Assembly: GCF_031432975.1 (NCBI RefSeq)
Contig: NZ_CP133838.1
Coordinates: forward strand, 2,604,001-2,668,000
Reading direction: 5' to 3'
Length of the DNA: 64,000 nt
DNA from: Buttiauxella selenatireducens
GTDB lineage: Bacteria; Pseudomonadota; Gammaproteobacteria; Enterobacterales; Enterobacteriaceae
Shown: one piece after another, positions 1 through 64,000 of the stretch
Layout of the letters: each line of letters opens with the position of its first letter
Position numbering within the stretch: position 1 is the first letter of the stretch
The notes under the pieces: generated by a model
Told to the model about the DNA's origin: nothing
Database searches by the model: none
The model's input: only the letters and a program-made list of their open reading frames with translations
Translations under genes and position numbers: made by a program

Positions 1-804
1 AGAAAGCGTTTCATCCAAAAGCCATGCGGCGCTCGCCATCCCAACCACCGGCACCAGTAACGATAGCGGCGCAACACGCCAGGTTTCGTATCGTCCCAGC
101 AAACTTCCCCAAATCCCATAGCCCACAATCGTTGCCACAAACGCCAGATAGACCAACGACAAGATAGTCGTCATATCAATGGCAATCAGGCTTTGCCACA
201 TCAAAGATGGGCCATCGAAAAAGAGACTGGCGGCAAAGAATGGCAGCACAGGAATTAACGCACTCCACACCACCAAAGACATAATCGGCGGACGCGCTTC
301 TAACTGCATAATTTTCTTATTGAAGATATTGCCGCACGCCCAACTGAACGCCGCGGCCAGCGTCAGCATAAAACCGAGCAACGCCACATGCTGCCCACCA
401 AGACTGCCCTCAATCAGTACCAGAACGCCGATAACGGCAAGGGTAATTCCCGCCAATTGCTTTCCCTGCAGACGTTCTTTAAAGACACACGCCCCCAGGA
501 TAATGGTGAAGAATGCTTGCGCCTGAAGCACCAGCGAAGCAAGGCCTGCGGGCATGCCAAACTTAATGGCACTAAACAAAAACGCAAACTGCCCAAAGCT
601 TATCGTCAGCCCGTATGCGGCCAGTAAACGAAAGGGAATTTTCGGACGGGCGACAAACAGTAACGCGGGGAACGCAACCAGCAGGAAGCGCAGGCCAGCC
701 AACAACAACGGCGGCATATTATGCAGCCCCATTTTAATCACGACAAAATTCAGCCCCCACACCACGACGACGAGCATCGCCAGCAGTCCATCTTTACGCG
801 TCAT
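1..804 (-). CDS. eamA: EamA, cysteine/O-acetylserine exporter (C-terminus cut by window edge)
   Basis: This is an inner-membrane drug/metabolite transporter of the EamA (YdeD) family. The E. coli protein exports O-acetylserine, cysteine and related pathway metabolites. The reading frame starts at the ATG at 804 (MTRKDGLLAMLVVVVWGLNF) behind an AGGGGAAG ribosome site and runs off the window start after about 268 codons; the family is about 300 residues. Successive hydrophobic segments and the duplicated EamA fold are visible, including the conserved ending stretch beginning GRYETWRVAPL. It matches my memory of E. coli EamA nearly end to end. It is divergent from ydeE, as in E. coli. Only the extreme C-terminus is missing, because of the window edge. 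Confidence 0.93.
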   Translation of the reverse strand, partial: MTRKDGLLAMLVVVVWGLNFVVIKMGLHNMPPLLLAGLRFLLVAFPALLFVARPKIPFRLLAAYGLTISFGQFAFLFSAIKFGMPAGLASLVLQAQAFFTIILGACVFKERLQGKQLAGITLAVIGVLVLIEGSLGGQHVALLGFMLTLAAAFSWACGNIFNKKIMQLEARPPIMSLVVWSALIPVLPFFAASLFFDGPSLMWQSLIAIDMTTILSLVYLAFVATIVGYGIWGSLLGRYETWRVAPLSLLVPVVGMASAAWLLDETLS

Positions 805-994
805 TTTGCTTCCCCTGTTGTTATTGCATTTTTGTTAAAACTTAAAGCTAAATCAGCAGCGTGAATAGATACAGATGACACATTTAAGCTTCAGTACAGA
901 AAGCAACACCTTAAAAACTGCATCTATACTTTGCCAAATCTTCATGATAAATCTGAGTTCCCCCGATTAATCATTAATAAAAACAAACGATAAA

Positions 995-2194
995 ATGGTT
1001 TCTTTAGCATCGCGATTTTCTGGCAAACATCTCTCCATCAGCGTGTTACTGCTCTCCTCCCTGCTGCTTACGGTAGGGCGTGGGCTGACGCTCCCCTTCA
1101 TGACCATTTACCTTTCCCGCAACTACAACATGCCGCTCACCGAAATTGGTATGGCGTTGACCATTGCGCTCACCACAGGGGTCGTTTTCAGTTTATGGTT
1201 TGGCATCCTGGCAGATAAGTTCGATAAGAAAAAATGCATGCTGCTGGCGATTATTATTTTCCTGGGTGGATTTGTGGCGATCCCGCTGGTCAGTAATGCC
1301 ATTTTGGTGGTGGTGTTTTACTCGCTCATTAACTGCGCTTATTCGGTCTTTGCGACCGTGCTAAAAGGCTATTTCGCCGATACGCTGGAAACTCACCAGA
1401 AACCAAAAATCTTCTCTCTCAATTATACCTTTGCCAATATCGGTTGGACGGTTGGCCCACCGATTGGCACGCTGGCCGTACTCTACAGCACGAACCTGCC
1501 ATTCTGGCTATCCGGCCTGACGGCGATCATTCCGTTTATCGTCATTAGCCGTTATGTACACAGCGTTCCGGTAAGTGAAATACAGCAAAGCAGCACCAGG
1601 CTTTCTCCGAGCCTGATGCTCAAAGATAAGGCGCTGATGTATTTCACCTTATCGGCATTTCTTGGCTCATTAGTTTTTGGCTCTTTTGCCGCCTGTTTAT
1701 CGCAATATGCCATTGCTATCTCGGATTCAGATTTGGCACAAAAAGTGGTCGGCGTAGTCCTTCCGGTCAACGCGTTTGTGGTGGTGGTTTTCCAGTATAT
1801 GGTCGGCAAACGCATTCGCCCGGACAACATCCAAAAGCTGATGTTTTACGGCACGCTATTTTTTATGGCTGGACTGGCAGGCTTTATGATTTCGGGCGAC
1901 AACCTGCTTTTGTGGGGGTTATCGGCCGCGGTGTTTACCATTGGCGAGCTTATCTTCGCACCGGGCGAATATATGCTGGTCGATAACATCGCACCGCCAG
2001 GACTGAAAGCGAGCTACTTCTCCGCGCAGCAACTGGGGTGGTTAGGCGGCGCATGTAACCCGCTTTTCACGGGGTTAATGTTGACCTGGATGCCGCCATT
2101 TATGCTTTTTGTGGTGCTGATGGTGGCGATTTTGCTGGCGTATCTCATGGTTGTGAAAGGGATTGCCGTAAAACCGCAACGGGTTATGGCCTAG
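995..2194 (+). CDS. ydeE: YdeE-type MFS exporter
   Basis: A 399-residue major facilitator superfamily transporter. E. coli YdeE is described as a dipeptide/arabinose-like exporter of the inner membrane. The N-terminal half carries the MFS motif A region around LADKFDKKK (residues 72-80) between hydrophobic helices, and about 12 membrane segments can be counted. Long blocks agree with remembered E. coli YdeE, for example SLLLTVGRGLTLPFMTIYL and the GEYMLVDNIAPP region. The first ATG in frame at 995 lacks a clear Shine-Dalgarno sequence, so the start is less certain than the assignment. It is divergent from eamA across a 190-bp AT-rich intergenic region, and the same pair is adjacent in E. coli. 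Confidence 0.9.
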   Translation: MVSLASRFSGKHLSISVLLLSSLLLTVGRGLTLPFMTIYLSRNYNMPLTEIGMALTIALTTGVVFSLWFGILADKFDKKKCMLLAIIIFLGGFVAIPLVSNAILVVVFYSLINCAYSVFATVLKGYFADTLETHQKPKIFSLNYTFANIGWTVGPPIGTLAVLYSTNLPFWLSGLTAIIPFIVISRYVHSVPVSEIQQSSTRLSPSLMLKDKALMYFTLSAFLGSLVFGSFAACLSQYAIAISDSDLAQKVVGVVLPVNAFVVVVFQYMVGKRIRPDNIQKLMFYGTLFFMAGLAGFMISGDNLLLWGLSAAVFTIGELIFAPGEYMLVDNIAPPGLKASYFSAQQLGWLGGACNPLFTGLMLTWMPPFMLFVVLMVAILLAYLMVVKGIAVKPQRVMA

Positions 2195-2205
2195 CAGGAT
2201 ATCGC

Positions 2206-2231
2206 GGTGGATGTCGCGACGCGGATCCACC
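2206..2231. terminator. Hairpin between convergent genes
   Basis: GGTGGAT at 2206-2212 pairs with ATCCACC at 2225-2231, and GTCGCGAC lies within the loop. It sits between the convergent ydeE and the acetyltransferase gene. There is no T-run, so it may be a REP-like unit instead of a simple terminator. Confidence 0.5.
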
Positions 2232-2239
2232 CGAAAATA

Positions 2240-3418
2240 CTATTTCACGTCTTTCTGATACTGAATAAACCCAGACTTATCCGCTAACTTGTCGTATAAC
2301 GCCTGTCCTGCCGCATTGGTTTCATGAGTATGCCAGTACACCCGTTGAGAACCTTTCGCCTGAGCATGTTGATACACCGCTTCAATCAGCGCGCATCCAA
2401 CACCTTTGCCGCGTGACTCCGGGGCGGTAAACAGATCCTCAAGATAGCAATGATCGTCCGCCGACCAGGTCCCACGGTGGTAAACCATATGGGTAAATCC
2501 AAGCATTTTACCCTGTTCATCAAACGCCCCCAACGCAAACATCGGCTCGGCAGGATCGCACATTCTTTGCCAGGTTAGCTGACTTAGTTCATCGCTCAGT
2601 TGGGTGTTGTAGAACGATAAATACCCTTGCCATAAAACCCTCCACGCCGCGTAATCACTCGCATCCAGTGCTCTTACCTGCACTGTTTGTCTGGTTGCGG
2701 GAGCCCGCCCGGACACCAGGTTCTCACGAATCTGCGACAAGCCCAGCTTCTGCGCGCCATCAGGCATGTTCTCAACGGAAAGCCAGCGTTCAAATGCCTG
2801 CTCTATCGTTGGCCACTCGCTATCAAGAATCGAAAACCACGCGGTATCGCGAGTGCGCTGCTTATACACCACAGCCTGGCGGAACAACCCTTCATAACGG
2901 AATCCGAGGCGAATTGCCGCATGGCGTGATGGCGCATTCAGGCTGTCGCATTTCCACTCATAGCGACGATATCCCAGCCCAAAAGCATATTTCATCAGCA
3001 GAAAATGAGCTTCTGTTGCCTGTACGGTGCGTTGTAACCGAGGGGAATACATGACGAAACCGACTTCAACGACGCCGTTTGCCGGGTCGATGCGCATTAA
3101 TGCCAATGTGCCGACCGCCTTACCCGTCAATTCGTCGATAACCGCATAGTGCAGCGGGTCGTGACTGCGCGCGATGGTATCAATAAAATCGGCAAATTGT
3201 GGTTGCCCATCAAACGGCCCAACGTTCAAGTACGTCCAGCCGCGATCGTCCTCCGCTGTGCTCCACGCGGCCCATAAAGAATCTGCATGGTTACGGGTTA
3301 GCGGTTCGAGATGACAGTATTTCCCTTGCAAAACGATGCGTTCAGGACGCGGACAAGGTTGCCAGCCTGGTAGTGCATTGCCGATCGGTTGCTGAAATTC
3401 ATTTGTTATGCCAGTCAA
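2240..3418 (-). CDS. Double-domain GNAT acetyltransferase
   Basis: About 392 residues containing two GNAT acyl-CoA transferase domains. The first (roughly residues 25-215) resembles RimJ/RimL-type N-acetyltransferases, with EVGFVMYSPRLQRT and the SLNAPSRHAAIRLGFRYEG ending. The second (about 245-390) has the acetyl-CoA loop in TAPESRGKGVGCALI and ends with an ALYDKL segment. I prefer the TTG start at 3418 because a GGAGG lies six bases upstream. The reading frame can be extended to a TTG at 3467-3469, but that has no good ribosome site. The substrate cannot be read from the sequence. Fused or tandem GNATs of this kind are usually small-molecule or protein-N-terminus acetylases. It is convergent with ydeE. 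Confidence 0.75.
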   Translation of the reverse strand: MTGITNEFQQPIGNALPGWQPCPRPERIVLQGKYCHLEPLTRNHADSLWAAWSTAEDDRGWTYLNVGPFDGQPQFADFIDTIARSHDPLHYAVIDELTGKAVGTLALMRIDPANGVVEVGFVMYSPRLQRTVQATEAHFLLMKYAFGLGYRRYEWKCDSLNAPSRHAAIRLGFRYEGLFRQAVVYKQRTRDTAWFSILDSEWPTIEQAFERWLSVENMPDGAQKLGLSQIRENLVSGRAPATRQTVQVRALDASDYAAWRVLWQGYLSFYNTQLSDELSQLTWQRMCDPAEPMFALGAFDEQGKMLGFTHMVYHRGTWSADDHCYLEDLFTAPESRGKGVGCALIEAVYQHAQAKGSQRVYWHTHETNAAGQALYDKLADKSGFIQYQKDVK

Positions 3419-3582
3419 TTCAGGCCTCCATGGGCGCAATAGCAATAAGTTACCTGAATATATACCCAAAAAATGGACTAACCAAAAGAACCATAATGTG
3501 AGTCTTTTGGTAGACCATTCGCTGCTGTGAGCCTACATGCAAAGATTGCGATTGAAAGCGTTGGTATAAGACTCTACAATCA

Positions 3583-3612
3583 TTGTACGGTTTAATTCCG
3601 TACAAAACCGTA
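3583..3612. promoter_or_regulatory. Palindromic operator of the toxin-antitoxin operon
   Basis: TTGTACGG (3583-3590) and CCGTACAA (3598-3605) are perfect inverted arms around a 7-base spacer. A third half-site, AAACCGTA (3605-3612), is inverted relative to TACGGTTT (3586-3593). The site ends 22 bases before the antitoxin ATG. Repeated half-sites are the usual binding target of RHH antitoxins, which repress their own operons when complexed with toxin. Confidence 0.75.
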
Positions 3613-3633
3613 TATCTCCAAGAGGAATCAATA

Positions 3634-3903
3634 ATGTCAGCATTGAAAAAACAGCGTATCGATCTCAGGCTAACCGATGACGACAAGAACATGATCGAAG
3701 AAGCTGCGGCAATGTCCAACCAGACTATCACTCAATTTATGGTTACCAGCGCCTCTGAACGTGCAGCGGAAGTGATTGATCAACATCGCCGCCTGGTTCT
3801 CAATGAGGAATCCTGGAACCAGGTCATGGATGCGATAAGCAACCCGCCAGCACCGAATGCACGATTGAAAAGAGCGGCTAAACGTCTACAAAACATGGAG
3901 TAA
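3634..3903 (+). CDS. ataR: DUF1778 / AtaR-type RHH antitoxin
   Basis: An 89-residue antitoxin of the DUF1778 (TacA/AtaR) family. The N-terminus reads KQRIDLRLTDDDKNMIEEAA, the ribbon-helix-helix DNA-binding part. The charged C-terminus (about residues 50-89) is the part that wraps and neutralises the toxin in characterised homologues. The start at 3634 follows AAGAGGA with seven-base spacing; the frame is open upstream to 3583, but that would overlap the operator. It lies 3 bases before the toxin gene, and the two are certainly cotranscribed. By family knowledge the complex represses its own promoter. The symbol is given by homology to E. coli AtaR/TacA proteins. Confidence 0.88.
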   Translation: MSALKKQRIDLRLTDDDKNMIEEAAAMSNQTITQFMVTSASERAAEVIDQHRRLVLNEESWNQVMDAISNPPAPNARLKRAAKRLQNME

Positions 3904-3906
3904 GAC

Positions 3907-4428
3907 ATGGACGACCTTACCATTGAGATGTTTTCAGACAGCATCGAGTACGATTTTTCGGGTTTCGACTGTGGGGAAACCTCTTTGAATGTTTTTCTTA
4001 GCGACCATCTTGCGCGTCAGCATAAAGCGCGGATTTTACGCGGCTATTTGCTAATAACCAAAGATCCTAAACCGAAAGTGCTCGGTTACTACACGCTATC
4101 AGGTAGCAGCTTCGAGAAAGAAACCCTTCCGTCAAATACACTGAAACGTAAAGTGCCCTATGCCAACGTGCCGAGTGTGACGCTGGGGCGTTTGGCGATC
4201 CACACCCATATTCAGGGGCAAGAGTGGGGTACCACACTTGTCACACACGCCATGAATGTCATCTACCTGGCATCACAGGCGGTCGGCATACATGGCATGT
4301 TCGTCGATGCACTCAATGAGCAATCGAAGCAGTTTTACCTGAAGCTTGGCTTTATAGCTCTGACAGGGAGTAACGCGAGTTCACTTTTCTTTCCTACGAA
4401 GTCCATCGAAACGCTTTTTGAAGAATAA
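3907..4428 (+). CDS. ataT: AtaT-type GNAT toxin with altered acetyl-CoA loop
   Basis: A 173-residue GNAT toxin that in characterised homologues blocks translation by acetylating aminoacyl-tRNA (initiator Met-tRNA for AtaT). It opens MDDLTIEMFSDS, carries the VPSVTLGRLAI strand (89-98), and has the catalytic tyrosine in QFYLKLGF (Tyr144, the same number as in AtaT). In family members the CoA pyrophosphate loop reads Q-x-x-G-x-G. Here it is Q103-G-Q-E106-W-G108, so the first conserved glycine is glutamate (codon GAG). One G-to-A change from GGG would explain this, and it could weaken or abolish toxicity. The start at 3907 is just behind the antitoxin stop. Confidence 0.88.
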   Translation: MDDLTIEMFSDSIEYDFSGFDCGETSLNVFLSDHLARQHKARILRGYLLITKDPKPKVLGYYTLSGSSFEKETLPSNTLKRKVPYANVPSVTLGRLAIHTHIQGQEWGTTLVTHAMNVIYLASQAVGIHGMFVDALNEQSKQFYLKLGFIALTGSNASSLFFPTKSIETLFEE

Positions 4429-4452
4429 GTTTGAAGAAAATAATAGCGCTGT

Positions 4453-5151
4453 CTAAATCGCTACCAGCCCCCTCACCCCATCCGTTTCCATATCGGCACC
4501 GGCACCACGTTGAATGATCGAACCCCGAGACATGACTAAATAGTTGTCGGCAAGATCAGCGGCAAAATCATAAAACTGTTCAACCAACAAAATTGCCATA
4601 TCCCCCTTCGCGGCTAATTGACCAATAACCTGACCGATCTCCTTAATCACCGAGGGTTGAATGCCTTCGGTTGGCTCATCCAGAATCAATAATTGCGGCT
4701 TGCAAGCCAGCGCCCGGCCAATCGCCAGTTGCTGTTGCTGCCCACCGGAGAGATCGCCACCGCATCGTTGTTTCATCTCTTTTAGCACCGGGAAAAGTTG
4801 ATAGATTTCCCCTGGCACCGACTTAGCGTCCCGCCCGGCAAACCGTGAAAGCCCCATCAGTAAGTTTTCTTCCACCGTCAGACGCGGGAAGATCTCGCGA
4901 CCTTGCGGAACATAGGCAATCCCCGCCTGAACGCGCTGGTGCGGTTTGCGGCTGGTGATGTTGTTTTGCTGCCAGTTCACACTGCCGGATTTTGCCGGGA
5001 TCAGCCCCATCAGGCATTTCAGTAAAGTGCTTTTGCCTACGCCGTTGCGCCCCAGCAGGCAAGTGACTTCGCCGATTTTGGCGTCAAAGGAGACACCGCG
5101 CAGAATATGGCTGCCACCGTAGTATTGATTTAGATCGTTGACTTGCAGCAT
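4453..5151 (-). CDS. urtE: Urea ABC transporter ATPase UrtE
   Basis: A 232-residue cytoplasmic ATPase of the branched-chain amino-acid/urea ABC class (LivF-like). The Walker A motif is GRNGVGKST (about residues 34-42), the signature is LSGGQQQQLAIGRAL, and Walker B is LLILDEPTEGIQ. It is the last gene of the urea operon and powers import with UrtD through the UrtB-UrtC channel. Its ribosome site, GAGGG six bases before the ATG, is supplied by the palindromic repeat between urtD and urtE. It is convergent with the toxin gene, with a 24-bp gap. Confidence 0.93.
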   Translation of the reverse strand: MLQVNDLNQYYGGSHILRGVSFDAKIGEVTCLLGRNGVGKSTLLKCLMGLIPAKSGSVNWQQNNITSRKPHQRVQAGIAYVPQGREIFPRLTVEENLLMGLSRFAGRDAKSVPGEIYQLFPVLKEMKQRCGGDLSGGQQQQLAIGRALACKPQLLILDEPTEGIQPSVIKEIGQVIGQLAAKGDMAILLVEQFYDFAADLADNYLVMSRGSIIQRGAGADMETDGVRGLVAI

Positions 5152-5157
5152 ACATTA

Positions 5158-5237
5158 CCCTCACCCCGACCCTCTCCCTGAGGGAGAGGGGGAAAATAGA
5201 TCGGTCCCTCTCCTGTGGGAGAGGGTTAGGGTGAGGG
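5158..5237. repeat. Palindromic intergenic repeat, urtD-urtE junction
   Basis: CCCTCACCC (5158-5166) pairs with GGGTGAGGG (5229-5237). Inner arms CCTCTCCCT and AGGGAGAGG, and a second pair around 5208-5226, add further stem. It belongs to the same repeat family as the elements at 8716-8824 and 10153-10186. Confidence 0.8.
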
Positions 5238-5260
5238 CATCAACGCCCTCACCGATAAAA

Positions 5261-6058
5261 TTAACGCCCCAGATAAACCTCAATCACCTGCTCATTGGCC
5301 TGCACTTCACGCAGCGATCCTTGCGCCAGCACCTGCCCCTGATGCAGCACCGTCACGTGGTCGGCAATGGTTTCCACAAAACCCATATCGTGTTCCACCA
5401 CCATCAACGAATGCTTGCCTGCCAGGCCGCGAAACAGCTCGGCGGTATACTCCGTTTCCGCATCCGTCATCCCAGCAGCGGGTTCATCCAGCAACAGCAA
5501 ATGCGGCTCCTGGACCAGCAACATACCGATTTCCAGAAACTGTTTTTGCCCGTGAGAAAGCAAACCGGCTTTGCGATGGCGTTCGGAACCCAGTCGTAAC
5601 GTCGTCAGCATTTCATCAATGCGGTCGCGCTGTTCGGAATTGAGTTTTGCCCGCAGACTCGCCCACACGGATTTATCTGCTTTCTGCGCAATTTCCAGAT
5701 TCTCGAACACCGTCAGCGCCTCAAAAACCGTGGGTTTCTGGAATTTACGCCCAATGCCGCGTTTGGCGATCTCAGCGGGTTCAAGACGCATAAGGTCGGT
5801 CGATTGATCATAAAACGCCCTGCCACTTTGTGGCCTGGTTTTGCCGGTAATCACATCCATCAGCGTGGTTTTCCCGGCTCCATTCGGCCCAATCACGCAG
5901 CGAAGCTCACCGACGCCGATATTGAGCGACAAATCCGTCAGCGCCTTAAAACCATCAAAACTGACATTAATGTTTTCCAGCATCAGTACCGGATCGGTTT
6001 GGTCACGATAACGGTCTGCTTCATGTTGCCGGGTAAAAAGCGGTTCGCCGGGTTGCAT
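5261..6058 (-). CDS. urtD: Urea ABC transporter ATPase UrtD
   Basis: A 265-residue ATPase (LivG-like), second nucleotide-binding subunit of the high-affinity urea importer. Walker A is GPNGAGKTT (about residues 57-65), the ABC signature region is LSHGQKQFLEIG, and Walker B is LLLLDEPAAGM. The extra N-terminal stretch of about 25 residues before the first strand is typical of UrtD. Its start overlaps the urtC stop by one base, so the two are translationally coupled. Confidence 0.93.
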   Translation of the reverse strand: MQPGEPLFTRQHEADRYRDQTDPVLMLENINVSFDGFKALTDLSLNIGVGELRCVIGPNGAGKTTLMDVITGKTRPQSGRAFYDQSTDLMRLEPAEIAKRGIGRKFQKPTVFEALTVFENLEIAQKADKSVWASLRAKLNSEQRDRIDEMLTTLRLGSERHRKAGLLSHGQKQFLEIGMLLVQEPHLLLLDEPAAGMTDAETEYTAELFRGLAGKHSLMVVEHDMGFVETIADHVTVLHQGQVLAQGSLREVQANEQVIEVYLGR

Positions 6059-7131
6059 TATTTTTCTCCCTTACGCAGCAGACCAATCACTCCACGCGGT
6101 AAAAACAGCGTGACGACGATAAATATCAGCCCCAGAAATAGCTGCCAGTACTCCGGCACCGCCATGGTGAAGTAGCTTTTCGCGCCGTTGACTAAACCCG
6201 CGCCGAGGATCGGGCCGATCAACGTGCCGCGCCCGCCCAGTGCCACCCAGATTGCCGCTTCGATGGAGTTGGTCGGTGACATTTCGCCAGGGTTGATAAT
6301 GCCGACCTGCGGCACATACAACGCACCCGCCAGGCCGCATAGCACAGCAGATAACGTCCACACCAGCAGCTTGAAACCACGCGGATCGTAACCGCAGAAA
6401 ACAAGCCGATTTTCCGCATCGCGCACGGCGGTGAGCACGCGGCCAAACTTGCTGCGTGCCAGGGCAAACCCAATCCCCAGGCTTGCGATCAGCAATAAAA
6501 CCGTGGCAATAAACAAGCCAATGCGTGTGCTGGTAGCAGTAATTGGCATGCCCAACAGCGTGGTAAATCCGGTAAACCCGTTATTGCCGCCAAAGCCCGT
6601 TTCGTTACGAAAGAACAGCAACATTCCGGCATAGGTCAACGCCTGGGTCATAATCGAGAAGTAAACCCCTTTGATTTTTGAGCGGAAAGCGAAGAAACCG
6701 AACACTAACGCCAGTATTCCCGGCACCAGCACAATCAACGCCAGCGCCCAGGCAAAATGTTGTGTTCCCCACCAGAACCACGGCAGTTGATCCCAGGAAA
6801 GAAACGACATAAACGCGGGTAGCCCGTCACCTGCGGCCTGGCGCATCAGGTACATGCCCATCGCATAACCGCCGAGGGCGAAGAAAATACCGTGGCCCAG
6901 AGAAAGCAAACCGGCATATCCCCACACTAAATCCAGCGCAATGGCGACCACCGCATAGCACAAGATTTTACCGAGCAGCGTCAGCGTGTAAGTCGAAAGA
7001 CTCAGCGGATGGCTGGCGGGCAGTAGCGTCAGAAAGGGCAATGTCAGCATCAACACCACAATTAGCGACCCCAGCACGGCTGATATTCGCGGCGCTTTGC
7101 GGGTCAGGGTTAACGTCAGCGGCTGGCTCAT
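6058..7131 (-). CDS. urtC: Urea ABC transporter permease UrtC
   Basis: A 357-residue inner-membrane permease of the LivM type. About ten hydrophobic segments are visible, and the EAA-like loop in RDAENRLVFCGYDPRGFKLLVWTLSA contacts the ATPases. It pairs with UrtB to form the urea channel. Start and stop overlap the neighbouring genes by one base (urtB stop at 7131, urtD start at 6058), showing tight coupling. The assignment rests on order and on conserved blocks such as GGRGTLIGPILGAGLVN. Confidence 0.93.
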   Translation of the reverse strand: MSQPLTLTLTRKAPRISAVLGSLIVVLMLTLPFLTLLPASHPLSLSTYTLTLLGKILCYAVVAIALDLVWGYAGLLSLGHGIFFALGGYAMGMYLMRQAAGDGLPAFMSFLSWDQLPWFWWGTQHFAWALALIVLVPGILALVFGFFAFRSKIKGVYFSIMTQALTYAGMLLFFRNETGFGGNNGFTGFTTLLGMPITATSTRIGLFIATVLLLIASLGIGFALARSKFGRVLTAVRDAENRLVFCGYDPRGFKLLVWTLSAVLCGLAGALYVPQVGIINPGEMSPTNSIEAAIWVALGGRGTLIGPILGAGLVNGAKSYFTMAVPEYWQLFLGLIFIVVTLFLPRGVIGLLRKGEK

Positions 7132-8696
7132 CAGTCGATAACCCTCCCTTTCAGCGCGAACAGGCCTTGAGGCCGCTTCTGGATAAACAGAATGATCAGC
7201 ACAAGGATGAGGATTTTGCCCAGCACCGCACCAATTTGCGGTTCCAGTATCTTGTTAAAGATGCCCAATCCGAAGGCCGCAGCGACCGTACCCGCCAGTT
7301 GCCCGACACCGCCCAGCACCACCACCAGGAAGGAATCAATGATGTAGCCTTGCCCAAGTTCCGGCCCGACGTTGCCGAGTTGGGAAAGCGCCACGCCGCC
7401 AAGCCCGGCAATCCCGGAACCAAGGCCAAACGCCAGCATATCCACGCGTCCGGTTGGCACACCACAACAGGCGGCCATTGCGCGGTTTTGCGTAACGGCT
7501 CGCACATTCATACCCAGACGGGTTTTATTCAGTAGCAACCAGGTAAACAGCAACACCAGCATCACGAACCCAATTACTACCAGGCGGTTCCACGGTAAAA
7601 TCAGGTTCGGCAACACCTGCACGCCACCGGAAAGCCACGCGGGATTCGCCACCTCCATGTTTTGCGCGCCAAAGATCATGCGCACTATCTGGATAAGCAT
7701 CAGGCTGATACCCCAGGTTGCCAGCAGCGTTTCTAGTGGGCGACCATAAAGATGGCGAATCACCGTGCGCTCAAGCGCCATGCCGATCCCCGCAGTCATC
7801 GCAAATGCGACGGGCAGCGCCACAATCGGGTATATCGTTAGCCACGCAGGGGCGTATTGCTGGAATGCGGTTTGCACCAGCCATGCGGAATACGCTCCCA
7901 ACATCAACATTTCGCCATGCGCCATATTGATAACACCGAGTAAACCGTAGGTGATCGCAAGGCCCAGTGCGGCTAGCAGCAAAATTGACCCTAGAGAAAG
8001 CCCCATAAATGCCTGCCCGAGGATCTCGCCCAGCATTAGACGATGCTGGATTTTTTGCAGCCCTTCGGTGGCGGCTTTGCGCACCTGTGCATCGGGTTCG
8101 GATTGCGCGTCGGTCAGCGGTTTTAACAGCGCCTGGGTATCGGGATCCGTTGAATGACTCAGTAACTCCACCGCATTCAGGCGCACGTTGGCATCAAGGC
8201 TTGCGAGCTGGAGACGGGCAATCGCACCTTCTAAAGCCGTGCGCACCTCGTCGTTTCGTTCGACGTTAAGCCTTTGTTCTAAAAGCGGCAGGAGATCAGG
8301 CTGTGCATCGCGCTGTAACGCCTGAGCAGCTTGCAAACGCTGAGTGACGTTGTCACTTATCAATTGATGACTGGCGAGTGCGCTGCCTGCCAGAATGCGC
8401 AGACGGTTAGTCAGACGGACCTTTTTCACCTCACCCATGGGCGTCTTTACTTCGCCCAGCGGCGTCAGCGTCGTGCCATTTTGCAAAAAAGCATGATGTT
8501 GTGGGTCGATAACAAGGCTTTCTTGAGCAAGCGAGCTAAGCAGTGGAAGGCGCTTTGCATCCGGTGCTATCGCCCAGCTTTGCAGCAGTTTGGCCTGCTG
8601 CGTGCGGTTTGCCGCCGCAAAATCGTCAGCCTCTCCGGCGTGTGCGAAAAACGGCAGCAGCCAGGCGATGAAAAATAGCCAGCGTGCAAGTTTCAT
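7131..8696 (-). CDS. urtB: Urea ABC transporter permease UrtB
   Basis: A 521-residue LivH-like permease. As is typical for UrtB, it has a signal peptide (MKLARWLFFIAWLLPFFAHA) and a periplasmic N-terminal helical region of roughly 200 residues with repeated ALE/LQ patterns. The permease proper starts near residue 225 (GLSLGSILLLAALGLAITYG). The ATG at 8696 is chosen because GGAGA lies just upstream and the signal peptide begins there. The frame is open further upstream into the repeat element, but that extension (MGEGWGEGKPK) is encoded by repeat DNA. It works with UrtA, UrtC, UrtD and UrtE. Confidence 0.93.
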   Translation of the reverse strand: MKLARWLFFIAWLLPFFAHAGEADDFAAANRTQQAKLLQSWAIAPDAKRLPLLSSLAQESLVIDPQHHAFLQNGTTLTPLGEVKTPMGEVKKVRLTNRLRILAGSALASHQLISDNVTQRLQAAQALQRDAQPDLLPLLEQRLNVERNDEVRTALEGAIARLQLASLDANVRLNAVELLSHSTDPDTQALLKPLTDAQSEPDAQVRKAATEGLQKIQHRLMLGEILGQAFMGLSLGSILLLAALGLAITYGLLGVINMAHGEMLMLGAYSAWLVQTAFQQYAPAWLTIYPIVALPVAFAMTAGIGMALERTVIRHLYGRPLETLLATWGISLMLIQIVRMIFGAQNMEVANPAWLSGGVQVLPNLILPWNRLVVIGFVMLVLLFTWLLLNKTRLGMNVRAVTQNRAMAACCGVPTGRVDMLAFGLGSGIAGLGGVALSQLGNVGPELGQGYIIDSFLVVVLGGVGQLAGTVAAAFGLGIFNKILEPQIGAVLGKILILVLIILFIQKRPQGLFALKGRVID

Positions 8697-8715
8697 GGGC
8701 GTCTCCTTTGGTTTC

Positions 8716-8824
8716 CCCTCACCCCAACCCTCTCCCAAAGGAGAGGGGGAAAACCAGAATTCTCCTTTCGTTCAGGAGAGTGTGGTTTTCTCCTTCTCCC
8801 TCAGGGAGAAGGCTGGGATGAGGG
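8716..8824. repeat. Palindromic intergenic repeat, urtA-urtB junction
   Basis: This begins CCCTCACCCC and ends GGATGAGGG, with several internal complementary arms (CTCTCC/GGAGAG and CCTTCTCC/GGAGAAGG). The longest of the three related repeats in the operon, it looks like two units back to back. It fills almost the whole gap between urtA and urtB. Confidence 0.8.
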
Positions 8825-8834
8825 TGGTTCAGAC

Positions 8835-10106
8835 TTAATTACTCGCCATTTTCACCGGCTCTTGCGACTTCTTGTCGTTACCAGTGATAAACGGGCTCCA
8901 TGGCTGCGCGCGGACCGGTGCATCGGTCTGCCACACCACGTTGAACTGACCGTTACCTTCGATTTCGCCAATCATCACCGGTTTATGCAGATGGTGGTTG
9001 GTGGCATCCATGGTCAACGTAAAGCCAGACGGAGCTTTGAAGGTTTGCCCTGCCATCGCCGCGCGGACTTTGTCGACGTCCGTGGTTCCGGCTTTTTCCA
9101 CCGCTTGCGCCCACATATGAATCCCGACATACGTCGCTTCCATCGGGTCATTAGTCACCACTGTGTCCGCATTCGGCAGCTTGTGCGCTTTGGCATACGC
9201 CTTCCACTGCGCGACAAACGCTTTGTTGGTTGGGTTTTCGACCGACTCGAAGTAGTTCCACGCCGCCAGGTTGCCGACTAACGGTTTGGTGTCGATGCCG
9301 CGTAACTCTTCTTCACCCACCGAGAACGCCACCACCGGCACATCGGTCGCTTTCAGGCCCTGGTTTGCCAGCTCCTTGTAGAAAGGCACGTTGGAATCGC
9401 CATTGATGGTTGAGATCACCGCTGTTTTACCGCCTGCGGAGAACTTCTTGATATTGGAAACGATGGTCTGGTAATCGCTGTAACCAAACGGGGTATAAAC
9501 TTCTTCGATATCTTTATCCTGCACCCCTTTGGAATGCAGGAACGCCCGCAGGATTTTGTTGGTGGTGCGCGGATAAACGTAATCTGTGCCCAGCAGGAAG
9601 TAGCGTTTCGCCGCCCCGCCGTCTTCGCTCATCAGGTATTCCACCGCCGGGATCGCCTGCTGATTAGGCGCTGCCCCGGTATAGAACACGTTTGGCGACA
9701 TCTCTTCACCTTCGTATTGCACCGGATAGAACAACAGCCCGTTCAGTTCTTCAAATACCGGCAACACCGATTTGCGCGATACCGAAGTCCAACAGCCGAA
9801 CACCACCGCCGCTTTATCCTGGCTTAATAACTGGCGTGCTTTTTCAGCGAACAGCGGCCAGTTAGAGGCTGGGTCAACCACCACCGGTTCAAGCTGTTTC
9901 CCCAATACACCGCCTTTGGCGTTAATGTCAGCGATGGTCATCAGCGCCACATCTTTGAGCGGCGTTTCAGAGATAGCCATGGTGCCGGACAGCGAGTGCA
10001 TGATGCCCACTTTAATCGTGTCGGCGGCCTGCGCGTTGAAAGCCAAACCCATGCTGATTACAGACGCGGACAGCGCAAAAACTTTAATGAAAGTACGACG
10101 TTGCAT
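8835..10106 (-). CDS. urtA: Urea ABC transporter binding protein UrtA
   Basis: A 423-residue periplasmic urea receptor of the Leu/Ile/Val-binding fold. The N-terminus MQRRTFIKVFALSASVISMGLAFNAQA contains a signal peptide; the Arg pair is Tat-like but not a full Tat motif. The mature part opens DTIKVGIMHSLSGTMAISE and includes FGCWTSVSRKSVLPVFEE and LFYPVQYEGEEMSPNVFY, both diagnostic of UrtA. As in many binding-protein operons it precedes the permease genes and is separated from them by a stem-forming repeat, which could protect a more abundant urtA transcript. Confidence 0.95.
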   Translation of the reverse strand: MQRRTFIKVFALSASVISMGLAFNAQAADTIKVGIMHSLSGTMAISETPLKDVALMTIADINAKGGVLGKQLEPVVVDPASNWPLFAEKARQLLSQDKAAVVFGCWTSVSRKSVLPVFEELNGLLFYPVQYEGEEMSPNVFYTGAAPNQQAIPAVEYLMSEDGGAAKRYFLLGTDYVYPRTTNKILRAFLHSKGVQDKDIEEVYTPFGYSDYQTIVSNIKKFSAGGKTAVISTINGDSNVPFYKELANQGLKATDVPVVAFSVGEEELRGIDTKPLVGNLAAWNYFESVENPTNKAFVAQWKAYAKAHKLPNADTVVTNDPMEATYVGIHMWAQAVEKAGTTDVDKVRAAMAGQTFKAPSGFTLTMDATNHHLHKPVMIGEIEGNGQFNVVWQTDAPVRAQPWSPFITGNDKKSQEPVKMASN

Positions 10107-10152
10107 AAGCCTGACTCCTGATAATGGTTTGTTTTCATAGAATTAAGGTTAT

Positions 10153-10186
10153 CTCCTTCTCCTGGGGGAGAAGGCTGGGATGAGGG
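10153..10186. repeat. Short palindromic repeat, urea carboxylase-urtA junction
   Basis: CTTCTCC and GGAGAAG form a stem over TGGG, followed by GGCTGGGATGAGGG. The ending is the same as that of the repeat at 8716-8824, so this is a half-unit of that family. Confidence 0.75.
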
Positions 10187-10202
10187 CATCCAATGTTCGA
10201 CC

Positions 10203-13200
10203 TCACACCGCGTCCAACCACAACAACGCATCACCTGGCCCAACCGGACGACCCTGTTGGCAACTGATGCGGATAACGGTGCCGTCGCAGGGTGCCGCGA
10301 CCATCAGCTCCATCTTCATGGCTTCCACCACAATCAGCGGCTCGCCCTGCTTCACGGTTTGCCCTGGTTCAACAAGGATCTTCCAGATATTGCCGTTCAA
10401 ATCGGCACTCACCAGATGGCCTTCCTGATCGTCAATCACCTCTTGTTCCGCCAGCATCGCGCTCTCAACGGCAGCGCTTTCCTGCTCTTTCCAGTGCGCT
10501 ACTTCGCTGTCAAACGCTTGTTTCTGACGGACGCGGAAGTCCGCGATGTCATCGGCGTTATCAATGAGGAATTGCTGGTATTCGGCGAAATCGAACTCCA
10601 CTTCTTCAACGCGAACCTGCGCACGTCCTTCGCGGAAGGCGCTGCGGAACTCGGTTAGCTCCTCTTCTGTCACCGGATAGAAACGCACCTGGTCGAAGAA
10701 CTTCAGCAACCAGGGTTCATCACCAAACTGATCGTTCTTGAGGAAAGTGTTCCAGATCGGCAGCGTGCGCCCGACCAGTTGGTATCCACCCGGTGAATCC
10801 ATGCCGTAGATGCACATATACATGCCGCCGATTCCGACAGTGCCTTCGGCAGTCCAGGTGCGTGCCGGATTGTATTTGGAGCTAAGCAAACGGTGGCGCG
10901 GGTCAAGAGGCACAGCGCATGGCGCGCCGAGATAGACATCCCCCAGCCCGAGAATCAAATAGCTGGCGTCGAAGATGATCCGTTTTACTTCGTCGCGGTT
11001 GGCTAACCCATTGGTGCGTTGAATGAAATCGACGTTATTCGGCAACCACGGCGCATCGGCGCGTACCGTTTCTTTGTAACGTTCAACGGCGGCAAGCGTG
11101 GCGCTGTCTTCGAATGCCATCGGCAAATGCACAATGCGCGATGGGATTTTAAGTTGGGTGACATCCCCTAACTGCTTTTCCAGGCTCAGCAATAACGTCA
11201 ACAGTTGCGCCTGCGAAATATGCTGGCTGTCGTAACGCACCTGAAGCGAACGCACACCTGGGGAAAGTTCTTCAATGCCCGACACGGCGCTCTTTTTGAT
11301 GGCTTCCATCAGCAGATATATCCGCAGGCGCAGGGCCAAATCCAGCACATTGTCGCCGTACTCAATCAGCACGTAGTTATCACCCGCCTGGCGATAAACC
11401 ACCGCGGGCAAACCGCCAGCCGCGGCTAATTCTGCGAGGATTGCCGCACTTGAAGTGGTCCCTGGCGTAATCGACGGATGCAAATCCGGCAACGTCAGAA
11501 CGTGCAGCAAATTAGTGACCGCCACATCCTGGGCGATTTCCAGCGACTGCGCGTGTTCAAACGTAATGGCATGGAAACGAATGCGGTCACCAGGTTTCAC
11601 CTGCCCGACTTTCCAAAGCTCCGCTTTGGCGATCGTCACCGGGCAAACAAATCCGCCCAGGCTTGGGCCATCGCGCGTCAGGATCACGGGGAAATCGCCG
11701 GTAAAATTCACCGCGCCAATCGCGTATTCGCAGTCGTGAACGTTCGAAGGATGCAGCCCAGCTTCGCCGCCGTCAGCACGCGTCCACGCCGGTTTCGGGC
11801 CAACCAGACGCACGCCCAGGCGATTTGAGTTGTAATGAACCTGCCACTCGGCATCAAAAAAAGTTTGCATGGATTCAGGGGTGAAGAAGTCCGGCGCGCC
11901 GTGCGGCCCGTACAACACGCCAATTTCCCAGACATCGCTGTATTGCGGGATAACCGCAGGCTCTGGCGTTTGCGGCAACGAAATCGGTGCCGGTGTGGTA
12001 CAGGCGGGTAAACAAGGTTGGGAAATCGCCAGCACATCCGCCACGCGCAACGTTCGCCCCGCATGGCCACCAAACTGCCCGAGGGCAAACGTCGAACGAC
12101 TGCCGAGATAAATCGGCACATCCAGCCCGTTACGCACCGCCAGATAGGTACGGCAACCGGAAGTTGCACGCCCCAGCGTCAGTGTCTGCCCCGCTTTAAC
12201 GATAATCGGCTGCCAGTAAGCAACCGCCTCATCATCAAGCGTTGCCGGGCAATCGGCCCCGGTTAAAGCGATAATCGCGTCACTGTGGAAACGAAGTGTC
12301 GGCCCTTGCAGAGTAAATTCAAGCCCGGCGGCTGATGGATGGTTGCCGACAATGCGGTTTGCCAGGCGGAAGGCAAAGTCGTCCATTGGGCCGGAGGGCG
12401 GCACGCCAATGTCCCAGTAACCCAGGCGGCCAGGGCTATCCTGCACGCTACTCCAGGTTCCGGGGTCCAGCACCTCAATGGCATGCGCCTGATAGACAAC
12501 GCTGTCCAGCAAGCGCGTCCACATGACTCCGGCTTTAAATTCCGCTAGCTGTACGATTTGACGCAGGTAATCCAGATTGGTGGCGATACCGTGCAAACGC
12601 GTGGTGGCCAGTGCCGTGTTCAGTTTACTTAACGCCTGCTGGCGATCTTCGCCAAAAACGATCACTTTGGCGATCAACGGATCGTAAAATGCACTGACTT
12701 CGCTGCCGGTCGTCACCCAACCATCGACGCGAACATCGGCCGGGAAGAACACATCCGTCAACACGCCAGGACTCGGCTGGAAGTTTTTCAACGCATCCTC
12801 AGCATAAATGCGCACTTCAATGGATGCGCCTTTCGGCGGTTGCACCATGCGTTGCCAGTCAAGGGTCACACCGGCGGCAACGTTCACCATGCACTCGATA
12901 AGATCCAGCCCGGTGACCATTTCAGTCACCGGATGCTCCACCTGCAACCGGGTATTCACTTCGAGGAAATAGAAAGCGTCACGCGCGGCATCGTAAATAA
13001 ACTCAACCGTTCCCGCACTGCGATAATTCACCGATTCGCCGAGCGCAACCGCAGCGGCATGAATCGCTTCGCGCGTGGCCTGCGGCAAGTTGGGTGCCGG
13101 AGTTTCTTCAACGACTTTTTGGTTGCGGCGTTGCAGCGAACAATCGCGTTCGCCTAACGCCACCACTTTGCCTTTGCCGTCGCCAAAAATTTGGACTTCG

Positions 13201-13823
13201 AGATGACGGGCGCGATCGACAAAACGCTCGATAAACACGCCATCATCGCTGAAAAACTGCTGCCCCATACGTTTTACGCTCGACCAGGCGTCAATCAAGC
13301 TTGCTTCATCTTCACAGCGCGTTAGCCCAATTCCCCCGCCGCCCGCGGTAGTTTTCAGCATCACTGGATAACCGATTTCCGCCGCCGCGAGCTGCGCCTC
13401 TTTGAGTGTCTGCAACAGGCCAGTGCCCGGCGTCATCGGCACATCGGCTTTAAACGCCAGTTCGCGTGCGCGATGTTTCAGGCCAAAGTCGCGAATTTGC
13501 TCGGCTGTCGGGCCGATGAAAACCAGGCCATTGTCCTCACAGGCTTGCGCAAACTCGGCGCGTTCAGATAAAAATCCGTAGCCTGGAAATATCGCCTGTG
13601 CGCCACTGGCCTTTGCTGCCGCAATAATCTTTTCGATGTCGAGATAGCTTTCCGCCGCCTTTTCGCCACCCAGCGCGATGGCGGTGTCGGCATCCACCAC
13701 ATGCTGAGCGTTGGCGTCCGGTTCGGAATAAACCGCTACGCTTGCAATGCCCATTTTCTTCAACGTTTTAATGGCGCGAACGGCGATTTCACCGCGATTT
13801 GCTATCAATACCGAGCTCAACAT
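10203..13823 (-). CDS. uca: Urea carboxylase (biotin-dependent)
   Basis: A 1206-residue biotin enzyme that carboxylates urea to allophanate using ATP and bicarbonate. Domain order: biotin carboxylase (about 1-450, with MLSSVLIANRGEIAVRAI and the ATP-grasp loop KTTAGGGGIG), the AHS2/KipA-like then AHS1/KipI-like carboxyltransferase region (about 470-1040, starting EVLDPGTWSSVQDSPGR), and a C-terminal biotinyl domain with EAMKMEL, biotin lysine K1170. Length matches bacterial urea carboxylases. AGGAGG precedes the ATG by five bases. It follows the allophanate hydrolase gene by 9 bp and precedes urtA, so import and degradation are one transcription unit. No urease genes are visible nearby. Confidence 0.95.
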   Translation of the reverse strand: MLSSVLIANRGEIAVRAIKTLKKMGIASVAVYSEPDANAQHVVDADTAIALGGEKAAESYLDIEKIIAAAKASGAQAIFPGYGFLSERAEFAQACEDNGLVFIGPTAEQIRDFGLKHRARELAFKADVPMTPGTGLLQTLKEAQLAAAEIGYPVMLKTTAGGGGIGLTRCEDEASLIDAWSSVKRMGQQFFSDDGVFIERFVDRARHLEVQIFGDGKGKVVALGERDCSLQRRNQKVVEETPAPNLPQATREAIHAAAVALGESVNYRSAGTVEFIYDAARDAFYFLEVNTRLQVEHPVTEMVTGLDLIECMVNVAAGVTLDWQRMVQPPKGASIEVRIYAEDALKNFQPSPGVLTDVFFPADVRVDGWVTTGSEVSAFYDPLIAKVIVFGEDRQQALSKLNTALATTRLHGIATNLDYLRQIVQLAEFKAGVMWTRLLDSVVYQAHAIEVLDPGTWSSVQDSPGRLGYWDIGVPPSGPMDDFAFRLANRIVGNHPSAAGLEFTLQGPTLRFHSDAIIALTGADCPATLDDEAVAYWQPIIVKAGQTLTLGRATSGCRTYLAVRNGLDVPIYLGSRSTFALGQFGGHAGRTLRVADVLAISQPCLPACTTPAPISLPQTPEPAVIPQYSDVWEIGVLYGPHGAPDFFTPESMQTFFDAEWQVHYNSNRLGVRLVGPKPAWTRADGGEAGLHPSNVHDCEYAIGAVNFTGDFPVILTRDGPSLGGFVCPVTIAKAELWKVGQVKPGDRIRFHAITFEHAQSLEIAQDVAVTNLLHVLTLPDLHPSITPGTTSSAAILAELAAAGGLPAVVYRQAGDNYVLIEYGDNVLDLALRLRIYLLMEAIKKSAVSGIEELSPGVRSLQVRYDSQHISQAQLLTLLLSLEKQLGDVTQLKIPSRIVHLPMAFEDSATLAAVERYKETVRADAPWLPNNVDFIQRTNGLANRDEVKRIIFDASYLILGLGDVYLGAPCAVPLDPRHRLLSSKYNPARTWTAEGTVGIGGMYMCIYGMDSPGGYQLVGRTLPIWNTFLKNDQFGDEPWLLKFFDQVRFYPVTEEELTEFRSAFREGRAQVRVEEVEFDFAEYQQFLIDNADDIADFRVRQKQAFDSEVAHWKEQESAAVESAMLAEQEVIDDQEGHLVSADLNGNIWKILVEPGQTVKQGEPLIVVEAMKMELMVAAPCDGTVIRISCQQGRPVGPGDALLWLDAV

Positions 13824-13832
13824 AATTCCTCC

Positions 13833-15629
13833 TCAGGCGCTGTGGTGACGGGCAAGCCAGGCTTTCCAGCCGCCCCACGCAGTGATATCCGTGGCATCCA
13901 GTAGTGCTTGTGGTTCGCAAATAAACCCCTTCACGCTCGCACCGTTTTCAAGCACCAACGTGCCGATCCCAAGCGGCGCGGGGATTTCCGCAACAAACTC
14001 ACCAAACCGCGCCAGGGGGATATCCCACAGTTCAACCGCAATCGGCTGCCCTTCGGCGTGACGCACAAGGCCCGGCTTTGGTGGTTGGGTGTTGGCTAAT
14101 GCATAAAGGCGGTAATGGTCAGCGGTGCGGGTTTCTTCGATAAACACCGCATTTCGCGTGGTGAGCTGGTGGTTAAGCGGCATTTCGCGCAGGTGCGCGC
14201 CTACGACCGCAACGCGAACGTGATTCGTTGAAGCTTTTGCGGTGTTGCTCGCAGAAAGGGTTTTGCCGGTCGCACCCAACTGTAGGTTCAGCGCCTGCTG
14301 CCAGCTTTTGCCGAAGTGGCTCAGCGCCTGGTCGTGCCATGCAGGGGCGATAAGCGTAATGCCAGCGGGCAGACCGTCATTACGGAAATCACCCGGTAAC
14401 GCTAGCGCGCAGAGGTCGGCCAGATTAGTGAAGTTGGTGTAAGTGCCAAACTGCGAGTTATATCGCACGGGGTGCTGGGCCATCTCAGCCAGGGTATGTA
14501 TCGTCGGTGAAGTCGGCACCAGGAGCGCATCGAACTCACGCAACTGGTCATTAATTTTTTGTGCCAGTTCAGCGCGAGTATATTCCGCCTGCCAGGCGTC
14601 ACACGCCGTGTAGTTCAGGCCGTTTGCCACAATACCGCGCACGGTCGGGTCCATGGCTTCCGGCTGGTTTTTAAAAATATCCCCTATCGCCACGGTGCGC
14701 TCAGCCACCCAAGCGCCGTTATACAACTGCTCAGCGAGCTGGTTGAAGGCACTAAAATCAATCGATACCAGTTCCACACCTTGCTGTTGTAAACGTCCCA
14801 GCGTTTTGACGAATGCCACCTGACTTTGGCTATCACCAAAAAACTCAAGCGTATCGGGAACGGCAAATCGCGGTTTTTCGCTAAAACGCGCCGGAGCCGT
14901 CTGTGGGTTGGTGCGTGAATAGGGATCTTGGGGATCGTAACCACCCGCTACGGCCACAACGGTTTCCGCATCCTCAACGGTTAATGCGAATACCGATACG
15001 CAGTCATTCAGTCGGCAAGCGGGAACCACTCCCGTGGTGGAAATCCAGCCTTTGGTTGGTTTCAGGCCAACAAGATTGTTAAAACCCGCCGGTACGCGCC
15101 CGGAACCTGCGGTATCCGTTCCCAGCGAGAAACAAACCAGCCCACGAGCCACCACCGAGGCTGATCCCGAACTTGAGCCACCGCTAACATACTCAGGATT
15201 GAAGGTGTTTTTGACTGCGCCAAAGGGTGAGCGCGTGCCGACAAGCCCGGTGGCAAATTGATCGAGGTTAGTTTTCCCCACGACAATCGCCCCTGCGGCT
15301 TTCAGACGGGCAATGACGGTTGCGTCTTTACCCGGTTGATACGTAAATGCAGGACACCCCGCGCTGGTTGGCATTCCGGCAACATCAATATTGTCTTTCG
15401 CCGCAAAGGGAACACCTAATAAAGCAAAGTCGCTCGCTTGTTTTTCGCCTGAATTAATCGCCTGAAAAATTGTGGTTAATTGCGCATAGATTTCGTCATG
15501 CGATGCGATATAAATCCAGGCGTTATCGTCACGGGATAAATCTGCATCTAATTGCTGATATGCCGCCACAAGTTGTTGTGGTTGCTGGCGGTAATGGGTG
15601 ACCCATTCAGACAAAGTTGATACTGGCAT
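13833..15629 (-). CDS. atzF: Allophanate hydrolase
   Basis: About 598 residues; it splits allophanate into ammonia and CO2, the second half of the urea amidolyase pathway. The N-terminal amidase-signature domain shows the Lys in PFAAKDNIDVAG and the Ser-rich GGSSSGSASVVARG and GTDTAGSGRVPAGFNN blocks of the Ser-cisSer-Lys triad. The C-terminal domain (about 470-598, from RVAVVGAHLREMPLNHQL) is the allophanate-hydrolase tail that decarboxylates the intermediate. The frame is open to 15674, but that ATG lies inside the predicted sigma-54 promoter and upstream of its transcription start. I therefore take the ATG at 15629 (MPVSTLSEW); 15644 is the alternative. Confidence 0.92.
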   Translation of the reverse strand: MPVSTLSEWVTHYRQQPQQLVAAYQQLDADLSRDDNAWIYIASHDEIYAQLTTIFQAINSGEKQASDFALLGVPFAAKDNIDVAGMPTSAGCPAFTYQPGKDATVIARLKAAGAIVVGKTNLDQFATGLVGTRSPFGAVKNTFNPEYVSGGSSSGSASVVARGLVCFSLGTDTAGSGRVPAGFNNLVGLKPTKGWISTTGVVPACRLNDCVSVFALTVEDAETVVAVAGGYDPQDPYSRTNPQTAPARFSEKPRFAVPDTLEFFGDSQSQVAFVKTLGRLQQQGVELVSIDFSAFNQLAEQLYNGAWVAERTVAIGDIFKNQPEAMDPTVRGIVANGLNYTACDAWQAEYTRAELAQKINDQLREFDALLVPTSPTIHTLAEMAQHPVRYNSQFGTYTNFTNLADLCALALPGDFRNDGLPAGITLIAPAWHDQALSHFGKSWQQALNLQLGATGKTLSASNTAKASTNHVRVAVVGAHLREMPLNHQLTTRNAVFIEETRTADHYRLYALANTQPPKPGLVRHAEGQPIAVELWDIPLARFGEFVAEIPAPLGIGTLVLENGASVKGFICEPQALLDATDITAWGGWKAWLARHHSA

Positions 15630-15670
15630 AAACTCGCATCCCATCTGGTATCCATGATGAGAGGGATAAA

Positions 15671-15685
15671 GCATTTACCGTGCCA
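15671..15685 (-). promoter_or_regulatory. Sigma-54 (-24/-12) promoter of the urea operon
   Basis: Read on the minus strand the sequence is TGGCACGGTAAATGC. The GG and GC doublets have exactly the spacing of the consensus TGGCACG-N4-TTGC. Transcription would start near 15659, leaving a leader of about 30 nt to the ATG at 15629. Sigma-54 with NtrC activation is the expected control for a urea-scavenging operon. Only the first base of the -12 box departs from consensus. Confidence 0.75.
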
Positions 15686-15748
15686 GTTATTTAATTTATT
15701 GTTATTCCTAAAGATAATAGAAGATATAATATTTTCTTATCTTATTTC

Positions 15749-15763
15749 GCACTATTTAAGCGC
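15749..15763. promoter_or_regulatory. Candidate NtrC enhancer site
   Basis: GCACT-N5-AGCGC fits the NtrC dyad GCACY-N5-RGTGC with one mismatch. It is centred about 97 bases upstream of the predicted sigma-54 transcription start, a normal distance. A lone half-site, GGTGCA, occurs further out at 15790-15795. The match is weak by itself; the argument rests on position. Confidence 0.4.
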
Positions 15764-15795
15764 GTAACCCCACTTTGTTTAATTATTATGGTGCA

Positions 15796-15823
15796 AGGGG
15801 GTATTCCCTAAAGAATTCCCCCT
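15796..15823. terminator. Hairpin after arsC
   Basis: AGGGGGTATTC (15796-15806) pairs with GAATTCCCCCT (15813-15823), with one T-T mismatch and a 6-base loop. It lies about 30 bp downstream of the arsC stop, between the arsenic and urea operons. No clear U-run follows. Confidence 0.5.
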
Positions 15824-15852
15824 CTCTGAAACAGATTTATTTCCCAAAGCCG

Positions 15853-16278
15853 TTATTTAATTCGCTTCCCTGCTTCATCAATAACTTTTTCACCGTCTTC
15901 CTTCACGAATGCCCCTTTTTGTGGCTCCGGCAAGATATCCAGCACAATTTCTGAAGGGCGACACAAGCGGGTGCCCAGTGGTGTCACAACGATGGGACGA
16001 TTAATCAGAATTGGGTGCTGAAGCATAAATTCAATCAGCTGCTCGTCAGTAAAATCCCCATCAGCAAGACCAAGCTGCTCGTAAGGTTCAACGTTCTTAC
16101 GCAACAACGCCCGCACCGAAATCCCCATATCTGCAATCAGTTTGAGCAGTTCATCGTGAGACGGTGGAGTATCGAGATAATAAATAATGGTCGGTTCATT
16201 GCCGCTATTGTGAATCAACTCCAGCGTGTTACGTGACGTGCCGCAGGCTGGGTTGTGATAAATAGTTATGTTGCTCAT
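15853..16278 (-). CDS. arsC: Arsenate reductase ArsC
   Basis: A 141-residue glutaredoxin-dependent arsenate reductase that converts arsenate to arsenite in the cytoplasm for export by ArsB. Catalytic Cys12 lies in HNPACGTSR, and the three arginines that bind arsenate in the R773/E. coli enzymes are present at the same numbers (Arg60, Arg94 in LINRP, Arg107). Length equals the E. coli enzyme. It is last in arsRBC, 12 bp after arsB. Confidence 0.96.
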   Translation of the reverse strand: MSNITIYHNPACGTSRNTLELIHNSGNEPTIIYYLDTPPSHDELLKLIADMGISVRALLRKNVEPYEQLGLADGDFTDEQLIEFMLQHPILINRPIVVTPLGTRLCRPSEIVLDILPEPQKGAFVKEDGEKVIDEAGKRIK

Positions 16279-16290
16279 ATCAATATCTCA

Positions 16291-17580
16291 TTACAAAGTG
16301 ACAGAGAGCCGCAACGCCAGTGCGGCCAGAGTGACAAAAAGAACAGGCAGAGTCATGATCACGCCAGTGCGGAAATAATATCCCCAGGTGATTGTCATAT
16401 TTTTCTGTGAAAGCACATGCAACCACAGTAATGTCGCCAGGCTACCAATTGGGGTTATTTTGGGACCTAAATCGCAGCCAATCACATTGGCGTAAATCAT
16501 TGCCTCTCTGACAACGCCAGAAGCCGTACTCCCTTCAATCGACAATGCGCCAATCAGTACCGTAGGCATATTGTTCATGACAGACGACAGAAATGCTGTC
16601 AGGAAGCCGGTACCAAACGTCGCAGCCCATAATCCCTTATCTGCCAATTGGTTCAGTAGATGTGAAAGATATTCCGTGAGCCCTGCATTGCGCAGACCGT
16701 ATACCACCAGATACATCCCAAGCGAAAAAATGACGATTTGCCATGGCGCACCGCGTAATACTTTCCCGGTATTAATAGCATGGCCCTTTTTCGCCACTGC
16801 AAAGAGTATAACTGCGCCAGCGGCAGCAATCGCACTGACGGGGATCCCCAGAGGCTCAAGGATGAAGAAACCGGCGAGAAGCAACAAAAGGACAATCCAG
16901 CCCGCCCTGAATGTTGCCGGATCTTTAATTGCACTGACCGGCGCTTTCAGCAGCGAAACGTCATATGTCGTCGGAATATCCCGACGAAAGAACAGATGCA
17001 GCATAGCCAGTGTTGCTGCAATAGCAGCAATATCGACGGGGATCATGACTGAAGCATAGTCAGTAAAACCAAGCTGGAAGAAGTCAGCGGAAACGATATT
17101 CACCAGGTTGGAAACGATAAGCGGCAGGCTGGCGGTATCGGCGATAAATCCTGCCGCCATGACAAAGGCAAGCGTAGTACCTTTGCTGAACCCCAGTGCG
17201 AGTAGCATGGCAATCACAATCGGCGTCAGGATCAGCGCGGCACCGTCGTTGGCAAATAGCGCAGCAACTGCGGCACCCAGCAACACAATCCAGGTAAACA
17301 GTAAGCGCCCTCGCCCGTTACCCCAGCGAGAAACATGCAGCGCGGCCCATTCAAAGAAACCTGACTCATCGAGCAGCAGGCTGATAATAATCACGGCGAT
17401 AAATGTCGCTGTCGCGTTCCAGACTATGTTCCAGACAACCGGAATATCCTCGATGTGGATGACACCGAACCCCAGAGCCAGCACTGCGCCAATACTCGCG
17501 CTCCAGCCAATGCTAAGCCCCCTGGGCTGCCAGATGACCAGAATTAGCGTCAGTAAGAAAATACTCCCTGCCAATAACAT
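16291..17580 (-). CDS. arsB: Arsenite/antimonite efflux pump ArsB
   Basis: A 429-residue inner-membrane arsenite exporter with about 12 membrane segments. The sequence is nearly colinear with E. coli ArsB, including [19 protein letters not shown] and the [15 protein letters not shown] segment. The ATG at 17580 ([19 protein letters not shown]) is used because GGAG lies six bases upstream; the upstream in-frame ATG at 17592 would only add MESE. It lies between arsR and arsC in one operon. Confidence 0.96.
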
Positions 17581-17625
17581 CTCAGACTCCATTACATATG
17601 ATTACGTGTATGTGTTTTGTTTAAA

Positions 17626-17946
17626 CTAACATGACGTACAGGCTGATTGTGCCAGCCACCCGCGAACCTCTTCCCGCATACACAACCAGGCTGTAGTGAT
17701 CGTTTCTGCAGCCCAGGCTGGCATGTACGGAGACAGACGATAGTGAATCCACTTCCCTTCCCGACGATCAAGAACCAGTCCTGCCTCGCGTAAAATAGCC
17801 ATATGTCGGGATATTTTAGGCTGGGATTCTGAGGTGGCCCCACAGATATCACAGACGCATAGCTCTCCGGACTCTCTGAGAAGCATGATGATGGCCAGCC
17901 GTGTTTCATCCGACAGGATTTTGAAAAGTTGAACAGGTTGTAGCAT
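17626..17946 (-). CDS. arsR: Arsenic-responsive repressor ArsR
   Basis: A 106-residue SmtB/ArsR-family winged-helix repressor. It leaves DNA when arsenite or antimonite binds the cysteine cluster in ELCVCDICGA (Cys30, Cys32, Cys35). The recognition helix is SQPKISRHMAILREAGLV. The ATG at 17946 follows GGAGAGACAA; the frame is open up to 18009, but that would run through the operator. Its C-terminus is shorter than in E. coli ArsR, which varies in the family. It is the first gene of arsRBC and autoregulated by family knowledge. Confidence 0.94.
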   Translation of the reverse strand: MLQPVQLFKILSDETRLAIIMLLRESGELCVCDICGATSESQPKISRHMAILREAGLVLDRREGKWIHYRLSPYMPAWAAETITTAWLCMREEVRGWLAQSACTSC

Positions 17947-17970
17947 TTGTCTCTCCGATGCACCTGGAAT

Positions 17971-17994
17971 ACACATATGATAAATCATATGTGT
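17971..17994. promoter_or_regulatory. ArsR operator palindrome
   Basis: ACACATATGAT (17971-17981) and ATCATATGTGT (17984-17994) are perfect 11-base inverted arms with a 2-base centre. The site lies 25 bases upstream of the arsR ATG. Position and form fit an ArsR/SmtB operator. A weaker look-alike (ACATATGATTACGTGTATGT) lies between arsR and arsB near 17592-17611. Confidence 0.85.
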
Positions 17995-18016
17995 TAGATT
18001 TGAAATCATCGGATTT

Positions 18017-18045
18017 TTGAAGGGGGAAGTTGAACTTAGTATAAT
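18017..18045 (+). promoter_or_regulatory. Sigma-70 promoter of the M14 peptidase gene
   Basis: TTGAAG at 18017-18022 and TATAAT at 18040-18045 are separated by exactly 17 bases, a near-consensus pair. It faces away from the ars operon toward the gene starting at 18112. The ArsR palindrome ends only 22 bases upstream of its -35 box. Confidence 0.7.
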
Positions 18046-18062
18046 ATTGTCTATCTGGGGAC

Positions 18063-18080
18063 CAGGGCGCTTGCGCCCCT
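18063..18080 (+). promoter_or_regulatory. Leader hairpin before the M14 peptidase gene
   Basis: GGGCGC-TT-GCGCCC (18065-18078) is extended by flanking CA and TG. Within about 15 bases comes the run TTTTTTATT, so it resembles an attenuator or an intrinsic terminator in the 5' leader. No leader peptide was recognised. Confidence 0.5.
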
Positions 18081-18111
18081 GAAATTAATTTTTTATTCCT
18101 TTGAGTGAAAT

Positions 18112-19029
18112 ATGACAACGAATCCGTTTTATCCAATAGGTACACCAGGGCAACCCTGGAGCGAACTTGAAAAGCAACAGTGGCGACAGAGTCAGACGCG
18201 TTACAGATTCTATAAGAACGATGTCTTAGACGTGCTCCATAAGCTTAAACACCGCTATGAGATCGTTCAGTATGGTGAATTGCGTTACGACGAAGATATT
18301 TACCCATTGATGGCGGTTAAATCACAAAACTGGGACGATAATCTGCCTGTCGCACTCATTAGCGGTGGTGTTCACGGTTACGAGACCAGCGGTGTTATGG
18401 GAGCACTGGGCTTTTTATCAGAATGTCAGAATGAGTATGCGGGTAAAGTCAATCTGCTGGTTGCCCCTTGTGTCAGCCCCTGGGCATATGAGCGTATTGC
18501 GCGGTGGAACTACAATGCTGTCGACCCTAACAGGCAATTTTACCCAGAAGGGAAAGCGGAAGAATCCCTGGCATTGATGGCGTACATCTCATCACTGAAA
18601 GCTCGGTTTATCGTGCACGTCGATTTACATGAAACGACGGATTCGGACGAAAATGAGTACCGCCCTGCTCTGGCCGCCCGAGACGGGATTGAGTTTGTAC
18701 CAGGGACTATCCCTGATGGCTTTTACCTGGTCAGTGACGAGCAGAACTCAAGACTGGACTTCCAGCGTGCAATCATTTCCGCTGTTGAAGAAGTGACACA
18801 TATTGCACCATCAGATGATGAAGGCTATATGTTTGGTTACCCGGTGGCGAGCCACGGTGTCGTTGAATATGACAATAACGCATACCATTTATGCGCGACG
18901 ATGACTGACGCACCCTTTACGACGACAACAGAAGTTTATCCCGACAGCGCAGCAACCTCTCCTGAGGAATGTATCCGGGCGCAGATTGTTACTGTCCGTC
19001 GAGCGATTGAATTCGCTCTATCAAACTGA
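18112..19029 (+). CDS. M14-family zinc metallocarboxypeptidase
   Basis: A 305-residue cytoplasmic protein (no signal peptide) of the carboxypeptidase A/M14 fold. The zinc-binding pair HxxE is in GGVHGYETSG (His88, Glu91) and the third ligand is in FIVHVDLHET (His173). The substrate-carboxylate Arg is in NAVDPNRQF (Arg141), and a glutamate that could be catalytic is near the C-terminus in TTTTEVYPD. Members of this subfamily are usually annotated as M14 family metallopeptidases; some act on amidated or peptidoglycan-like substrates, which I cannot determine here. It is monocistronic and divergent from arsRBC. Confidence 0.8.
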   Translation: MTTNPFYPIGTPGQPWSELEKQQWRQSQTRYRFYKNDVLDVLHKLKHRYEIVQYGELRYDEDIYPLMAVKSQNWDDNLPVALISGGVHGYETSGVMGALGFLSECQNEYAGKVNLLVAPCVSPWAYERIARWNYNAVDPNRQFYPEGKAEESLALMAYISSLKARFIVHVDLHETTDSDENEYRPALAARDGIEFVPGTIPDGFYLVSDEQNSRLDFQRAIISAVEEVTHIAPSDDEGYMFGYPVASHGVVEYDNNAYHLCATMTDAPFTTTTEVYPDSAATSPEECIRAQIVTVRRAIEFALSN

Positions 19030-19404
19030 TTCATTAGGCTGGGTGTATATCGCCCGGTCCGTTCTTTTCGTACGAATTCTTTTTCTTTTCCGTTTTCCTT
19101 TGATGAACACCCTATTACGTTTTGAATAACCGCTTTTGCACATGATTAGAGAATATATCCGGCCTGATTTAATTCTTGTACACATCTGCATGTGTATTTT
19201 AGTTGATCGGCGTTCACAAATTATTGGATCGTTTTCAGTAAACGCCTGAAATAGTATTAAGTTAAGTTCAAAGCGAAAATCTGACATTCTAACTGTCATG
19301 CTTTTAACGTCGATTTAGACCGCCTCAGTATCCAAAAGCGAAGCCTGCTTGCTTTTGGTACTCACCTGTCTCCCGAACACCTGTGCAACTTTGATGGAGT
19401 CAAT
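19030..19404. other. Intergenic, AT-rich, one hairpin
   Basis: No gene is supported here. The only structure seen is CCAAAAGC (19332-19339) pairing with GCTTTTGG (19351-19358), extended inside by AAGC/GCTT. It lies downstream of the minus-strand kinase gene and may end its transcript. Confidence 0.5.
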
Positions 19405-20193
19405 TCAAAGCATTTTTACGGTGTTATCTAACCATTCAGGAAGATTTTCCCTGTACCAGTTGAGATATATCGGAAAGGCCGCTTTTTGTCGCTCATCAAG
19501 CAGCGTAATCACCTCAGTAACAATCCATGCTTTGGCAATGGCGATTTCTCTCGCTAAATCATTGAGCTTGTAGTGACAAGAGATTCGACAATAGCGTTCT
19601 GCAAGGTCGATAAATGTTTCCTTACTTCCCATTCCCTTTACGAGTGGGGCCAGGTCAATCGCTGGGCTCCCGGTTCCGAACCTTTCCCAGTCGAAAAGCA
19701 CTAAATCGCCGTTATCTCTTTTTCCCCAGTTGCCAGCATTGCTATCGCCAGAAACCAGACATTGGTTATAAAACAGGACATGACTACAGCGTTGAAAGCG
19801 TCGTAACTGTTGCGCGGTTTTGTCCGGTAATGCCAAAAGAATGAGCGATTTTTCAAGCGCTGACTCTGCCCATGAATGAGGATGGTAACGCCATTCAAAA
19901 TTTGCAGGATAATGATGTAAGCGCCCCAGCATCGCCAATATGGCGTCTCCTGCCACAGCATTCTGATCAACCGGATTGGGGATATACTCCAGTCTTAACT
20001 TGCGCAGGGTCGGATCGGCAGATATCAGCCGTGGAGTGGCGATCCCTTCCTGATTAAGCTCATCAGCAGTGTGTTGATAAAAAGCGAACTCAACGTCGCC
20101 GACAGGAAATTTGTCGATAACCCGATGACCCTCGTCATCAATATTAAGCGCCACTGTGGCTATGCCCATTTTGGATAATTCCCGAGTAGACAT
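19405..20193 (-). CDS. APH-fold phosphotransferase family protein
   Basis: A 262-residue protein with the aminoglycoside/choline-kinase fold. The catalytic-loop signature reads SGDSNAGNW (Asp150, Asn154), with serine in place of the usual histidine of HGD. The metal-binding aspartate lies in LVLFDWERFG (Asp168). A lysine in VIDKFP (Lys28) fits the ATP-binding strand. Nothing shows that it confers drug resistance; chromosomal members of this family phosphorylate varied small molecules. It is monocistronic, and a copy of the 41-bp direct repeat sits about 58 bp upstream of its start. Confidence 0.7.
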   Translation of the reverse strand: MSTRELSKMGIATVALNIDDEGHRVIDKFPVGDVEFAFYQHTADELNQEGIATPRLISADPTLRKLRLEYIPNPVDQNAVAGDAILAMLGRLHHYPANFEWRYHPHSWAESALEKSLILLALPDKTAQQLRRFQRCSHVLFYNQCLVSGDSNAGNWGKRDNGDLVLFDWERFGTGSPAIDLAPLVKGMGSKETFIDLAERYCRISCHYKLNDLAREIAIAKAWIVTEVITLLDERQKAAFPIYLNWYRENLPEWLDNTVKML

Positions 20194-20250
20194 ACAATAT
20201 CCCTTTAGAATTAGCGTGTTGGTTTTTATTTCAATCTTAGAGTGTAGCGC

Positions 20251-20291
20251 TATTCGTCAGTCGGCCTAAAATTCGTTATCATCCGCTCCCA
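20251..20291. repeat. 41-bp direct repeat, left copy
   Basis: The sequence beginning TATTCGTCAGTCGG and ending ATCCGCTCCCA is identical to 23378-23418. The two copies bracket the autotransporter gene. Confidence 0.95.
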
Positions 20292-20345
20292 CTGTTTAAG
20301 TACGCTACCTGGGGTTATTTAATTATTATGATGTAAGGGCTATAT

Positions 20346-23333
20346 TTACCAGCCAATGCGAAGACCAATATTCCCCGAATAATCCCTTCGATGCTCACTA
20401 TCCAGACTGCTGGTTTGGTTTACCGCCACATAAAGTGAACTGACTGGGTTTAACTGCGCGGATATTCCCGCCCCTACCTGAAGCGATTTGCTTCCGATGG
20501 TTGTGGAAATCGCATCATCGCCCAAATACAGTGCAGCGGTGTGATTCGCGCCTTGCCAGTAATTGACATTGATCCACGGCTTAATTTGCTGCGGAGGCTC
20601 CCCATAATGGCCTTGTAACCGTAGTCCCACGCGTCCGGTGTAAGTGGTTTCATTGTCGTAATGGATTGAGGAAATGGCATCGTGGTTATCATCAAGCGAC
20701 AGGTTTTGCACAATAAATTGCGCCTGGGGTTCCAGGGATAAATTCTCCGTCAGCCACATTGGATAGCCGCTTTCAAGCGAGGCCGAGCGAAGCTTTCCGC
20801 CAATATCCGCATTGATGTTGCGCTCTGATTTCTGCGAACCGTTAAGCCAGGTGTGCATGAGTACGGTATCGAGATAGGCCTGGTTGCGCCAGATGTGCGT
20901 CCAGTACGCCCCCACACTATAACCATTAAGCGTCGTGGAACCCGCAGAGCGATTTTCCTCTCCTTCCGAAAAGCCACGCACATCCCCTTCAATTCGCGAA
21001 TAGCCAAAAAATAGCCCTGCGTGGTTATCGTCGCTTATAAAAAAATCTTGTCCGAGCTGCACGCCACCGATATTCCCGTCAAAAGATGGGGAAACATCGC
21101 CGCCCCAGTGTTGGTTCGTGTGCTGCCCTAAAACCCGCCCCCAGCTCCCGCTGACATTCCCGTGGTTGGATAAAAATGACTGCTCGCCCTGCCGCTCATG
21201 AAAGGTGGCTATTTGTGCCAGACCCAGGTTAAACGCCAACGGCGTGAGCGCGGCGTACAGAGGCACTTCCTCGCGATACAGCGGAATGATTTTTGGCGTT
21301 ACCGTGGGCGCAGAAGGCGATGCGGGAGATTGCGGCGCACCAGGAGGAACTACCGGCACAGCTGGGTTTTCAGGTGTAGTAGGCGGTACAGGTGTAGTAG
21401 GCGGTACAGGTGTAACGGGTGCTCCGGGGGTAACAGGCGGTTCGCCAGGATTTTCAGGGCCTGTCGGTGGCAAAACGATCAAGGAGTTGCGCAGGAACCA
21501 GTTATTTTCGCTGCCTGTTGCAATACCGCCGCGAAACAGCCGATATTCATATGCCCCCGCCGAGATTTGCCCGCCAGAAAGTGTAAAAGCGTTGACGGAT
21601 GTCGTTGCCCCGTTTTGCGTATCAATCAGCAAAATACCGTTGGCAAGTGTCGCCGCACCAGACCCGTTGACATTGGTTATCTGTAATTGCGTGTTACCGC
21701 TAGCCTCGCCGCCGGAAATCGTGACTTTATCTGATGCTGACTCGTCATCACCCAGCACGGTTTGCAGGCGAATCACGCCGTTTTGCCCAATGTAATCGCC
21801 GTTGATCGTCAGGTGATTGCCGGTTGAAGTCCCCCCATTGGTCAAATCAATCACCCCGTTGTTAATGACGGTGATGCGGTTCCCCGCGATAGCCGGGCTG
21901 ATTTGTGCATCGTTTTGCTCGCCTGCCAGCAAATGACTGCTGGCATCAATGGTCAGCGTGCCGCTTCCTGTGGTGCTATCACCCAAAACCAACGGCGTGT
22001 CGAGAGTTAGCGCAGAACTGTTACTTAAATTGACCGTTTCAAAATTGATTAAGCGACCCGGATTACTGGCCGTAGTGTTGTCGAGTTGCAGACTGTCGTC
22101 ACCTGCTCCGCCGTCAATTAACCCATTATTACCCAAGGACGCCGCGTTCAAGTTACGCAAGATGGTGCTGTCATTTCCGGCATTCAACTGTACAGAACCT
22201 TGAATCACGCCGCTATCGTGCCAGATAAACTGGTCGTTACCTGCGGTAAATTGAACGGCAATACCGTTACCACCGTTAATATTGCCGCTGTTGTTGACCA
22301 CATCGCCCGGTGAGGTGTTGTCAAACCAGATACCGTAATCACCGCTGCCGGACGTTAAGCTGCCGCTATTATTGACGGTCATCGGGCCAACATCGTTAGT
22401 AATAGCGCTTCTACCCGCCACAATAATGCCCTGGTTATTAACAGTGCCGCCTGCCGAGAGGTACGCACCGTAAGCACCTGTCGCATTAATGGTTCCCGTT
22501 AACGAATTGGTGAACACGCCAGGGCTGCCAAAATAAGCGCCGTTCGCGTTAGTGGACGCCGTGGTAATACTGCCATTATTGGTTGCAGAACCCACAGTTA
22601 CAGCCCCAACATTATTGATTCCGTTAGCGCCCACTCCACTGGTAGTGATCGAGCCGTTATTAATAATCGTATTATTGCCGCCATTGCTTTCAAGGCCATG
22701 CGCGATAACACCGGAGGTGGTAATACTGCCGTTATTGGTCAACGAGTTCCCGCCACTTTGCACATAAATTCCATCAGCCCCATTACCAAGAGTAGTGATC
22801 GCCCCATCATTTATCAGCGTGTTATTGCTGGCAATATTTCCCGAGATGTTTGCCATTCCCGATGAGTTAATTCCGCTGGTATTAATGATGCCGGTTCCGC
22901 TATTCAACAGTTGGTTATCATTACCCTCCGAAAATAATGCTTCAGACTGCTCTCCAGAGGTGGAAATGAAGCCTGCATTTATTTGTTGATTACCATCACC
23001 TCGGGATGAAAGAGCATCGAAGGTATCACCGGAAATAGTAATGCTGCCGAGGTTTTGTATCGAACTGTCGGTATAGATAATAACGCCGTTATTCCCGCTA
23101 ATATTCAGCATAGCGTTAGGATTAATCGTAACGGAAACCTGAGAACTGTTGGTTTGTGCAGCAATGGGTTGAGTGACTGGAATCGGGTCGGCGCTACATA
23201 GAGTCTGTTGGCCGCTGGCAGGAAAAGCATTATCGCAGACCGCCTGTACTTCCTTCGGCTTTAAAACCAGGAGAACGAGGCAAAACAACGCCATGTTAAA
23301 TGAGCACTTCGCAATGGAAAATCGACATTTCAT
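20346..23333 (-). CDS. Autotransporter with Asn/Gly-rich passenger
   Basis: About 995 residues of a type Va autotransporter. After a long signal peptide (ending near VLKPKEVQA) the passenger (about 35-620) consists of irregular repeats of the NNGSITTSG type, typical of a beta-helix. A Pro/Thr-rich linker follows (about 625-685, TPVPPTTPENP). The C-terminal 12-strand beta-barrel domain (about 700-995) ends in ...GNIGLRIGW, with the usual aromatic terminus. The ATG at 23333 has AAGAG six bases upstream; a second ATG lies six bases earlier. No catalytic or adhesin motif was recognised. The whole gene lies between two identical 41-bp repeats, which suggests acquisition or possible loss as a unit. 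Confidence 0.88.
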   Translation of the reverse strand: MKCRFSIAKCSFNMALFCLVLLVLKPKEVQAVCDNAFPASGQQTLCSADPIPVTQPIAAQTNSSQVSVTINPNAMLNISGNNGVIIYTDSSIQNLGSITISGDTFDALSSRGDGNQQINAGFISTSGEQSEALFSEGNDNQLLNSGTGIINTSGINSSGMANISGNIASNNTLINDGAITTLGNGADGIYVQSGGNSLTNNGSITTSGVIAHGLESNGGNNTIINNGSITTSGVGANGINNVGAVTVGSATNNGSITTASTNANGAYFGSPGVFTNSLTGTINATGAYGAYLSAGGTVNNQGIIVAGRSAITNDVGPMTVNNSGSLTSGSGDYGIWFDNTSPGDVVNNSGNINGGNGIAVQFTAGNDQFIWHDSGVIQGSVQLNAGNDSTILRNLNAASLGNNGLIDGGAGDDSLQLDNTTASNPGRLINFETVNLSNSSALTLDTPLVLGDSTTGSGTLTIDASSHLLAGEQNDAQISPAIAGNRITVINNGVIDLTNGGTSTGNHLTINGDYIGQNGVIRLQTVLGDDESASDKVTISGGEASGNTQLQITNVNGSGAATLANGILLIDTQNGATTSVNAFTLSGGQISAGAYEYRLFRGGIATGSENNWFLRNSLIVLPPTGPENPGEPPVTPGAPVTPVPPTTPVPPTTPENPAVPVVPPGAPQSPASPSAPTVTPKIIPLYREEVPLYAALTPLAFNLGLAQIATFHERQGEQSFLSNHGNVSGSWGRVLGQHTNQHWGGDVSPSFDGNIGGVQLGQDFFISDDNHAGLFFGYSRIEGDVRGFSEGEENRSAGSTTLNGYSVGAYWTHIWRNQAYLDTVLMHTWLNGSQKSERNINADIGGKLRSASLESGYPMWLTENLSLEPQAQFIVQNLSLDDNHDAISSIHYDNETTYTGRVGLRLQGHYGEPPQQIKPWINVNYWQGANHTAALYLGDDAISTTIGSKSLQVGAGISAQLNPVSSLYVAVNQTSSLDSEHRRDYSGNIGLRIGW
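21371..21414. repeat. 18-bp tandem repeat in the autotransporter linker
   Basis: The unit CAGGTGTAGTAGGCGGTA occurs twice in perfect tandem (21371-21388 and 21389-21406), then starts a third time (CAGGTGTA). It encodes the PVPPTT repeats of the linker. Gain or loss of a unit changes length by six residues without a frameshift. Confidence 0.85.
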
Positions 23334-23377
23334 AAGCATCTCTTAAACCGACGTTGTATCCGAAGTGTAGTCGGTCA

Positions 23378-23418
23378 TATTCGTCAGTCGGCCTAAAATT
23401 CGTTATCATCCGCTCCCA
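23378..23418. repeat. 41-bp direct repeat, right copy
   Basis: Identical to 20251-20291. This copy ends 20 bases before the ATG of the pseudouridine synthase gene, so it overlaps that gene's probable promoter (TTATCAT near 23404-23410). Confidence 0.95.
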
Positions 23419-23438
23419 TTCTGAATCCGGGTTGCCTG

Positions 23439-24137
23439 ATGTCTTCGATTATCGATACCTTTATCGCCCCACCGTGCCGAGACCTGATCGAGATTCTTTA
23501 TCAGGACGATCACCTGGTGCTTATTAATAAACCCGCCGGGTTGCTCAGCCTCTCGGGGAAAAACCCGCAAAACCTGGATTCGGTGCATCATCGGCTGGTG
23601 CAGATATTCCCCGGCTGCACCCTGGTCCACCGGCTTGATTTTGGCACTTCCGGGCTGATGGTGATTGCCCGTAATAAAGCGATCAATGCAGCCCTTTGCC
23701 AACAGTTCAGCCAGCGCGCAGTGACTAAAGTGTACAGCGCACTGCTCTGCGGACATCTTGACGACAACGAAGGGGTGATAGATGCAGCGATTGCCAAAGA
23801 CCCGGCGCTGTTCCCGCTGATGTCGATTTGCGCAATCAACGGTAAGCCCGCTCGCTCCGGCTATCAGGTCGTTGAGCGCTTTTATCACGAGTTGGAAGAT
23901 GGGACGTTACTGCCATTGACGCGGGTACAGCTCACTCCGGAAACCGGACGTACTCATCAACTCCGCATCCACTGTCAGCAGTTGGGCCACCCTATTTTGG
24001 GCTGCGATCTGTATGGCGGTCGTTTGTTGCCGGGAACCGAACAAACTCCACGGTTGATGCTGCACGCCAGTGAGCTGCACTTTGTGCATCCTGTTAGCGA
24101 AGAATGGGTCAAGGCGCGTAATACCAGCCCGTTTTGA
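23439..24137 (+). CDS. RluA-family RNA pseudouridine synthase
   Basis: A 232-residue enzyme that isomerises uridine in RNA. The catalytic motif is VHRLDFGTSG with Asp67, and the conserved LTPETGRTHQLRIHCQQLGHPILG motif III is present. Length and layout match RluA more than the longer RluC/RluD (no S4 domain), but the match to E. coli RluA is moderate, so target specificity is not assigned. The ATG at 23439 has no strong Shine-Dalgarno sequence. It is convergent with ydcY, separated by a hairpin. Confidence 0.85.
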   Translation: MSSIIDTFIAPPCRDLIEILYQDDHLVLINKPAGLLSLSGKNPQNLDSVHHRLVQIFPGCTLVHRLDFGTSGLMVIARNKAINAALCQQFSQRAVTKVYSALLCGHLDDNEGVIDAAIAKDPALFPLMSICAINGKPARSGYQVVERFYHELEDGTLLPLTRVQLTPETGRTHQLRIHCQQLGHPILGCDLYGGRLLPGTEQTPRLMLHASELHFVHPVSEEWVKARNTSPF

Positions 24138-24159
24138 CTTGATAATGTTATTACGGTGC

Positions 24160-24175
24160 CGGGCGGAACCGCCCG
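24160..24175. terminator. Bidirectional hairpin between convergent genes
   Basis: CGGGCGG (24160-24166) pairs with CCGCCCG (24169-24175) over an AA loop, flanked by AT-rich DNA on both sides. It lies between the pseudouridine synthase gene and ydcY. Confidence 0.7.
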
Positions 24176-24185
24176 ACATTATTGC

Positions 24186-24419
24186 TTAAATGATTGTGCC
24201 GCCTTTGGTTAAATCATCACGGCGTTGCTCGGCTTCCGCTTTGTGATGATGACCTTTTTGCGCGATAGCGATGCGCAAACGTTGCTGCTGGGTGAAACGA
24301 TCTTCGCGACTCAGTTCGGCATCGTCGCTCAATACAATCAGCAACTGATTCATATGCTCAATGACATTTTCGGTAATCGCCGCGTCTACGCGAGCGGTAA
24401 CGTCTTCAAGATGCGCCAT
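24186..24419 (-). CDS. ydcY: YdcY, DUF2526 small protein
   Basis: A 77-residue, highly charged protein closely matching E. coli YdcY (MAHLEDVTARVDAAITENVI; ends DDLTKGGTII). The function of the family is not known to me. It is predicted soluble and largely helical. AAGGAGG precedes the ATG at ideal distance. In E. coli ydcY is also a small stand-alone gene. Confidence 0.88.
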   Translation of the reverse strand: MAHLEDVTARVDAAITENVIEHMNQLLIVLSDDAELSREDRFTQQQRLRIAIAQKGHHHKAEAEQRRDDLTKGGTII

Positions 24420-24470
24420 AATTTCCTCCTTACTTTTCGTATCGCTACCCTATCGTTTTCAGGCCAGGAA

Positions 24471-25235
24471 TCAAACTTTCTCTTCATGCTTTTTACAAAA
24501 GGAATCTAAAGCATGTGCTAATGCTGAAGGGTTTTCCCACGACATGGAATGCCCGCAGTCTGGTAACACCGTGGTTTGGATGCCCAGGTTTTGAACTTGC
24601 GTGAAATCAGTATTGGGTAAGGATTGTTCACCAAATACAAGCGCTTTTGGTCTGCCCAATCGGGCAAAAATATCCAACCAATTATTCCCTTTTATCAGAC
24701 TATCAGCCCCTCGCCATACTGCCCAGGGCGCGGCGATGGCTAAACTGCCCGCCCATGGCCCGCTTTCTGCGTTAACCATAGCGTGGTGAGTTGTTGAGAG
24801 GTAATCCGCCTCGCTAAAGCTGCAAATTTGTCTACTGAAGAACCCGCCGCCTGGGTGGAAATTAGGCTCCGAGACAATCAAACCGCATAAACCCTCACCC
24901 AGAAATTGTGAAGCCTCAATGCAAATACTGCCGCCCATGCTGTGACCATAGAGGAAATATTTTTCCAGATTCAAATGAGCGATGAGCTCTGCCACCACTT
25001 GCGCCTGCTCTTTAATCGAATAGCCAAAATCTTTAGGTTTTTCACTGTATCCGAAACCCAGTAGGTCAATAAGAATCGCCCTTCTGTCGGCAAAATTTTT
25101 ATCCGTGACGACGCGTGGATACTCATAGGAAGAGGCGCAACCAATTCCATGCACAAAAACTAAGGGCGCTCCGGTTCCGGGCAAATCCAGCCAACGGACA
25201 CGGCTGTGTGCCGTTTCAGAGAAAAAAGTTTCCAT
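24471..25235 (-). CDS. Alpha/beta-fold hydrolase
   Basis: A 254-residue serine hydrolase. The nucleophile elbow is YGHSMGGS (Ser99), the oxyanion HG pair is in VFVHGIG, and the C-terminal histidine is in LPDCGHSMSWENP; an acidic residue for the triad lies around residue 200-210. There is no signal peptide. The substrate is unknown; relatives include esterases and proline-iminopeptidase-like enzymes. AAAGGAGTG precedes the ATG at 25235. Two REP-like hairpins separate it from the following peptide-binding protein gene. Confidence 0.8.
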   Translation of the reverse strand: METFFSETAHSRVRWLDLPGTGAPLVFVHGIGCASSYEYPRVVTDKNFADRRAILIDLLGFGYSEKPKDFGYSIKEQAQVVAELIAHLNLEKYFLYGHSMGGSICIEASQFLGEGLCGLIVSEPNFHPGGGFFSRQICSFSEADYLSTTHHAMVNAESGPWAGSLAIAAPWAVWRGADSLIKGNNWLDIFARLGRPKALVFGEQSLPNTDFTQVQNLGIQTTVLPDCGHSMSWENPSALAHALDSFCKKHEEKV

Positions 25236-25263
25236 TTATCACTCCTTTGATATGGGAACGCAG

Positions 25264-25330
25264 GTCGGGTAAGCGTAGCGCCACCCGACAAGTTCGAGTC
25301 TATGGTGGATGGCACTATCGCCTATCCACC
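25264..25330. repeat. Pair of REP-type hairpins
   Basis: GTCGGGT (25264-25270) pairs with ACCCGAC (25283-25289), and GGTGGAT (25304-25310) pairs with ATCCACC (25324-25330). Stem and loop sequences (AAGCGTAGCGCC between the first arms) look like enterobacterial REP units. Confidence 0.75.
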
Positions 25331-25348
25331 CTACAAAATCTTACTGCA

Positions 25349-26947
25349 CTAATTCAATTTCGCTTTCGAGAAATCGCTACCGTTGGTACTTACCGTGTAA
25401 CCCGTTACATTGCTGCGGGTCGCGTAGAAGGTTTTACCGTTCGCCAGTGGGATCCACGGTGCTTGCTCATAAAACACCTCTTGTGCCTGCTCGTATAGTT
25501 TGGCGCGAACCGCTGGGTCGCTGGTCAATTTCGCTTTCTGCGTCAGCGCATCGTACTGTTTATCGCACCAGCGCGCGGCGTTCGAACCGCTTTCTATACT
25601 GCCGCAACCGAGCAGTGTATCCGCGAAGTTATCCGGGTCACCGTTATCGCTCATCCAGCCAAACAGTGCGGAGGAGTGTTCGCCTTTACGCATGCCGGAG
25701 AGATACTCGCCCCACTCGAAGGTGACGATTTTCGCGTTCACACCGACTTTCGCCCAGTCATTCTGAATCATCTCAGCGATGCGGCGTGAGTTCGGGTTAT
25801 AAGGACGTTGCACCGGCATTGACCATAAATCGGTTTCGAATCCCTTCTCAAAACCAGCTTGTTTCAACAACGCTTTGGCTTTCTCAGGATCGTAGCTGCG
25901 ATCGCTCAAATCTTTATTAAAACCTAGCATTGCTGGCGGAATAGGAGATTTCGCCACGGTGCCGGAGCCCATAAACACCGCATTAATAATTGCCTGTTTA
26001 TCAACGGCGTAATTCAGCGCCTGGCGCACCAGCACGTTATCAAACGGTTTTTTCGTGGTGTTAAACGCCAGGTAACCGACGTTCAGGCCGTCGACGGTAT
26101 GCAGCTGGAGGTCTTTGTTGGCTTTGATGGCTTCAAACTGGACCGGCGCCGGAGCCGGGATAATCTGGCATTCGTTCTTCTGCAATTTCGCCATACGGGT
26201 CTGCACATTTGGCGTGATGGAGAAGATCAGATGTTTGGTTGGCACTTCGCCATTCCAGTAATTCGGGTTCGCCACGTAGCGAATCAACGAATCGACTTTG
26301 TATTCCTGCAACGCATACGGGCCGGTGCCGATAGGTGCGGTATCCACCTTCTCAGGCGTCCCCGCTTTTAGCATTGCGTCGGCATATTCCGCCGACAGAA
26401 TCGAGGCAAAATCCATGCCCCAGTCGGCAAGGAATGCCGCATTAGGTTCGCTCAGCGTGAACTGGACGTGATTGTCATCGATTTTCTTCACCTCAGTGAT
26501 GAGCTTATCGAAGCCCACATCATTGAAGTATTCGTAATTGGCTTTTGAGACATTGTGGTACGGGTTTTTAGGGTCTTTCTGGCGCATCACCGAGAAAACA
26601 ACGTCGTCTGCGTTAAAGTCGCGCGTCGGCTTAAACGCTTTATTACTGTTGAATTTCAAACCCTTACGCAGGGTAAATGTATAGGTTTTGCCATCCTTAC
26701 TGATGTCCCAGGCCGTTGCCAACGATGGCACCGGCACGTTATCGCTCGGGCGGAATTCTACCAGGCGGTTGTACAACGTTTGCGAGCTGGCAACAAACGT
26801 GGGGCCTGAACTGGCGATTTGCGGGTTAAAGGATTCCGGAGAGGCTTCTGAGCAGTAAACTAACGTGTTATTCGCGGCAGCGAAGGCGGTTGTTGCGGGT
26901 AATAGACTACTGAGCAACAGCGCGAGAAGTGTTTTCCCTGTCGACAT
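25349..26947 (-). CDS. Orphan DppA-like peptide-binding protein (first copy)
   Basis: A 532-residue periplasmic solute-binding protein of family 5 (DppA/OppA/NikA). The signal peptide ends near TTAFA; the mature part begins NTLVYCSEASPESFNPQ and follows DppA throughout, including the conserved DPEKAKALLKQAG and MPVQRPYNPNSRR blocks. It probably binds dipeptides or heme-like ligands, but no permease or ATPase genes lie beside it, so it would have to use a shared dpp-type transporter. AAGGCAAAAAT precedes the ATG. A clear paralogue lies at 45840-47441. Confidence 0.88.
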   Translation of the reverse strand: MSTGKTLLALLLSSLLPATTAFAAANNTLVYCSEASPESFNPQIASSGPTFVASSQTLYNRLVEFRPSDNVPVPSLATAWDISKDGKTYTFTLRKGLKFNSNKAFKPTRDFNADDVVFSVMRQKDPKNPYHNVSKANYEYFNDVGFDKLITEVKKIDDNHVQFTLSEPNAAFLADWGMDFASILSAEYADAMLKAGTPEKVDTAPIGTGPYALQEYKVDSLIRYVANPNYWNGEVPTKHLIFSITPNVQTRMAKLQKNECQIIPAPAPVQFEAIKANKDLQLHTVDGLNVGYLAFNTTKKPFDNVLVRQALNYAVDKQAIINAVFMGSGTVAKSPIPPAMLGFNKDLSDRSYDPEKAKALLKQAGFEKGFETDLWSMPVQRPYNPNSRRIAEMIQNDWAKVGVNAKIVTFEWGEYLSGMRKGEHSSALFGWMSDNGDPDNFADTLLGCGSIESGSNAARWCDKQYDALTQKAKLTSDPAVRAKLYEQAQEVFYEQAPWIPLANGKTFYATRSNVTGYTVSTNGSDFSKAKLN

Positions 26948-27229
26948 ATTTTTGCCTTTTGTTTGTACTTGCCAAATGAAACATCAATAACACCATAGCT
27001 TATCACCACTGACAAATAACAATCGGCTATCAGGTATTCAATATCAGTGAGATTTGTGTAATCTGACGCCATCTACAGCACGATATCTCGCCATCCACAT
27101 TCACCATGACGCAACAACCCCAGAATCATCCTGTGCAAATACAGCAATGCACCACCTTTTAGCCTTTCGTCCTCACCTTACTCCTTGTGTTAAGATGACC
27201 AGATAATCATTTCCACGGAGGAATTAAAC

Positions 27230-27808
27230 ATGCAGGAGCAGTTTACAAAATACCAACAATTAAAACATTATCTTGCTGCTGATATTTTAAAGAATAAAAA
27301 GGCATTTTCGTGGCGACGCGTTATATTTCGATGTATTAAACAACCACAGCATCGATTTATTTTTTGGTGGCGGATAGCCAGTTTTCTCTACTCTACTGAT
27401 AGCCACTACTGTAAAGCGCGTGCACGTAAAATGAACTACGGTTTAATCAGGAAATATAATATTGAGATCATGTTAGGGGCGCAGATCGGCGAAGGCGTTC
27501 GGCTTCCCCACCTCTCGGGCATCGTGATTAACCCGTGGTGCCATATCGGTAAAAACGTCAGAATAAGGCAAAACACCACCATTGGCATTAAAACCGATGA
27601 GGGGGTACGAAATATTGTCATTGGGAATAATGTTGATATAGGCGCTCATTGCTGCATTATTGGTAATGAAATCACTATTGGACACAATGTGGTTATTGGC
27701 GCGATGTCTTACGTTAATAAAAACTTGCCTGATAATACGATTTGTTATACTGAAAAAACCAATAAAGTCATTATCAACGATAATCACTTCGATCAAATGT
27801 CAGAGTGA
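27230..27808 (+). CDS. Serine acetyltransferase-like hexapeptide acyltransferase
   Basis: A 192-residue left-handed beta-helix acyltransferase. The helical N-terminus (about 1-75) is followed by hexapeptide repeats (IGEGVRLPHLSGIVINPWCHIGKNVRIRQNTTIGI, then IGNNVDIGAHCCIIGNEITIGHNVVIGAMSYV). It resembles the CysE-like acyltransferases of polysaccharide clusters more than housekeeping CysE, which is longer. AT-rich codon use differs from the neighbours. ACGGAGG precedes the ATG. No polysaccharide genes adjoin; srfABC follows 164 bp downstream on the same strand. Confidence 0.8.
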   Translation: MQEQFTKYQQLKHYLAADILKNKKAFSWRRVIFRCIKQPQHRFIFWWRIASFLYSTDSHYCKARARKMNYGLIRKYNIEIMLGAQIGEGVRLPHLSGIVINPWCHIGKNVRIRQNTTIGIKTDEGVRNIVIGNNVDIGAHCCIIGNEITIGHNVVIGAMSYVNKNLPDNTICYTEKTNKVIINDNHFDQMSE

Positions 27809-27972
27809 TCAATTCTTATTTAAATATTATATGGGACAGAAACCACCGTCTTCAATCGCCCGATAATTAGAAAAAACACCCGTCTCTTCCGCCGTTTAGT
27901 TACGCAAAATCTCAGTAAAGTGGCAAGCGTGAAGATGGCTCAAGTTGAGCTGAAAACAGCAGGATTGATGAC

Positions 27973-29298
27973 GTGGCAAAAACATTATTGCGCAGCGGAT
28001 GCCTTGATGACTTCCTTTCGCTTGGCGAAAACGGGCAGACGGTGTTCGACTCAGCACTACAAATTCGCGAAACGTTACGCTTACGCAAACAGCAGGCTGT
28101 GGTCGACAGTCTGGCGATACCTCAGCCAAATGATGAGGGTGACAGAGTCGACTGGTATGCGCCTTTCGAAGGCACCGTCATCAGTTGGGCGGCGGCCAGC
28201 GATGAACAACGCAAAAAAGCCCTGCGCTATCTTGATAACGCCCAGACCAACGTCGCGTCGTTAATTCAGCGCTGCCAGCAGGCTGAAAAAACCGCTATCC
28301 AACTGTTTGGTTCGTTACTCGCCAATGCGTTGCAGTTCCCTGGCAGTCAGCATGTGTATCTTGTTGACGGCAAACCGGTGCTCACGTTTTGGGGTTTTGT
28401 GAACCTCAATAGCGGCGCCCGTACTGATGCGCTGGATTGTTTGCGTATCAATGAAGAGCATGAACCGGTTATCGAGTTCCTGGCAGAACCGCCACCCGCC
28501 GCACCACCGGTCATCATACTCAGCGAACCGGATGAGCCGCTCTATAGCGTTGCGCCACCGGTTGTTGCAGCACCGGCAAATGAAACGCCGCAGGTGCAAG
28601 AGCCCGCTCCTGAAATCGTGCCTCACGTGCTGCCAGTTAAAAAATCCAGGCGTTGGCTGCTGCCCGTCGCCGCCATGATTGTTGCCTGCATCGCCGCCCC
28701 ACTCACTTATTACCGGGTATCGGCATCGCACGCAGAACCTTTAGCTCAGGTTGCAGCCGACGTTAAACCACAGCCGATCGCTCCTGCTGTTATCCAGGCG
28801 GAACCCGTAAGCCAGGTTTCGACCCTGCCCGTTAGCCATGCAGCGGTAGTAGAAACACCGGTATCGCAGCCAGAACCCGTCGCGGTTGTCACCACGCCGC
28901 CTGTCGACATCCCTAAAGGCGCGATGATTTTACCTGCTGATGCACTGAAACTCGGCTCTACCAAATTCCTTAACGGCACCTGGCGTGTGGTCATCAACGT
29001 TAAAGACTCCATCACCGGCAAGCCGCCAACGCTGCGTTATCAAATTGCCAATAACAAAGGCACTGTGCGCCTGGTGCATGGCGACAGCATTGTGTGCAAA
29101 GCGGAGGTGTTTTCGGGATTGATGCAATCCGGCACGCTGATGATCAAAACCCGTGGCAATGCGCGCTGTAGCGATGGTTCGCGTTACCCGCTGCCTGAAA
29201 TTTCCTGCAATGCGGGTGTCAGCGATGTGGCGGAGTGCACCGGGCGCTACGAGGGCGACACCGTGGTTCCTGTGACGTTTAAAAAAGTGAGTGATTAA
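27973..29298 (+). CDS. srfA: SrfA-like protein
   Basis: A 441-residue protein in the position of SrfA of the srfABC operon. The N-terminal 165 residues look globular and cytoplasmic. A Pro/Ala-rich stretch follows (about 170-215), then one membrane segment (RWLLPVAAMIVACIAAPLTYY, about 220-240), a second Pro/Val-rich stretch and a C-terminal domain (about 310-441) with four cysteines that may lie outside the inner membrane. It starts at GTG 27973. The srf genes were named in Salmonella as SsrB-regulated factors; the biochemical role is not known to me. It is directly followed by srfB. Confidence 0.8.
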   Translation: MAKTLLRSGCLDDFLSLGENGQTVFDSALQIRETLRLRKQQAVVDSLAIPQPNDEGDRVDWYAPFEGTVISWAAASDEQRKKALRYLDNAQTNVASLIQRCQQAEKTAIQLFGSLLANALQFPGSQHVYLVDGKPVLTFWGFVNLNSGARTDALDCLRINEEHEPVIEFLAEPPPAAPPVIILSEPDEPLYSVAPPVVAAPANETPQVQEPAPEIVPHVLPVKKSRRWLLPVAAMIVACIAAPLTYYRVSASHAEPLAQVAADVKPQPIAPAVIQAEPVSQVSTLPVSHAAVVETPVSQPEPVAVVTTPPVDIPKGAMILPADALKLGSTKFLNGTWRVVINVKDSITGKPPTLRYQIANNKGTVRLVHGDSIVCKAEVFSGLMQSGTLMIKTRGNARCSDGSRYPLPEISCNAGVSDVAECTGRYEGDTVVPVTFKKVSD

Positions 29299-29301
29299 TC
29301 C

Positions 29302-32274
29302 ATGTTTGCCACCCTGTATCCCTATAAACCGAGCGTGACGCTCATAAAAGACAGCGGCATTCAGTTTCTGGATTTCGGCCTTGCCCCACAACCAAACGCG
29401 CCGCACACCGGTCGCTTTGTGCGTAAAACGGCGAATGGCCCGCTGCTTCGTCTTGATTACGACGTGGTGCCTGGCAAATTTACCCTGCCTGGCAGCCTGG
29501 GTGCGGCGCCCGAAGTCGTCAAACCTGAAAGCACCATTACACTCGGCCATTCGCTGAAACTGCTGGATAAAACCTGGCTTCCGCTGCCTTTCCTGCGCTT
29601 TAACCCACCGCGTACTTTTGTGGGCGGCCCGGATAACTGGGCGCGAGTGCAAATTCGTTGTCTTGAAACGCCCGATTCCGCAGGCAACACCGTGCGCATT
29701 ACTCTGGCGCTGGATACCAAAATTCTTGCCGACGACAACCCTGCCGCACATCTGGCGCCGACACAAAGCGATGTGCGTAACGGTGCTCGCTTTGCGCTGG
29801 CCTGGCAAAACGAAGAAATTAACGATTTTATCGACCAGACCTGGGTTGATGGCTGGCTGCGCGAAGTGTTCACGCAGTTCGCTTCACGCCATGAAACACG
29901 CAGCGAGCGTGAAATCAGTAACGCACTGAAAACCTTTGAGTATCAGGCGCACTATCTCAATATCATCGAGATGCTCGGCGCACAGCTTGCGGTGCCAGAG
30001 GTCAAAATAGTCACGGCGACATTGCAATCCCCCGCCATCCCCGTTGATTTAGTTTTGGACGTGGGCAACACCCACACCTGCGGCGTATTAATCGAAGATC
30101 ATGGTGAAGCGAATGACGGCCTGCGCCAGACCGCCGAGCTGCAAATTCGCTCGCTGAGCGAACCGCAAACTATTAATGAAGCGATGTTCACCAGCCGCCT
30201 CGAGTTCTCAGAAGCCAAATTCGGCAAGCAGCACTTCTCGGTTGAAAGTGGCCGCGATGACGCGTTTGTCTGGCCGTCGATTGCGCGTGTCGGTGATGAA
30301 GCCCGTAGCATGGCTTCCGCCCGTTTAGGCACTGAGGGAGCCAGCGGTATTTCCAGCCCTCGCCGCTACTTGTGGGATGAAACCCCTGCCAACCAGGACT
30401 GGCGCTTTAGCCAGATGGGGGTAAAAACACAACGCGAACCGCTGGCAACCGCTTATCCATTGATGAACTTGATGAATGACGACGGGCAACCGCTTTATTC
30501 GCTGCCATTAGAAGAAAGGCTGCCGGTTTTTTCGCCGCAATACAGTCGCAGTTCGTTGATGACCTTGATGCTGTGCGAGCTGCTGGCGCAGGCACTGATG
30601 CAAATCAACAGCGTCGGCTCGCGTCAAAGCATGGGCCATATCAATGCACCACGTCAGTTGCGCACTCTTATCCTCACACTGCCTTCTGCGATGCCGAAAC
30701 AAGAGCGTGAAATCTTCCGCCAGCGTATGCAGGAAGCGGTTGGTCTGGTGTGGAAAGCAATGGAATGGCACCCGACAGACGACGGTTTTAGCAACGATCG
30801 AGATTTCCAGAAAAGCGTGGTTCCAGTACCCGATGTGCAGATGGAATGGGACGAAGCGACCTGTGGGCAACTGGTGTGGCTGTATAACGAAGCGCTGGTT
30901 AACTATGCCGGACAGAGCGGTAACTTCTTCAAAAGCCTCGCCCGTCCTGACCGCAAATTAGCCGCCGATGAGCTACCGGGGAAAACCTTGCGTGTCGCCT
31001 CGATTGATATTGGCGGGGGCACAACGGATATGGCCATCACGCAATATCATCTTGATGACGGCGTCGGCAGCAATGTGAAAATCACCCCGCGCTTACTGTT
31101 CCGCGAAGGCTTTAAAGTCGCGGGTGACGACATTCTGCTGGATGTTATCCAGCGTTGCGTGCTCCCCGCGCTACAGGCGCAAATCCATCAGGCGGGTGTT
31201 GCGGACAGCACAGGATTAATGACCACGCTGTTTGGTGAGTCCGGGCGCATGGATACCCGTGGCACGCTGCGCCAGCAAACCGCGTTGCAACTGTTTATCC
31301 CCCTCGGCCATGCGGTGTTGTCGTGTTGGGAAAATAGCGATCCTGATGACCGCCACGCCATGCTGGAAGCGACCTTTGGCGAGCTGTTAACTCAGCGCCC
31401 AACGGATAACGTGATTAACTATGTGCAACAGGCTGTGCAGCATGCGCTGCCTGCCGACGCGCCCGCGTTTGATTTATTCAGCGTACCGCTACATGTTGAT
31501 TTGGCTGATTTGCAAGACGCGCTGCTCGCCGGACACTTTACGCTAACCGCACCGCTGCAAGCGCTGTGTGAAGTGATCAACCACTACTGCTGCGATGTGT
31601 TGTTGGTCACGGGGCGACCAGGCTGTTTGCCCGGCGTTCAGGCGCTATTGCGCTACCAACAACCGGTGCCGGTAAACCGCATCGTCTGGCTGGATAACTA
31701 TCAGACTCATGAATGGTATCCGTTTAGCCAACAAGGCCGCATCGGCAACCCGAAATCCACGGCGGCCGTGGGGGCGATGCTGTGCAGCCTGGCAATGGAT
31801 TTACGTCTGCCTGGCTTTAACTTTAAAGCGTCTGATATTCAGGCTTACTCCACGGTGCGCTATCTGGGGATGCTGGATGGCAACAATACGCTGGTTGAAA
31901 AAAACATTTGGTATCGCGATATCGATCTCGACGATCCTAAATCTACGCTGGATACGCGCCTGCATTTCCCACTGCGCGGCAATGCATGTCTGGGATTCCG
32001 CCAGCTCGATGATGCGCGTTGGCCCGCCACGCCGTTGTACACCCTCGCGATAAACTCGCCGCAGTTGGCAAAAGCCATCGCTGGCGAAGGCGTGCTGAAT
32101 GTGCGTTTACAGCAGACCCGTGAAGCTGACGCCTTTGTGCTGGCCGAAGCGTGGTTGCAGGATGGCAGCAAAGTGCCGCTCAACCAATTAAGTTTTAAAT
32201 TGAATACGCTGGCTGGAAGCTATAGCGGTGCCAGCCATTACTGGATTGACAGCGGGAGCGTGTATCAAAAATGA
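29302..32274 (+). CDS. srfB: SrfB-like protein with actin/Hsp70-type ATPase motifs
   Basis: A 990-residue SrfB family protein. Two phosphate-loop motifs of the actin/Hsp70 superfamily are visible: VLDVGNTHTCGVL (about 251-263) and SIDIGGGTTDMAI (about 566-578), with an adenosine-like loop later (VTGRPGCLPGV). This predicts ATP binding, though the family's role is uncharacterised. N-terminal residues 1-240 form a separate domain. It lies 3 bases after srfA and overlaps srfC by four bases (ATGA), so the three gene products are probably made in fixed ratio. Confidence 0.85.
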   Translation: MFATLYPYKPSVTLIKDSGIQFLDFGLAPQPNAPHTGRFVRKTANGPLLRLDYDVVPGKFTLPGSLGAAPEVVKPESTITLGHSLKLLDKTWLPLPFLRFNPPRTFVGGPDNWARVQIRCLETPDSAGNTVRITLALDTKILADDNPAAHLAPTQSDVRNGARFALAWQNEEINDFIDQTWVDGWLREVFTQFASRHETRSEREISNALKTFEYQAHYLNIIEMLGAQLAVPEVKIVTATLQSPAIPVDLVLDVGNTHTCGVLIEDHGEANDGLRQTAELQIRSLSEPQTINEAMFTSRLEFSEAKFGKQHFSVESGRDDAFVWPSIARVGDEARSMASARLGTEGASGISSPRRYLWDETPANQDWRFSQMGVKTQREPLATAYPLMNLMNDDGQPLYSLPLEERLPVFSPQYSRSSLMTLMLCELLAQALMQINSVGSRQSMGHINAPRQLRTLILTLPSAMPKQEREIFRQRMQEAVGLVWKAMEWHPTDDGFSNDRDFQKSVVPVPDVQMEWDEATCGQLVWLYNEALVNYAGQSGNFFKSLARPDRKLAADELPGKTLRVASIDIGGGTTDMAITQYHLDDGVGSNVKITPRLLFREGFKVAGDDILLDVIQRCVLPALQAQIHQAGVADSTGLMTTLFGESGRMDTRGTLRQQTALQLFIPLGHAVLSCWENSDPDDRHAMLEATFGELLTQRPTDNVINYVQQAVQHALPADAPAFDLFSVPLHVDLADLQDALLAGHFTLTAPLQALCEVINHYCCDVLLVTGRPGCLPGVQALLRYQQPVPVNRIVWLDNYQTHEWYPFSQQGRIGNPKSTAAVGAMLCSLAMDLRLPGFNFKASDIQAYSTVRYLGMLDGNNTLVEKNIWYRDIDLDDPKSTLDTRLHFPLRGNACLGFRQLDDARWPATPLYTLAINSPQLAKAIAGEGVLNVRLQQTREADAFVLAEAWLQDGSKVPLNQLSFKLNTLAGSYSGASHYWIDSGSVYQK

Positions 32275-34406
32275 ATTCAACAACCTCAACGCTGCAACAG
32301 TTAGAAGATTGGGTTCAGCAGACTCGTCTGTCGGTTCCGTTAGTGGATAACGAAGCCGATGGGCTATTGCAAAAATTGGCCGCTATTCAACAACGCCAGC
32401 ATCAGATTGACCTACAGGCGGAGCAACCACTAACAATTGGGTTGTATGGTCACTCGGTGGCGGGTAAACATCACCTGCTTACCACGCTGCTGGGCGATAA
32501 CCACGAACGCATTGAGATTTTGCTCGGCGGGAAAGTGCTGGATTACCTGACGCACATCAACCCCGGCCACGCTCCTGACGTTGCGGTGCGTTTTACCTGT
32601 CGCGAGTTACCGGTTGCAGAACACTATCCCTTACTGTTGACGCTGTATAACGCCTGCGAACTTGCCCAGCGCATGATTCGCCAGTATCACGCCACGTCAT
32701 CTGCACGTTTTGCGCAGCCGGAAGTTATCGCCGCAAAACTTAAAGAGTTACAGGTCAAACGCCTGGCACAACCGACACCAGGGATAACGCAGCATCAGCT
32801 TTCTGACATCGCCCAGACTTATCATGAAGCCGTGCGCCGTCAGTACCATCTGGATAATGCGCTATGGCAGCAAATGGCGGAACTGCTGCCATGGTTGAGC
32901 AGCGCTGACCAGGCTTCGTTGCTGGCACCGCTTTGGGGCGACAACGCGACACAAACCGCGCGTTGGCAGCAGCTTGTCGACATGCTCAATCATCTGGGCT
33001 GCGCCCGCAAGATTTTGGCCCCGGCTAATTTGCTGGTCGATACCTTCTTGCTGCCTGTTGAAGGTTTTTTGTTCCCGGCAACGCCGGACATGCAGGAAAT
33101 CAGTGCCGACGTACTGGTCTGCCCGCTGGTCAATCACGAAATTGGTACCCAGGTGAGCCTCGCACAGCATGATTTGCAGCAACTCTGCGCGGAAATCACC
33201 CTGACGCTTAACCAACCGCCGAAGCTTGCGCAGGTCGAAGTCGTGGATATTCCGCTTGAGCAACTCGACAATTACGGCAACGCTCTCCAGCCCGATAAAT
33301 TAGTGGTGTGTAATGCCGCCTCCGTTCGACGAGAAGTGAACGCTGCCGGTAAAATGCTGGCACGTTGGGTGGATAAAACCCAAGCCAGCCACGCGACGAC
33401 GCCCGGCTTAATTTGGGCAATTACACCGCGTGATGCCCGTTTTAGCGGAGCTAATCTGGATGAAGGTGTGCAACGTGTTATCGGCCTGCCGGGGAAACGC
33501 TGGGGCACGCTACAAGCGCTGGACAGCCGCAATATGCACCGTTTGCTGGAGTGGCTTACGGACGCGCTGATCCCCGCGCAACGTACCCGTCGTATTGAGA
33601 TGTTACATACCGCGCTTAACACGCAAATCAACGATCTGTTCGCTCATCTTATCGAAGGCGAAGACCTGACGCCGGAGCGCGCACGTTCGCAGGCAGAAGA
33701 TCTGGTGCGTACTCTGCAATCCCGCGCCGCCATTCATGGCGAACTGCTCGCCAGCCTGTTGCCTGAGCGCCAGGTACTGCAACAATGCTGGTTGAACCAT
33801 CAGCAATTACGCAAACAACAACCCGCCGAGTTTAGCCTCGATATAGACCTGTTCGCCGACGAAGAGAGCCATACTGCTCAAATCAGCGATGTCAGTAACT
33901 TCGCCAATACGGTGCATGTGTTGTGGATTAATCATTTACGGCAGTTGGCAACACGTCGGGAAATCGCCCATCTTTCTGGCATCGACAATACTCAACTCCA
34001 GGCACTGTGCCAGTTGCTGATTGTCGCCAGTTATCGACTGAAATTATCTCAGCAACTCGACACGGCGTTGCGTCAGGGAGATGGCAGCATGGCGCAGGAA
34101 ATTACCTGCGCCTGCGCGGTGCTGGGTGATTTTGTCAGTTGGTTAGGTTACGCACATATCGAACCAACGTTACGTCCCGCAAGCCGCGTCAATAAAGGCT
34201 CCCCGGTATTTACCCCGCAAGTCCAGGCCAGCGCCACAACACGGCTGGTTCGGTTAGGCGACCAACCTGCTCGCGGCAATACGCTGTATGTCTACGACTG
34301 GCTGGTTGCACTGTATACCCGCGCGCTTGAGAACATCGGTTATCGCCACCCGCAGGATGTTAGTGATGCTCAGAAAGCGCAGTTAGTTGCGCTACTTGGG
34401 GAGTAA
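32271..34406 (+). CDS. srfC: SrfC-like protein with degenerate P-loop
   Basis: A 711-residue SrfC family protein. The N-terminus has a P-loop-like stretch, TIGLYGHSVAGKHHLLTTLLG (about 55-75), in which the residue after the lysine is histidine instead of Ser/Thr, so Mg-NTP binding may be altered. A long helical body follows (about 400-711). It ends the srfABC unit with a four-base overlap to srfB. SrfB as ATPase-like and SrfC as GTPase-like partners with membrane-bound SrfA suggest an envelope-associated complex; this is inference. Confidence 0.82.
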   Translation: MNSTTSTLQQLEDWVQQTRLSVPLVDNEADGLLQKLAAIQQRQHQIDLQAEQPLTIGLYGHSVAGKHHLLTTLLGDNHERIEILLGGKVLDYLTHINPGHAPDVAVRFTCRELPVAEHYPLLLTLYNACELAQRMIRQYHATSSARFAQPEVIAAKLKELQVKRLAQPTPGITQHQLSDIAQTYHEAVRRQYHLDNALWQQMAELLPWLSSADQASLLAPLWGDNATQTARWQQLVDMLNHLGCARKILAPANLLVDTFLLPVEGFLFPATPDMQEISADVLVCPLVNHEIGTQVSLAQHDLQQLCAEITLTLNQPPKLAQVEVVDIPLEQLDNYGNALQPDKLVVCNAASVRREVNAAGKMLARWVDKTQASHATTPGLIWAITPRDARFSGANLDEGVQRVIGLPGKRWGTLQALDSRNMHRLLEWLTDALIPAQRTRRIEMLHTALNTQINDLFAHLIEGEDLTPERARSQAEDLVRTLQSRAAIHGELLASLLPERQVLQQCWLNHQQLRKQQPAEFSLDIDLFADEESHTAQISDVSNFANTVHVLWINHLRQLATRREIAHLSGIDNTQLQALCQLLIVASYRLKLSQQLDTALRQGDGSMAQEITCACAVLGDFVSWLGYAHIEPTLRPASRVNKGSPVFTPQVQASATTRLVRLGDQPARGNTLYVYDWLVALYTRALENIGYRHPQDVSDAQKAQLVALLGE

Positions 34407-34459
34407 TCTGGCAGATGAGATTCTGGGTGAGTGAGTTATTCTCACCCAGATGACGGAGT

Positions 34460-34744
34460 TCAAAAAGCGGTCATCAGAATGTACGTTGCTTCCTTTCTCG
34501 TGTGTTGATCAATCAACGGGACCAACCGTCTGAAATGCTCACTGGCGCAATGCGCATCCAGCGCCGCACGATCAAACCATTCCTCTATAAAAATGAAATG
34601 GCCTGGGTCCTTCTCATCAATAAACAAATCATAGGCAATACAAAGAGGCTCTTGTTTAGTGGCTTCAACCAGCTCCCGGTACAAAGGGATGACAATTTCA
34701 ACGTCCTCGGGCTTTATAAAATCTTCGGCGATGACTTTTAACAT
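34460..34744 (-). CDS. Antibiotic-biosynthesis-monooxygenase-domain protein
   Basis: A 94-residue ferredoxin-like ABM-domain protein (YgiN/quinol monooxygenase type): MLKVIAEDFIKPEDVEIVIPLYRELVEAT, then EEWFDRAALDAHCASEHF. Such proteins are small cofactor-free dimers acting on quinols or related compounds. GAGGACAAA precedes the ATG. It is divergent from the aldehyde dehydrogenase gene, 153 bp away, which may hint at linked aromatic detoxification. Confidence 0.75.
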   Translation of the reverse strand: MLKVIAEDFIKPEDVEIVIPLYRELVEATKQEPLCIAYDLFIDEKDPGHFIFIEEWFDRAALDAHCASEHFRRLVPLIDQHTRKEATYILMTAF

Positions 34745-34897
34745 TTTGTCCTCGAATCTATTCGCTAACGTATCACTATATGGGGTTTGAGAGCTTGCGG
34801 GGTAAAAATATCAGCGCGGGTAAATCACTGGGAAAACAACCTTATTCTGGCTACACTGGATGGCACCTTAACATTTCAATAACAAAAGAGGTGTCAG

Positions 34898-36364
34898 ATG
34901 CCGAACTTATCCCCTGTCTCTATTTCTATGCTCATCAATGGATTACCTGTTGGGGCACAGAACCAGGCCACGTTTGAACGCCGTAATCCCCTCGATGAAC
35001 AAGTCGCCACTGTCGCCCCCGCCGCGACGGTCAACGATGCACGCGCTGCGGTGGAAGCCGCAAACCAGGCCTTCGCCAGTTGGTCGCAAACCGGGCCGAA
35101 TCAACGCCGCGCTTTGCTTCTGAAAGCGGCGGATGCGCTGGAAGCGAAACAAACCGCGTTTATCACCGCGATGGCTTCAGAAACCGGAGCAACGGCACAA
35201 TGGGCTGAATTTAACGTACATCTGGGGGCCGGACTGCTGCGTGAAGCTGCAGCACTCACCACGCAAATTAACGGCGACGTGATCCCTTCCGATGTGCCTG
35301 GCAACCTGGCCATGGCAATCCGCCAGCCTGCAGGTGTGGTTCTGGGAATGGCACCGTGGAATGCGCCCGTCATCCTCGGCGTGCGGGCGATTGCGACCCC
35401 ACTCGCGTGTGGTAACTGCGTAGTGCTCAAAGGCTCAGAAATTTCGCCCGCCACTCACGGTTTAATTATCGATGCACTCAATGAAGCCGGGTTCCCCGCT
35501 GGGGTAGTCAACTTTGTGACAAATGCGCCACAAGATGCCGCAAGTGTCGTCGAGGCGATGATTGCCCATTCGGCGGTGCGGCGTGTGAATTTCACCGGCT
35601 CGACGCACGTCGGGCGGATCATCGCCCAAACGTGTGCACGCTACCTGAAACCGGTGGTTTTGGAATTGGGTGGCAAAGCTCCGTTGCTGGTGCTGCACGA
35701 CGCCGATATTGAGCTGGCAGTGAATTGCGCGGCCTTCGGGGCTTTTGCCAACTCGGGGCAAATCTGCATGTCGACTGAGCGTATTATTGTTGATGAGCGG
35801 ATCGCCGATGATTTTGTCGCGAAGTTTGCTGCTAAAGCCGCGAGTTTGCCATGTGGCGACCCGCGTCACGGCCCGACCGTTTTGGGCTCGGTAGTGGATG
35901 TGCAGACGGTTTCACGTTGCAATGATTTGATCGATGACGCGCTGGGAAAAGGGGCAAAACTGGTTGCGGGTGGCAAAGCGGATTCAACATTAATGCCCGC
36001 CACGGTTCTGGATTTTGTCACCTCAGACATGCGCATCTATCACGAAGAATCCTTTGGCCCGGTTAAAGGGATTATCCGCGCCAAAAACGACGAGGAAGCG
36101 CTGGCTATCGCCAATGATAACGACCTCGGGCTTTCAGCCGCCGTATTCAGCCGCGATACTGCGCGGGCATGGAATATTGCCAGCCGTATTCAAAGTGGAA
36201 TTTGCCACATCAATAGCCCAACCGTACACGATGAAGCACAAATGCCGTTTGGCGGCGTCAAAGAGTCTGGTTACGGGCGTTTTGGCGGGCTTGCGGGCGT
36301 CAACGAATTTATTGAGTTACGCTGGATAACCCTGCAAATGCAGCCGCGTCCGTTGCCGTTCTGA
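34898..36364 (+). CDS. Aldehyde dehydrogenase, salicylaldehyde/vanillin dehydrogenase-like
   Basis: A 488-residue NAD(P)-dependent aldehyde dehydrogenase. Catalytic Cys290 is in NSGQICMSTER, the general base Glu256 is in VLELGGKAP, Asn154 is in APWNAP, and the NAD-binding Lys178 is in VLKGSE. The pattern FANSGQICMSTERI together with the C-terminal PFGGVKESGYGRFGG is that of the aromatic-aldehyde group (salicylaldehyde, vanillin dehydrogenases); the natural substrate is not determined. AAGAGG lies upstream of the ATG. Confidence 0.85.
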   Translation: MPNLSPVSISMLINGLPVGAQNQATFERRNPLDEQVATVAPAATVNDARAAVEAANQAFASWSQTGPNQRRALLLKAADALEAKQTAFITAMASETGATAQWAEFNVHLGAGLLREAAALTTQINGDVIPSDVPGNLAMAIRQPAGVVLGMAPWNAPVILGVRAIATPLACGNCVVLKGSEISPATHGLIIDALNEAGFPAGVVNFVTNAPQDAASVVEAMIAHSAVRRVNFTGSTHVGRIIAQTCARYLKPVVLELGGKAPLLVLHDADIELAVNCAAFGAFANSGQICMSTERIIVDERIADDFVAKFAAKAASLPCGDPRHGPTVLGSVVDVQTVSRCNDLIDDALGKGAKLVAGGKADSTLMPATVLDFVTSDMRIYHEESFGPVKGIIRAKNDEEALAIANDNDLGLSAAVFSRDTARAWNIASRIQSGICHINSPTVHDEAQMPFGGVKESGYGRFGGLAGVNEFIELRWITLQMQPRPLPF

Positions 36365-36483
36365 CAGCCGTGTAAACGTACGCCAGGCTGGCGTACGTTT
36401 TCTGCTAAGCCACTGGAATTTCCCCCACTTTTCTGCCAGGATTTCACCACCTATCAACCCACTGAATATATAAGGAGGATCCC

Positions 36484-36567
36484 ATGCTGTTTTGTGAAAT
36501 GTTGTCTATTTCGCATACCCTTGGTGATCGCCATAGCTCAAGCGTTATCGATATCGCACTGCGATAA
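36484..36567 (+). CDS. Candidate 27-residue small protein
   Basis: A short frame (MLFCEMLSISHTLGDRHSSS, then VIDIALR) starts behind an ideal TAAGGAGGATCCC-ATG ribosome site. It is not membrane-like. I do not recognise it. The strength of the Shine-Dalgarno sequence and its spacing are the only evidence; it could be a leader for the ABC-F gene 230 bp downstream, but an ERIC element lies between. Confidence 0.4.
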   Translation: MLFCEMLSISHTLGDRHSSSVIDIALR

Positions 36568-36601
36568 TCCGGCTTGAGCGAAGCTTATGACTTCCACCCC
36601 A

Positions 36602-36717
36602 AAATAATTCGAGTGGCGGGCAGGCGGCAAGAAAGCGAGTCCCTATGAGCTTACTCAAGTAAGTGATTAGGGTGAGTGAACGCAGCCAACGCACCAGCGA
36701 CTTGAAGTATGAAGGGG
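36602..36717. repeat. ERIC (IRU) element
   Basis: The core reads GAGTCCCTATGAGCTTACTC followed by AAGTAAGTGATTAGGGTGAG, close to the ERIC consensus that contains the classic ERIC1R/ERIC2 primer sites. The flanks GGCGGGCAGGCGGCAAG and CGACTTGAAGTATGAAGGG also match. It lies in the 5' region of the ABC-F gene. Confidence 0.88.
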
Positions 36718-36794
36718 AAAACCTTCCCTCGGGCTTACCGGGTTATCGTCGAATTAGACGAGGCGTTTTATCGCCTAACTCTTGAGTAAGCACA

Positions 36795-38540
36795 ATGAGC
36801 ACATTATTAACCGCACAATCTCTTAGCCTTGATACCGCCTTTGGCCCACTGCTGGCAGACATTACCTTTACGCTGAAAAAAGGCGATCGCCTGGGTTTAA
36901 TCGGCCACAACGGCTGCGGTAAAAGTACCCTTCTGAAACTGCTCGATGGCACTATTTCTGCAAATAGTGGCAGCGTGACGCGTGCGCATCACTGCCTCCT
37001 GGCGCGCGTCGAACAACATCTCCCTGAAGATTTGCATGCACTGACGTTACTCGATGCTGTGATGGCGCGGCTAAGCGACGCGCAACAGCATACCGACGGC
37101 TGGCGGGCACAGGCACTTCTGGCCAGCATGGGGTTTGATGAAGCCGCGTGGCAACTCACCGCCGGAACATTGAGTGGCGGCCAACATACGCGTTTATTAC
37201 TGGCGCGTGCGTTGATTACCGAGCCGGATCTTCTGTTGCTTGATGAACCCAGCAACCACCTCGATTTGCCCACTTTGCTGTGGCTTGAGCAGTTCTTACA
37301 AAACTGGAATGGCAGCTTTGTGTTGGTTTCCCACGATCAACATTTGTTGGATAGTGTGACCAACGGCACGTGGATTTTGCGCGACCGCACACTCAGTTTC
37401 TTCCAGTTACCCTGCTCCGCTGCACGCGCGGCCCTGGTTGAACGTGACCGTACCGACGCGCACCGCCATCAGGCGGAGCAAAAGGAAATCGACCGTATTG
37501 CAGCCAGTGCGAAGCGTCTCGCAATTTGGGGCCGGGTTTACGATAACGAAGACCTGGCGCGCAAAGCCAAGCAAATGGAAAAGCGCATCGACAAATTAAA
37601 AGACAGCCAAACCGAACTGAGTGAGGCAAATCTGTGGCAACTGATATTAAAGGGTGCAGCGTTACCGGCGGATCGTTTGCTGGAAATGCAAAACTTGGCT
37701 GTCAGCCCTGCGCCAGATTGCTCACCGCTGTTTACCCTGGCAATGCAGCGCCTGAAAAGTGGTGATCGGGTGGCAATAATTGGCCGCAACGGATGTGGTA
37801 AATCGTCGCTGTTACGCATGCTGTGGCAGCACTATTTACAGTCACAAAATCAGCCGCCGCAGGATGAGTCCGGGATCCGTCTGCATCCTCGCGTCGAGAT
37901 GGGCTATTACGACCAAACGTTGCACCAGTTAAAAGATGACGACACGTTGCTTCAAGCGCTCGAACCTTTTGCCCCATTAACCGAGCGCGACCGCAAAATG
38001 GCGTTAATCAGCGCGGGTTTTGCCTGGTTGCGGCACGGACAAACGGTCAGCACATTAAGCGGTGGTGAGCGTTCAAGGCTGTTATTTGTTGGCCTGACGT
38101 TGGCGCGTTATTCGTTGCTGCTGCTTGATGAGCCGACCAACCACCTGGATATGGAAGGCAAAGAGGCGTTGGCCGAAACGTTGCAAAGCTACGAAGGTGG
38201 CGTGTTGTTGGTGACGCACGACCGGACGTTAATCGCCAAAAGCTGTAATCGCTTCTGGTTGATTGATGATGGCGAACTTAGCGAGTGGCACTCTTTGGAT
38301 GGGTTGTATGCGCAACTGGCGAGTGAAAATGCAAGCGTTACGTTGTCACCATCAGCATCGGAGCTGCCAGTCGTGGTGGCAAACCCTTCGGCAGCAGATA
38401 GCTGGCTGGAACGGTTGGTGGAACTGGAGGAGAAGCTGGCTCAGGACTTAGCACGCAAACCCGGCCATCAAAAACCGGCGTTACAGCAGCAGTGGCGCGA
38501 GGAGATAGCATCACTTAATTTACGGTTGGAACTGGAGTAA
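36795..38540 (+). CDS. ABC-F family ATPase
   Basis: A 581-residue soluble protein with two ABC ATPase cassettes and no membrane segment: GHNGCGKST (about 37-45), TLSGGQHTRLLLARAL, LLLLDEPSNHLD; then GRNGCGKSS (about 333-341), TLSGGERSRLLFVGL, LLLLDEPTNHLD. A charged linker (about 220-280) lies between them, and a short helical tail ends the protein. ABC-F proteins bind the ribosomal E site; some give antibiotic resistance, others regulate translation. It is not one I can equate with EttA, Uup, YheS or YbiT. The leader contains the ERIC element and a small AGGCG/CGCCT hairpin just before the start. Confidence 0.85.
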   Translation: MSTLLTAQSLSLDTAFGPLLADITFTLKKGDRLGLIGHNGCGKSTLLKLLDGTISANSGSVTRAHHCLLARVEQHLPEDLHALTLLDAVMARLSDAQQHTDGWRAQALLASMGFDEAAWQLTAGTLSGGQHTRLLLARALITEPDLLLLDEPSNHLDLPTLLWLEQFLQNWNGSFVLVSHDQHLLDSVTNGTWILRDRTLSFFQLPCSAARAALVERDRTDAHRHQAEQKEIDRIAASAKRLAIWGRVYDNEDLARKAKQMEKRIDKLKDSQTELSEANLWQLILKGAALPADRLLEMQNLAVSPAPDCSPLFTLAMQRLKSGDRVAIIGRNGCGKSSLLRMLWQHYLQSQNQPPQDESGIRLHPRVEMGYYDQTLHQLKDDDTLLQALEPFAPLTERDRKMALISAGFAWLRHGQTVSTLSGGERSRLLFVGLTLARYSLLLLDEPTNHLDMEGKEALAETLQSYEGGVLLVTHDRTLIAKSCNRFWLIDDGELSEWHSLDGLYAQLASENASVTLSPSASELPVVVANPSAADSWLERLVELEEKLAQDLARKPGHQKPALQQQWREEIASLNLRLELE

Positions 38541-38551
38541 GCGTTAATGTC

Positions 38552-38625
38552 GGATGTCGCTACGCTAACCCACTGACACAGACCCGTCGCAGGGTCGTTG
38601 TAGGGGATGAGCGGCAGCGACATCC
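38552..38625. repeat. Inverted repeat after the ABC-F gene
   Basis: GGATGTCGCT (38552-38561) and AGCGACATCC (38616-38625) are perfect 10-base arms enclosing a smaller hairpin, ACCC-GTCGCA-GGGT (38582-38595). It is REP-like or a terminator-type structure between the convergent ABC-F gene and the chemoreceptor remnant. Confidence 0.65.
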
Positions 38626-38640
38626 TTCAATTAATGGCGG

Positions 38641-38898
38641 TTAAAAAGTCGCCCAGTTATCGTCATCATTCACCACGGTGTGCGGCCTGGACGAGGGCTG
38701 CTTAGGATTTTCCTTCTTAGCCGCTATCGTGTGATGCTGGTTGTCTAAACGGAAAATGCCTACCGCCGCGGTTAAACGTGCAGCCTGTTCCTCAAGGGAC
38801 GAAGCCGCCGCAGACGCTTCTTCAACTAGGGAAGCGTTCTGTTGCGTCACGTTATCCATCTCGTGAATGGCAATACCCACTTGCTCAATACCCCGGCT
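38641..38898 (-). pseudogene. 3' remnant of a methyl-accepting chemotaxis protein gene
   Basis: The frame encodes only the last ~85 residues of a chemoreceptor: SRGIEQVGIAIHEMDNVTQ, then QNASLVEEASAAASSLEEQA and a C-terminal NWATF pentapeptide that is the CheR/CheB docking tail (usually NWETF). Similarity begins at 38898 and is preceded upstream by unrelated sequence with a stop, so the sensor, membrane and most signalling parts are gone. The break is the border of the AT-rich segment 38.9-40.4 kb. Confidence 0.85.
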
Positions 38899-39287
38899 TA
38901 AAGCCCCTAAACAATCTCTGTTTCATATCAGCGCCGCTGCAAGGTCTGAAACGCTCCATGATGCCTGTATAGAGTTACTACATTGATATGCTAAATCACC
39001 AAAGGTAATAACCATTGCTTAACAGTAATTAACAACGGGCAAAGGAATTGCCCTGAAATAGTGCGCATATAATTAAATATTCATTTTAGATACAAGTTCA
39101 TAGAAAAATTTTATAGAAAATATCTGGTTAATGATTGAACGATTCAGTAAAGCGGGTTAACTTAAATCAAGCCAAATAAAGCGAGGTGATAGAAATATGT
39201 ATAAGCGTAATCCAGATATTATTTTAATGAAAAAGTAGTCTTTTTGTATGCCTCTAAACATAGATATGAAACCGGTACCAAATAAAA
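38899..39287. other. AT-rich intergenic DNA at the chemoreceptor break
   Basis: No gene or known element recognised. Base composition is much richer in A+T than the flanking genes, consistent with imported DNA. Confidence 0.4.
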
Positions 39288-39617
39288 ATGACTCAAATTA
39301 TTGCCATGTATTCATCTAAAATTCTTCGTGACTCGGAGCAGAAAGAAGAAAATCAAAGTTTAATGTTAATTCATTCTGTAGCCGTACGGGTTTCTAAAAG
39401 TGAAGAAGATAACATCTATTACCAACTTGATGTAGAACTGCAAGTTAGTAAGGATGATGCGCCTTTAGTTTTTAATCATTTTGATGGTTGTTCATCAACT
39501 AAAGATTTAATGCTAGCCATGACACGATTTAATGAATATGTAAATATCATCAAAGCTAACGAGGTTTATTATCAGGAGCGTTGTGAACCTTTAGAAAAAT
39601 TCATAATGATGTGGTGA
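39288..39617 (+). CDS. Hypothetical protein, AT-rich orphan
   Basis: A 109-residue frame, soluble and charged (MTQIIAMYSSKILRDSEQ...). It has beta-strand-like segments (LMLIHSVAVRVS, YYQLDVELQVS) followed by a helical end. I recognise no family. The ATG lacks a clear ribosome site. Codon use is AT-rich, unlike the core genes around it, and it lies in the insertion that replaced most of the chemoreceptor gene. Confidence 0.5.
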   Translation: MTQIIAMYSSKILRDSEQKEENQSLMLIHSVAVRVSKSEEDNIYYQLDVELQVSKDDAPLVFNHFDGCSSTKDLMLAMTRFNEYVNIIKANEVYYQERCEPLEKFIMMW

Positions 39618-39802
39618 TGACATAGCTAAATTAATACCACCCAGACCATTGGCAGTAACAATAATGAGTGGGCACCTGTTCCTCCAGTGACTAAACCCAT
39701 ATAATAATATTTAAATCAAAGAAGGCTTGAGGGTGACAGAAAACATTTTGATCGTTCCTTCCTTTCTGTTGAGGATAATCCTTATTTTCGCAAAGGCTAA
39801 TT

Positions 39803-40210
39803 ATGACTGAGTTTAATTTAGTCGCTCTGGTACATAGATTTGAAGCTGATTATCGTTACTTTTTACAAGAAAATGATCGTATCTTTGGATATGTAGAGGC
39901 TGGTAAATATTTGCTGACTTCTGGCGGGGATGTTCATAAAACGAACCTGAATGAAGAATTTAGAAACCGTGTTGAAAGGTTCAGAAATGTGAAGAGTGAC
40001 TTGAATAAAAGTTTCCATGAGTTGATGACCTACGTTAAAGACGAGGAAGTTTTACGCTTAGTGTTGCCAGTATTTAAAGAAAATTGGACTGAACATTTAA
40101 ATTTCTATGATAAAACACATAGGGATTTTTTAAATGAGATTAAATCAATGTATGAAGGCAAACATCCTATACAAATTCAATATCCAGCTAAAAGAGGCTG
40201 GTTCAGGTGA
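39803..40210 (+). CDS. Hypothetical protein, helical AT-rich orphan
   Basis: A 135-residue frame predicted to be almost all helix (HRFEADYRYFLQENDRIF, then FRNRVERFRNVKSDLNKSF). It ends in basic YPAKRGWFR. AAAGGCTAATT precedes the ATG at good spacing, so it is probably expressed. No family recognised. Like its upstream neighbour it is AT-rich and looks horizontally acquired; the two might form a unit. Confidence 0.6.
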   Translation: MTEFNLVALVHRFEADYRYFLQENDRIFGYVEAGKYLLTSGGDVHKTNLNEEFRNRVERFRNVKSDLNKSFHELMTYVKDEEVLRLVLPVFKENWTEHLNFYDKTHRDFLNEIKSMYEGKHPIQIQYPAKRGWFR

Positions 40211-40483
40211 AGGCTACATATTCTGGTTCCTGTTTGCTGCCTCAATCTTATTAAATTTGTACTTCTTATTACTGATACTTGTTAGTAATGTATAGAACAA
40301 AGCCCCGCATATCATCTAATTAATCCTGGAGAGGTTTGTTAAAATAGATGTAATGGGGTTAACACATTAATGTCTGACAAGTAGCCGGGCTTACAGACTG
40401 GTTAAAGAGGAGTAAACTATTTGTCATGATGAATGGCGTCACCGCGTGCGGTCGCCGTCGCCCAAAGGATAGATACCGGTAAT

Positions 40484-42781
40484 ATGAAATTTAAATCTGC
40501 TATTAAACCCTATCACGCTGCGGCCGGTGGCTGGGGCTCGCTTGAAGCCACGACTCGCTTTGTTATCGACAGCAAACACGCCTTAAAAAACCTGCGCAAC
40601 CTGATGCGGATGAATAAAGCCAAAGGGTTTGACTGCCCGGGATGCGCGTGGGGCGATGACAATAAAAGTACTTTTAGCTTCTGCGAGAACGGCGCGAAGG
40701 CCGTCACCTGGGAAGCGACTAGCCGATTCATCGACCATGCGTTTTTTGAGCAGCACAGCGTCAGTAAACTGTACCAGCAAAGCGATTATTTCCTTGAGTA
40801 TCAAGGGCGTTTAACCGAACCGCTCAGTTACAATCCACAAACCGACCATTACGAAGCGATAAGCTGGGATGATGCCTTTAAGTTGATCGCTCAACATATC
40901 AATGCGCTGGATAATCCCGACCAGATGGAGCTGTATACCTCCGGGCGCGCCAGCAACGAAGCCTCTTATCTGTATCAACTTTTTGGCCGTATGGTCGGGA
41001 CGAACAACTTCCCTGATTGCTCGAATATGTGTCACGAAGCCAGCGGCAGCGGCCTGAAGCGCAGTATCGGCGTGGGTAAAGGCACGATTCATCTCAACGA
41101 TTTTGATAAAGCCAATGCCATTTTCGTGTTTGGCCAAAACCCAGGAACCAATCACCCACGCATGTTACACAGCTTGCGTCACGCCGCAGAAAACGGCGCG
41201 CAAATTGTCACCTTTAATACGTTACGCGAGCGTGGCCTTGAACGCTTTGCCGATCCGCAAAAGCCGTTAGAAGTGGTCACGCCGCTGGCGGGCAACATCA
41301 GCACGTATTATTACCAGCCCAATTTGGGCGGCGATATGGCGGCTATTCGCGGTATGGCGAAAGCGTTGCTGGAAACTCACCGTCAGCAACTGGCGCAAGG
41401 TCATGCAGGTATTTTTGACGCGCAATTTATCGCTGAACACACGCAAGGCGTGGAAGCCTGGTTTGCCGAAATCGACAACACCGGTTGGGAGCACATCACC
41501 CAACAATCAGGATTGACCGAACAGCAATTACGCGATGCCGCTGCGGTCTGGCAGCAGGCCGAGCGCGTGATTTGCACCTGGGCGATGGGGATAACCCAAC
41601 ATAAGCATTCGCTCAATACGGTGCGTGAAATCGTTAACCTGCAACTGTTGGGCGGCCATTTGGGCAAAGAAGGTGCCGGACTTTGCCCGGTACGCGGCCA
41701 CAGTAATGTGCAGGGTAATCGCACGATGGGGATTGATGAAAAACCCTCTGCGGCGTTGCTCGATAGCCTGGCGGCGCATTTTGATTTTGAGCCTCCACGC
41801 GCGCGGGGTCATAACACCGTGGAAGCGCTTGCCGCCATGCTGCGTGATGAAGTTAAAGTATTGATTGCACTTGGCGGGAATCTTGCGGCGGCAGCACCAG
41901 ACAGCCCGCGCACTGAAGAAGCCTTGCAGCGCTGCGGTCTGACGGTTCATATCAGCACCAAACTCAATCGCAGCCATTTGGTGCCAGGTAAAGCGGCACT
42001 GATTTTACCCACCCTTGGCCGCACCGAAGAAGATATGCAGGCCAGCGGGCGGCAGTTCATCACCGTCGAAGATTCGTTCAGTATGGTGCACGCTTCCGAA
42101 GGGATTGGGAAACCCATTGCTGACACTCAACGTTCAGAAACAGCGATTGTCACGGGTATTGCCGCGGCCGTTCTGGGATGCGAGAAAGTAGACTGGCGAG
42201 CGTTGGCAGACAACTACGATTTAATCCGCGACCACATTGCCGCCACCCTGCCCGGTTTTAAAGACTTCAACCAGCAATGCGAGAAACCCGGTGGATTCTG
42301 GCTTGGCAATGCGGCCGCGCAGTTGCGCTTTAATACGCCATCGGGCAAAGCCGAATTCAGCGCCGCTCCGCTGCCAGAGTCTTTGTTCGGTGAGTTAACG
42401 GCACCGTTTGTACTCCAAACTCTGCGCTCTCATGACCAGTACAACACAACCATTTATGGGCTGGACGATCGTTACCGTGGCGTTTACGGCCAACGTGAGG
42501 TGTTGTTTATTAATCCGGAAGATCTTAGCGCGCTGGAATTGCATGACGGTGATTTGGTGGATATTGAAACCATCTGGAATGATGGCATTACCCGTAAAGT
42601 CAGCGGGTTCAAAATCGTGCCGTACAATATTCCGCGTGGCAATTTAGCCGCGTATTACCCCGAAACGAACCCATTGGTTCCACTGACAAGCGTCGGTGAT
42701 GGCACAGGTACGCCAACATCAAAATCTGTACCGGTAAAAATCAGCCGTACAGCTTCTGTGGCAGATAATCGTATCGCTTAA
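40484..42781 (+). CDS. FdhF/YdeP-type molybdopterin oxidoreductase
   Basis: A 765-residue oxidoreductase alpha subunit of the FdhF/YdeP family. E. coli YdeP, linked to acid resistance, is clearly homologous: AAGGWGS, KGFDCPGCAWGD with the cysteine pair, NNFPDCSNMCHEASG near the molybdenum site, GITQHKHS, and a C-terminal dinucleotide-binding domain ending in LVPLTSVGDGTGTPTSKSVPV. There is no twin-arginine signal, so it is cytoplasmic. The ATG at 40484 aligns with the YdeP N-terminus; an in-frame ATG at 40433 would add 17 residues. No partner subunit genes adjoin. Electron donor and substrate are unknown. Confidence 0.85.
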   Translation: MKFKSAIKPYHAAAGGWGSLEATTRFVIDSKHALKNLRNLMRMNKAKGFDCPGCAWGDDNKSTFSFCENGAKAVTWEATSRFIDHAFFEQHSVSKLYQQSDYFLEYQGRLTEPLSYNPQTDHYEAISWDDAFKLIAQHINALDNPDQMELYTSGRASNEASYLYQLFGRMVGTNNFPDCSNMCHEASGSGLKRSIGVGKGTIHLNDFDKANAIFVFGQNPGTNHPRMLHSLRHAAENGAQIVTFNTLRERGLERFADPQKPLEVVTPLAGNISTYYYQPNLGGDMAAIRGMAKALLETHRQQLAQGHAGIFDAQFIAEHTQGVEAWFAEIDNTGWEHITQQSGLTEQQLRDAAAVWQQAERVICTWAMGITQHKHSLNTVREIVNLQLLGGHLGKEGAGLCPVRGHSNVQGNRTMGIDEKPSAALLDSLAAHFDFEPPRARGHNTVEALAAMLRDEVKVLIALGGNLAAAAPDSPRTEEALQRCGLTVHISTKLNRSHLVPGKAALILPTLGRTEEDMQASGRQFITVEDSFSMVHASEGIGKPIADTQRSETAIVTGIAAAVLGCEKVDWRALADNYDLIRDHIAATLPGFKDFNQQCEKPGGFWLGNAAAQLRFNTPSGKAEFSAAPLPESLFGELTAPFVLQTLRSHDQYNTTIYGLDDRYRGVYGQREVLFINPEDLSALELHDGDLVDIETIWNDGITRKVSGFKIVPYNIPRGNLAAYYPETNPLVPLTSVGDGTGTPTSKSVPVKISRTASVADNRIA

Positions 42782-42790
42782 AAGCAAAAA

Positions 42791-42830
42791 CCTTTTGTTG
42801 TCTATACTTAGAAAAATAGACAATAAAAGG
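42791..42830 (+). promoter_or_regulatory. Hairpin that sequesters a Shine-Dalgarno sequence
   Basis: CCTTTTGTTGTCTAT (42791-42805) and ATAGACAATAAAAGG (42816-42830) are inverted repeats with one mismatch in 15. The right arm contains AAAAGG, the ribosome site of the gene at 42837. It could be an RNA switch, a terminator of the upstream gene or an operator. Confidence 0.6.
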
Positions 42831-42836
42831 TGACTT

Positions 42837-43103
42837 ATGCTTTGGCTCGAGCAAGGACTCTACGTAAAAATAGTGGAAATGGACAATGGGCCACGCCCGT
42901 TGCCTCTCCAGAGCGGGTTCAACTCGGAAACTTGTTATCGGGCGCTGGGGTGCTTTAATCCTTCTGAATCGTCTGACGCCTGGTACATTCTTTCTAACGA
43001 CCGAGATGAAATCTGGTTTATCAGTAACCGACATTTACGCACCGTTTTCCTGAAACCCGAATTGCGTGAGTTCCGTCTCCCGCTGTCGACAACCCATCAT
43101 TAA
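42837..43103 (+). CDS. Conserved-looking small protein of unknown function
   Basis: An 88-residue soluble protein (MLWLEQGLYVKIVEMDNGPRP...; central YILSNDRDEIWFISNRHLRT). Codon use and the regular alternation of strands suggest a real gene. AAAAGG lies six bases before the ATG and inside a long inverted repeat. I do not recognise a family name. It lies between the molybdopterin oxidoreductase and the PQQ dehydrogenase, all on the plus strand. Confidence 0.65.
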   Translation: MLWLEQGLYVKIVEMDNGPRPLPLQSGFNSETCYRALGCFNPSESSDAWYILSNDRDEIWFISNRHLRTVFLKPELREFRLPLSTTHH

Positions 43104-43360
43104 GCCCTTGCCGGGTAATATTCCGATTACCCGACTCTCTCCCTCTTCTTTCTCACCTGTTCGCAATAAATGCGAAATCTCTCATTAACAACTTTGCAAT
43201 ATCATAACGGGAGATTATGATACCCAAACATTAACCATTTGGTTCATTATTGTGTATCGCACCCTTTTAACTCTCGTTAAAAGCGAACGATCACATCAAT
43301 TATTACACCAGACGGTACAAATCAAACGATCTCCTGCGACAAGGAGACGTTGTAGCACAT

Positions 43361-43381
43361 GAAGTGTGCGGAACACACTTC
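43361..43381 (+). promoter_or_regulatory. Leader hairpin before the PQQ dehydrogenase start
   Basis: GAAGTGTG (43361-43368) and CACACTTC (43374-43381) pair perfectly over a 5-base loop, ending four bases before the AGGAGA ribosome site. A second small hairpin, CTCCT-GCGACA-AGGAG (43331-43346), precedes it. Confidence 0.55.
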
Positions 43382-43395
43382 GACAGGAGAACGTT

Positions 43396-45786
43396 ATGGA
43401 AAGTTACACTCCCCCACGCGGCCTGGCATTAGGATTGCTGTGGGTTCTTGGCGGGCTGATAGGTTTGATCGGCCTCGCTATTGGCATTGGCGGTGCTTAT
43501 CTCGTGGCACTTGGCGGAAGCTTTTATTTCCTGCTGATGGGCATCGCCATGCTCATCTCCGCCGTTTTGATTTTTAAAAAGAAAACTGCGGGCCTGGTGC
43601 TGTATGGCCTGGCATTCATCTGCTCACTATTTTGGGCTATCAGCGATGCAGGACTGGATTTTTGGCCGTTATTTTCGCGCCTGTTTACCTTTGCAGTGCT
43701 GGCTTTCCTGTCCGCCATTAGCTGGCCGATTTTACGAGCTGCGCACAGTAAGGCGGCGGTAAAAAAAGCGCCTGCTTATGGCATCGCCGCTCTGCTCGCT
43801 GTTTGTATGCTGGTGAGCGCAGGCTGGATGTTCGTACCACAGGTACAAGTTGCCGCCAATGAAGACGTGCCGGTAAAACCGGTTGCGCCGGGTGATGTGC
43901 AAAAAGACTGGAAACACTGGGGTAATACCCCTCACGGTGACCGTTTTGCCGCGCTCGATCAAATCAACAAAGGTAACGTCAGCAATCTGAAAGTGGCCTG
44001 GGTTGCTCACACGGGAGATATTCCGCAAAGCAACGGTTCAGGTGCTGAAGATCAAAACACCCCATTACAAGTAGGCGATACGCTGTTTGTCTGCACGCCG
44101 TACAGCAAAGTGCTGGCGCTGGATGTGGATTCTGGCAAAGAAAAATGGCGTTTTGACAGCAAGGCGACCGCGCCAAACTGGCAACGCTGCCGTGGTTTAG
44201 GTTATTACGAAGAAACCACTCAACACGCCGTAACGCCTGTGGCAGAGACTGCGCAGCCTGCGCTCTGCCCTCGCCGCCTGTTCCTGCCGACCACCGATGC
44301 ACGTCTGCTGGCGATTAACGCCGATAACGGCAAATTGTGCGAAGACTTTGGTGACCACGGTACCGTGGATTTGAAAGTCGGTATGGGCGAAGTCAAACCG
44401 GGTTATTACCAGCAAACCTCTACACCATTGGTAGCGGGGAATGTCGTGGTTGTGGGCGGACGTGTGGCGGATAACTTCTCCACGGGTGAACCTCCTGGTG
44501 TGGTGCGCGCTTATGACGTTCACACCGGCAAATTGGCATGGGCGTGGGACCCGGGCAACCCGGCGATTACCGGCGTTCCACCGGAAGGCCAGACCTATAC
44601 ACGCGGCACGCCTAACGTCTGGTCCGCAATGTCATACGACGAGAAACTCGGTTTGATTTACCTGCCGACCGGTAACGCAACACCTGATTTCTTCGGCGGC
44701 ACACGTACTGCACAAGATGACAAATACAGCTCCTCTATTGTTGCGGTCGATGCGTCAACGGGCCAGGTACGCTGGTATTATCAAACCACCCATCACGATC
44801 TGTGGGATTTCGACCTGCCATCACAACCGCTGCTGTATGACTTACCCGACGGCAAAGGCGCTACCACGCCAGTCATCGTCCAGACTTCCAAACAGGGCAT
44901 GATTTTCATGCTTAACCGCGAAACCGGTGAACCTGTTGCGAAAGTGGAAGAGCGTCCGGTTCCGCAGGGTAATATTGAAGGCGAGCGCTATTCGAAAACC
45001 CAGCCGTACTCCGTCGGAATGCCAATGATTGGCAATGAAACCCTGACCGAATCGGATATGTGGGGCGCAACCCCGATCGACTTGTTGATTTGCCGCATCG
45101 AATTTAAAGGGATGCGTCACGAAGGTGTATACACACCACCAGGTCTGGATCGTTCCCTGCAATTCCCAGGATCGCTTGGGGGAATGAACTGGGGCAGTGT
45201 TTCCGTTGACCCAAACAACAGCCTGATGTTTGTTAACGATATGCGTCTGGGGCTGGCAAATTATATGGTGCCGCGTGCAAACGTTGCGAAAAATGCCAGC
45301 GGCATCGAGATGGGTATTGTTCCAATGGACGGCACACCGTTTGGTGCGATGCGCGAACGTTTCCTTTCGCCGCTGGGCATTCCCTGCCAAAAACCTCCTT
45401 TCGGTACCATGTCAGCCGTTGACCTGAAATCCGGGAAAATCGTCTGGCAGGTGCCGGTGGGTACAGTACAAGACACCGGCCCGCTGGGCATTCGCATGCA
45501 CTTGCCGATTCCAATCGGCATGCCAACGCTCGGTGCGTCGTTGTCCACGCAGTCCGGCCTGCTGTTCTTCGCGGGTACACAGGATTTCTATCTGCGCGCG
45601 TTTGATACCGCAAACGGTAAGGAAATCTGGAAATCACGTCTGCCAGTGGGCAGCCAGTCTGGCCCGATGACCTATGTGTCACCGAAAACCGGTAAGCAGT
45701 ACATTGTGATTAACGCAGGCGGCGCACGTCAGTCTCCTGACAGGGGTGATTACATCATCGCTTACGCGTTACCGGACGAGGAATAA
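43396..45786 (+). CDS. Membrane-bound PQQ-dependent dehydrogenase (glucose/quinate/shikimate family)
   Basis: A 796-residue quinoprotein. Five membrane helices at the N-terminus (to about residue 150) anchor it in the inner membrane. A periplasmic eight-bladed propeller follows, with repeated tryptophan-docking motifs such as LDVDSGKEKWRF, VDASTGQVRWYYQT and TANGKEIWKSRLP. It oxidises a sugar or cyclitol in the periplasm and reduces ubiquinone; it needs PQQ. It is homologous to E. coli Gcd but clearly diverged, and it could equally be a quinate/shikimate dehydrogenase (QuiA), so no symbol is given. AGGAGA precedes the ATG. A strong terminator follows. Confidence 0.88.
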   Translation: MESYTPPRGLALGLLWVLGGLIGLIGLAIGIGGAYLVALGGSFYFLLMGIAMLISAVLIFKKKTAGLVLYGLAFICSLFWAISDAGLDFWPLFSRLFTFAVLAFLSAISWPILRAAHSKAAVKKAPAYGIAALLAVCMLVSAGWMFVPQVQVAANEDVPVKPVAPGDVQKDWKHWGNTPHGDRFAALDQINKGNVSNLKVAWVAHTGDIPQSNGSGAEDQNTPLQVGDTLFVCTPYSKVLALDVDSGKEKWRFDSKATAPNWQRCRGLGYYEETTQHAVTPVAETAQPALCPRRLFLPTTDARLLAINADNGKLCEDFGDHGTVDLKVGMGEVKPGYYQQTSTPLVAGNVVVVGGRVADNFSTGEPPGVVRAYDVHTGKLAWAWDPGNPAITGVPPEGQTYTRGTPNVWSAMSYDEKLGLIYLPTGNATPDFFGGTRTAQDDKYSSSIVAVDASTGQVRWYYQTTHHDLWDFDLPSQPLLYDLPDGKGATTPVIVQTSKQGMIFMLNRETGEPVAKVEERPVPQGNIEGERYSKTQPYSVGMPMIGNETLTESDMWGATPIDLLICRIEFKGMRHEGVYTPPGLDRSLQFPGSLGGMNWGSVSVDPNNSLMFVNDMRLGLANYMVPRANVAKNASGIEMGIVPMDGTPFGAMRERFLSPLGIPCQKPPFGTMSAVDLKSGKIVWQVPVGTVQDTGPLGIRMHLPIPIGMPTLGASLSTQSGLLFFAGTQDFYLRAFDTANGKEIWKSRLPVGSQSGPMTYVSPKTGKQYIVINAGGARQSPDRGDYIIAYALPDEE

Positions 45787-45795
45787 GTAAAAAAA

Positions 45796-45820
45796 AAGCG
45801 GGTGCACAATGCACCCGCTT
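45796..45820. terminator. Bidirectional intrinsic terminator
   Basis: AAGCGGGTGCA (45796-45806) and TGCACCCGCTT (45810-45820) form a perfect 11-bp stem over CAA, with an A-run on the left and CTTCTT on the right. It serves the convergent PQQ dehydrogenase and binding-protein genes. Confidence 0.93.
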
Positions 45821-45839
45821 CTTCTGACTTGCTGCCAGC

Positions 45840-47441
45840 CTACTTCACATCCACCTGATAAAAAATATGCTTACCAAACGGATCAACTTCGTATCCGGTG
45901 ACTTCTTTGCGAACCGGCTCGAAAATCGTCGAGTGCGCAATCATTACCGCAGGCATTTGATCATGCATCATCTGCTGCGCTTCTTTGTATAACGCCACGC
46001 GTTTTTCATGATCGCTCGACGTCCTCGCCTCCAGAATCAGCTTATCAAACGGCTGATAACACCATTTTGCCGAGTTGGATCCCCCCTCTGCTGAGCGACA
46101 GGTAAACAGCGGGCCGAAGAAGTTATCCGGGTCGCCTGTGGCTGTCGTCCAACCCATCAGCGCCGCCTGATGCTCGCCACTTTTCACGCGTTTTAAATAC
46201 TCGCCCCATTCGTAAGTGACGACTTTTGCCGTGACACCGATTTTCGCCCAGTCAGCCTGAATCATCTCAGCCATACGTTTGGCGTTCGGATTATAAGGAC
46301 GCTGCACGGGCATCGCCCAAAGATCGATGGTCATGCCGTCGGCAAAACCGGCCTCTTTAAGCAGCGCTTTGGCTTTCTCTGGGTCATATTCGTAATCTTT
46401 AATCGTGTCGTCAGCGCTCCACACACCCGGTGGCAAAAGGTTTTTCGCCGCCGTTCCGGTGCCACGGAATACCGCTTCAATAATGGCGGGTTTATTAATC
46501 GCCATCGCCAGCGCCTGGCGTACTTTTACGTTATCCAACGGCGCTTTCTGGGTATTAAATGCCAGGAAACCGGTATTCAGCCCTGCTTTTTGCATCAGGT
46601 TAATATCGGCATTTTCCTTCAGGCGCGGCAAATCTGCCGGATTAGGGAATGGCATGACCTGGCACTCGTTTTTCTCAAGTTTTGCCACGCGAACTGAGGC
46701 ATCCGGCGTTATTGAAAACACCAGTTTGTCGATTTTAGCTTTGCCCTGCCAGTATTCCGGGAATGCGGTAAACAGAATGCGCGAATCTTTTTGATACTGC
46801 GCCAGACGGTATGGCCCCGTGCCGACAGGATCCATATCCACACGTTCTGGCGTGCCGGCCTTTAACATCGCATCGGCGTATTCAGCAGAAAGTATGGAGG
46901 CGAAATACCAGCCCAAATCGGCAATAAATGGCGCTTCGGCGTGAGCTAATGTAAAGCGAACGGTATTATCATCGACTTTATCAATCGCCGTTATTAATTT
47001 GCCAAACTCCAGACTTTCGAAATTAGAATAGTTTCCATTGGAAACATTATGATATGGGTGCTTTGGATCTTTCTGCCGCATAAATGAGAAAATGACATCG
47101 TCTGCGCTAAAGTCACGGGTCGGTTTGAAGTATTTATTGCTTTGGAATTTTACCCCTTTACGCAGATGGAAAGTGTAAACCTTACCATCACTGCTAATGT
47201 CCCAGCTTTCAGCCAGGCTTGGCTGCAACTCGGTGGTGCCGGTTTTAAAATCAACAAGACGGTTATAAACCGGTACCGCACTAGCATCCACGCTGGTTCC
47301 CGATGTATATAACTGCGGATTAAAGTTTTCCGGTGAGCCCTCGGAACAATATACCAAAGTCTTTGCCGCGACAGTGGAACTGACTGTCAGCGCCGCTATT
47401 ACCAATGCGAGTTTTGTGGTTGTTGTGGTGATTGTTTTCAT
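45840..47441 (-). CDS. Orphan DppA-like peptide-binding protein (second copy)
   Basis: A 533-residue periplasmic family-5 binding protein with a signal peptide ending in STVAA and mature start KTLVYCSEGSPENFNPQ. It follows DppA very closely, including VGTGPYRLAQYQKDSRIL and HSTIFEPVRKEVTGYEVDP. It is closer to E. coli DppA than the paralogue at 25349-26947. No transporter genes adjoin; the divergent neighbour is a PepT-like tripeptidase gene, which fits peptide scavenging. AAGGGCAGGC precedes the ATG. Confidence 0.9.
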   Translation of the reverse strand: MKTITTTTTKLALVIAALTVSSTVAAKTLVYCSEGSPENFNPQLYTSGTSVDASAVPVYNRLVDFKTGTTELQPSLAESWDISSDGKVYTFHLRKGVKFQSNKYFKPTRDFSADDVIFSFMRQKDPKHPYHNVSNGNYSNFESLEFGKLITAIDKVDDNTVRFTLAHAEAPFIADLGWYFASILSAEYADAMLKAGTPERVDMDPVGTGPYRLAQYQKDSRILFTAFPEYWQGKAKIDKLVFSITPDASVRVAKLEKNECQVMPFPNPADLPRLKENADINLMQKAGLNTGFLAFNTQKAPLDNVKVRQALAMAINKPAIIEAVFRGTGTAAKNLLPPGVWSADDTIKDYEYDPEKAKALLKEAGFADGMTIDLWAMPVQRPYNPNAKRMAEMIQADWAKIGVTAKVVTYEWGEYLKRVKSGEHQAALMGWTTATGDPDNFFGPLFTCRSAEGGSNSAKWCYQPFDKLILEARTSSDHEKRVALYKEAQQMMHDQMPAVMIAHSTIFEPVRKEVTGYEVDPFGKHIFYQVDVK

Positions 47442-47555
47442 GCCTGCCCTTTTATTTATAATTTTTACCCAGAATAACGCTTGAACAAAGCAGCTTAATA
47501 AATAACATTAAAAGTCGATTGCAAACAAACGAATATATTCAATAAAGGAATAACA

Positions 47556-48785
47556 ATGTCATCGCCGCTCGCAGACCAATTAACCGAACGCTTCTTCCGC
47601 TATCTGGCGATTACCAGCCAAAGCAAGGCAGGTGCAACCACGCTGCCAAGCACGCCGGGTCAACATGAAATGGCGCAATTACTAGCACGCGAGCTGAGAG
47701 AACTGGGTCTGGATGACGTGGTTATCGACGAACATGCCACCGTGACTGCCGTCAAAAAAGGCAATGTTGCAGGCGCTCCATGCGTGGGGTTTATCACGCA
47801 TATTGATACGGTTGATGTCGGGTTATCACCTGATATTTACCCGCAAGTTTTACGCTTTAACGGCAATGATTTATGCCTTAATCAAGAAAAGGATATTTGG
47901 CTGCGTACCGCTGAGCATCCGGAAATCCTCGCCTATCCAAACGAAGATATCATTTTTAGCGATGGCACCAGTGTTCTTGGGGCTGATAATAAAGCCGCCG
48001 TCACGGTGGTCATGGCGCTGCTTGAAAACCTGACACCAGACATGCAGCACGGCGATATTGTCGTCGCCTTTGTACCCGATGAGGAAATTGGTTTATGTGG
48101 CGCAAAAGCGTTGGATCTTGCACGCTTTGATGTCGATTTCGCCTGGACTATAGATTGTTGCGAATTAGGCGAAGTGGTTTATGAAAACTTTAACGCCGCG
48201 CATGCCGAGATTCGTTTCACCGGTGTGACCGCGCATCCCATGTCCGCAAAAGGTGTATTAGTGAACCCGCTGTTAATGGCTCATGATTTCATCAGTCATT
48301 TTGACCGAAACCAAACGCCTGAAAATACCGAAGGCCGTGAAGGTTATATTTGGTTTAACGGGATGAATACCACGCAAAATGAAGCGATATTAAAAGCGAA
48401 TATCCGTGATTTTGATAGCCACTCGTTTGAATCACGTAAACAACAGATCCATGATGTCGCCGCTAAAATTGCCGCCCAACACCCCACGGCTAAAGTCGAC
48501 GTCGAGATAAGCGACACTTACAGCAATATCAGTAATGCGATTAAAGAAGACCGTCGTGCGATTGATCTGATTTTTGACGCCATGAAAGAGCTGAATATCG
48601 AACCTAAGATCATTCCGATGCGCGGCGGTACTGACGGCGCGGCACTTTCGGCAAAAGGGTTATTAACACCGAACTTCTTCACCGGTGCGCATAACTTCCA
48701 TTCCAAATTTGAATTCTTACCCCTGCGAGCCTTTGAGGCCTCATATAACGTAGCGCTAAAGCTCTGTCTGTTAGCGGCTAAATAA
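47556..48785 (+). CDS. PepT-like M20 aminotripeptidase
   Basis: A 409-residue cytoplasmic M20B metallopeptidase. The zinc ligands and catalytic residues are in FITHIDTVD (His82, Asp84), SVLGADNKAAV, VPDEEIG (paired glutamates), DCCELGE and the terminal GAHNFHSKFEF histidine. PepT removes N-terminal residues from tripeptides. The protein is homologous to E. coli PepT but diverged and is likely a paralogue, so no symbol is given. ATAAAGGAATAAC precedes the ATG. It is divergent from a dipeptide-binding protein gene, 114 bp away. Confidence 0.85.
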   Translation: MSSPLADQLTERFFRYLAITSQSKAGATTLPSTPGQHEMAQLLARELRELGLDDVVIDEHATVTAVKKGNVAGAPCVGFITHIDTVDVGLSPDIYPQVLRFNGNDLCLNQEKDIWLRTAEHPEILAYPNEDIIFSDGTSVLGADNKAAVTVVMALLENLTPDMQHGDIVVAFVPDEEIGLCGAKALDLARFDVDFAWTIDCCELGEVVYENFNAAHAEIRFTGVTAHPMSAKGVLVNPLLMAHDFISHFDRNQTPENTEGREGYIWFNGMNTTQNEAILKANIRDFDSHSFESRKQQIHDVAAKIAAQHPTAKVDVEISDTYSNISNAIKEDRRAIDLIFDAMKELNIEPKIIPMRGGTDGAALSAKGLLTPNFFTGAHNFHSKFEFLPLRAFEASYNVALKLCLLAAK

Positions 48786-48879
48786 AAAACGACTGCCCTG
48801 AAGAGTTGTTTTAATAAACCAGGCAAATTCAGCAGGCCGTTGTTAGTATTATGTTACAAACACGTCATGAGGTGATGTA

Positions 48880-49554
48880 ATGCAACAACAATGGTCTGCT
48901 GTAGATGAATATCTCGTGAATTCCCTGATCCCATGCGATCCCATTTTTGCAAAAATCCTTGCCAACAATAGCGCCGCCGGGCTTCCCGCCATTGATGTCG
49001 CCCCCAACCAGGGGCAATTTCTCCAGTTGTTGGTACAGATAACCCAGGCTACACGCATCCTTGAGATTGGCACGCTCGGGGCTTACAGCTCAGTGTGGAT
49101 GGCGCGTGCATTGCCCGCTGATGGCAAGTTAGTGACGCTTGAGGCTAGCCCGCACCATGCGGAGGTTGCAAAGAAAAATATTCAGCTTGCGGGTCTTGAA
49201 ACGGTTATCGAATTGCATCTTGGTCCAGCGGTGGAAACTCTACCGAAACTGGCTGGCTGCGCACCTTTTGATCTGATCTTTATTGATGCCGACAAACCGT
49301 CAAACCCCATTTATCTGGAGTGGGCATTGAAATACTCCCATCCTGGCACACTGATTATTGGTGATAACGTGGTGAGAAATGGCGGCGTGATTAACCCTGA
49401 GAGCACCGATCCTGGCATAAAAGGGACGCGCACATTTATCGAGTTGATGGGCAATAATCCCCGCCTTACTGCCACTGCGTTACAGACAGTCGGTAGCAAA
49501 GGCTGGGATGGTTTTTCTATCGCGCGTGTGAAAGAGCTGGATGTAGAAAACTGA
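48880..49554 (+). CDS. SAM-dependent O-methyltransferase (COMT/CCoAMT type)
   Basis: A 224-residue class I methyltransferase of the catechol/caffeoyl-CoA O-methyltransferase family. The SAM-binding motif is ILEIGTLGAYSSVWMA (about 60-75). The acidic motif FIDADKPSNPIYLEWAL (about 136-152) supplies metal-binding aspartates, and NVVRNGGV follows the next strand. It probably methylates a small catechol-like compound. GAGGTGATGTA precedes the ATG. A perfect terminator follows. Confidence 0.85.
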   Translation: MQQQWSAVDEYLVNSLIPCDPIFAKILANNSAAGLPAIDVAPNQGQFLQLLVQITQATRILEIGTLGAYSSVWMARALPADGKLVTLEASPHHAEVAKKNIQLAGLETVIELHLGPAVETLPKLAGCAPFDLIFIDADKPSNPIYLEWALKYSHPGTLIIGDNVVRNGGVINPESTDPGIKGTRTFIELMGNNPRLTATALQTVGSKGWDGFSIARVKELDVEN

Positions 49555-49562
49555 TACAGTTA

Positions 49563-49596
49563 TGGGAGGTCAGTACTTTCCAGTACTGACCTCCCA
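49563..49596. terminator. Bidirectional terminator
   Basis: TGGGAGGTCAGTACT (49563-49577) and AGTACTGACCTCCCA (49582-49596) form a perfect 15-bp stem over a 4-base loop. It separates the convergent methyltransferase and autotransporter genes. Confidence 0.9.
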
Positions 49597-49607
49597 GTTC
49601 ATTTCAC

Positions 49608-52600
49608 TCAGAAGCTGTATTTCACGCCGACCATCGCCGCGGTGTCGCTGTAGCCTTTATCCCCTACCTGCACGCCGACGTTACCCCACAGATTCAGGTT
49701 ACGGTTAAGCTGCCCTTCGACACCGGTTTTGATCTCCCCGACATCCTGTGCTCCCGCCTGGTTGAAGCTCACCGCGTCCATTCGGGTGCCGTATTTCTCC
49801 GTATTGTGGATCCAGTTCACTTCCACAAACGGCTGGAAGGTCCGGTTTTTGCCGTCATCAATTTTATTGTGCCCTTTCAGGAAGGTCCGCACGCCCAGAC
49901 GCGTCTGCACATTATTATCCCCTTCACCGCTGACGTGGGTCCCGTTACTCTCACGATGGTCGTCTGCGGTGACACCCATCCAGATAACCTGCGCCTGCGG
50001 CTGAATAAACCATTCATTCAGTGAGCCCTGACTGCCAGTATATTCGCCCAGTTTATGGGTATAGCCCGCTTCCAGTGAGGCCGTCATGCCGCTGGATTTG
50101 TAGGATTCGCTCTGAATATCCTGGCCTTTCACGTCATTATCAAACCAGCTGTACTGTGCCCAGCTGTCCAGATACATGCCCTGTTTTGTCTCGTCGTTCT
50201 GATACCAGGTCGCGTAGAGCCCGGCACTGTAACCACTGACGGTGCCATCCGAATGGTAGCCGGTGACATGCGAACGGCTGTTGCTGCTGTTGTGACCATA
50301 CCCGCCCATCACGCCAAGATGCCAGCGCTGCAATTCATCCTGACTCCACTGCGCGATATCCCCGCCCATCTGGATCACGTAACGGTTACTCTGGGTGTTG
50401 ATTTGCCCGCTGGTGTCTTTCCAGCGGTTATGCCCGCCCACCTGACGCAGCCACAGACTGGTGACCTTTTTCTCGCCGGTCAGCGCATCGGTATACTGCG
50501 GCTCCCCCAGACGGTCGTGCAGTCGGGTGTTGAACAGGGTATTGGCGGCTACCAGGTTGGCGGTATAGCTGGCGGTTTCCGGGCGAATAACCGGCGTACC
50601 CGGAGCATCCGGTGTTTTTGGGATAACCGGATTGGCCGGCGTTTCCGGTGTGCCTGGTGCCACCGGCTGTCCTGGCGTCACTGGTGTTTCTGGTGTTTCT
50701 GGCGTTTTTGGTGTTTCTGGTACCACTGGCGGTTCAACACGCAGATTGGTCAGGAACCAGTCCGCGCCTTTTTTCTCCAGACTGTAGTCGTAAACCCCGC
50801 CCACAATACGTCCGGATTTGGCAAAGGTCCCGTCAGACAACCCCTTCACTTCCACCACCCGGATGCCGTTCAGGGTGTAAGCCCCATTTCCGCCAGCGTT
50901 ATTCACTTTCAGGAAGGTGTTGCCGCTGGTATTGCCGTTGACGACAATCTTATCCGTCACGGAGGCATCGTCGCCCAGCACTGTATTCAGCACGACGGTA
51001 CCACTCTGGCCATTCCAGTTGCTGGCAGTCAGAGTGCGTCCGGCCGTCATCGGCAGTGCGGACGGTGCGACAACGTTGATAGTACCGGCAAGACTGACGT
51101 CATCCACCAGTGAATCCGCCGTCATGTTCCAGGTACTGGCGCTGTCGATGGAAACATCCGTCGGGTCGATCCAGCCGGTCAGGGTTGCGCCGTTACGCAG
51201 GGACAACGCGGTGTTATCCTGGCCGATGATATTACTGACCAGTTGTGCCCCGCCGTTGCTGCCATCCAGCACCAGTTCGCCGCCTTCAATGCGGGTGTCC
51301 CCCGTCCAGAGGGTGTTACCCGACAGCGTCAGCGAACCGTCACCGGATTTAGTCAGACTGCCTGGTCCAGAGACAGTACCTGCGAAAGCCAGCCCGGTGG
51401 AAGATACGACATCAATATTCCCGCCGCCTTGCCCCAACACGAGATCGCGCGCCGTCGAAATGCTGGCCGTTGTGGCAAGCGTGGCATTATTCAGAAGCGT
51501 CAGAACACCACTCACATCTCCCAGTGCCTCATCCGCACTGATGGACAGCGTGCCTTGGCTGACTTTCCACGGCGTCACTTGTGTTGTGGTGCCCGTTAAT
51601 TGCCATGTACTGGCACCGGTTTTCTGGAAAGCGCTAAATCCCTGAAACTGGCCATTACCACCAGTGGGGGCCAGTTGGGTAACGTCAAAAACCGTTGCCC
51701 CTGTCCCCTGAGGCTGTGTCGTATCACCGCCCAGAACCAGAGTGTTCGTTGATCCGGTCATACCGACCACATTACCTGCAAACGACCATCCGGCTTGCAA
51801 TTCAAGTTGGTTCACACCATCGGTAAATTCAACGGCGTTCGCCTGCCTCTGTGCGCTACTACCAAACAGCGGGTTGCCGCTCATGCCGCCGTTGATGGCT
51901 CCAGCATTAATAATGGATAAATATGCACCTTTAACCCCCGCGCCACCATCGCCAAGCCAGCTATTTGTAGCGTTCCCACCCTTAGCACCACCTTCACCGG
52001 CACCACCGGGCCCAGAATTACCAAACGCGAAACTAGGCCCACCGTTGCCGCCGGAAATCACGCCTTTGTTAACCACCAATACCGTATTCTGACCGTTACC
52101 CGACGTCAGAATTCCCGCGCCACCGCCGCCACTCGCGGAGATGCTGGCAGACGGAAGAAGACCGCCATCGCCTCCCGTGATAACGCCTCCAGTAAGGTTG
52201 GTGACATTGCTGTTGGTGACCACCGCCGCCCCACCGCCGCCACCCGCATTTCCCCGACCACCGACTCCTCCGGTGATCGTGTTACCTTCGTTAGTCAGGG
52301 TATTTGCCATACGTCCGGTCATCACAACACCGGTACCGCCACCGCCGCCCGCACTTCCCCCTGTACCACCGGCGCCCCCGCTGATGGTAGCCCCGCTACC
52401 GGTGAGAAGCAGATTGCCACCAGTCACCACGCCAGCACCGCCGCCGCCACTGCCGACATCGAAGGCATCAGGACCACCAACTCCACCGGCACCGCCAGTA
52501 ACCTTAGCTCCCAGGATAGTGAGTGATGTGTTTCCGGAAACCATAATCCCGCTTCCGCCACCGCCACCACCACCGCCTTGTCCTGGCCGACCGCCGTTAG

Positions 52601-52967
52601 AGCCATTAACACCTGCGACATCAGCGCTCAACGTCTGTGATGTCGTCAACCGCATGCCTGGGTCCCCCCCTAATCCGGCAGCCGTTCCCCCTTGCCCATC
52701 AGTCCCTTTGCCATCGTTCACACTTCCGTCACCACCGGTTGAAGCACCGCCGCCTCCACCACCGCCTCCGGTTAACTGGCTTCCCGCACCTCCTGCCGTC
52801 ACGGATGGCGCGCCATCGCCTCCGGCGTAAGCATCAGTTATCGTTAAGGAGGTGACGACAAGAAAGGTAAATACGCTCCCCAGCCAGGTAAATTTTTTGG
52901 CTCGAATGATATTGCTATGCTGTGTGCAGGGTCTGTCTGTAGAAGTTTTACGTACGATATTTGACAT
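49608..52967 (-). CDS. Glycine-rich autotransporter
   Basis: A 1119-residue type Va autotransporter. The long signal peptide (about 48 residues, ending in TITDAYA) is followed by an unusually glycine-rich passenger (about 50-330, with runs such as GGGGGGGG and repeats of GGAGG and SGGGGAG). A beta-helical part with the autotransporter-repeat motif LTKSGDGSLTLSG (about 530) comes next, then a Pro/Thr linker (about 770-820, TPETPETPVTP) and a barrel (about 850-1119) ending ...AAMVGVKYSF. No protease motif was recognised; an adhesin role is inference. The ATG at 52967 has only a weak ribosome site. The gene is convergent with the methyltransferase. Confidence 0.88.
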   Translation of the reverse strand: MSNIVRKTSTDRPCTQHSNIIRAKKFTWLGSVFTFLVVTSLTITDAYAGGDGAPSVTAGGAGSQLTGGGGGGGGASTGGDGSVNDGKGTDGQGGTAAGLGGDPGMRLTTSQTLSADVAGVNGSNGGRPGQGGGGGGGGSGIMVSGNTSLTILGAKVTGGAGGVGGPDAFDVGSGGGGAGVVTGGNLLLTGSGATISGGAGGTGGSAGGGGGTGVVMTGRMANTLTNEGNTITGGVGGRGNAGGGGGAAVVTNSNVTNLTGGVITGGDGGLLPSASISASGGGGAGILTSGNGQNTVLVVNKGVISGGNGGPSFAFGNSGPGGAGEGGAKGGNATNSWLGDGGAGVKGAYLSIINAGAINGGMSGNPLFGSSAQRQANAVEFTDGVNQLELQAGWSFAGNVVGMTGSTNTLVLGGDTTQPQGTGATVFDVTQLAPTGGNGQFQGFSAFQKTGASTWQLTGTTTQVTPWKVSQGTLSISADEALGDVSGVLTLLNNATLATTASISTARDLVLGQGGGNIDVVSSTGLAFAGTVSGPGSLTKSGDGSLTLSGNTLWTGDTRIEGGELVLDGSNGGAQLVSNIIGQDNTALSLRNGATLTGWIDPTDVSIDSASTWNMTADSLVDDVSLAGTINVVAPSALPMTAGRTLTASNWNGQSGTVVLNTVLGDDASVTDKIVVNGNTSGNTFLKVNNAGGNGAYTLNGIRVVEVKGLSDGTFAKSGRIVGGVYDYSLEKKGADWFLTNLRVEPPVVPETPKTPETPETPVTPGQPVAPGTPETPANPVIPKTPDAPGTPVIRPETASYTANLVAANTLFNTRLHDRLGEPQYTDALTGEKKVTSLWLRQVGGHNRWKDTSGQINTQSNRYVIQMGGDIAQWSQDELQRWHLGVMGGYGHNSSNSRSHVTGYHSDGTVSGYSAGLYATWYQNDETKQGMYLDSWAQYSWFDNDVKGQDIQSESYKSSGMTASLEAGYTHKLGEYTGSQGSLNEWFIQPQAQVIWMGVTADDHRESNGTHVSGEGDNNVQTRLGVRTFLKGHNKIDDGKNRTFQPFVEVNWIHNTEKYGTRMDAVSFNQAGAQDVGEIKTGVEGQLNRNLNLWGNVGVQVGDKGYSDTAAMVGVKYSF

Positions 52968-53486
52968 TCTTTTCTCGTGATGTAGTTCAATTTTTTAATA
53001 GCAGACGCACATACCCACTGAGCGCGTAAATATACGCACCCGTTAACGGCGTTCTTATTTTTACAGGGATTTAATGGCTCATAATATATACACCGCCATT
53101 TCGCGGTAATTTATACGCACGCCACTTAAATGTAAAAATGATTTTTACGCATAGTGTTTTTCTCAAACTCCGATAAAATTATAATACATTGAAATAAAAG
53201 AATATTATCAATCAAAAAGTAATGATGTTGAAATCAATGTGTAATATTGCACATTTTAAAAACGACCATAGCCCTGCGATCTGTTTAGTCAGAAAGAAAC
53301 ATTTTAAATTAAGAAGTTTTTTTAATTCAGTGACTGGGTGAGAATAATCTGAGGTCAGTGATATCTGTTGAAACAATAAATAGCTGGCTGAAGGGTGGTA
53401 TCGCCCCCGGCAGCCAGTTGATATCAGTCAGTACAAAAACGCTTAACGTACAATATTTTCCTTATCCCCAACGGAACCCTAAAAGA
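52968..53486. other. AT-rich regulatory gap upstream of the autotransporter
   Basis: This 519-bp stretch is strongly AT-rich and holds no supported gene. It should contain the autotransporter promoter on the minus strand. Its composition suits H-NS silencing, but no specific site was identified. Confidence 0.4.
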
Positions 53487-54251
53487 CTAAGCCCCGTTAA
53501 TGGAGACACCGCCATCCACCAGTGAGGCGGTGCCCGTCACAAACGAAGCTTCATCGGATGCGAGCCACAGTACCGCTCGGGCGATTTCTTCCGGTTTTGC
53601 AACGCGTTTAAGCGCGTGAAGACCGGCCATATAAACTTGAGCTTCTTCGCTGGCGTTTTTGTCGCGATACATATCGGTATCTACCGCTCCGGGTAATACA
53701 GAATTGACGCGGATATTCTGTGGGCCAAATTCGGATGCCAGCGCCTGAGTTAAACCAATTAGCCCGGCTTTACTGGCGGCATAAGAGGCCACCTGTGGGA
53801 AAGCAAATGTGTAACCGACAAAGGTTGAAGTAAAAATTACCGACCCGCCGCCATGTTTGAGCATTTCAGCAATTTGATGTTTCGCCCCGAGAAATGCGCC
53901 GGTTAGATTAATGGCCAGCGCATCGGCAAAACCTTCAGCAGAGACTTCTGTGCTCGGGCCGTTTTCACCCAACGTCCCCGCATTGTTAAAGGCAATATCC
54001 AGCCTCCCCCACGTTTCCACCGCTTTTGCCACCAGCGCTTTGGCGTAGGCTTCTTCGCGCACATCACCTGACAACGCGACAGCTTCACCACCCGCGGCTT
54101 TGATTTCTTCCACCAGTTTATCCAGTTCGGCTTCACGTCTGGCACCAACCACGACTTTCGCCCCTTCGGCAGCGAACAGTTTTGCAGTGACATAACCGAT
54201 GCCTGAGCTGGCTCCGGTAACAATGGCAACTTTATCGACTAAACGTTTCAT
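53487..54251 (-). CDS. SDR-family oxidoreductase
   Basis: A 254-residue short-chain dehydrogenase with the classical TGASSGIG cofactor loop (12-19), NNAG (89-92) and the catalytic Ser142, Tyr157 and Lys161 (SYAASKAG). The Arg after the second strand (GARREAE) suggests NADP preference. The substrate is unknown. It resembles bacterial 3-oxoacyl-ACP-reductase-like and glucose-dehydrogenase-like SDRs. It starts at ATG 54251, and the multi-hairpin element lies upstream of it. Confidence 0.88.
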   Translation of the reverse strand: MKRLVDKVAIVTGASSGIGYVTAKLFAAEGAKVVVGARREAELDKLVEEIKAAGGEAVALSGDVREEAYAKALVAKAVETWGRLDIAFNNAGTLGENGPSTEVSAEGFADALAINLTGAFLGAKHQIAEMLKHGGGSVIFTSTFVGYTFAFPQVASYAASKAGLIGLTQALASEFGPQNIRVNSVLPGAVDTDMYRDKNASEEAQVYMAGLHALKRVAKPEEIARAVLWLASDEASFVTGTASLVDGGVSINGA

Positions 54252-54416
54252 GGGGTACTCCGGTTTGATACGGTCAAATTTTAACCGCCCAAGGAGTATG
54301 GTCGCAGATGTGTGTTAATGCATTACTGGTGGGGGATCGGATGCTAGCATCTGTTGATGTTATTTATGTCGGAAGTGGTGAAAGTTCCGTTCACTTGAAG
54401 AATGGGATTTTATGTA

Positions 54417-54895
54417 GTCACCGAACCGGTGAACAGCTTAGGGTGGCCACCGTCGCCACCCTAAGAACCCGGACTCCCGGCAAGTCAATCGCCGCTGCGC
54501 GGTAAACACCGTTTTTCACCCAACATTCGCGGTCGTTCGCGATTCGTTCCAGACGATCGCTCTCTTTCGCCGCTCCCGGCGGCTCAACCCCGACTGAAGG
54601 GTAAAAACCGGCGCGATTGAAGCCGGAACCAACGTCAACGTCAAAAGCTAAGGTCAAAAGCCGAAGCGGTTTTGACCTTGTTCCCGGTATAAATTGCCCC
54701 AGCGTTCCCCACAAGTCAGGGTGGCGTGGTCGGGAACCACGCCAGTGAGCGATCGCCAGGAGCGAGTCGCGAACGACCCTGAACGTTGGGGATAAGCTGG
54801 GGTTTACCGCGCAGCGGCAATTTAAAGACCGGGCGCCGAGGTTGCCAGGAGGATGGCGTAATCCTCCTGGCACGTTCACCGTTCGCAACGGTGAC
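54417..54895. repeat. Symmetric multi-hairpin element with inverted ends
   Basis: The ends are imperfect inverted copies: GTCACCGAACCGGTGAAC at 54417-54434 and GTTCACCG..CGGTGAC at 54874-54895. Inside each end is an 11-bp perfect hairpin (54437-54465 and 54844-54871). Next come long inverted arms: 17 bp perfect (54491-54507 with 54812-54828), 12 bp (54531-54542 with 54767-54778) and 9 bp (54554-54562 with 54747-54755). Central hairpins occur at 54608-54626, 54650-54679 and 54722-54744. The short reading frames in it are not convincing. It could be a mobile palindromic repeat or a structured RNA; I do not recognise the family. Confidence 0.8.
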
Positions 54896-54995
54896 AGAGA
54901 TAATCAACCGCACGGGTGAACGGAAAAACAGCGGATTCGCAGATCACATCCCGGCAACGATGTGATAGCCCCCATACGAGGACTATGACTAAAAA

Positions 54996-57900
54996 CTACC
55001 CCGTAATAGCGTCCATTGCCTGCAAAATACGCTTATCCGAAATCGGGTACGGCGTACCTAATTGCTGTGCAAAGAAGCTGACGCGCAGCTCTTCAATCAT
55101 CCAGCGGATTTCCAGCACATCGTCGTCAACACGGCGGGCTGGCGGCAGTTTATTCAGCCACTGCTGCCAGGTTTGCTGGACATGCTCCACTTTCAGCATT
55201 TGCACACGATCGCGATGCGGATCGACCGCCATTTTCTCGAGGCGCTTCTCAATGGCTTGCAGATAACGCAACGTATCGCCAAGACGTTTGTAGCCATTCC
55301 CGGTGACAAAACCGCGATACACCAGCCCGCTCATCTGCGCTTTCACATCCGACAAACCCAACGCCATGGTCATATCCACGCGCCCTTTGAGGCGTTTATT
55401 GATATTGAAAACCGCCGTCAGGATTTGTTCGACCTGCTTCGCAATTTCCACCACCGTGTCGTTAAGTTCGGCGCGCACTTTTTCATGCAGTGCGGCAAAG
55501 CCCTCTTCACTCCACACAGGGCCGCCTGCCTGAGCAATTAGCTTATCGACGCCGCAAGAAATGCAATCGTCGATGAGATCCAGCACTTTGCCGTACGGGT
55601 TAAAGTACAGGCCGAGTTTGGCTTTGTTCGGCAGTTTTTCATGCAAATACTTAATTGGTGATGGAATATTCAGCAGCAACAAACGGCGCAAACCGCGCCA
55701 CATCGCCTGTTGCTGTTCAAGCGGATTATCAAACAGCTTGATTGCTACGCTCTCTTTTTCATCTACCAGCGCCGGGAACGCCTTCATGCGGTAATTGCCA
55801 CGTTTTTGCTCGTAGCTTTCCGGCAATGAACCGAAACTCCAGATATGCAGGCCGCTTTGTTCGATACCGTCGTCTGCCACCGCCGAGAGTGTTTGCTGGA
55901 CTTTATCTTTCAGGCCACCTTTCAACTCGGTGAGGTCTTTACCCTCTTTGAGTTTTTTGTTGTGCTCATCAACCACGCGGAAAGTCATTTTCAGGTGATC
56001 GGGCACCTGATCCCAATGCCAGTCTTCGCGGTCGATGGTGATGCCGGACATGCGGCGGAATTCACGTTCTAAACTTTCCAGCAGCGGCAATTCCAGCGGC
56101 GTGGCGCGGCCTAAAAAAGCTTCGGCGTAGTTTGGCGCAGGGACAAAGTTGCGGCGCACAGGTTTTGGCAGCGACTTAATCAGCGCAATCACCAGCTCGC
56201 GGCGCACACCGGGAATTTGCCACTCGAAACCGGCCTCTTCAACCTGGTTTAGCAGCGGCAGCGGAATATGCACCGTCACACCATCAGCGTCTGCGCCCGG
56301 TTCAAACTGATATGTCAGGCGCAGCTTGAGATTCCCCTGATGCCAGAAGTTCGGGTAGTCGAGTTTACTGACTGTTTCCGCGCCCTCTTTTATCAACATG
56401 CTCTTTTCGAAATTGAGCAGGTCCGGCGTCTCTTTACTGGCTTTCTTCCACCAGTTGTCAAAATGGCGGGCAGAAATGACGTCGTGAGCGATACGCTGGT
56501 CATAAAATTCAAACAGCGTGTCGTCATCCACCAGAATGTCGCGGCGACGGGACTTATGCTCAAGTTCTTCAATTTCGTTGCGCAGTTTGAGGTTATCGCG
56601 GAAGAACGCGTGGCGTGTCTGCCAGTCACCTTCAACTAAAGCATGACGAATAAACAGTTCACGGCACAGCGCCGGGTCAATCTGGCTGTAGTTCACACTG
56701 CGGGCAGCCACAATCGGTAAACCGTAAAGCGTGACTTTTTCCGTCGCCATCACCGCGCCCTGCGATTTCTCCCAGTGCGGTTCGCTATAAGAGCGTTTTA
56801 GCAGATGCTGCGCCAGCGGCTCTACCCACTCCGGGTCGATACGCGCGGCAATGCGCCCCCACAGGCGGCTGGTTTCCACCAGTTCGGCAACCATCGTCCA
56901 TTTTGGTGGTTTCTTGAATAAACCGGAGCCAGGGAAGATGGAGAAGCGGGCGTTACGTGCGCCGGTATATTCCTGTTTATCGGCATCTTTTTGGCCGATA
57001 TGTGAAAGCAAGCCGGTCAGCAATGCGCAGTGAACGGAGCGGAAATCAGCAGGTTCGCTATTAATCGGCAAGCCTAACTCTTTCACCACCTGGCGCAACT
57101 GGGTGTAGATGTCCTGCCATTCGCGAACGCGCAGGTAGTTCAGGTAATCAAGTTTGCACTGGCGGCGGAACTGGTTAGACGACAGTTCTTTTTGCTGCTC
57201 ACCGAGGTAGTTCCATAAATTCACATATGTCAGGAAGTCAGATTCTTTGTCATGGAAGCGACGATGTTTTTCATCTGACGCCTGCTGTTTGTCCATCGGA
57301 CGCTCGCGCGGGTCCTGAATAGACAGGCCTGCCGTAATGATCATGACTTCACGCACACAACCAAATTTCTGCGCTTCCAGCACCATACGCGCCAGACGCG
57401 GGTCGACAGGCAACTGCGAAAGCTGGCGGCCAAGCGGCGTCAGTTTATACACGCTAAGGTCGGCATCGCTGGAGATAGCACCCAGCTCTTCGAGCAGGCG
57501 CACACCATCCTGAATATTGCGCTTATCCGGTGCTTCGACGAACGGGAATGCGGCGATATCACCCAGGCCAAGCGCAGTCATTTGCAGAATAACGGACGCC
57601 AGGTTGGTGCGCAGGATTTCCGGGTCGGTAAATTCCGGGCGAGACAGGAAATCGTCTTCGGAATAAAGACGAATACAGATCCCGTCAGAAACACGTCCGC
57701 AACGGCCTTTACGCTGGTTTGCCGAGGCCTGTGAAACCGGTTCAATCGGCAAGCGCTGCACTTTGGTGCGATAGCTATAACGGCTGATACGCGCGGTGCC
57801 GGGATCGATAACGTATTTAATGCCAGGCACAGTCAGCGAGGTTTCAGCTACGTTGGTTGCCAGCACAATGCGCCGTCCAACATGTGACTGGAAAACGCGG

Positions 57901-58895
57901 TTTTGCTCGCTATTCGACAAGCGCGCGTACAGCGGCAGCACTTCGGTGTGCGGCAAATTCAGCTTATTCAGGGCATCAGCGGTGTCACGAATCTCGCGCT
58001 CACCGCTCATGAAAATCAGAATGTCTCCGGCGCTTTCATGGCCGAGTTCATCGACGGCATCAAAAATCGCCTGCAACTGGTCACGATCGGTATCGTCAGC
58101 ATCTTCAACCATCGGGCGGTAACGCACTTCCACCGGGAAAGTACGGCCTGAAACTTCGATGATGGGCGCATTATTGAAATGACGCGAGAAGCGTTCCGGG
58201 TCAATGGTCGCAGACGTGATAATAATTTTCAGGTCCGGGCGGCGCGGCAGTAATTCACGCAAATAGCCCAACAGGAAATCAATGTTCAGGCTGCGTTCGT
58301 GCGCTTCATCGATGATGATGGTGTCGTACTGCATCAACAGGCGGTCTTGTTGAATTTCCGCCAGCAGGATGCCGTCGGTCATCAGCTTGACCATGGTGTT
58401 TTCACTGACGTGGTCAGTAAAACGCACCTTATAGCCCACACATCCGCCCGGTTCCGTTTGCAGTTCTTCCGCAATACGGTTCGCAACGGTTCGCGCCGCC
58501 AAACGACGAGGCTGCGTGTGGCCAATCAAGCCTTTAACGCCGCGCCCCAGTTCCATGCAGATTTTTGGCAGCTGTGTGGTTTTACCCGAACCGGTTTCCC
58601 CGGCCACGATAACCACCTGGTGGTCACGAATGGCTTCGAGAATGTCCTGTTTTTTCTGGCTGACAGGCAGGTTTTCAGGATAAGTAATCTTAGGCCGCGA
58701 CGCTTTGCGTAGCAGAACCTTACCCGCAGCCGCTTCGATTTCCACAGCCAGTGAATCAAACACGGCTTGCTGCGATTCAGGATTTTTCACCTTCTTCGCG
58801 CCATGCAAACGGCGAGAGAAGCGTTGTCTGTCGCGTAGCATTAGCCCGTCGAGGCGAGAGAATAATGAGGACAGTGAGGGTTTTATGTTTTCCAT
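54996..58895 (-). CDS. hrpA: ATP-dependent RNA helicase HrpA
   Basis: A 1299-residue DEAH-box helicase, the same length as E. coli HrpA and colinear with it. GETGSGKTTQ is Walker A (near residue 95), DEAH lies in IIIDEAHERS, motif III is SAT, and QRKGRCGR is motif VI. After the helicase core come the winged-helix and OB-type regions and a long HrpA-specific C-terminus. In E. coli it acts in mRNA processing and in rescue of stalled or collided ribosomes. The ATG at 58895 (MENIKPSLSS) aligns with the E. coli N-terminus; the frame is open to 58943. It is divergent from azoR, as in E. coli. Confidence 0.96.
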   Translation of the reverse strand: MENIKPSLSSLFSRLDGLMLRDRQRFSRRLHGAKKVKNPESQQAVFDSLAVEIEAAAGKVLLRKASRPKITYPENLPVSQKKQDILEAIRDHQVVIVAGETGSGKTTQLPKICMELGRGVKGLIGHTQPRRLAARTVANRIAEELQTEPGGCVGYKVRFTDHVSENTMVKLMTDGILLAEIQQDRLLMQYDTIIIDEAHERSLNIDFLLGYLRELLPRRPDLKIIITSATIDPERFSRHFNNAPIIEVSGRTFPVEVRYRPMVEDADDTDRDQLQAIFDAVDELGHESAGDILIFMSGEREIRDTADALNKLNLPHTEVLPLYARLSNSEQNRVFQSHVGRRIVLATNVAETSLTVPGIKYVIDPGTARISRYSYRTKVQRLPIEPVSQASANQRKGRCGRVSDGICIRLYSEDDFLSRPEFTDPEILRTNLASVILQMTALGLGDIAAFPFVEAPDKRNIQDGVRLLEELGAISSDADLSVYKLTPLGRQLSQLPVDPRLARMVLEAQKFGCVREVMIITAGLSIQDPRERPMDKQQASDEKHRRFHDKESDFLTYVNLWNYLGEQQKELSSNQFRRQCKLDYLNYLRVREWQDIYTQLRQVVKELGLPINSEPADFRSVHCALLTGLLSHIGQKDADKQEYTGARNARFSIFPGSGLFKKPPKWTMVAELVETSRLWGRIAARIDPEWVEPLAQHLLKRSYSEPHWEKSQGAVMATEKVTLYGLPIVAARSVNYSQIDPALCRELFIRHALVEGDWQTRHAFFRDNLKLRNEIEELEHKSRRRDILVDDDTLFEFYDQRIAHDVISARHFDNWWKKASKETPDLLNFEKSMLIKEGAETVSKLDYPNFWHQGNLKLRLTYQFEPGADADGVTVHIPLPLLNQVEEAGFEWQIPGVRRELVIALIKSLPKPVRRNFVPAPNYAEAFLGRATPLELPLLESLEREFRRMSGITIDREDWHWDQVPDHLKMTFRVVDEHNKKLKEGKDLTELKGGLKDKVQQTLSAVADDGIEQSGLHIWSFGSLPESYEQKRGNYRMKAFPALVDEKESVAIKLFDNPLEQQQAMWRGLRRLLLLNIPSPIKYLHEKLPNKAKLGLYFNPYGKVLDLIDDCISCGVDKLIAQAGGPVWSEEGFAALHEKVRAELNDTVVEIAKQVEQILTAVFNINKRLKGRVDMTMALGLSDVKAQMSGLVYRGFVTGNGYKRLGDTLRYLQAIEKRLEKMAVDPHRDRVQMLKVEHVQQTWQQWLNKLPPARRVDDDVLEIRWMIEELRVSFFAQQLGTPYPISDKRILQAMDAITG

Positions 58896-59041
58896 TGCGT
58901 AATCATCACGGCAGCGCACTGCCTGGTAAGTCTGTTTTATCAATTAGCGCTAGATTAGCACATTGCACCTTTTGACGCCTTGTTCAATAAAATCGAACAT
59001 AGAGTTCGATATATTGCGCTATCACTGCAATCGGATTGTGA

Positions 59042-59707
<666 letters not shown>

Positions 59708-59740
59708 TTCCTCGTCATCATTGACCGGGTAAAACGATTT

Positions 59741-59773
59741 AAAAAACGGCAAATATCATGTTTGCCGTTTTTT
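59741..59773 (+). terminator. azoR intrinsic terminator
   Basis: AAAAAACGGCAAA (59741-59753) and TTTGCCGTTTTTT (59761-59773) form a 13-bp stem ending in a T-run, 33 bases after the azoR stop. Confidence 0.93.
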
Positions 59774-59799
59774 TATTGTTTCAGGCCGGAAAACTTAGC

Positions 59800-60303
59800 T
59801 TATTTAGCGCCTGTTGCAACACACACCTTTATTTCCCAGGTAAATCTATCCAAACTTACGTGAGCCCACCACGCAGCAATTCCGCCAACGGCGAGGCCTT
59901 GGTACCAGAAAATAAAGCCTATCAGCATAAAAGGAAGTGAAATCAATAACGCCCAACCGATGACCTGCCAGCCACCAAGAGTCCTCGAGAGTTTTGCGCC
60001 CCTCTTATTACGGTGCGCGAGACAATTGAATATGAACAATATCGTTAAAGGCTTCTATAGAAGTATAAATATTAATAAAAAAGAAGAGGCTAAAAAGGTT
60101 AATCCAAACCACTCGGAATAAAGCAACGCAAAAGCAAATAAGCAATTCATTGCCCACCATATGAAGACCCGTTTGCGCAGCCCATTCCAATCATATTGCG
60201 GATAACAAAATCTTAAAATAATAAAAGTTATCGTCGTCAGAATAATCATAACGTTTTCATCCGTGAAACGCGGGCAGGAGTTAAGCATAAGTGTGGTTTT
60301 CAC
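59800..60303 (-). pseudogene. Membrane protein interrupted by an in-frame amber codon
   Basis: One reading frame from a GTG at 60303 to 59800 is broken only by TAG at 60055-60057. Before it lie 82 residues with two to three hydrophobic segments (MIILTTITFIILRFC; LASSFLLIFILL). After it the frame continues for about 84 residues (KPLTILFIFNCLAHRNKRGAK, then WALLISLPFMLIGFIFWYQG). Both halves look like parts of one small integral membrane protein of about 168 residues. A nonsense mutation is the simplest reading; two separate genes or a sequencing error are alternatives. AT-rich. No family recognised. Confidence 0.55.
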
Positions 60304-60530
60304 TCATTTTGCCTAACAGGGATTTAAAGCAATATTAACTGTGTGGAAATTGTTTTGCAATTAGTGTTATTTAATAAAAACAAGCACAATAGATCAATGA
60401 GTTACAAAGGTGGCAATCAAAGGGGATAACATTGGTGAATATAATTGAAATGCTATATTCATGAAGCGAATTACATTGCAGGGAAATGAATGAGTCATTG
60501 GGTGGTATTAACCACCCAGTGACTTTTAAC

Positions 60531-62012
60531 TTAATTTGCCAGCAATGGCTGTGCGGTCTTCTCAACTAACGCAAGCAGGAGTTTAATATCCTCGAGCGTA
60601 ACAATTGGATTCAGCAACGTCATTTTCAGGCAGGTAACACCGTTATGTTCCGTTACGCCGACGTTGGCACGACCGGAATCCAGCAATGCATCACCAATTT
60701 TCTGGTTCAGCAGCGCGATTGCCGCATCACCACTGGCAGCTAACTGCTCAGGACGGAAACGGAACAATACGCTCGCCAGTTGTGGTTTCATCACCAGTTC
60801 CAGAGACGGCTGTTCAGCCACGTACTGCGCAACTTGCTGTGCGAGTGTCACGCCGTGATCGATGATTTCGGCATACTGCTTCTGACCCAACGCTTCCAGA
60901 CCCATCCACAGTTTCAGTGCGTCGAAACGACGAGTCGTCTGCAAAGATTTAGACACCAGATTTGGCACGCCAGCTTCTTCATCGAACTCAGAGTTCAGGT
61001 AAGCCGCCTGATAGCGCATCAATTCATAGTGACGGGCTTCTTTTAACAAGAATGCGCCACAGCTGATGGTCTGGAAGAATTGTTTATGGAAGTCCAGAGT
61101 AATGGAATCCACTAATTCAATGCCGTCCAGATAGTCACGATACTTCTCGGACATCAGCAATGCCCCGCCCCACGCTGCATCAACGTGCACCCAAATCTGG
61201 TGCTGCGCGGCAAAGGTCGCAATTTCACGCAATGGGTCGATGGCACCCGCATCGGTGGTACCGGCTGTCGCGACAATCGCCAGAATTTGCTCGCCGTTGG
61301 CTTGCGCCTGCGCCACTTTCTCACGCAGATCGTTGAAATCCATGCGTGCAAATTCGTCGGTTTTCACCAGCGTAACAGACTGGTATCCGAGGCCCATCAA
61401 AGCCATGTTCTTCTGCACCGAGAAATGGGCATTTTCAGAACACAGAACTTTAATCTTTCTCAGATCGCCGATCAGACCATCCTGCTGGATGGAGTGACCC
61501 TGGCGGGCAAAGAACGCGTCACGCGCCAGCATCAGACCCATCAGGTTACTTTGGGTGCCGCCACTGGTGAATACACCCGCGTCGCCTGCCTGATACCCCA
61601 CTTGAGCACGCAGCCATTCAATCAGCTTCATCTCGATGATGGTCGCTGATGGACTTTGATCCCAGGAATCCATGCTCTGGTTGGTGGCGTTGATCAGCAC
61701 TTCAGCCGCCTGGCTGATGACCAGACTTGGGCAGTGCAAATGCGCGACGCACTGCGGATGATGCACCGACAGGCTGTCTTTCAAGAAGAACTCAATGGCA
61801 CGTTCAATAGCAGCCTGGTTGCCCAGGCCCTGCGGATTAAAATCCAGTTGAATGCGCTCACGCAGTTCAGCAACGCTTTTGCCCTGATACATCTCAGGTT
61901 GCTGTAGCCACTGCACAACAGCCGCACTGGTCTGCGCAATCGCCTGCTGGTAGGCTTCAGTGCTTTGCGCAGAGCCTGCCAGAATCGGGTTTAAATCAGA
62001 CATTGTGGTCAT
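60531..62012 (-). CDS. ddc: L-2,4-diaminobutyrate decarboxylase
   Basis: A 493-residue PLP-dependent group II decarboxylase that converts 2,4-diaminobutyrate to 1,3-diaminopropane. The PLP lysine is Lys310 in TLDFHKQFF, and the cofactor-binding aspartate is in VHVDAAWGG (Asp278). GVFTSGGTQSNLMGLMLARD is the usual N-terminal PLP block. It lies 9 bp after dat and is surely cotranscribed. The start at 62012 (MTTMSDL) has GGAG close by; the ATG at 62003 is an alternative. Confidence 0.93.
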   Translation of the reverse strand: MTTMSDLNPILAGSAQSTEAYQQAIAQTSAAVVQWLQQPEMYQGKSVAELRERIQLDFNPQGLGNQAAIERAIEFFLKDSLSVHHPQCVAHLHCPSLVISQAAEVLINATNQSMDSWDQSPSATIIEMKLIEWLRAQVGYQAGDAGVFTSGGTQSNLMGLMLARDAFFARQGHSIQQDGLIGDLRKIKVLCSENAHFSVQKNMALMGLGYQSVTLVKTDEFARMDFNDLREKVAQAQANGEQILAIVATAGTTDAGAIDPLREIATFAAQHQIWVHVDAAWGGALLMSEKYRDYLDGIELVDSITLDFHKQFFQTISCGAFLLKEARHYELMRYQAAYLNSEFDEEAGVPNLVSKSLQTTRRFDALKLWMGLEALGQKQYAEIIDHGVTLAQQVAQYVAEQPSLELVMKPQLASVLFRFRPEQLAASGDAAIALLNQKIGDALLDSGRANVGVTEHNGVTCLKMTLLNPIVTLEDIKLLLALVEKTAQPLLAN

Positions 62013-62021
62013 TCACTCCAC

Positions 62022-63407
62022 TCAAACAGGTTTGATGCCGGACGCCAACAGCGCCTGCTCAAATTTGTCGAGGAAAATAGCCAGCTCATCGTTGGTGATC
62101 AGCAGGGATGGCAGCAGACGCAGTACGCAACCGTTACGGCCACCACGCTCCAGAATCAGGCCAGCTTTGAAGCAGTTTTTCTGCAGCAATGCGGACAACT
62201 CAGCGTCAGCCGGGTAGCAACCCATATGATCTTTCGCTTCGTTTGGTTTAACAATCTCAATACCGATCATTAAGCCCAGACCGCGAACCTGGCCAATAAC
62301 CGGGTAACGTTTTTGCAGATCGGCCAGTTTGCTTTTCAGCCACTCGCCTTGTGCTGCAACTTTGTCAGCAATCTTGTTTTCTGTCAGATGCTTCAGCGTG
62401 GTCAAGCCGGTTGCCATTGCCAATTGGTTACCGCGGAAAGTACCGGTGTGGTGGCCTGGTGACCATGCATCGAACTCTTTCTTGATACCCAGCACGGCCA
62501 GTGGCAAGCCGCCACCCACTGCTTTAGACATCACGATGATGTCTGGCTCAATGCCAGCGTGTTCGTAGGCAAACAGTTTGCCGGTACGGCAGAAACCAGC
62601 CTGCACTTCATCGATGATCAGCAGAATGCCGTGTTCCTGGGTCACTTTGCGAATGCGCTGCAACCACTCTTTCGGCGCCGGGTTAACGCCGCCTTCACCC
62701 TGAACCGCTTCCAGAATGACTGCCGCAGGTTTGCGCACGCCACTCTCAACATCGTTGATCAGGTTTTCGAAGTAATAGGTTAATGCTTTAACGCCAGCTT
62801 CACCGCCAATACCCAGCGGGCAGCGGTACTGATGCGGGTAAGGCATGAATTGAACTTCAGGCATCATACCGTCGACAGCTTCTTTCGGAGACAGGTTGCC
62901 TGTCACAGAAAGTGCGCCGTGAGTCATGCCGTGATAGCCGCCGGAGAAGCTGATAATGCCTGCACGGCCGGTCACTTTCTTAGCCAGTTTCAGCGCCGCT
63001 TCAACGGCATCTGCACCAGATGGGCCGGTGAATTGCAGGCAATATTCTTTACCCTGTCCTGGCAATAAAGAGAGAAGATATTCGGAGAACTGGTCTTTCA
63101 ACGGCGTGGTCAGATCCAGTGTATGTAACGGCAAGCCGCTAGTAATGACATTTTGGATGCTTTGCAGCACGTCAGGGTGGTTATGTCCAAGAGCAAGTGT
63201 ACCTGCCCCCGCAAGGCAATCAAGATATTGATTATTCTCAACATCGGTGATCCAAACACCATTGGCTTTCGCAATTGCAAAAGGCAATTTACGTGGATAA
63301 CTCCTAACATTCGATTCAAATTCAGCTTGTCTTGCTAAATAGGTTTCATTATTTCCGTTTAATGAATTCGCACCTAAACTGTCAATACGGACTTTATCCG
63401 TCATCAT
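62022..63407 (-). CDS. dat: Diaminobutyrate-2-oxoglutarate aminotransferase
   Basis: A 461-residue class III aminotransferase that makes 2,4-diaminobutyrate from aspartate semialdehyde using glutamate. PLP binds Lys295 in [12 protein letters not shown], with Asp266 in [26 protein letters not shown] is the conserved cofactor loop. With ddc it forms the short 1,3-diaminopropane pathway known from Acinetobacter and several enterobacteria. AGGAGAGAT precedes the ATG at 63407. Confidence 0.94.
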
Positions 63408-63906
63408 ATCTCTCCTACAACTGCTAACTCGTTAATTTCGCAGCTGATTAAATGAATTAGAAAAACTAAGCACCTGTAAAAATCGCGGCCAATATAGGTT
63501 CTTTTTGCTCTCTGCTCAATAATTTATTTGTTCGATTTCTTAATGTTTCCGATTTGTAATACTTACGAAAAACAGTGTAAAGATCGGCAACTAACCTCTC
63601 ATGCTACAAAGACAATGTTACACAGAGATTAAAGCGGTTAAAAAACAAATTATCAGCATTATATATAGGTTTTCGCGCTGTACATGCGGGAGGTTACGGG
63701 AAGGTTTCAGGCGCTAAAACAGGCAAAATTACACATTTCAACAGACAGGTACTTTCTCAAGTGAAATCAATCTATAAAGAAGATAAGAGGAAGGGTTAAA
63801 TAGAATAAAAATGAAACACATCAATGATGTTTAATCGGTTGTTAACATATTTATATTTAAACACTTACACCAACACAATTTAATAACACCCAAACGCAAA
63901 GCCCAC
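63408..63906. other. AT-rich gap upstream of dat
   Basis: About 500 bp of AT-rich DNA with no supported gene. The dat-ddc promoter should lie here on the minus strand; no specific sites were recognised. Confidence 0.4.
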
Positions 63907-64000
63907 TCAGGTGAGCAACGGTCTTTTCCAATGTTCAAGGATTCCCGCCGCACGCCTGATTGGATCGCCATCGCTCAGAATGCATTTCGCTTTAGCGGCG
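63907..64000 (-). CDS. Possible C-terminus of a gene cut by the window edge
   Basis: Read on the minus strand from the window end, the frame gives AKCILSDGDPIRRAAGILEH, then WKRPLLT and TGA at 63909-63907. It looks like the end of a real protein, but about 30 residues are too few to name. The opposite strand also has an open frame from ATG 63931. Confidence 0.3.
   Translation of the reverse strand, partial: AAKAKCILSDGDPIRRAAGILEHWKRPLLT

Follow-up and report, generated by a model that had tools for sequence, protein, structure and literature searches.

A dispersed repeat of two opposed structured units in Buttiauxella, its relatives across the Enterobacteriaceae, and CsrA as a candidate partner

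The element that lies between an SDR gene and hrpA in Buttiauxella selenatireducens is, judging from sequence comparison, one copy of a dispersed non-coding repeat in which two structured units face outward. Each unit consists of a branched fold of about 150 nt and an end module of about 120 nt, the latter with a strongly covarying hairpin. Relatives of the unit are found well beyond Buttiauxella, and the inner fold presents a pair of GGA loops in most of its copies. As a joint explanation we suggest, tentatively and at somewhat less than even confidence, a mobile repeat that may act as a CsrA-binding RNA.

Two outward-facing units between an SDR gene and hrpA

The window, that is, the whole stretch of DNA that was analyzed, comprises 64,000 nucleotides of the B. 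selenatireducens genome. Within it the element is flanked by a reading frame at 53487–54251 (− strand) and by the 3′ end of another at 54996 (− strand), which we take, from a reading of the sequence, to be the SDR gene and hrpA. The intergenic place given in a preliminary description is correct; the limits it gave, 54417–54895, are too narrow. An alignment of six full copies from the same genome puts the core at 54385–54925 (541 bp), with termini TTCCGTTCAC and GTGAACGGAA and with flanks outside them that are partly conserved among the copies. The internal symmetry that had been described was largely recovered: a hairpin at 54437–54465 with 14-nt arms that are 93% complementary, a hairpin on the right that had been placed at 54844–54871 and was found at 54843–54872, and long inverted arms at 54466–54604 and 54705–54843 (139 nt, 71% complementary). 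The 9-bp stem claimed near the center corresponds to a hairpin at 54723–54743, and the central stem at 54650–54679 and a 5-bp stem at 54608–54626 can be seen by eye. The features are as follows.

54341–54384, left outer flank, partly common to other copies (six copies of the same genome aligned); outer limit approximate
54385–54394, left core terminus TTCCGTTCAC, common to full copies
54385–54506, unit strand −, left end module, match to covariance model R1 at 108.9 bits
54437–54465, − strand, left covarying hairpin H2 of the end module
54476–54626, unit strand −, left branched fold S, minimum free energy (MFE) −76.6 kcal/mol, z −3.28 for 54466–54630
54539–54560, − strand, GGA-loop hairpin of the left half, CTGGA on the − strand
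54569–54583, − strand, GGA-loop hairpin of the left half, GCCGCCGGGAGCGGC on the − strand
54650–54679, central stem separating the two units, varies among copies
54684–54833, unit strand +, right branched fold S, MFE −83 kcal/mol, z −5.65 for 54682–54843
54723–54743, + strand, GGA-loop hairpin of the right half, GGCGTGGT-CGGGA-ACCACGCC
54749–54770, + strand, GGA-loop hairpin of the right half, loop CAGGA
54803–54925, + strand, right end module, match to covariance model R1 at 127.2 bits
54843–54872, + strand, right covarying hairpin H2, 12-bp perfect stem
54916–54925, right core terminus GTGAACGGAA, common to full copies
54926–54991, right outer flank with hairpin ATCACATC..GATGTGAT; outer limit approximate, hrpA homology in relatives starting at 54992–55005

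When folded, 54383–54925 reaches −298.4 kcal/mol on the + strand and −302.5 kcal/mol on the − strand, with z = −16.3 on each and none of 100 shuffles as stable on either. The matches of R1 to both ends, on the + strand at 54803–54925 and on the − strand at 54385–54506, bear out the suggestion that the element contains two opposed copies of one unit, an anatomy that we regard as almost certain. A coding reading was considered for the 156-aa frame on the − strand of 54418–54888 and set aside, as the copies differ by indels.

Outside the core, the hairpin at 54943–54966 in the right flank shows a compensated change: ATCACATC/GATGTGAT in the window corresponds to CTCACCC/GGGTGAG in certain other copies. 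The position of the left outer flank is occupied in some other copies by CTGTCTCTTAGTCACATCT. Elsewhere in the window, 49608–52967 (− strand) holds an open frame of 1119 aa with a glycine-rich part, presumably autotransporter-like from a reading of its translation alone.

Copies, ends and movement

Blastn finds the element at 26 places in its own genome, which group into 11 loci, six of them about full length. In a sample of relatives, all 11 Buttiauxella genomes (the source genome included) gave matches, as did one of 29 others, weakly, and a 24-base core pattern returned 44 stretches from a named genome collection, every one of them in a record titled Buttiauxella. At the window locus, homology to hrpA in 11 other Buttiauxella genomes starts at 54992–55005, right where the insert stops. 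In the 10 of these genomes that can be read past hrpA, the 720 bases shown do not contain the window copy (the contig of G002 ends there). Two orthologues of the SDR–hrpA gap (L074, L075) are only a few tens of bases long, a third (L070) contains a decayed relative from the element's own repeat family, and the others hold other repeats or inserts; because of this content, the gap is apparently a place where repeats collect.

Several observations concern the shapes and targets of the copies. Three half-size copies in the same genome (L007, L008 and L009) are without the left inner arm of the full copies, and the junction AACCGGTTTTGACC, common to L007 and L008, hints at slippage between the arms of the palindrome. 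Another palindromic repeat (CCCTCACCC..CCCTCTCCC-loop-GGGAGAGGG..GGGTGAGGG) is found repeatedly in Buttiauxella and has often served as the target of the element's insertion; it was seen in the flanks of L048, L057 and L049, at L268, L269 and L282–L285, and in the gap orthologues L071, L073 and L078.

Copies in G009, a complete related genome, extend outward from the core to words like CTGTCTCTTAGTCACATCT and AGTTGTGTATAAGAGACAG, which resemble the ends of Tn5/IS50. Such words occur on both sides with at most 6 mismatches in 15 of 40 loci, a set in which L027/L062 and L028/L047 are each one copy and L049/L063 are one insertion in two species. Congeneric copies such as L048, L057 and L059 have them with 0–1 mismatches at each end. 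Among the 15 two-ended loci, the 9-base flanks match at 9/9 positions in L048 and L057, at 8/9 in L049 and L063, and at 2–6/9 in the other 11. The element at the L048 locus is flanked by two copies of CTCAGGGAG; in G002 and G007 the corresponding place holds a CTCTCCCTCAGGGAGAGGG hairpin without interruption. These two genomes also have a second hairpin beside CTCTCCCTCAGGGAGAGGG that is absent from G009, so the empty site is a near one and not an exact one. In a set of Buttiauxella loci, a CTCTCCC-like word lies at most 22 bases outside 27 of 49 end words, a count that has no chance control. In one other genus, IS50-like ends with 1–5 mismatches are present on both sides in 6 of 7 loci.

Because of the IS50/Tn5-like ends, the perfect 9-bp flanking repeats on two copies and the near-empty sites in relatives, some copies of the core appear to have moved as non-autonomous elements, and we consider past IS50-type movement of the end-bearing copies highly probable. 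The transposase, of IS50 type (IS4 family), would have been supplied to them in trans. The corresponding transposase domain (PF02281) was found in none of 12 Buttiauxella genomes in a search run without a positive control, and in 7 of 295 genomes of the family, 6 of them over the cut-off; IS50-like end words occur in two transposase-bearing genomes, G164 (below the cut-off) and G205.

The earlier suggestion of a non-autonomous mobile element thus holds for some congeneric copies, which bear IS50-like ends and 9-bp flanking repeats, and not for the window copy, which lacks such ends. Its best matches to them are 9/19 on the left and 10/19 on the right, which is not recognizable, and for this reason it is not filed as an IS50 MITE; it is probably a fixed member that is no longer mobile. 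Elsewhere in the same genome, 4 of 11 loci (L003, L006, L008, L009) have at least one good IS50-like end, and only L009 has both. The congeners with ends and duplications would fit the IS50 MITE kind, save for the unseen partner transposase. A further group of loci (L047, L061, L065 and L066) has the same core, no IS50-like ends and other outer motifs (TATGCC..GGTGATTTTCCGTTCACC).

Covarying folds and relatives in other genera

The end modules, about 120 nt at each end of the core and in opposite orientation, provided the material for a covariance analysis. From Buttiauxella loci 128 were extracted; of 126 modules, 123 with lengths of 100–135 nt were kept, 102 of them with both anchors, and alignment A1 retains 49 of 120 modules at less than 90% identity. 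In these 49 sequences 99.4% of cells are paired. Double changes occupy 140 cells, 139 of them in H2, vs 32.0 in shuffles, and one-sided changes number only 7, of which 2 fall in H2. Further pair types show no excess (26 vs 25.0 in shuffles). The covariance model R1, built on the end module, finds matches in 54 of 198 Enterobacteriaceae genomes and 42 of 154 genera, with at most 18 candidates scored per genome. In a sample of the order it matches 8 of 197 genomes, one of which (E = 5e-5) lies outside the family.

The arrangement of opposed units also extends beyond Buttiauxella. By a hand count from the table, 26 of 41 other-genus loci, which are the top of hit lists and not a random draw, have an outward-facing pair of R1 matches within 800 bases. 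Two such paired elements stand in tandem at L236, the units form direct repeats at L248 and L250, and L114, L115 and L258 were left out of the counts. In one other-genus genome (G012; L191 1200–3036, L183 and L253) several related units were seen, in places close together, beside short tandem repeats.

The inner 150 nt or so, from the center of the element to the module, fold alike when the module strand is taken: the two window halves, E. coli, Citrobacter and most other half-units give similar trees. This comparison was made by eye on 37 half-units, and L048 −, L236:1502–1643, L257 and some others depart from it. The tree is closed by a CCGG stem and has further stems inside, a pair of hairpins that emerge from a multiloop, and a side hairpin, CCGC-GCGG. 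Alignment A2 contains 31 of the 37 half-units, omitting L048 −, L222 − and L251 (start too far upstream), L236:1502–1643 (different fold), and L236:1736–1891 and L254 (close to kept rows). Double changes occur in 41 of 54 pairs, in 203 cells vs 72.9 (sd 7.2) in shuffles and 45–79 in slid controls, the structure having been derived from this same alignment with RIBOSUM scoring, which favors it over slid versions. RNAalifold with default scoring returns only a small structure for the 31 rows (−9.9), and with RIBOSUM returns the full one (−90.2 on the unit strand vs −82.6 on the complement).

Additional support for an RNA comes from a comparison of the strands: in 145 of 162 units the unit strand is the more stable of the two, the mean difference being about 6–7 kcal/mol. 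The balance of G-U and A-C mispairs in the inner fold was also considered as a sign of the transcribed strand; the counts are equal (42 vs 40) and decide for neither. Strand bias, loop conservation (below) and covariation together argue for selection at the RNA level, and we consider selection on the RNA fold likely. DNA-level upkeep of the palindromes could account for part of the covariation, because one-sided changes in H2 are nearly absent. The earlier suggestion of a structured RNA agrees with the cross-genus covariation and the strand-biased stability, the transcript being a predicted one.

The window element itself has no blastn match in plasmids or in E. coli, which was reached only by way of relatives in other genera. 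A search with such a relative finds matches in 4522 of 5426 E. coli genomes, none over 80% of the query. When the query is a unit from E. coli, 5375 of 5426 match; 1907 have at least 80% of the unit in one place, and 3468 of the 5375 have no place that covers 80% of it. MG1655 has a truncated copy at 2139530–2139654, adjoining asmA/yegH, in which the GGA hairpins are lost. In the plasmid collection, matches fall in records naming Citrobacter, Klebsiella, Escherichia and Phytobacter, some of them chromosome-sized, and on one Citrobacter freundii plasmid a full element separates torD from yeiP. The tables for E. coli and for plasmids, the latter with a gene table incomplete by its own description, list no feature under the matches that they show except 'Uncharacterised protein' in one Klebsiella record (H10). 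The E. coli unit has no match in the phage collection.

These E. coli members raise the question of a name. RSA is an E. coli repeat of about 152 bp, from surveys of enterobacterial repeats, with which the truncated members may, we presume, overlap. It is quite possible, if short of an even chance, that the window element is the full-length form of RSA: the truncated K-12 copy is of similar size and lies beside asmA/yegH, and one K-12 MG1655 record (H75) has three places that match the E. coli unit. Such an identity would concern the name and not the mechanism. It would cover the E. coli relics and leave unexplained the GGA hairpins, the two-unit form and the IS50-like ends; RSA is not known to have the latter two, and the published RSA sequence was not found in the literature text searched.

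GGA loops, candidate partners and known systems

Minimum free energy structures have two GGA loops in 148 of 162 units, and at least two GGA-loop hairpins are thus the rule. We collected 264 perfect inner hairpins of at least 5 bp from 183 distinct half-units (125 from Buttiauxella, 58 from others), counted by register so that some enter twice; 208 have a GGA loop, 1 has TCC and 55 have neither, and the GGA-loop share in mononucleotide-shuffled non-Buttiauxella regions is 9.6%. At least one GGA hairpin is present in 169 of the 183 half-units. The other 14 were inspected by eye: both GGAs persist in L105, L227, L237 − and L250, where stems are imperfect or N occurs; one persists in L050 and in L237 +; the first is missing from L085, L086 and L088; and five are rearranged (L080, L084 twice, L107 twice). 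In the 31-row alignment, GGA is retained in 61 of 62 homologous loops, with the exception in L233. The two GGAs lie 26 nt apart in 95 of 107 Buttiauxella spacings and in 21 of 41 others, 28–29 nt in 16 more of the others, and 26–29 nt in 38 of those 41. The unit totals used here and below (173, 162 and 183) differ by the rules for removing duplicates and finding the start.

Paired GGA loops suggest CsrA as a candidate partner; its SELEX consensus is given as RUACARGGAUGU with an ANGGAN hexaloop in PMC7652899. Outside Buttiauxella the core of this motif, CANGGANG, is present in 33 of 49 units vs 0 of 49 on the other strand and 3.5 in shuffles, and 9 of the 49 units, the E. coli unit L263 included, reach 11 of the 12 SELEX positions, as no shuffle does. 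In Buttiauxella CANGGANG is present in 22 of 124 units (other strand 0, shuffles 6.8), and 2 of 124 reach 11 of 12 positions. Scores of at least 9 are reached there by 10 of 124 units when the unit strand is read and by 46 when the other strand is, against about 20 in shuffles, so the SELEX measure does not favor the unit strand in Buttiauxella. Loops in g1 (Buttiauxella), g81, g87 and g138 are mostly CGGGA, without the A of ANGGA; those of the window are CGGGA, CGGGA, CAGGA and CTGGA, and those of E. coli and Citrobacter include AGGGAT and ATGGAT. Since Buttiauxella loops are mostly CGGGA, the window copy represents the motif only weakly, and its putative CsrA sites are probably weaker than those of the E. 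coli and Citrobacter members. At the E. coli locus L262, the strand with the putative binding sites is opposite to both flanking genes.

CsrA is our best-guess partner of the GGA hairpins because the loop, the loop sequence outside Buttiauxella and the spacing fit, a guess that we hold loosely. The long stems, the CGGGA loops in four groups and the other-strand scores in Buttiauxella speak against certainty; many of the GGA-hairpin stems are 7–10 bp long, and very stable structure may be disadvantageous for CsrA, according to the review PMC7652899. Were the unit to work as an RNA with CsrA bound at its two GGA hairpins, it could be a decoy like CsrB or a mark on the transcript in which it is embedded, and the opposed arrangement would put one unit in the binding sense in any transcript that reads into the element, whichever side it comes from. 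In its widest form the proposal, which we consider rather unlikely as a whole, would be that Enterobacteriaceae carry a transposable CsrA-binding RNA: a repeat found across the family, with paired GGA hairpins that titrate or recruit CsrA and with opposed units, so that an insertion in either direction yields a binding transcript. This repeat would have spread partly by IS50-type transposition, and its copy number would tune post-transcriptional regulation.

Much of the same evidence is compatible with a purely selfish non-autonomous element, an explanation that we rate as possible and would not favor outright. Its palindromes would be kept by template switching or gene conversion between arms, and its loops would be inherited and not selected as RNA. 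The IS50-like ends, the 9-bp flanking repeats and the near-empty sites are all in keeping with it, and DNA-level copying between palindrome arms fits because double changes far outnumber one-sided ones (139 vs 2 in H2) and because G-U and A-C are equal in the inner fold. What it does not readily explain is that GGA is kept in 61 of 62 loops while the stems change, that one strand is the more stable in 145 of 162 units, and that CANGGANG lies on a single strand outside Buttiauxella. A structured RNA with another partner or role, as a stabilizer of mRNA 3′ ends, an RNase III substrate or a transcription attenuator, would suit the intergenic place beside gene ends and the very stable folds on both strands, and roles of this type are named for the PU-BIME, Neisseria and Yersinia repeats in PMC2267715. 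Such a role alone does not predict the GGA loops or their spacing of 26 or 26–29 nt, and we consider it improbable.

If the RNA reading is true, ready-made sites for a global translational regulator would travel on a mobile repeat, and the family would offer a direct test of dispersed repeats as regulatory sponges versus relics. Even without the RNA reading, the truncated repeats of most E. coli genomes are linked to a full two-unit element in relatives, with an indication of how some such repeats moved. Annotation would benefit, since the matches shown are largely without a listed feature.

A match to a named repeat family, which the preliminary description had set as the result that would remove novelty, did not emerge from Rfam: no family, CsrB (RF00018) included, matched at E ≤ 1 in 53500–56000, a result that bears on REP, ERIC and BoxC only as far as Rfam may cover them. 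Among the matches listed in literature searches, which mostly excluded subscription literature, no title suggested this element for the core terminal words, and it was recognized in no title or abstract start. The papers cited are PMC7652899, PMC10969869, PMC2229807, PMC2759123, PMC3733652 and PMC2267715.

Among known systems, ERIC, REP/BIME, BoxC, RU-3 and YPAL are, like the element, dispersed intergenic palindromic repeats of enterobacteria; they differ in their published lengths, about 170 bp or less, whereas the element has about 540–600 bp, two opposed units and nested hairpins. RU-3 (103 nt, PMC2759123) was also judged by eye to be a different sequence. With IS50/Tn5-type (IS4 family) MITEs the repeat shares the 19-bp Tn5-like ends of some congeneric copies, the 9-bp flanking repeats and a length too short for a transposase gene. 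It differs from them in that the core also occurs without such ends, in the window copy among others, and in that no partner transposase was found in the genus, in the search without a positive control. The window element is not a member of the CsrB family, and the CsrB gene of the same genome (G000:C1:941842–942211) lies away from it. With CsrB/CsrC and RsmX/Y/Z the repeat has in common GGA-loop hairpins and, in many genera, CANGGANG; unlike them, it has two such hairpins per unit, long stems, many dispersed copies and membership in a mobile element.
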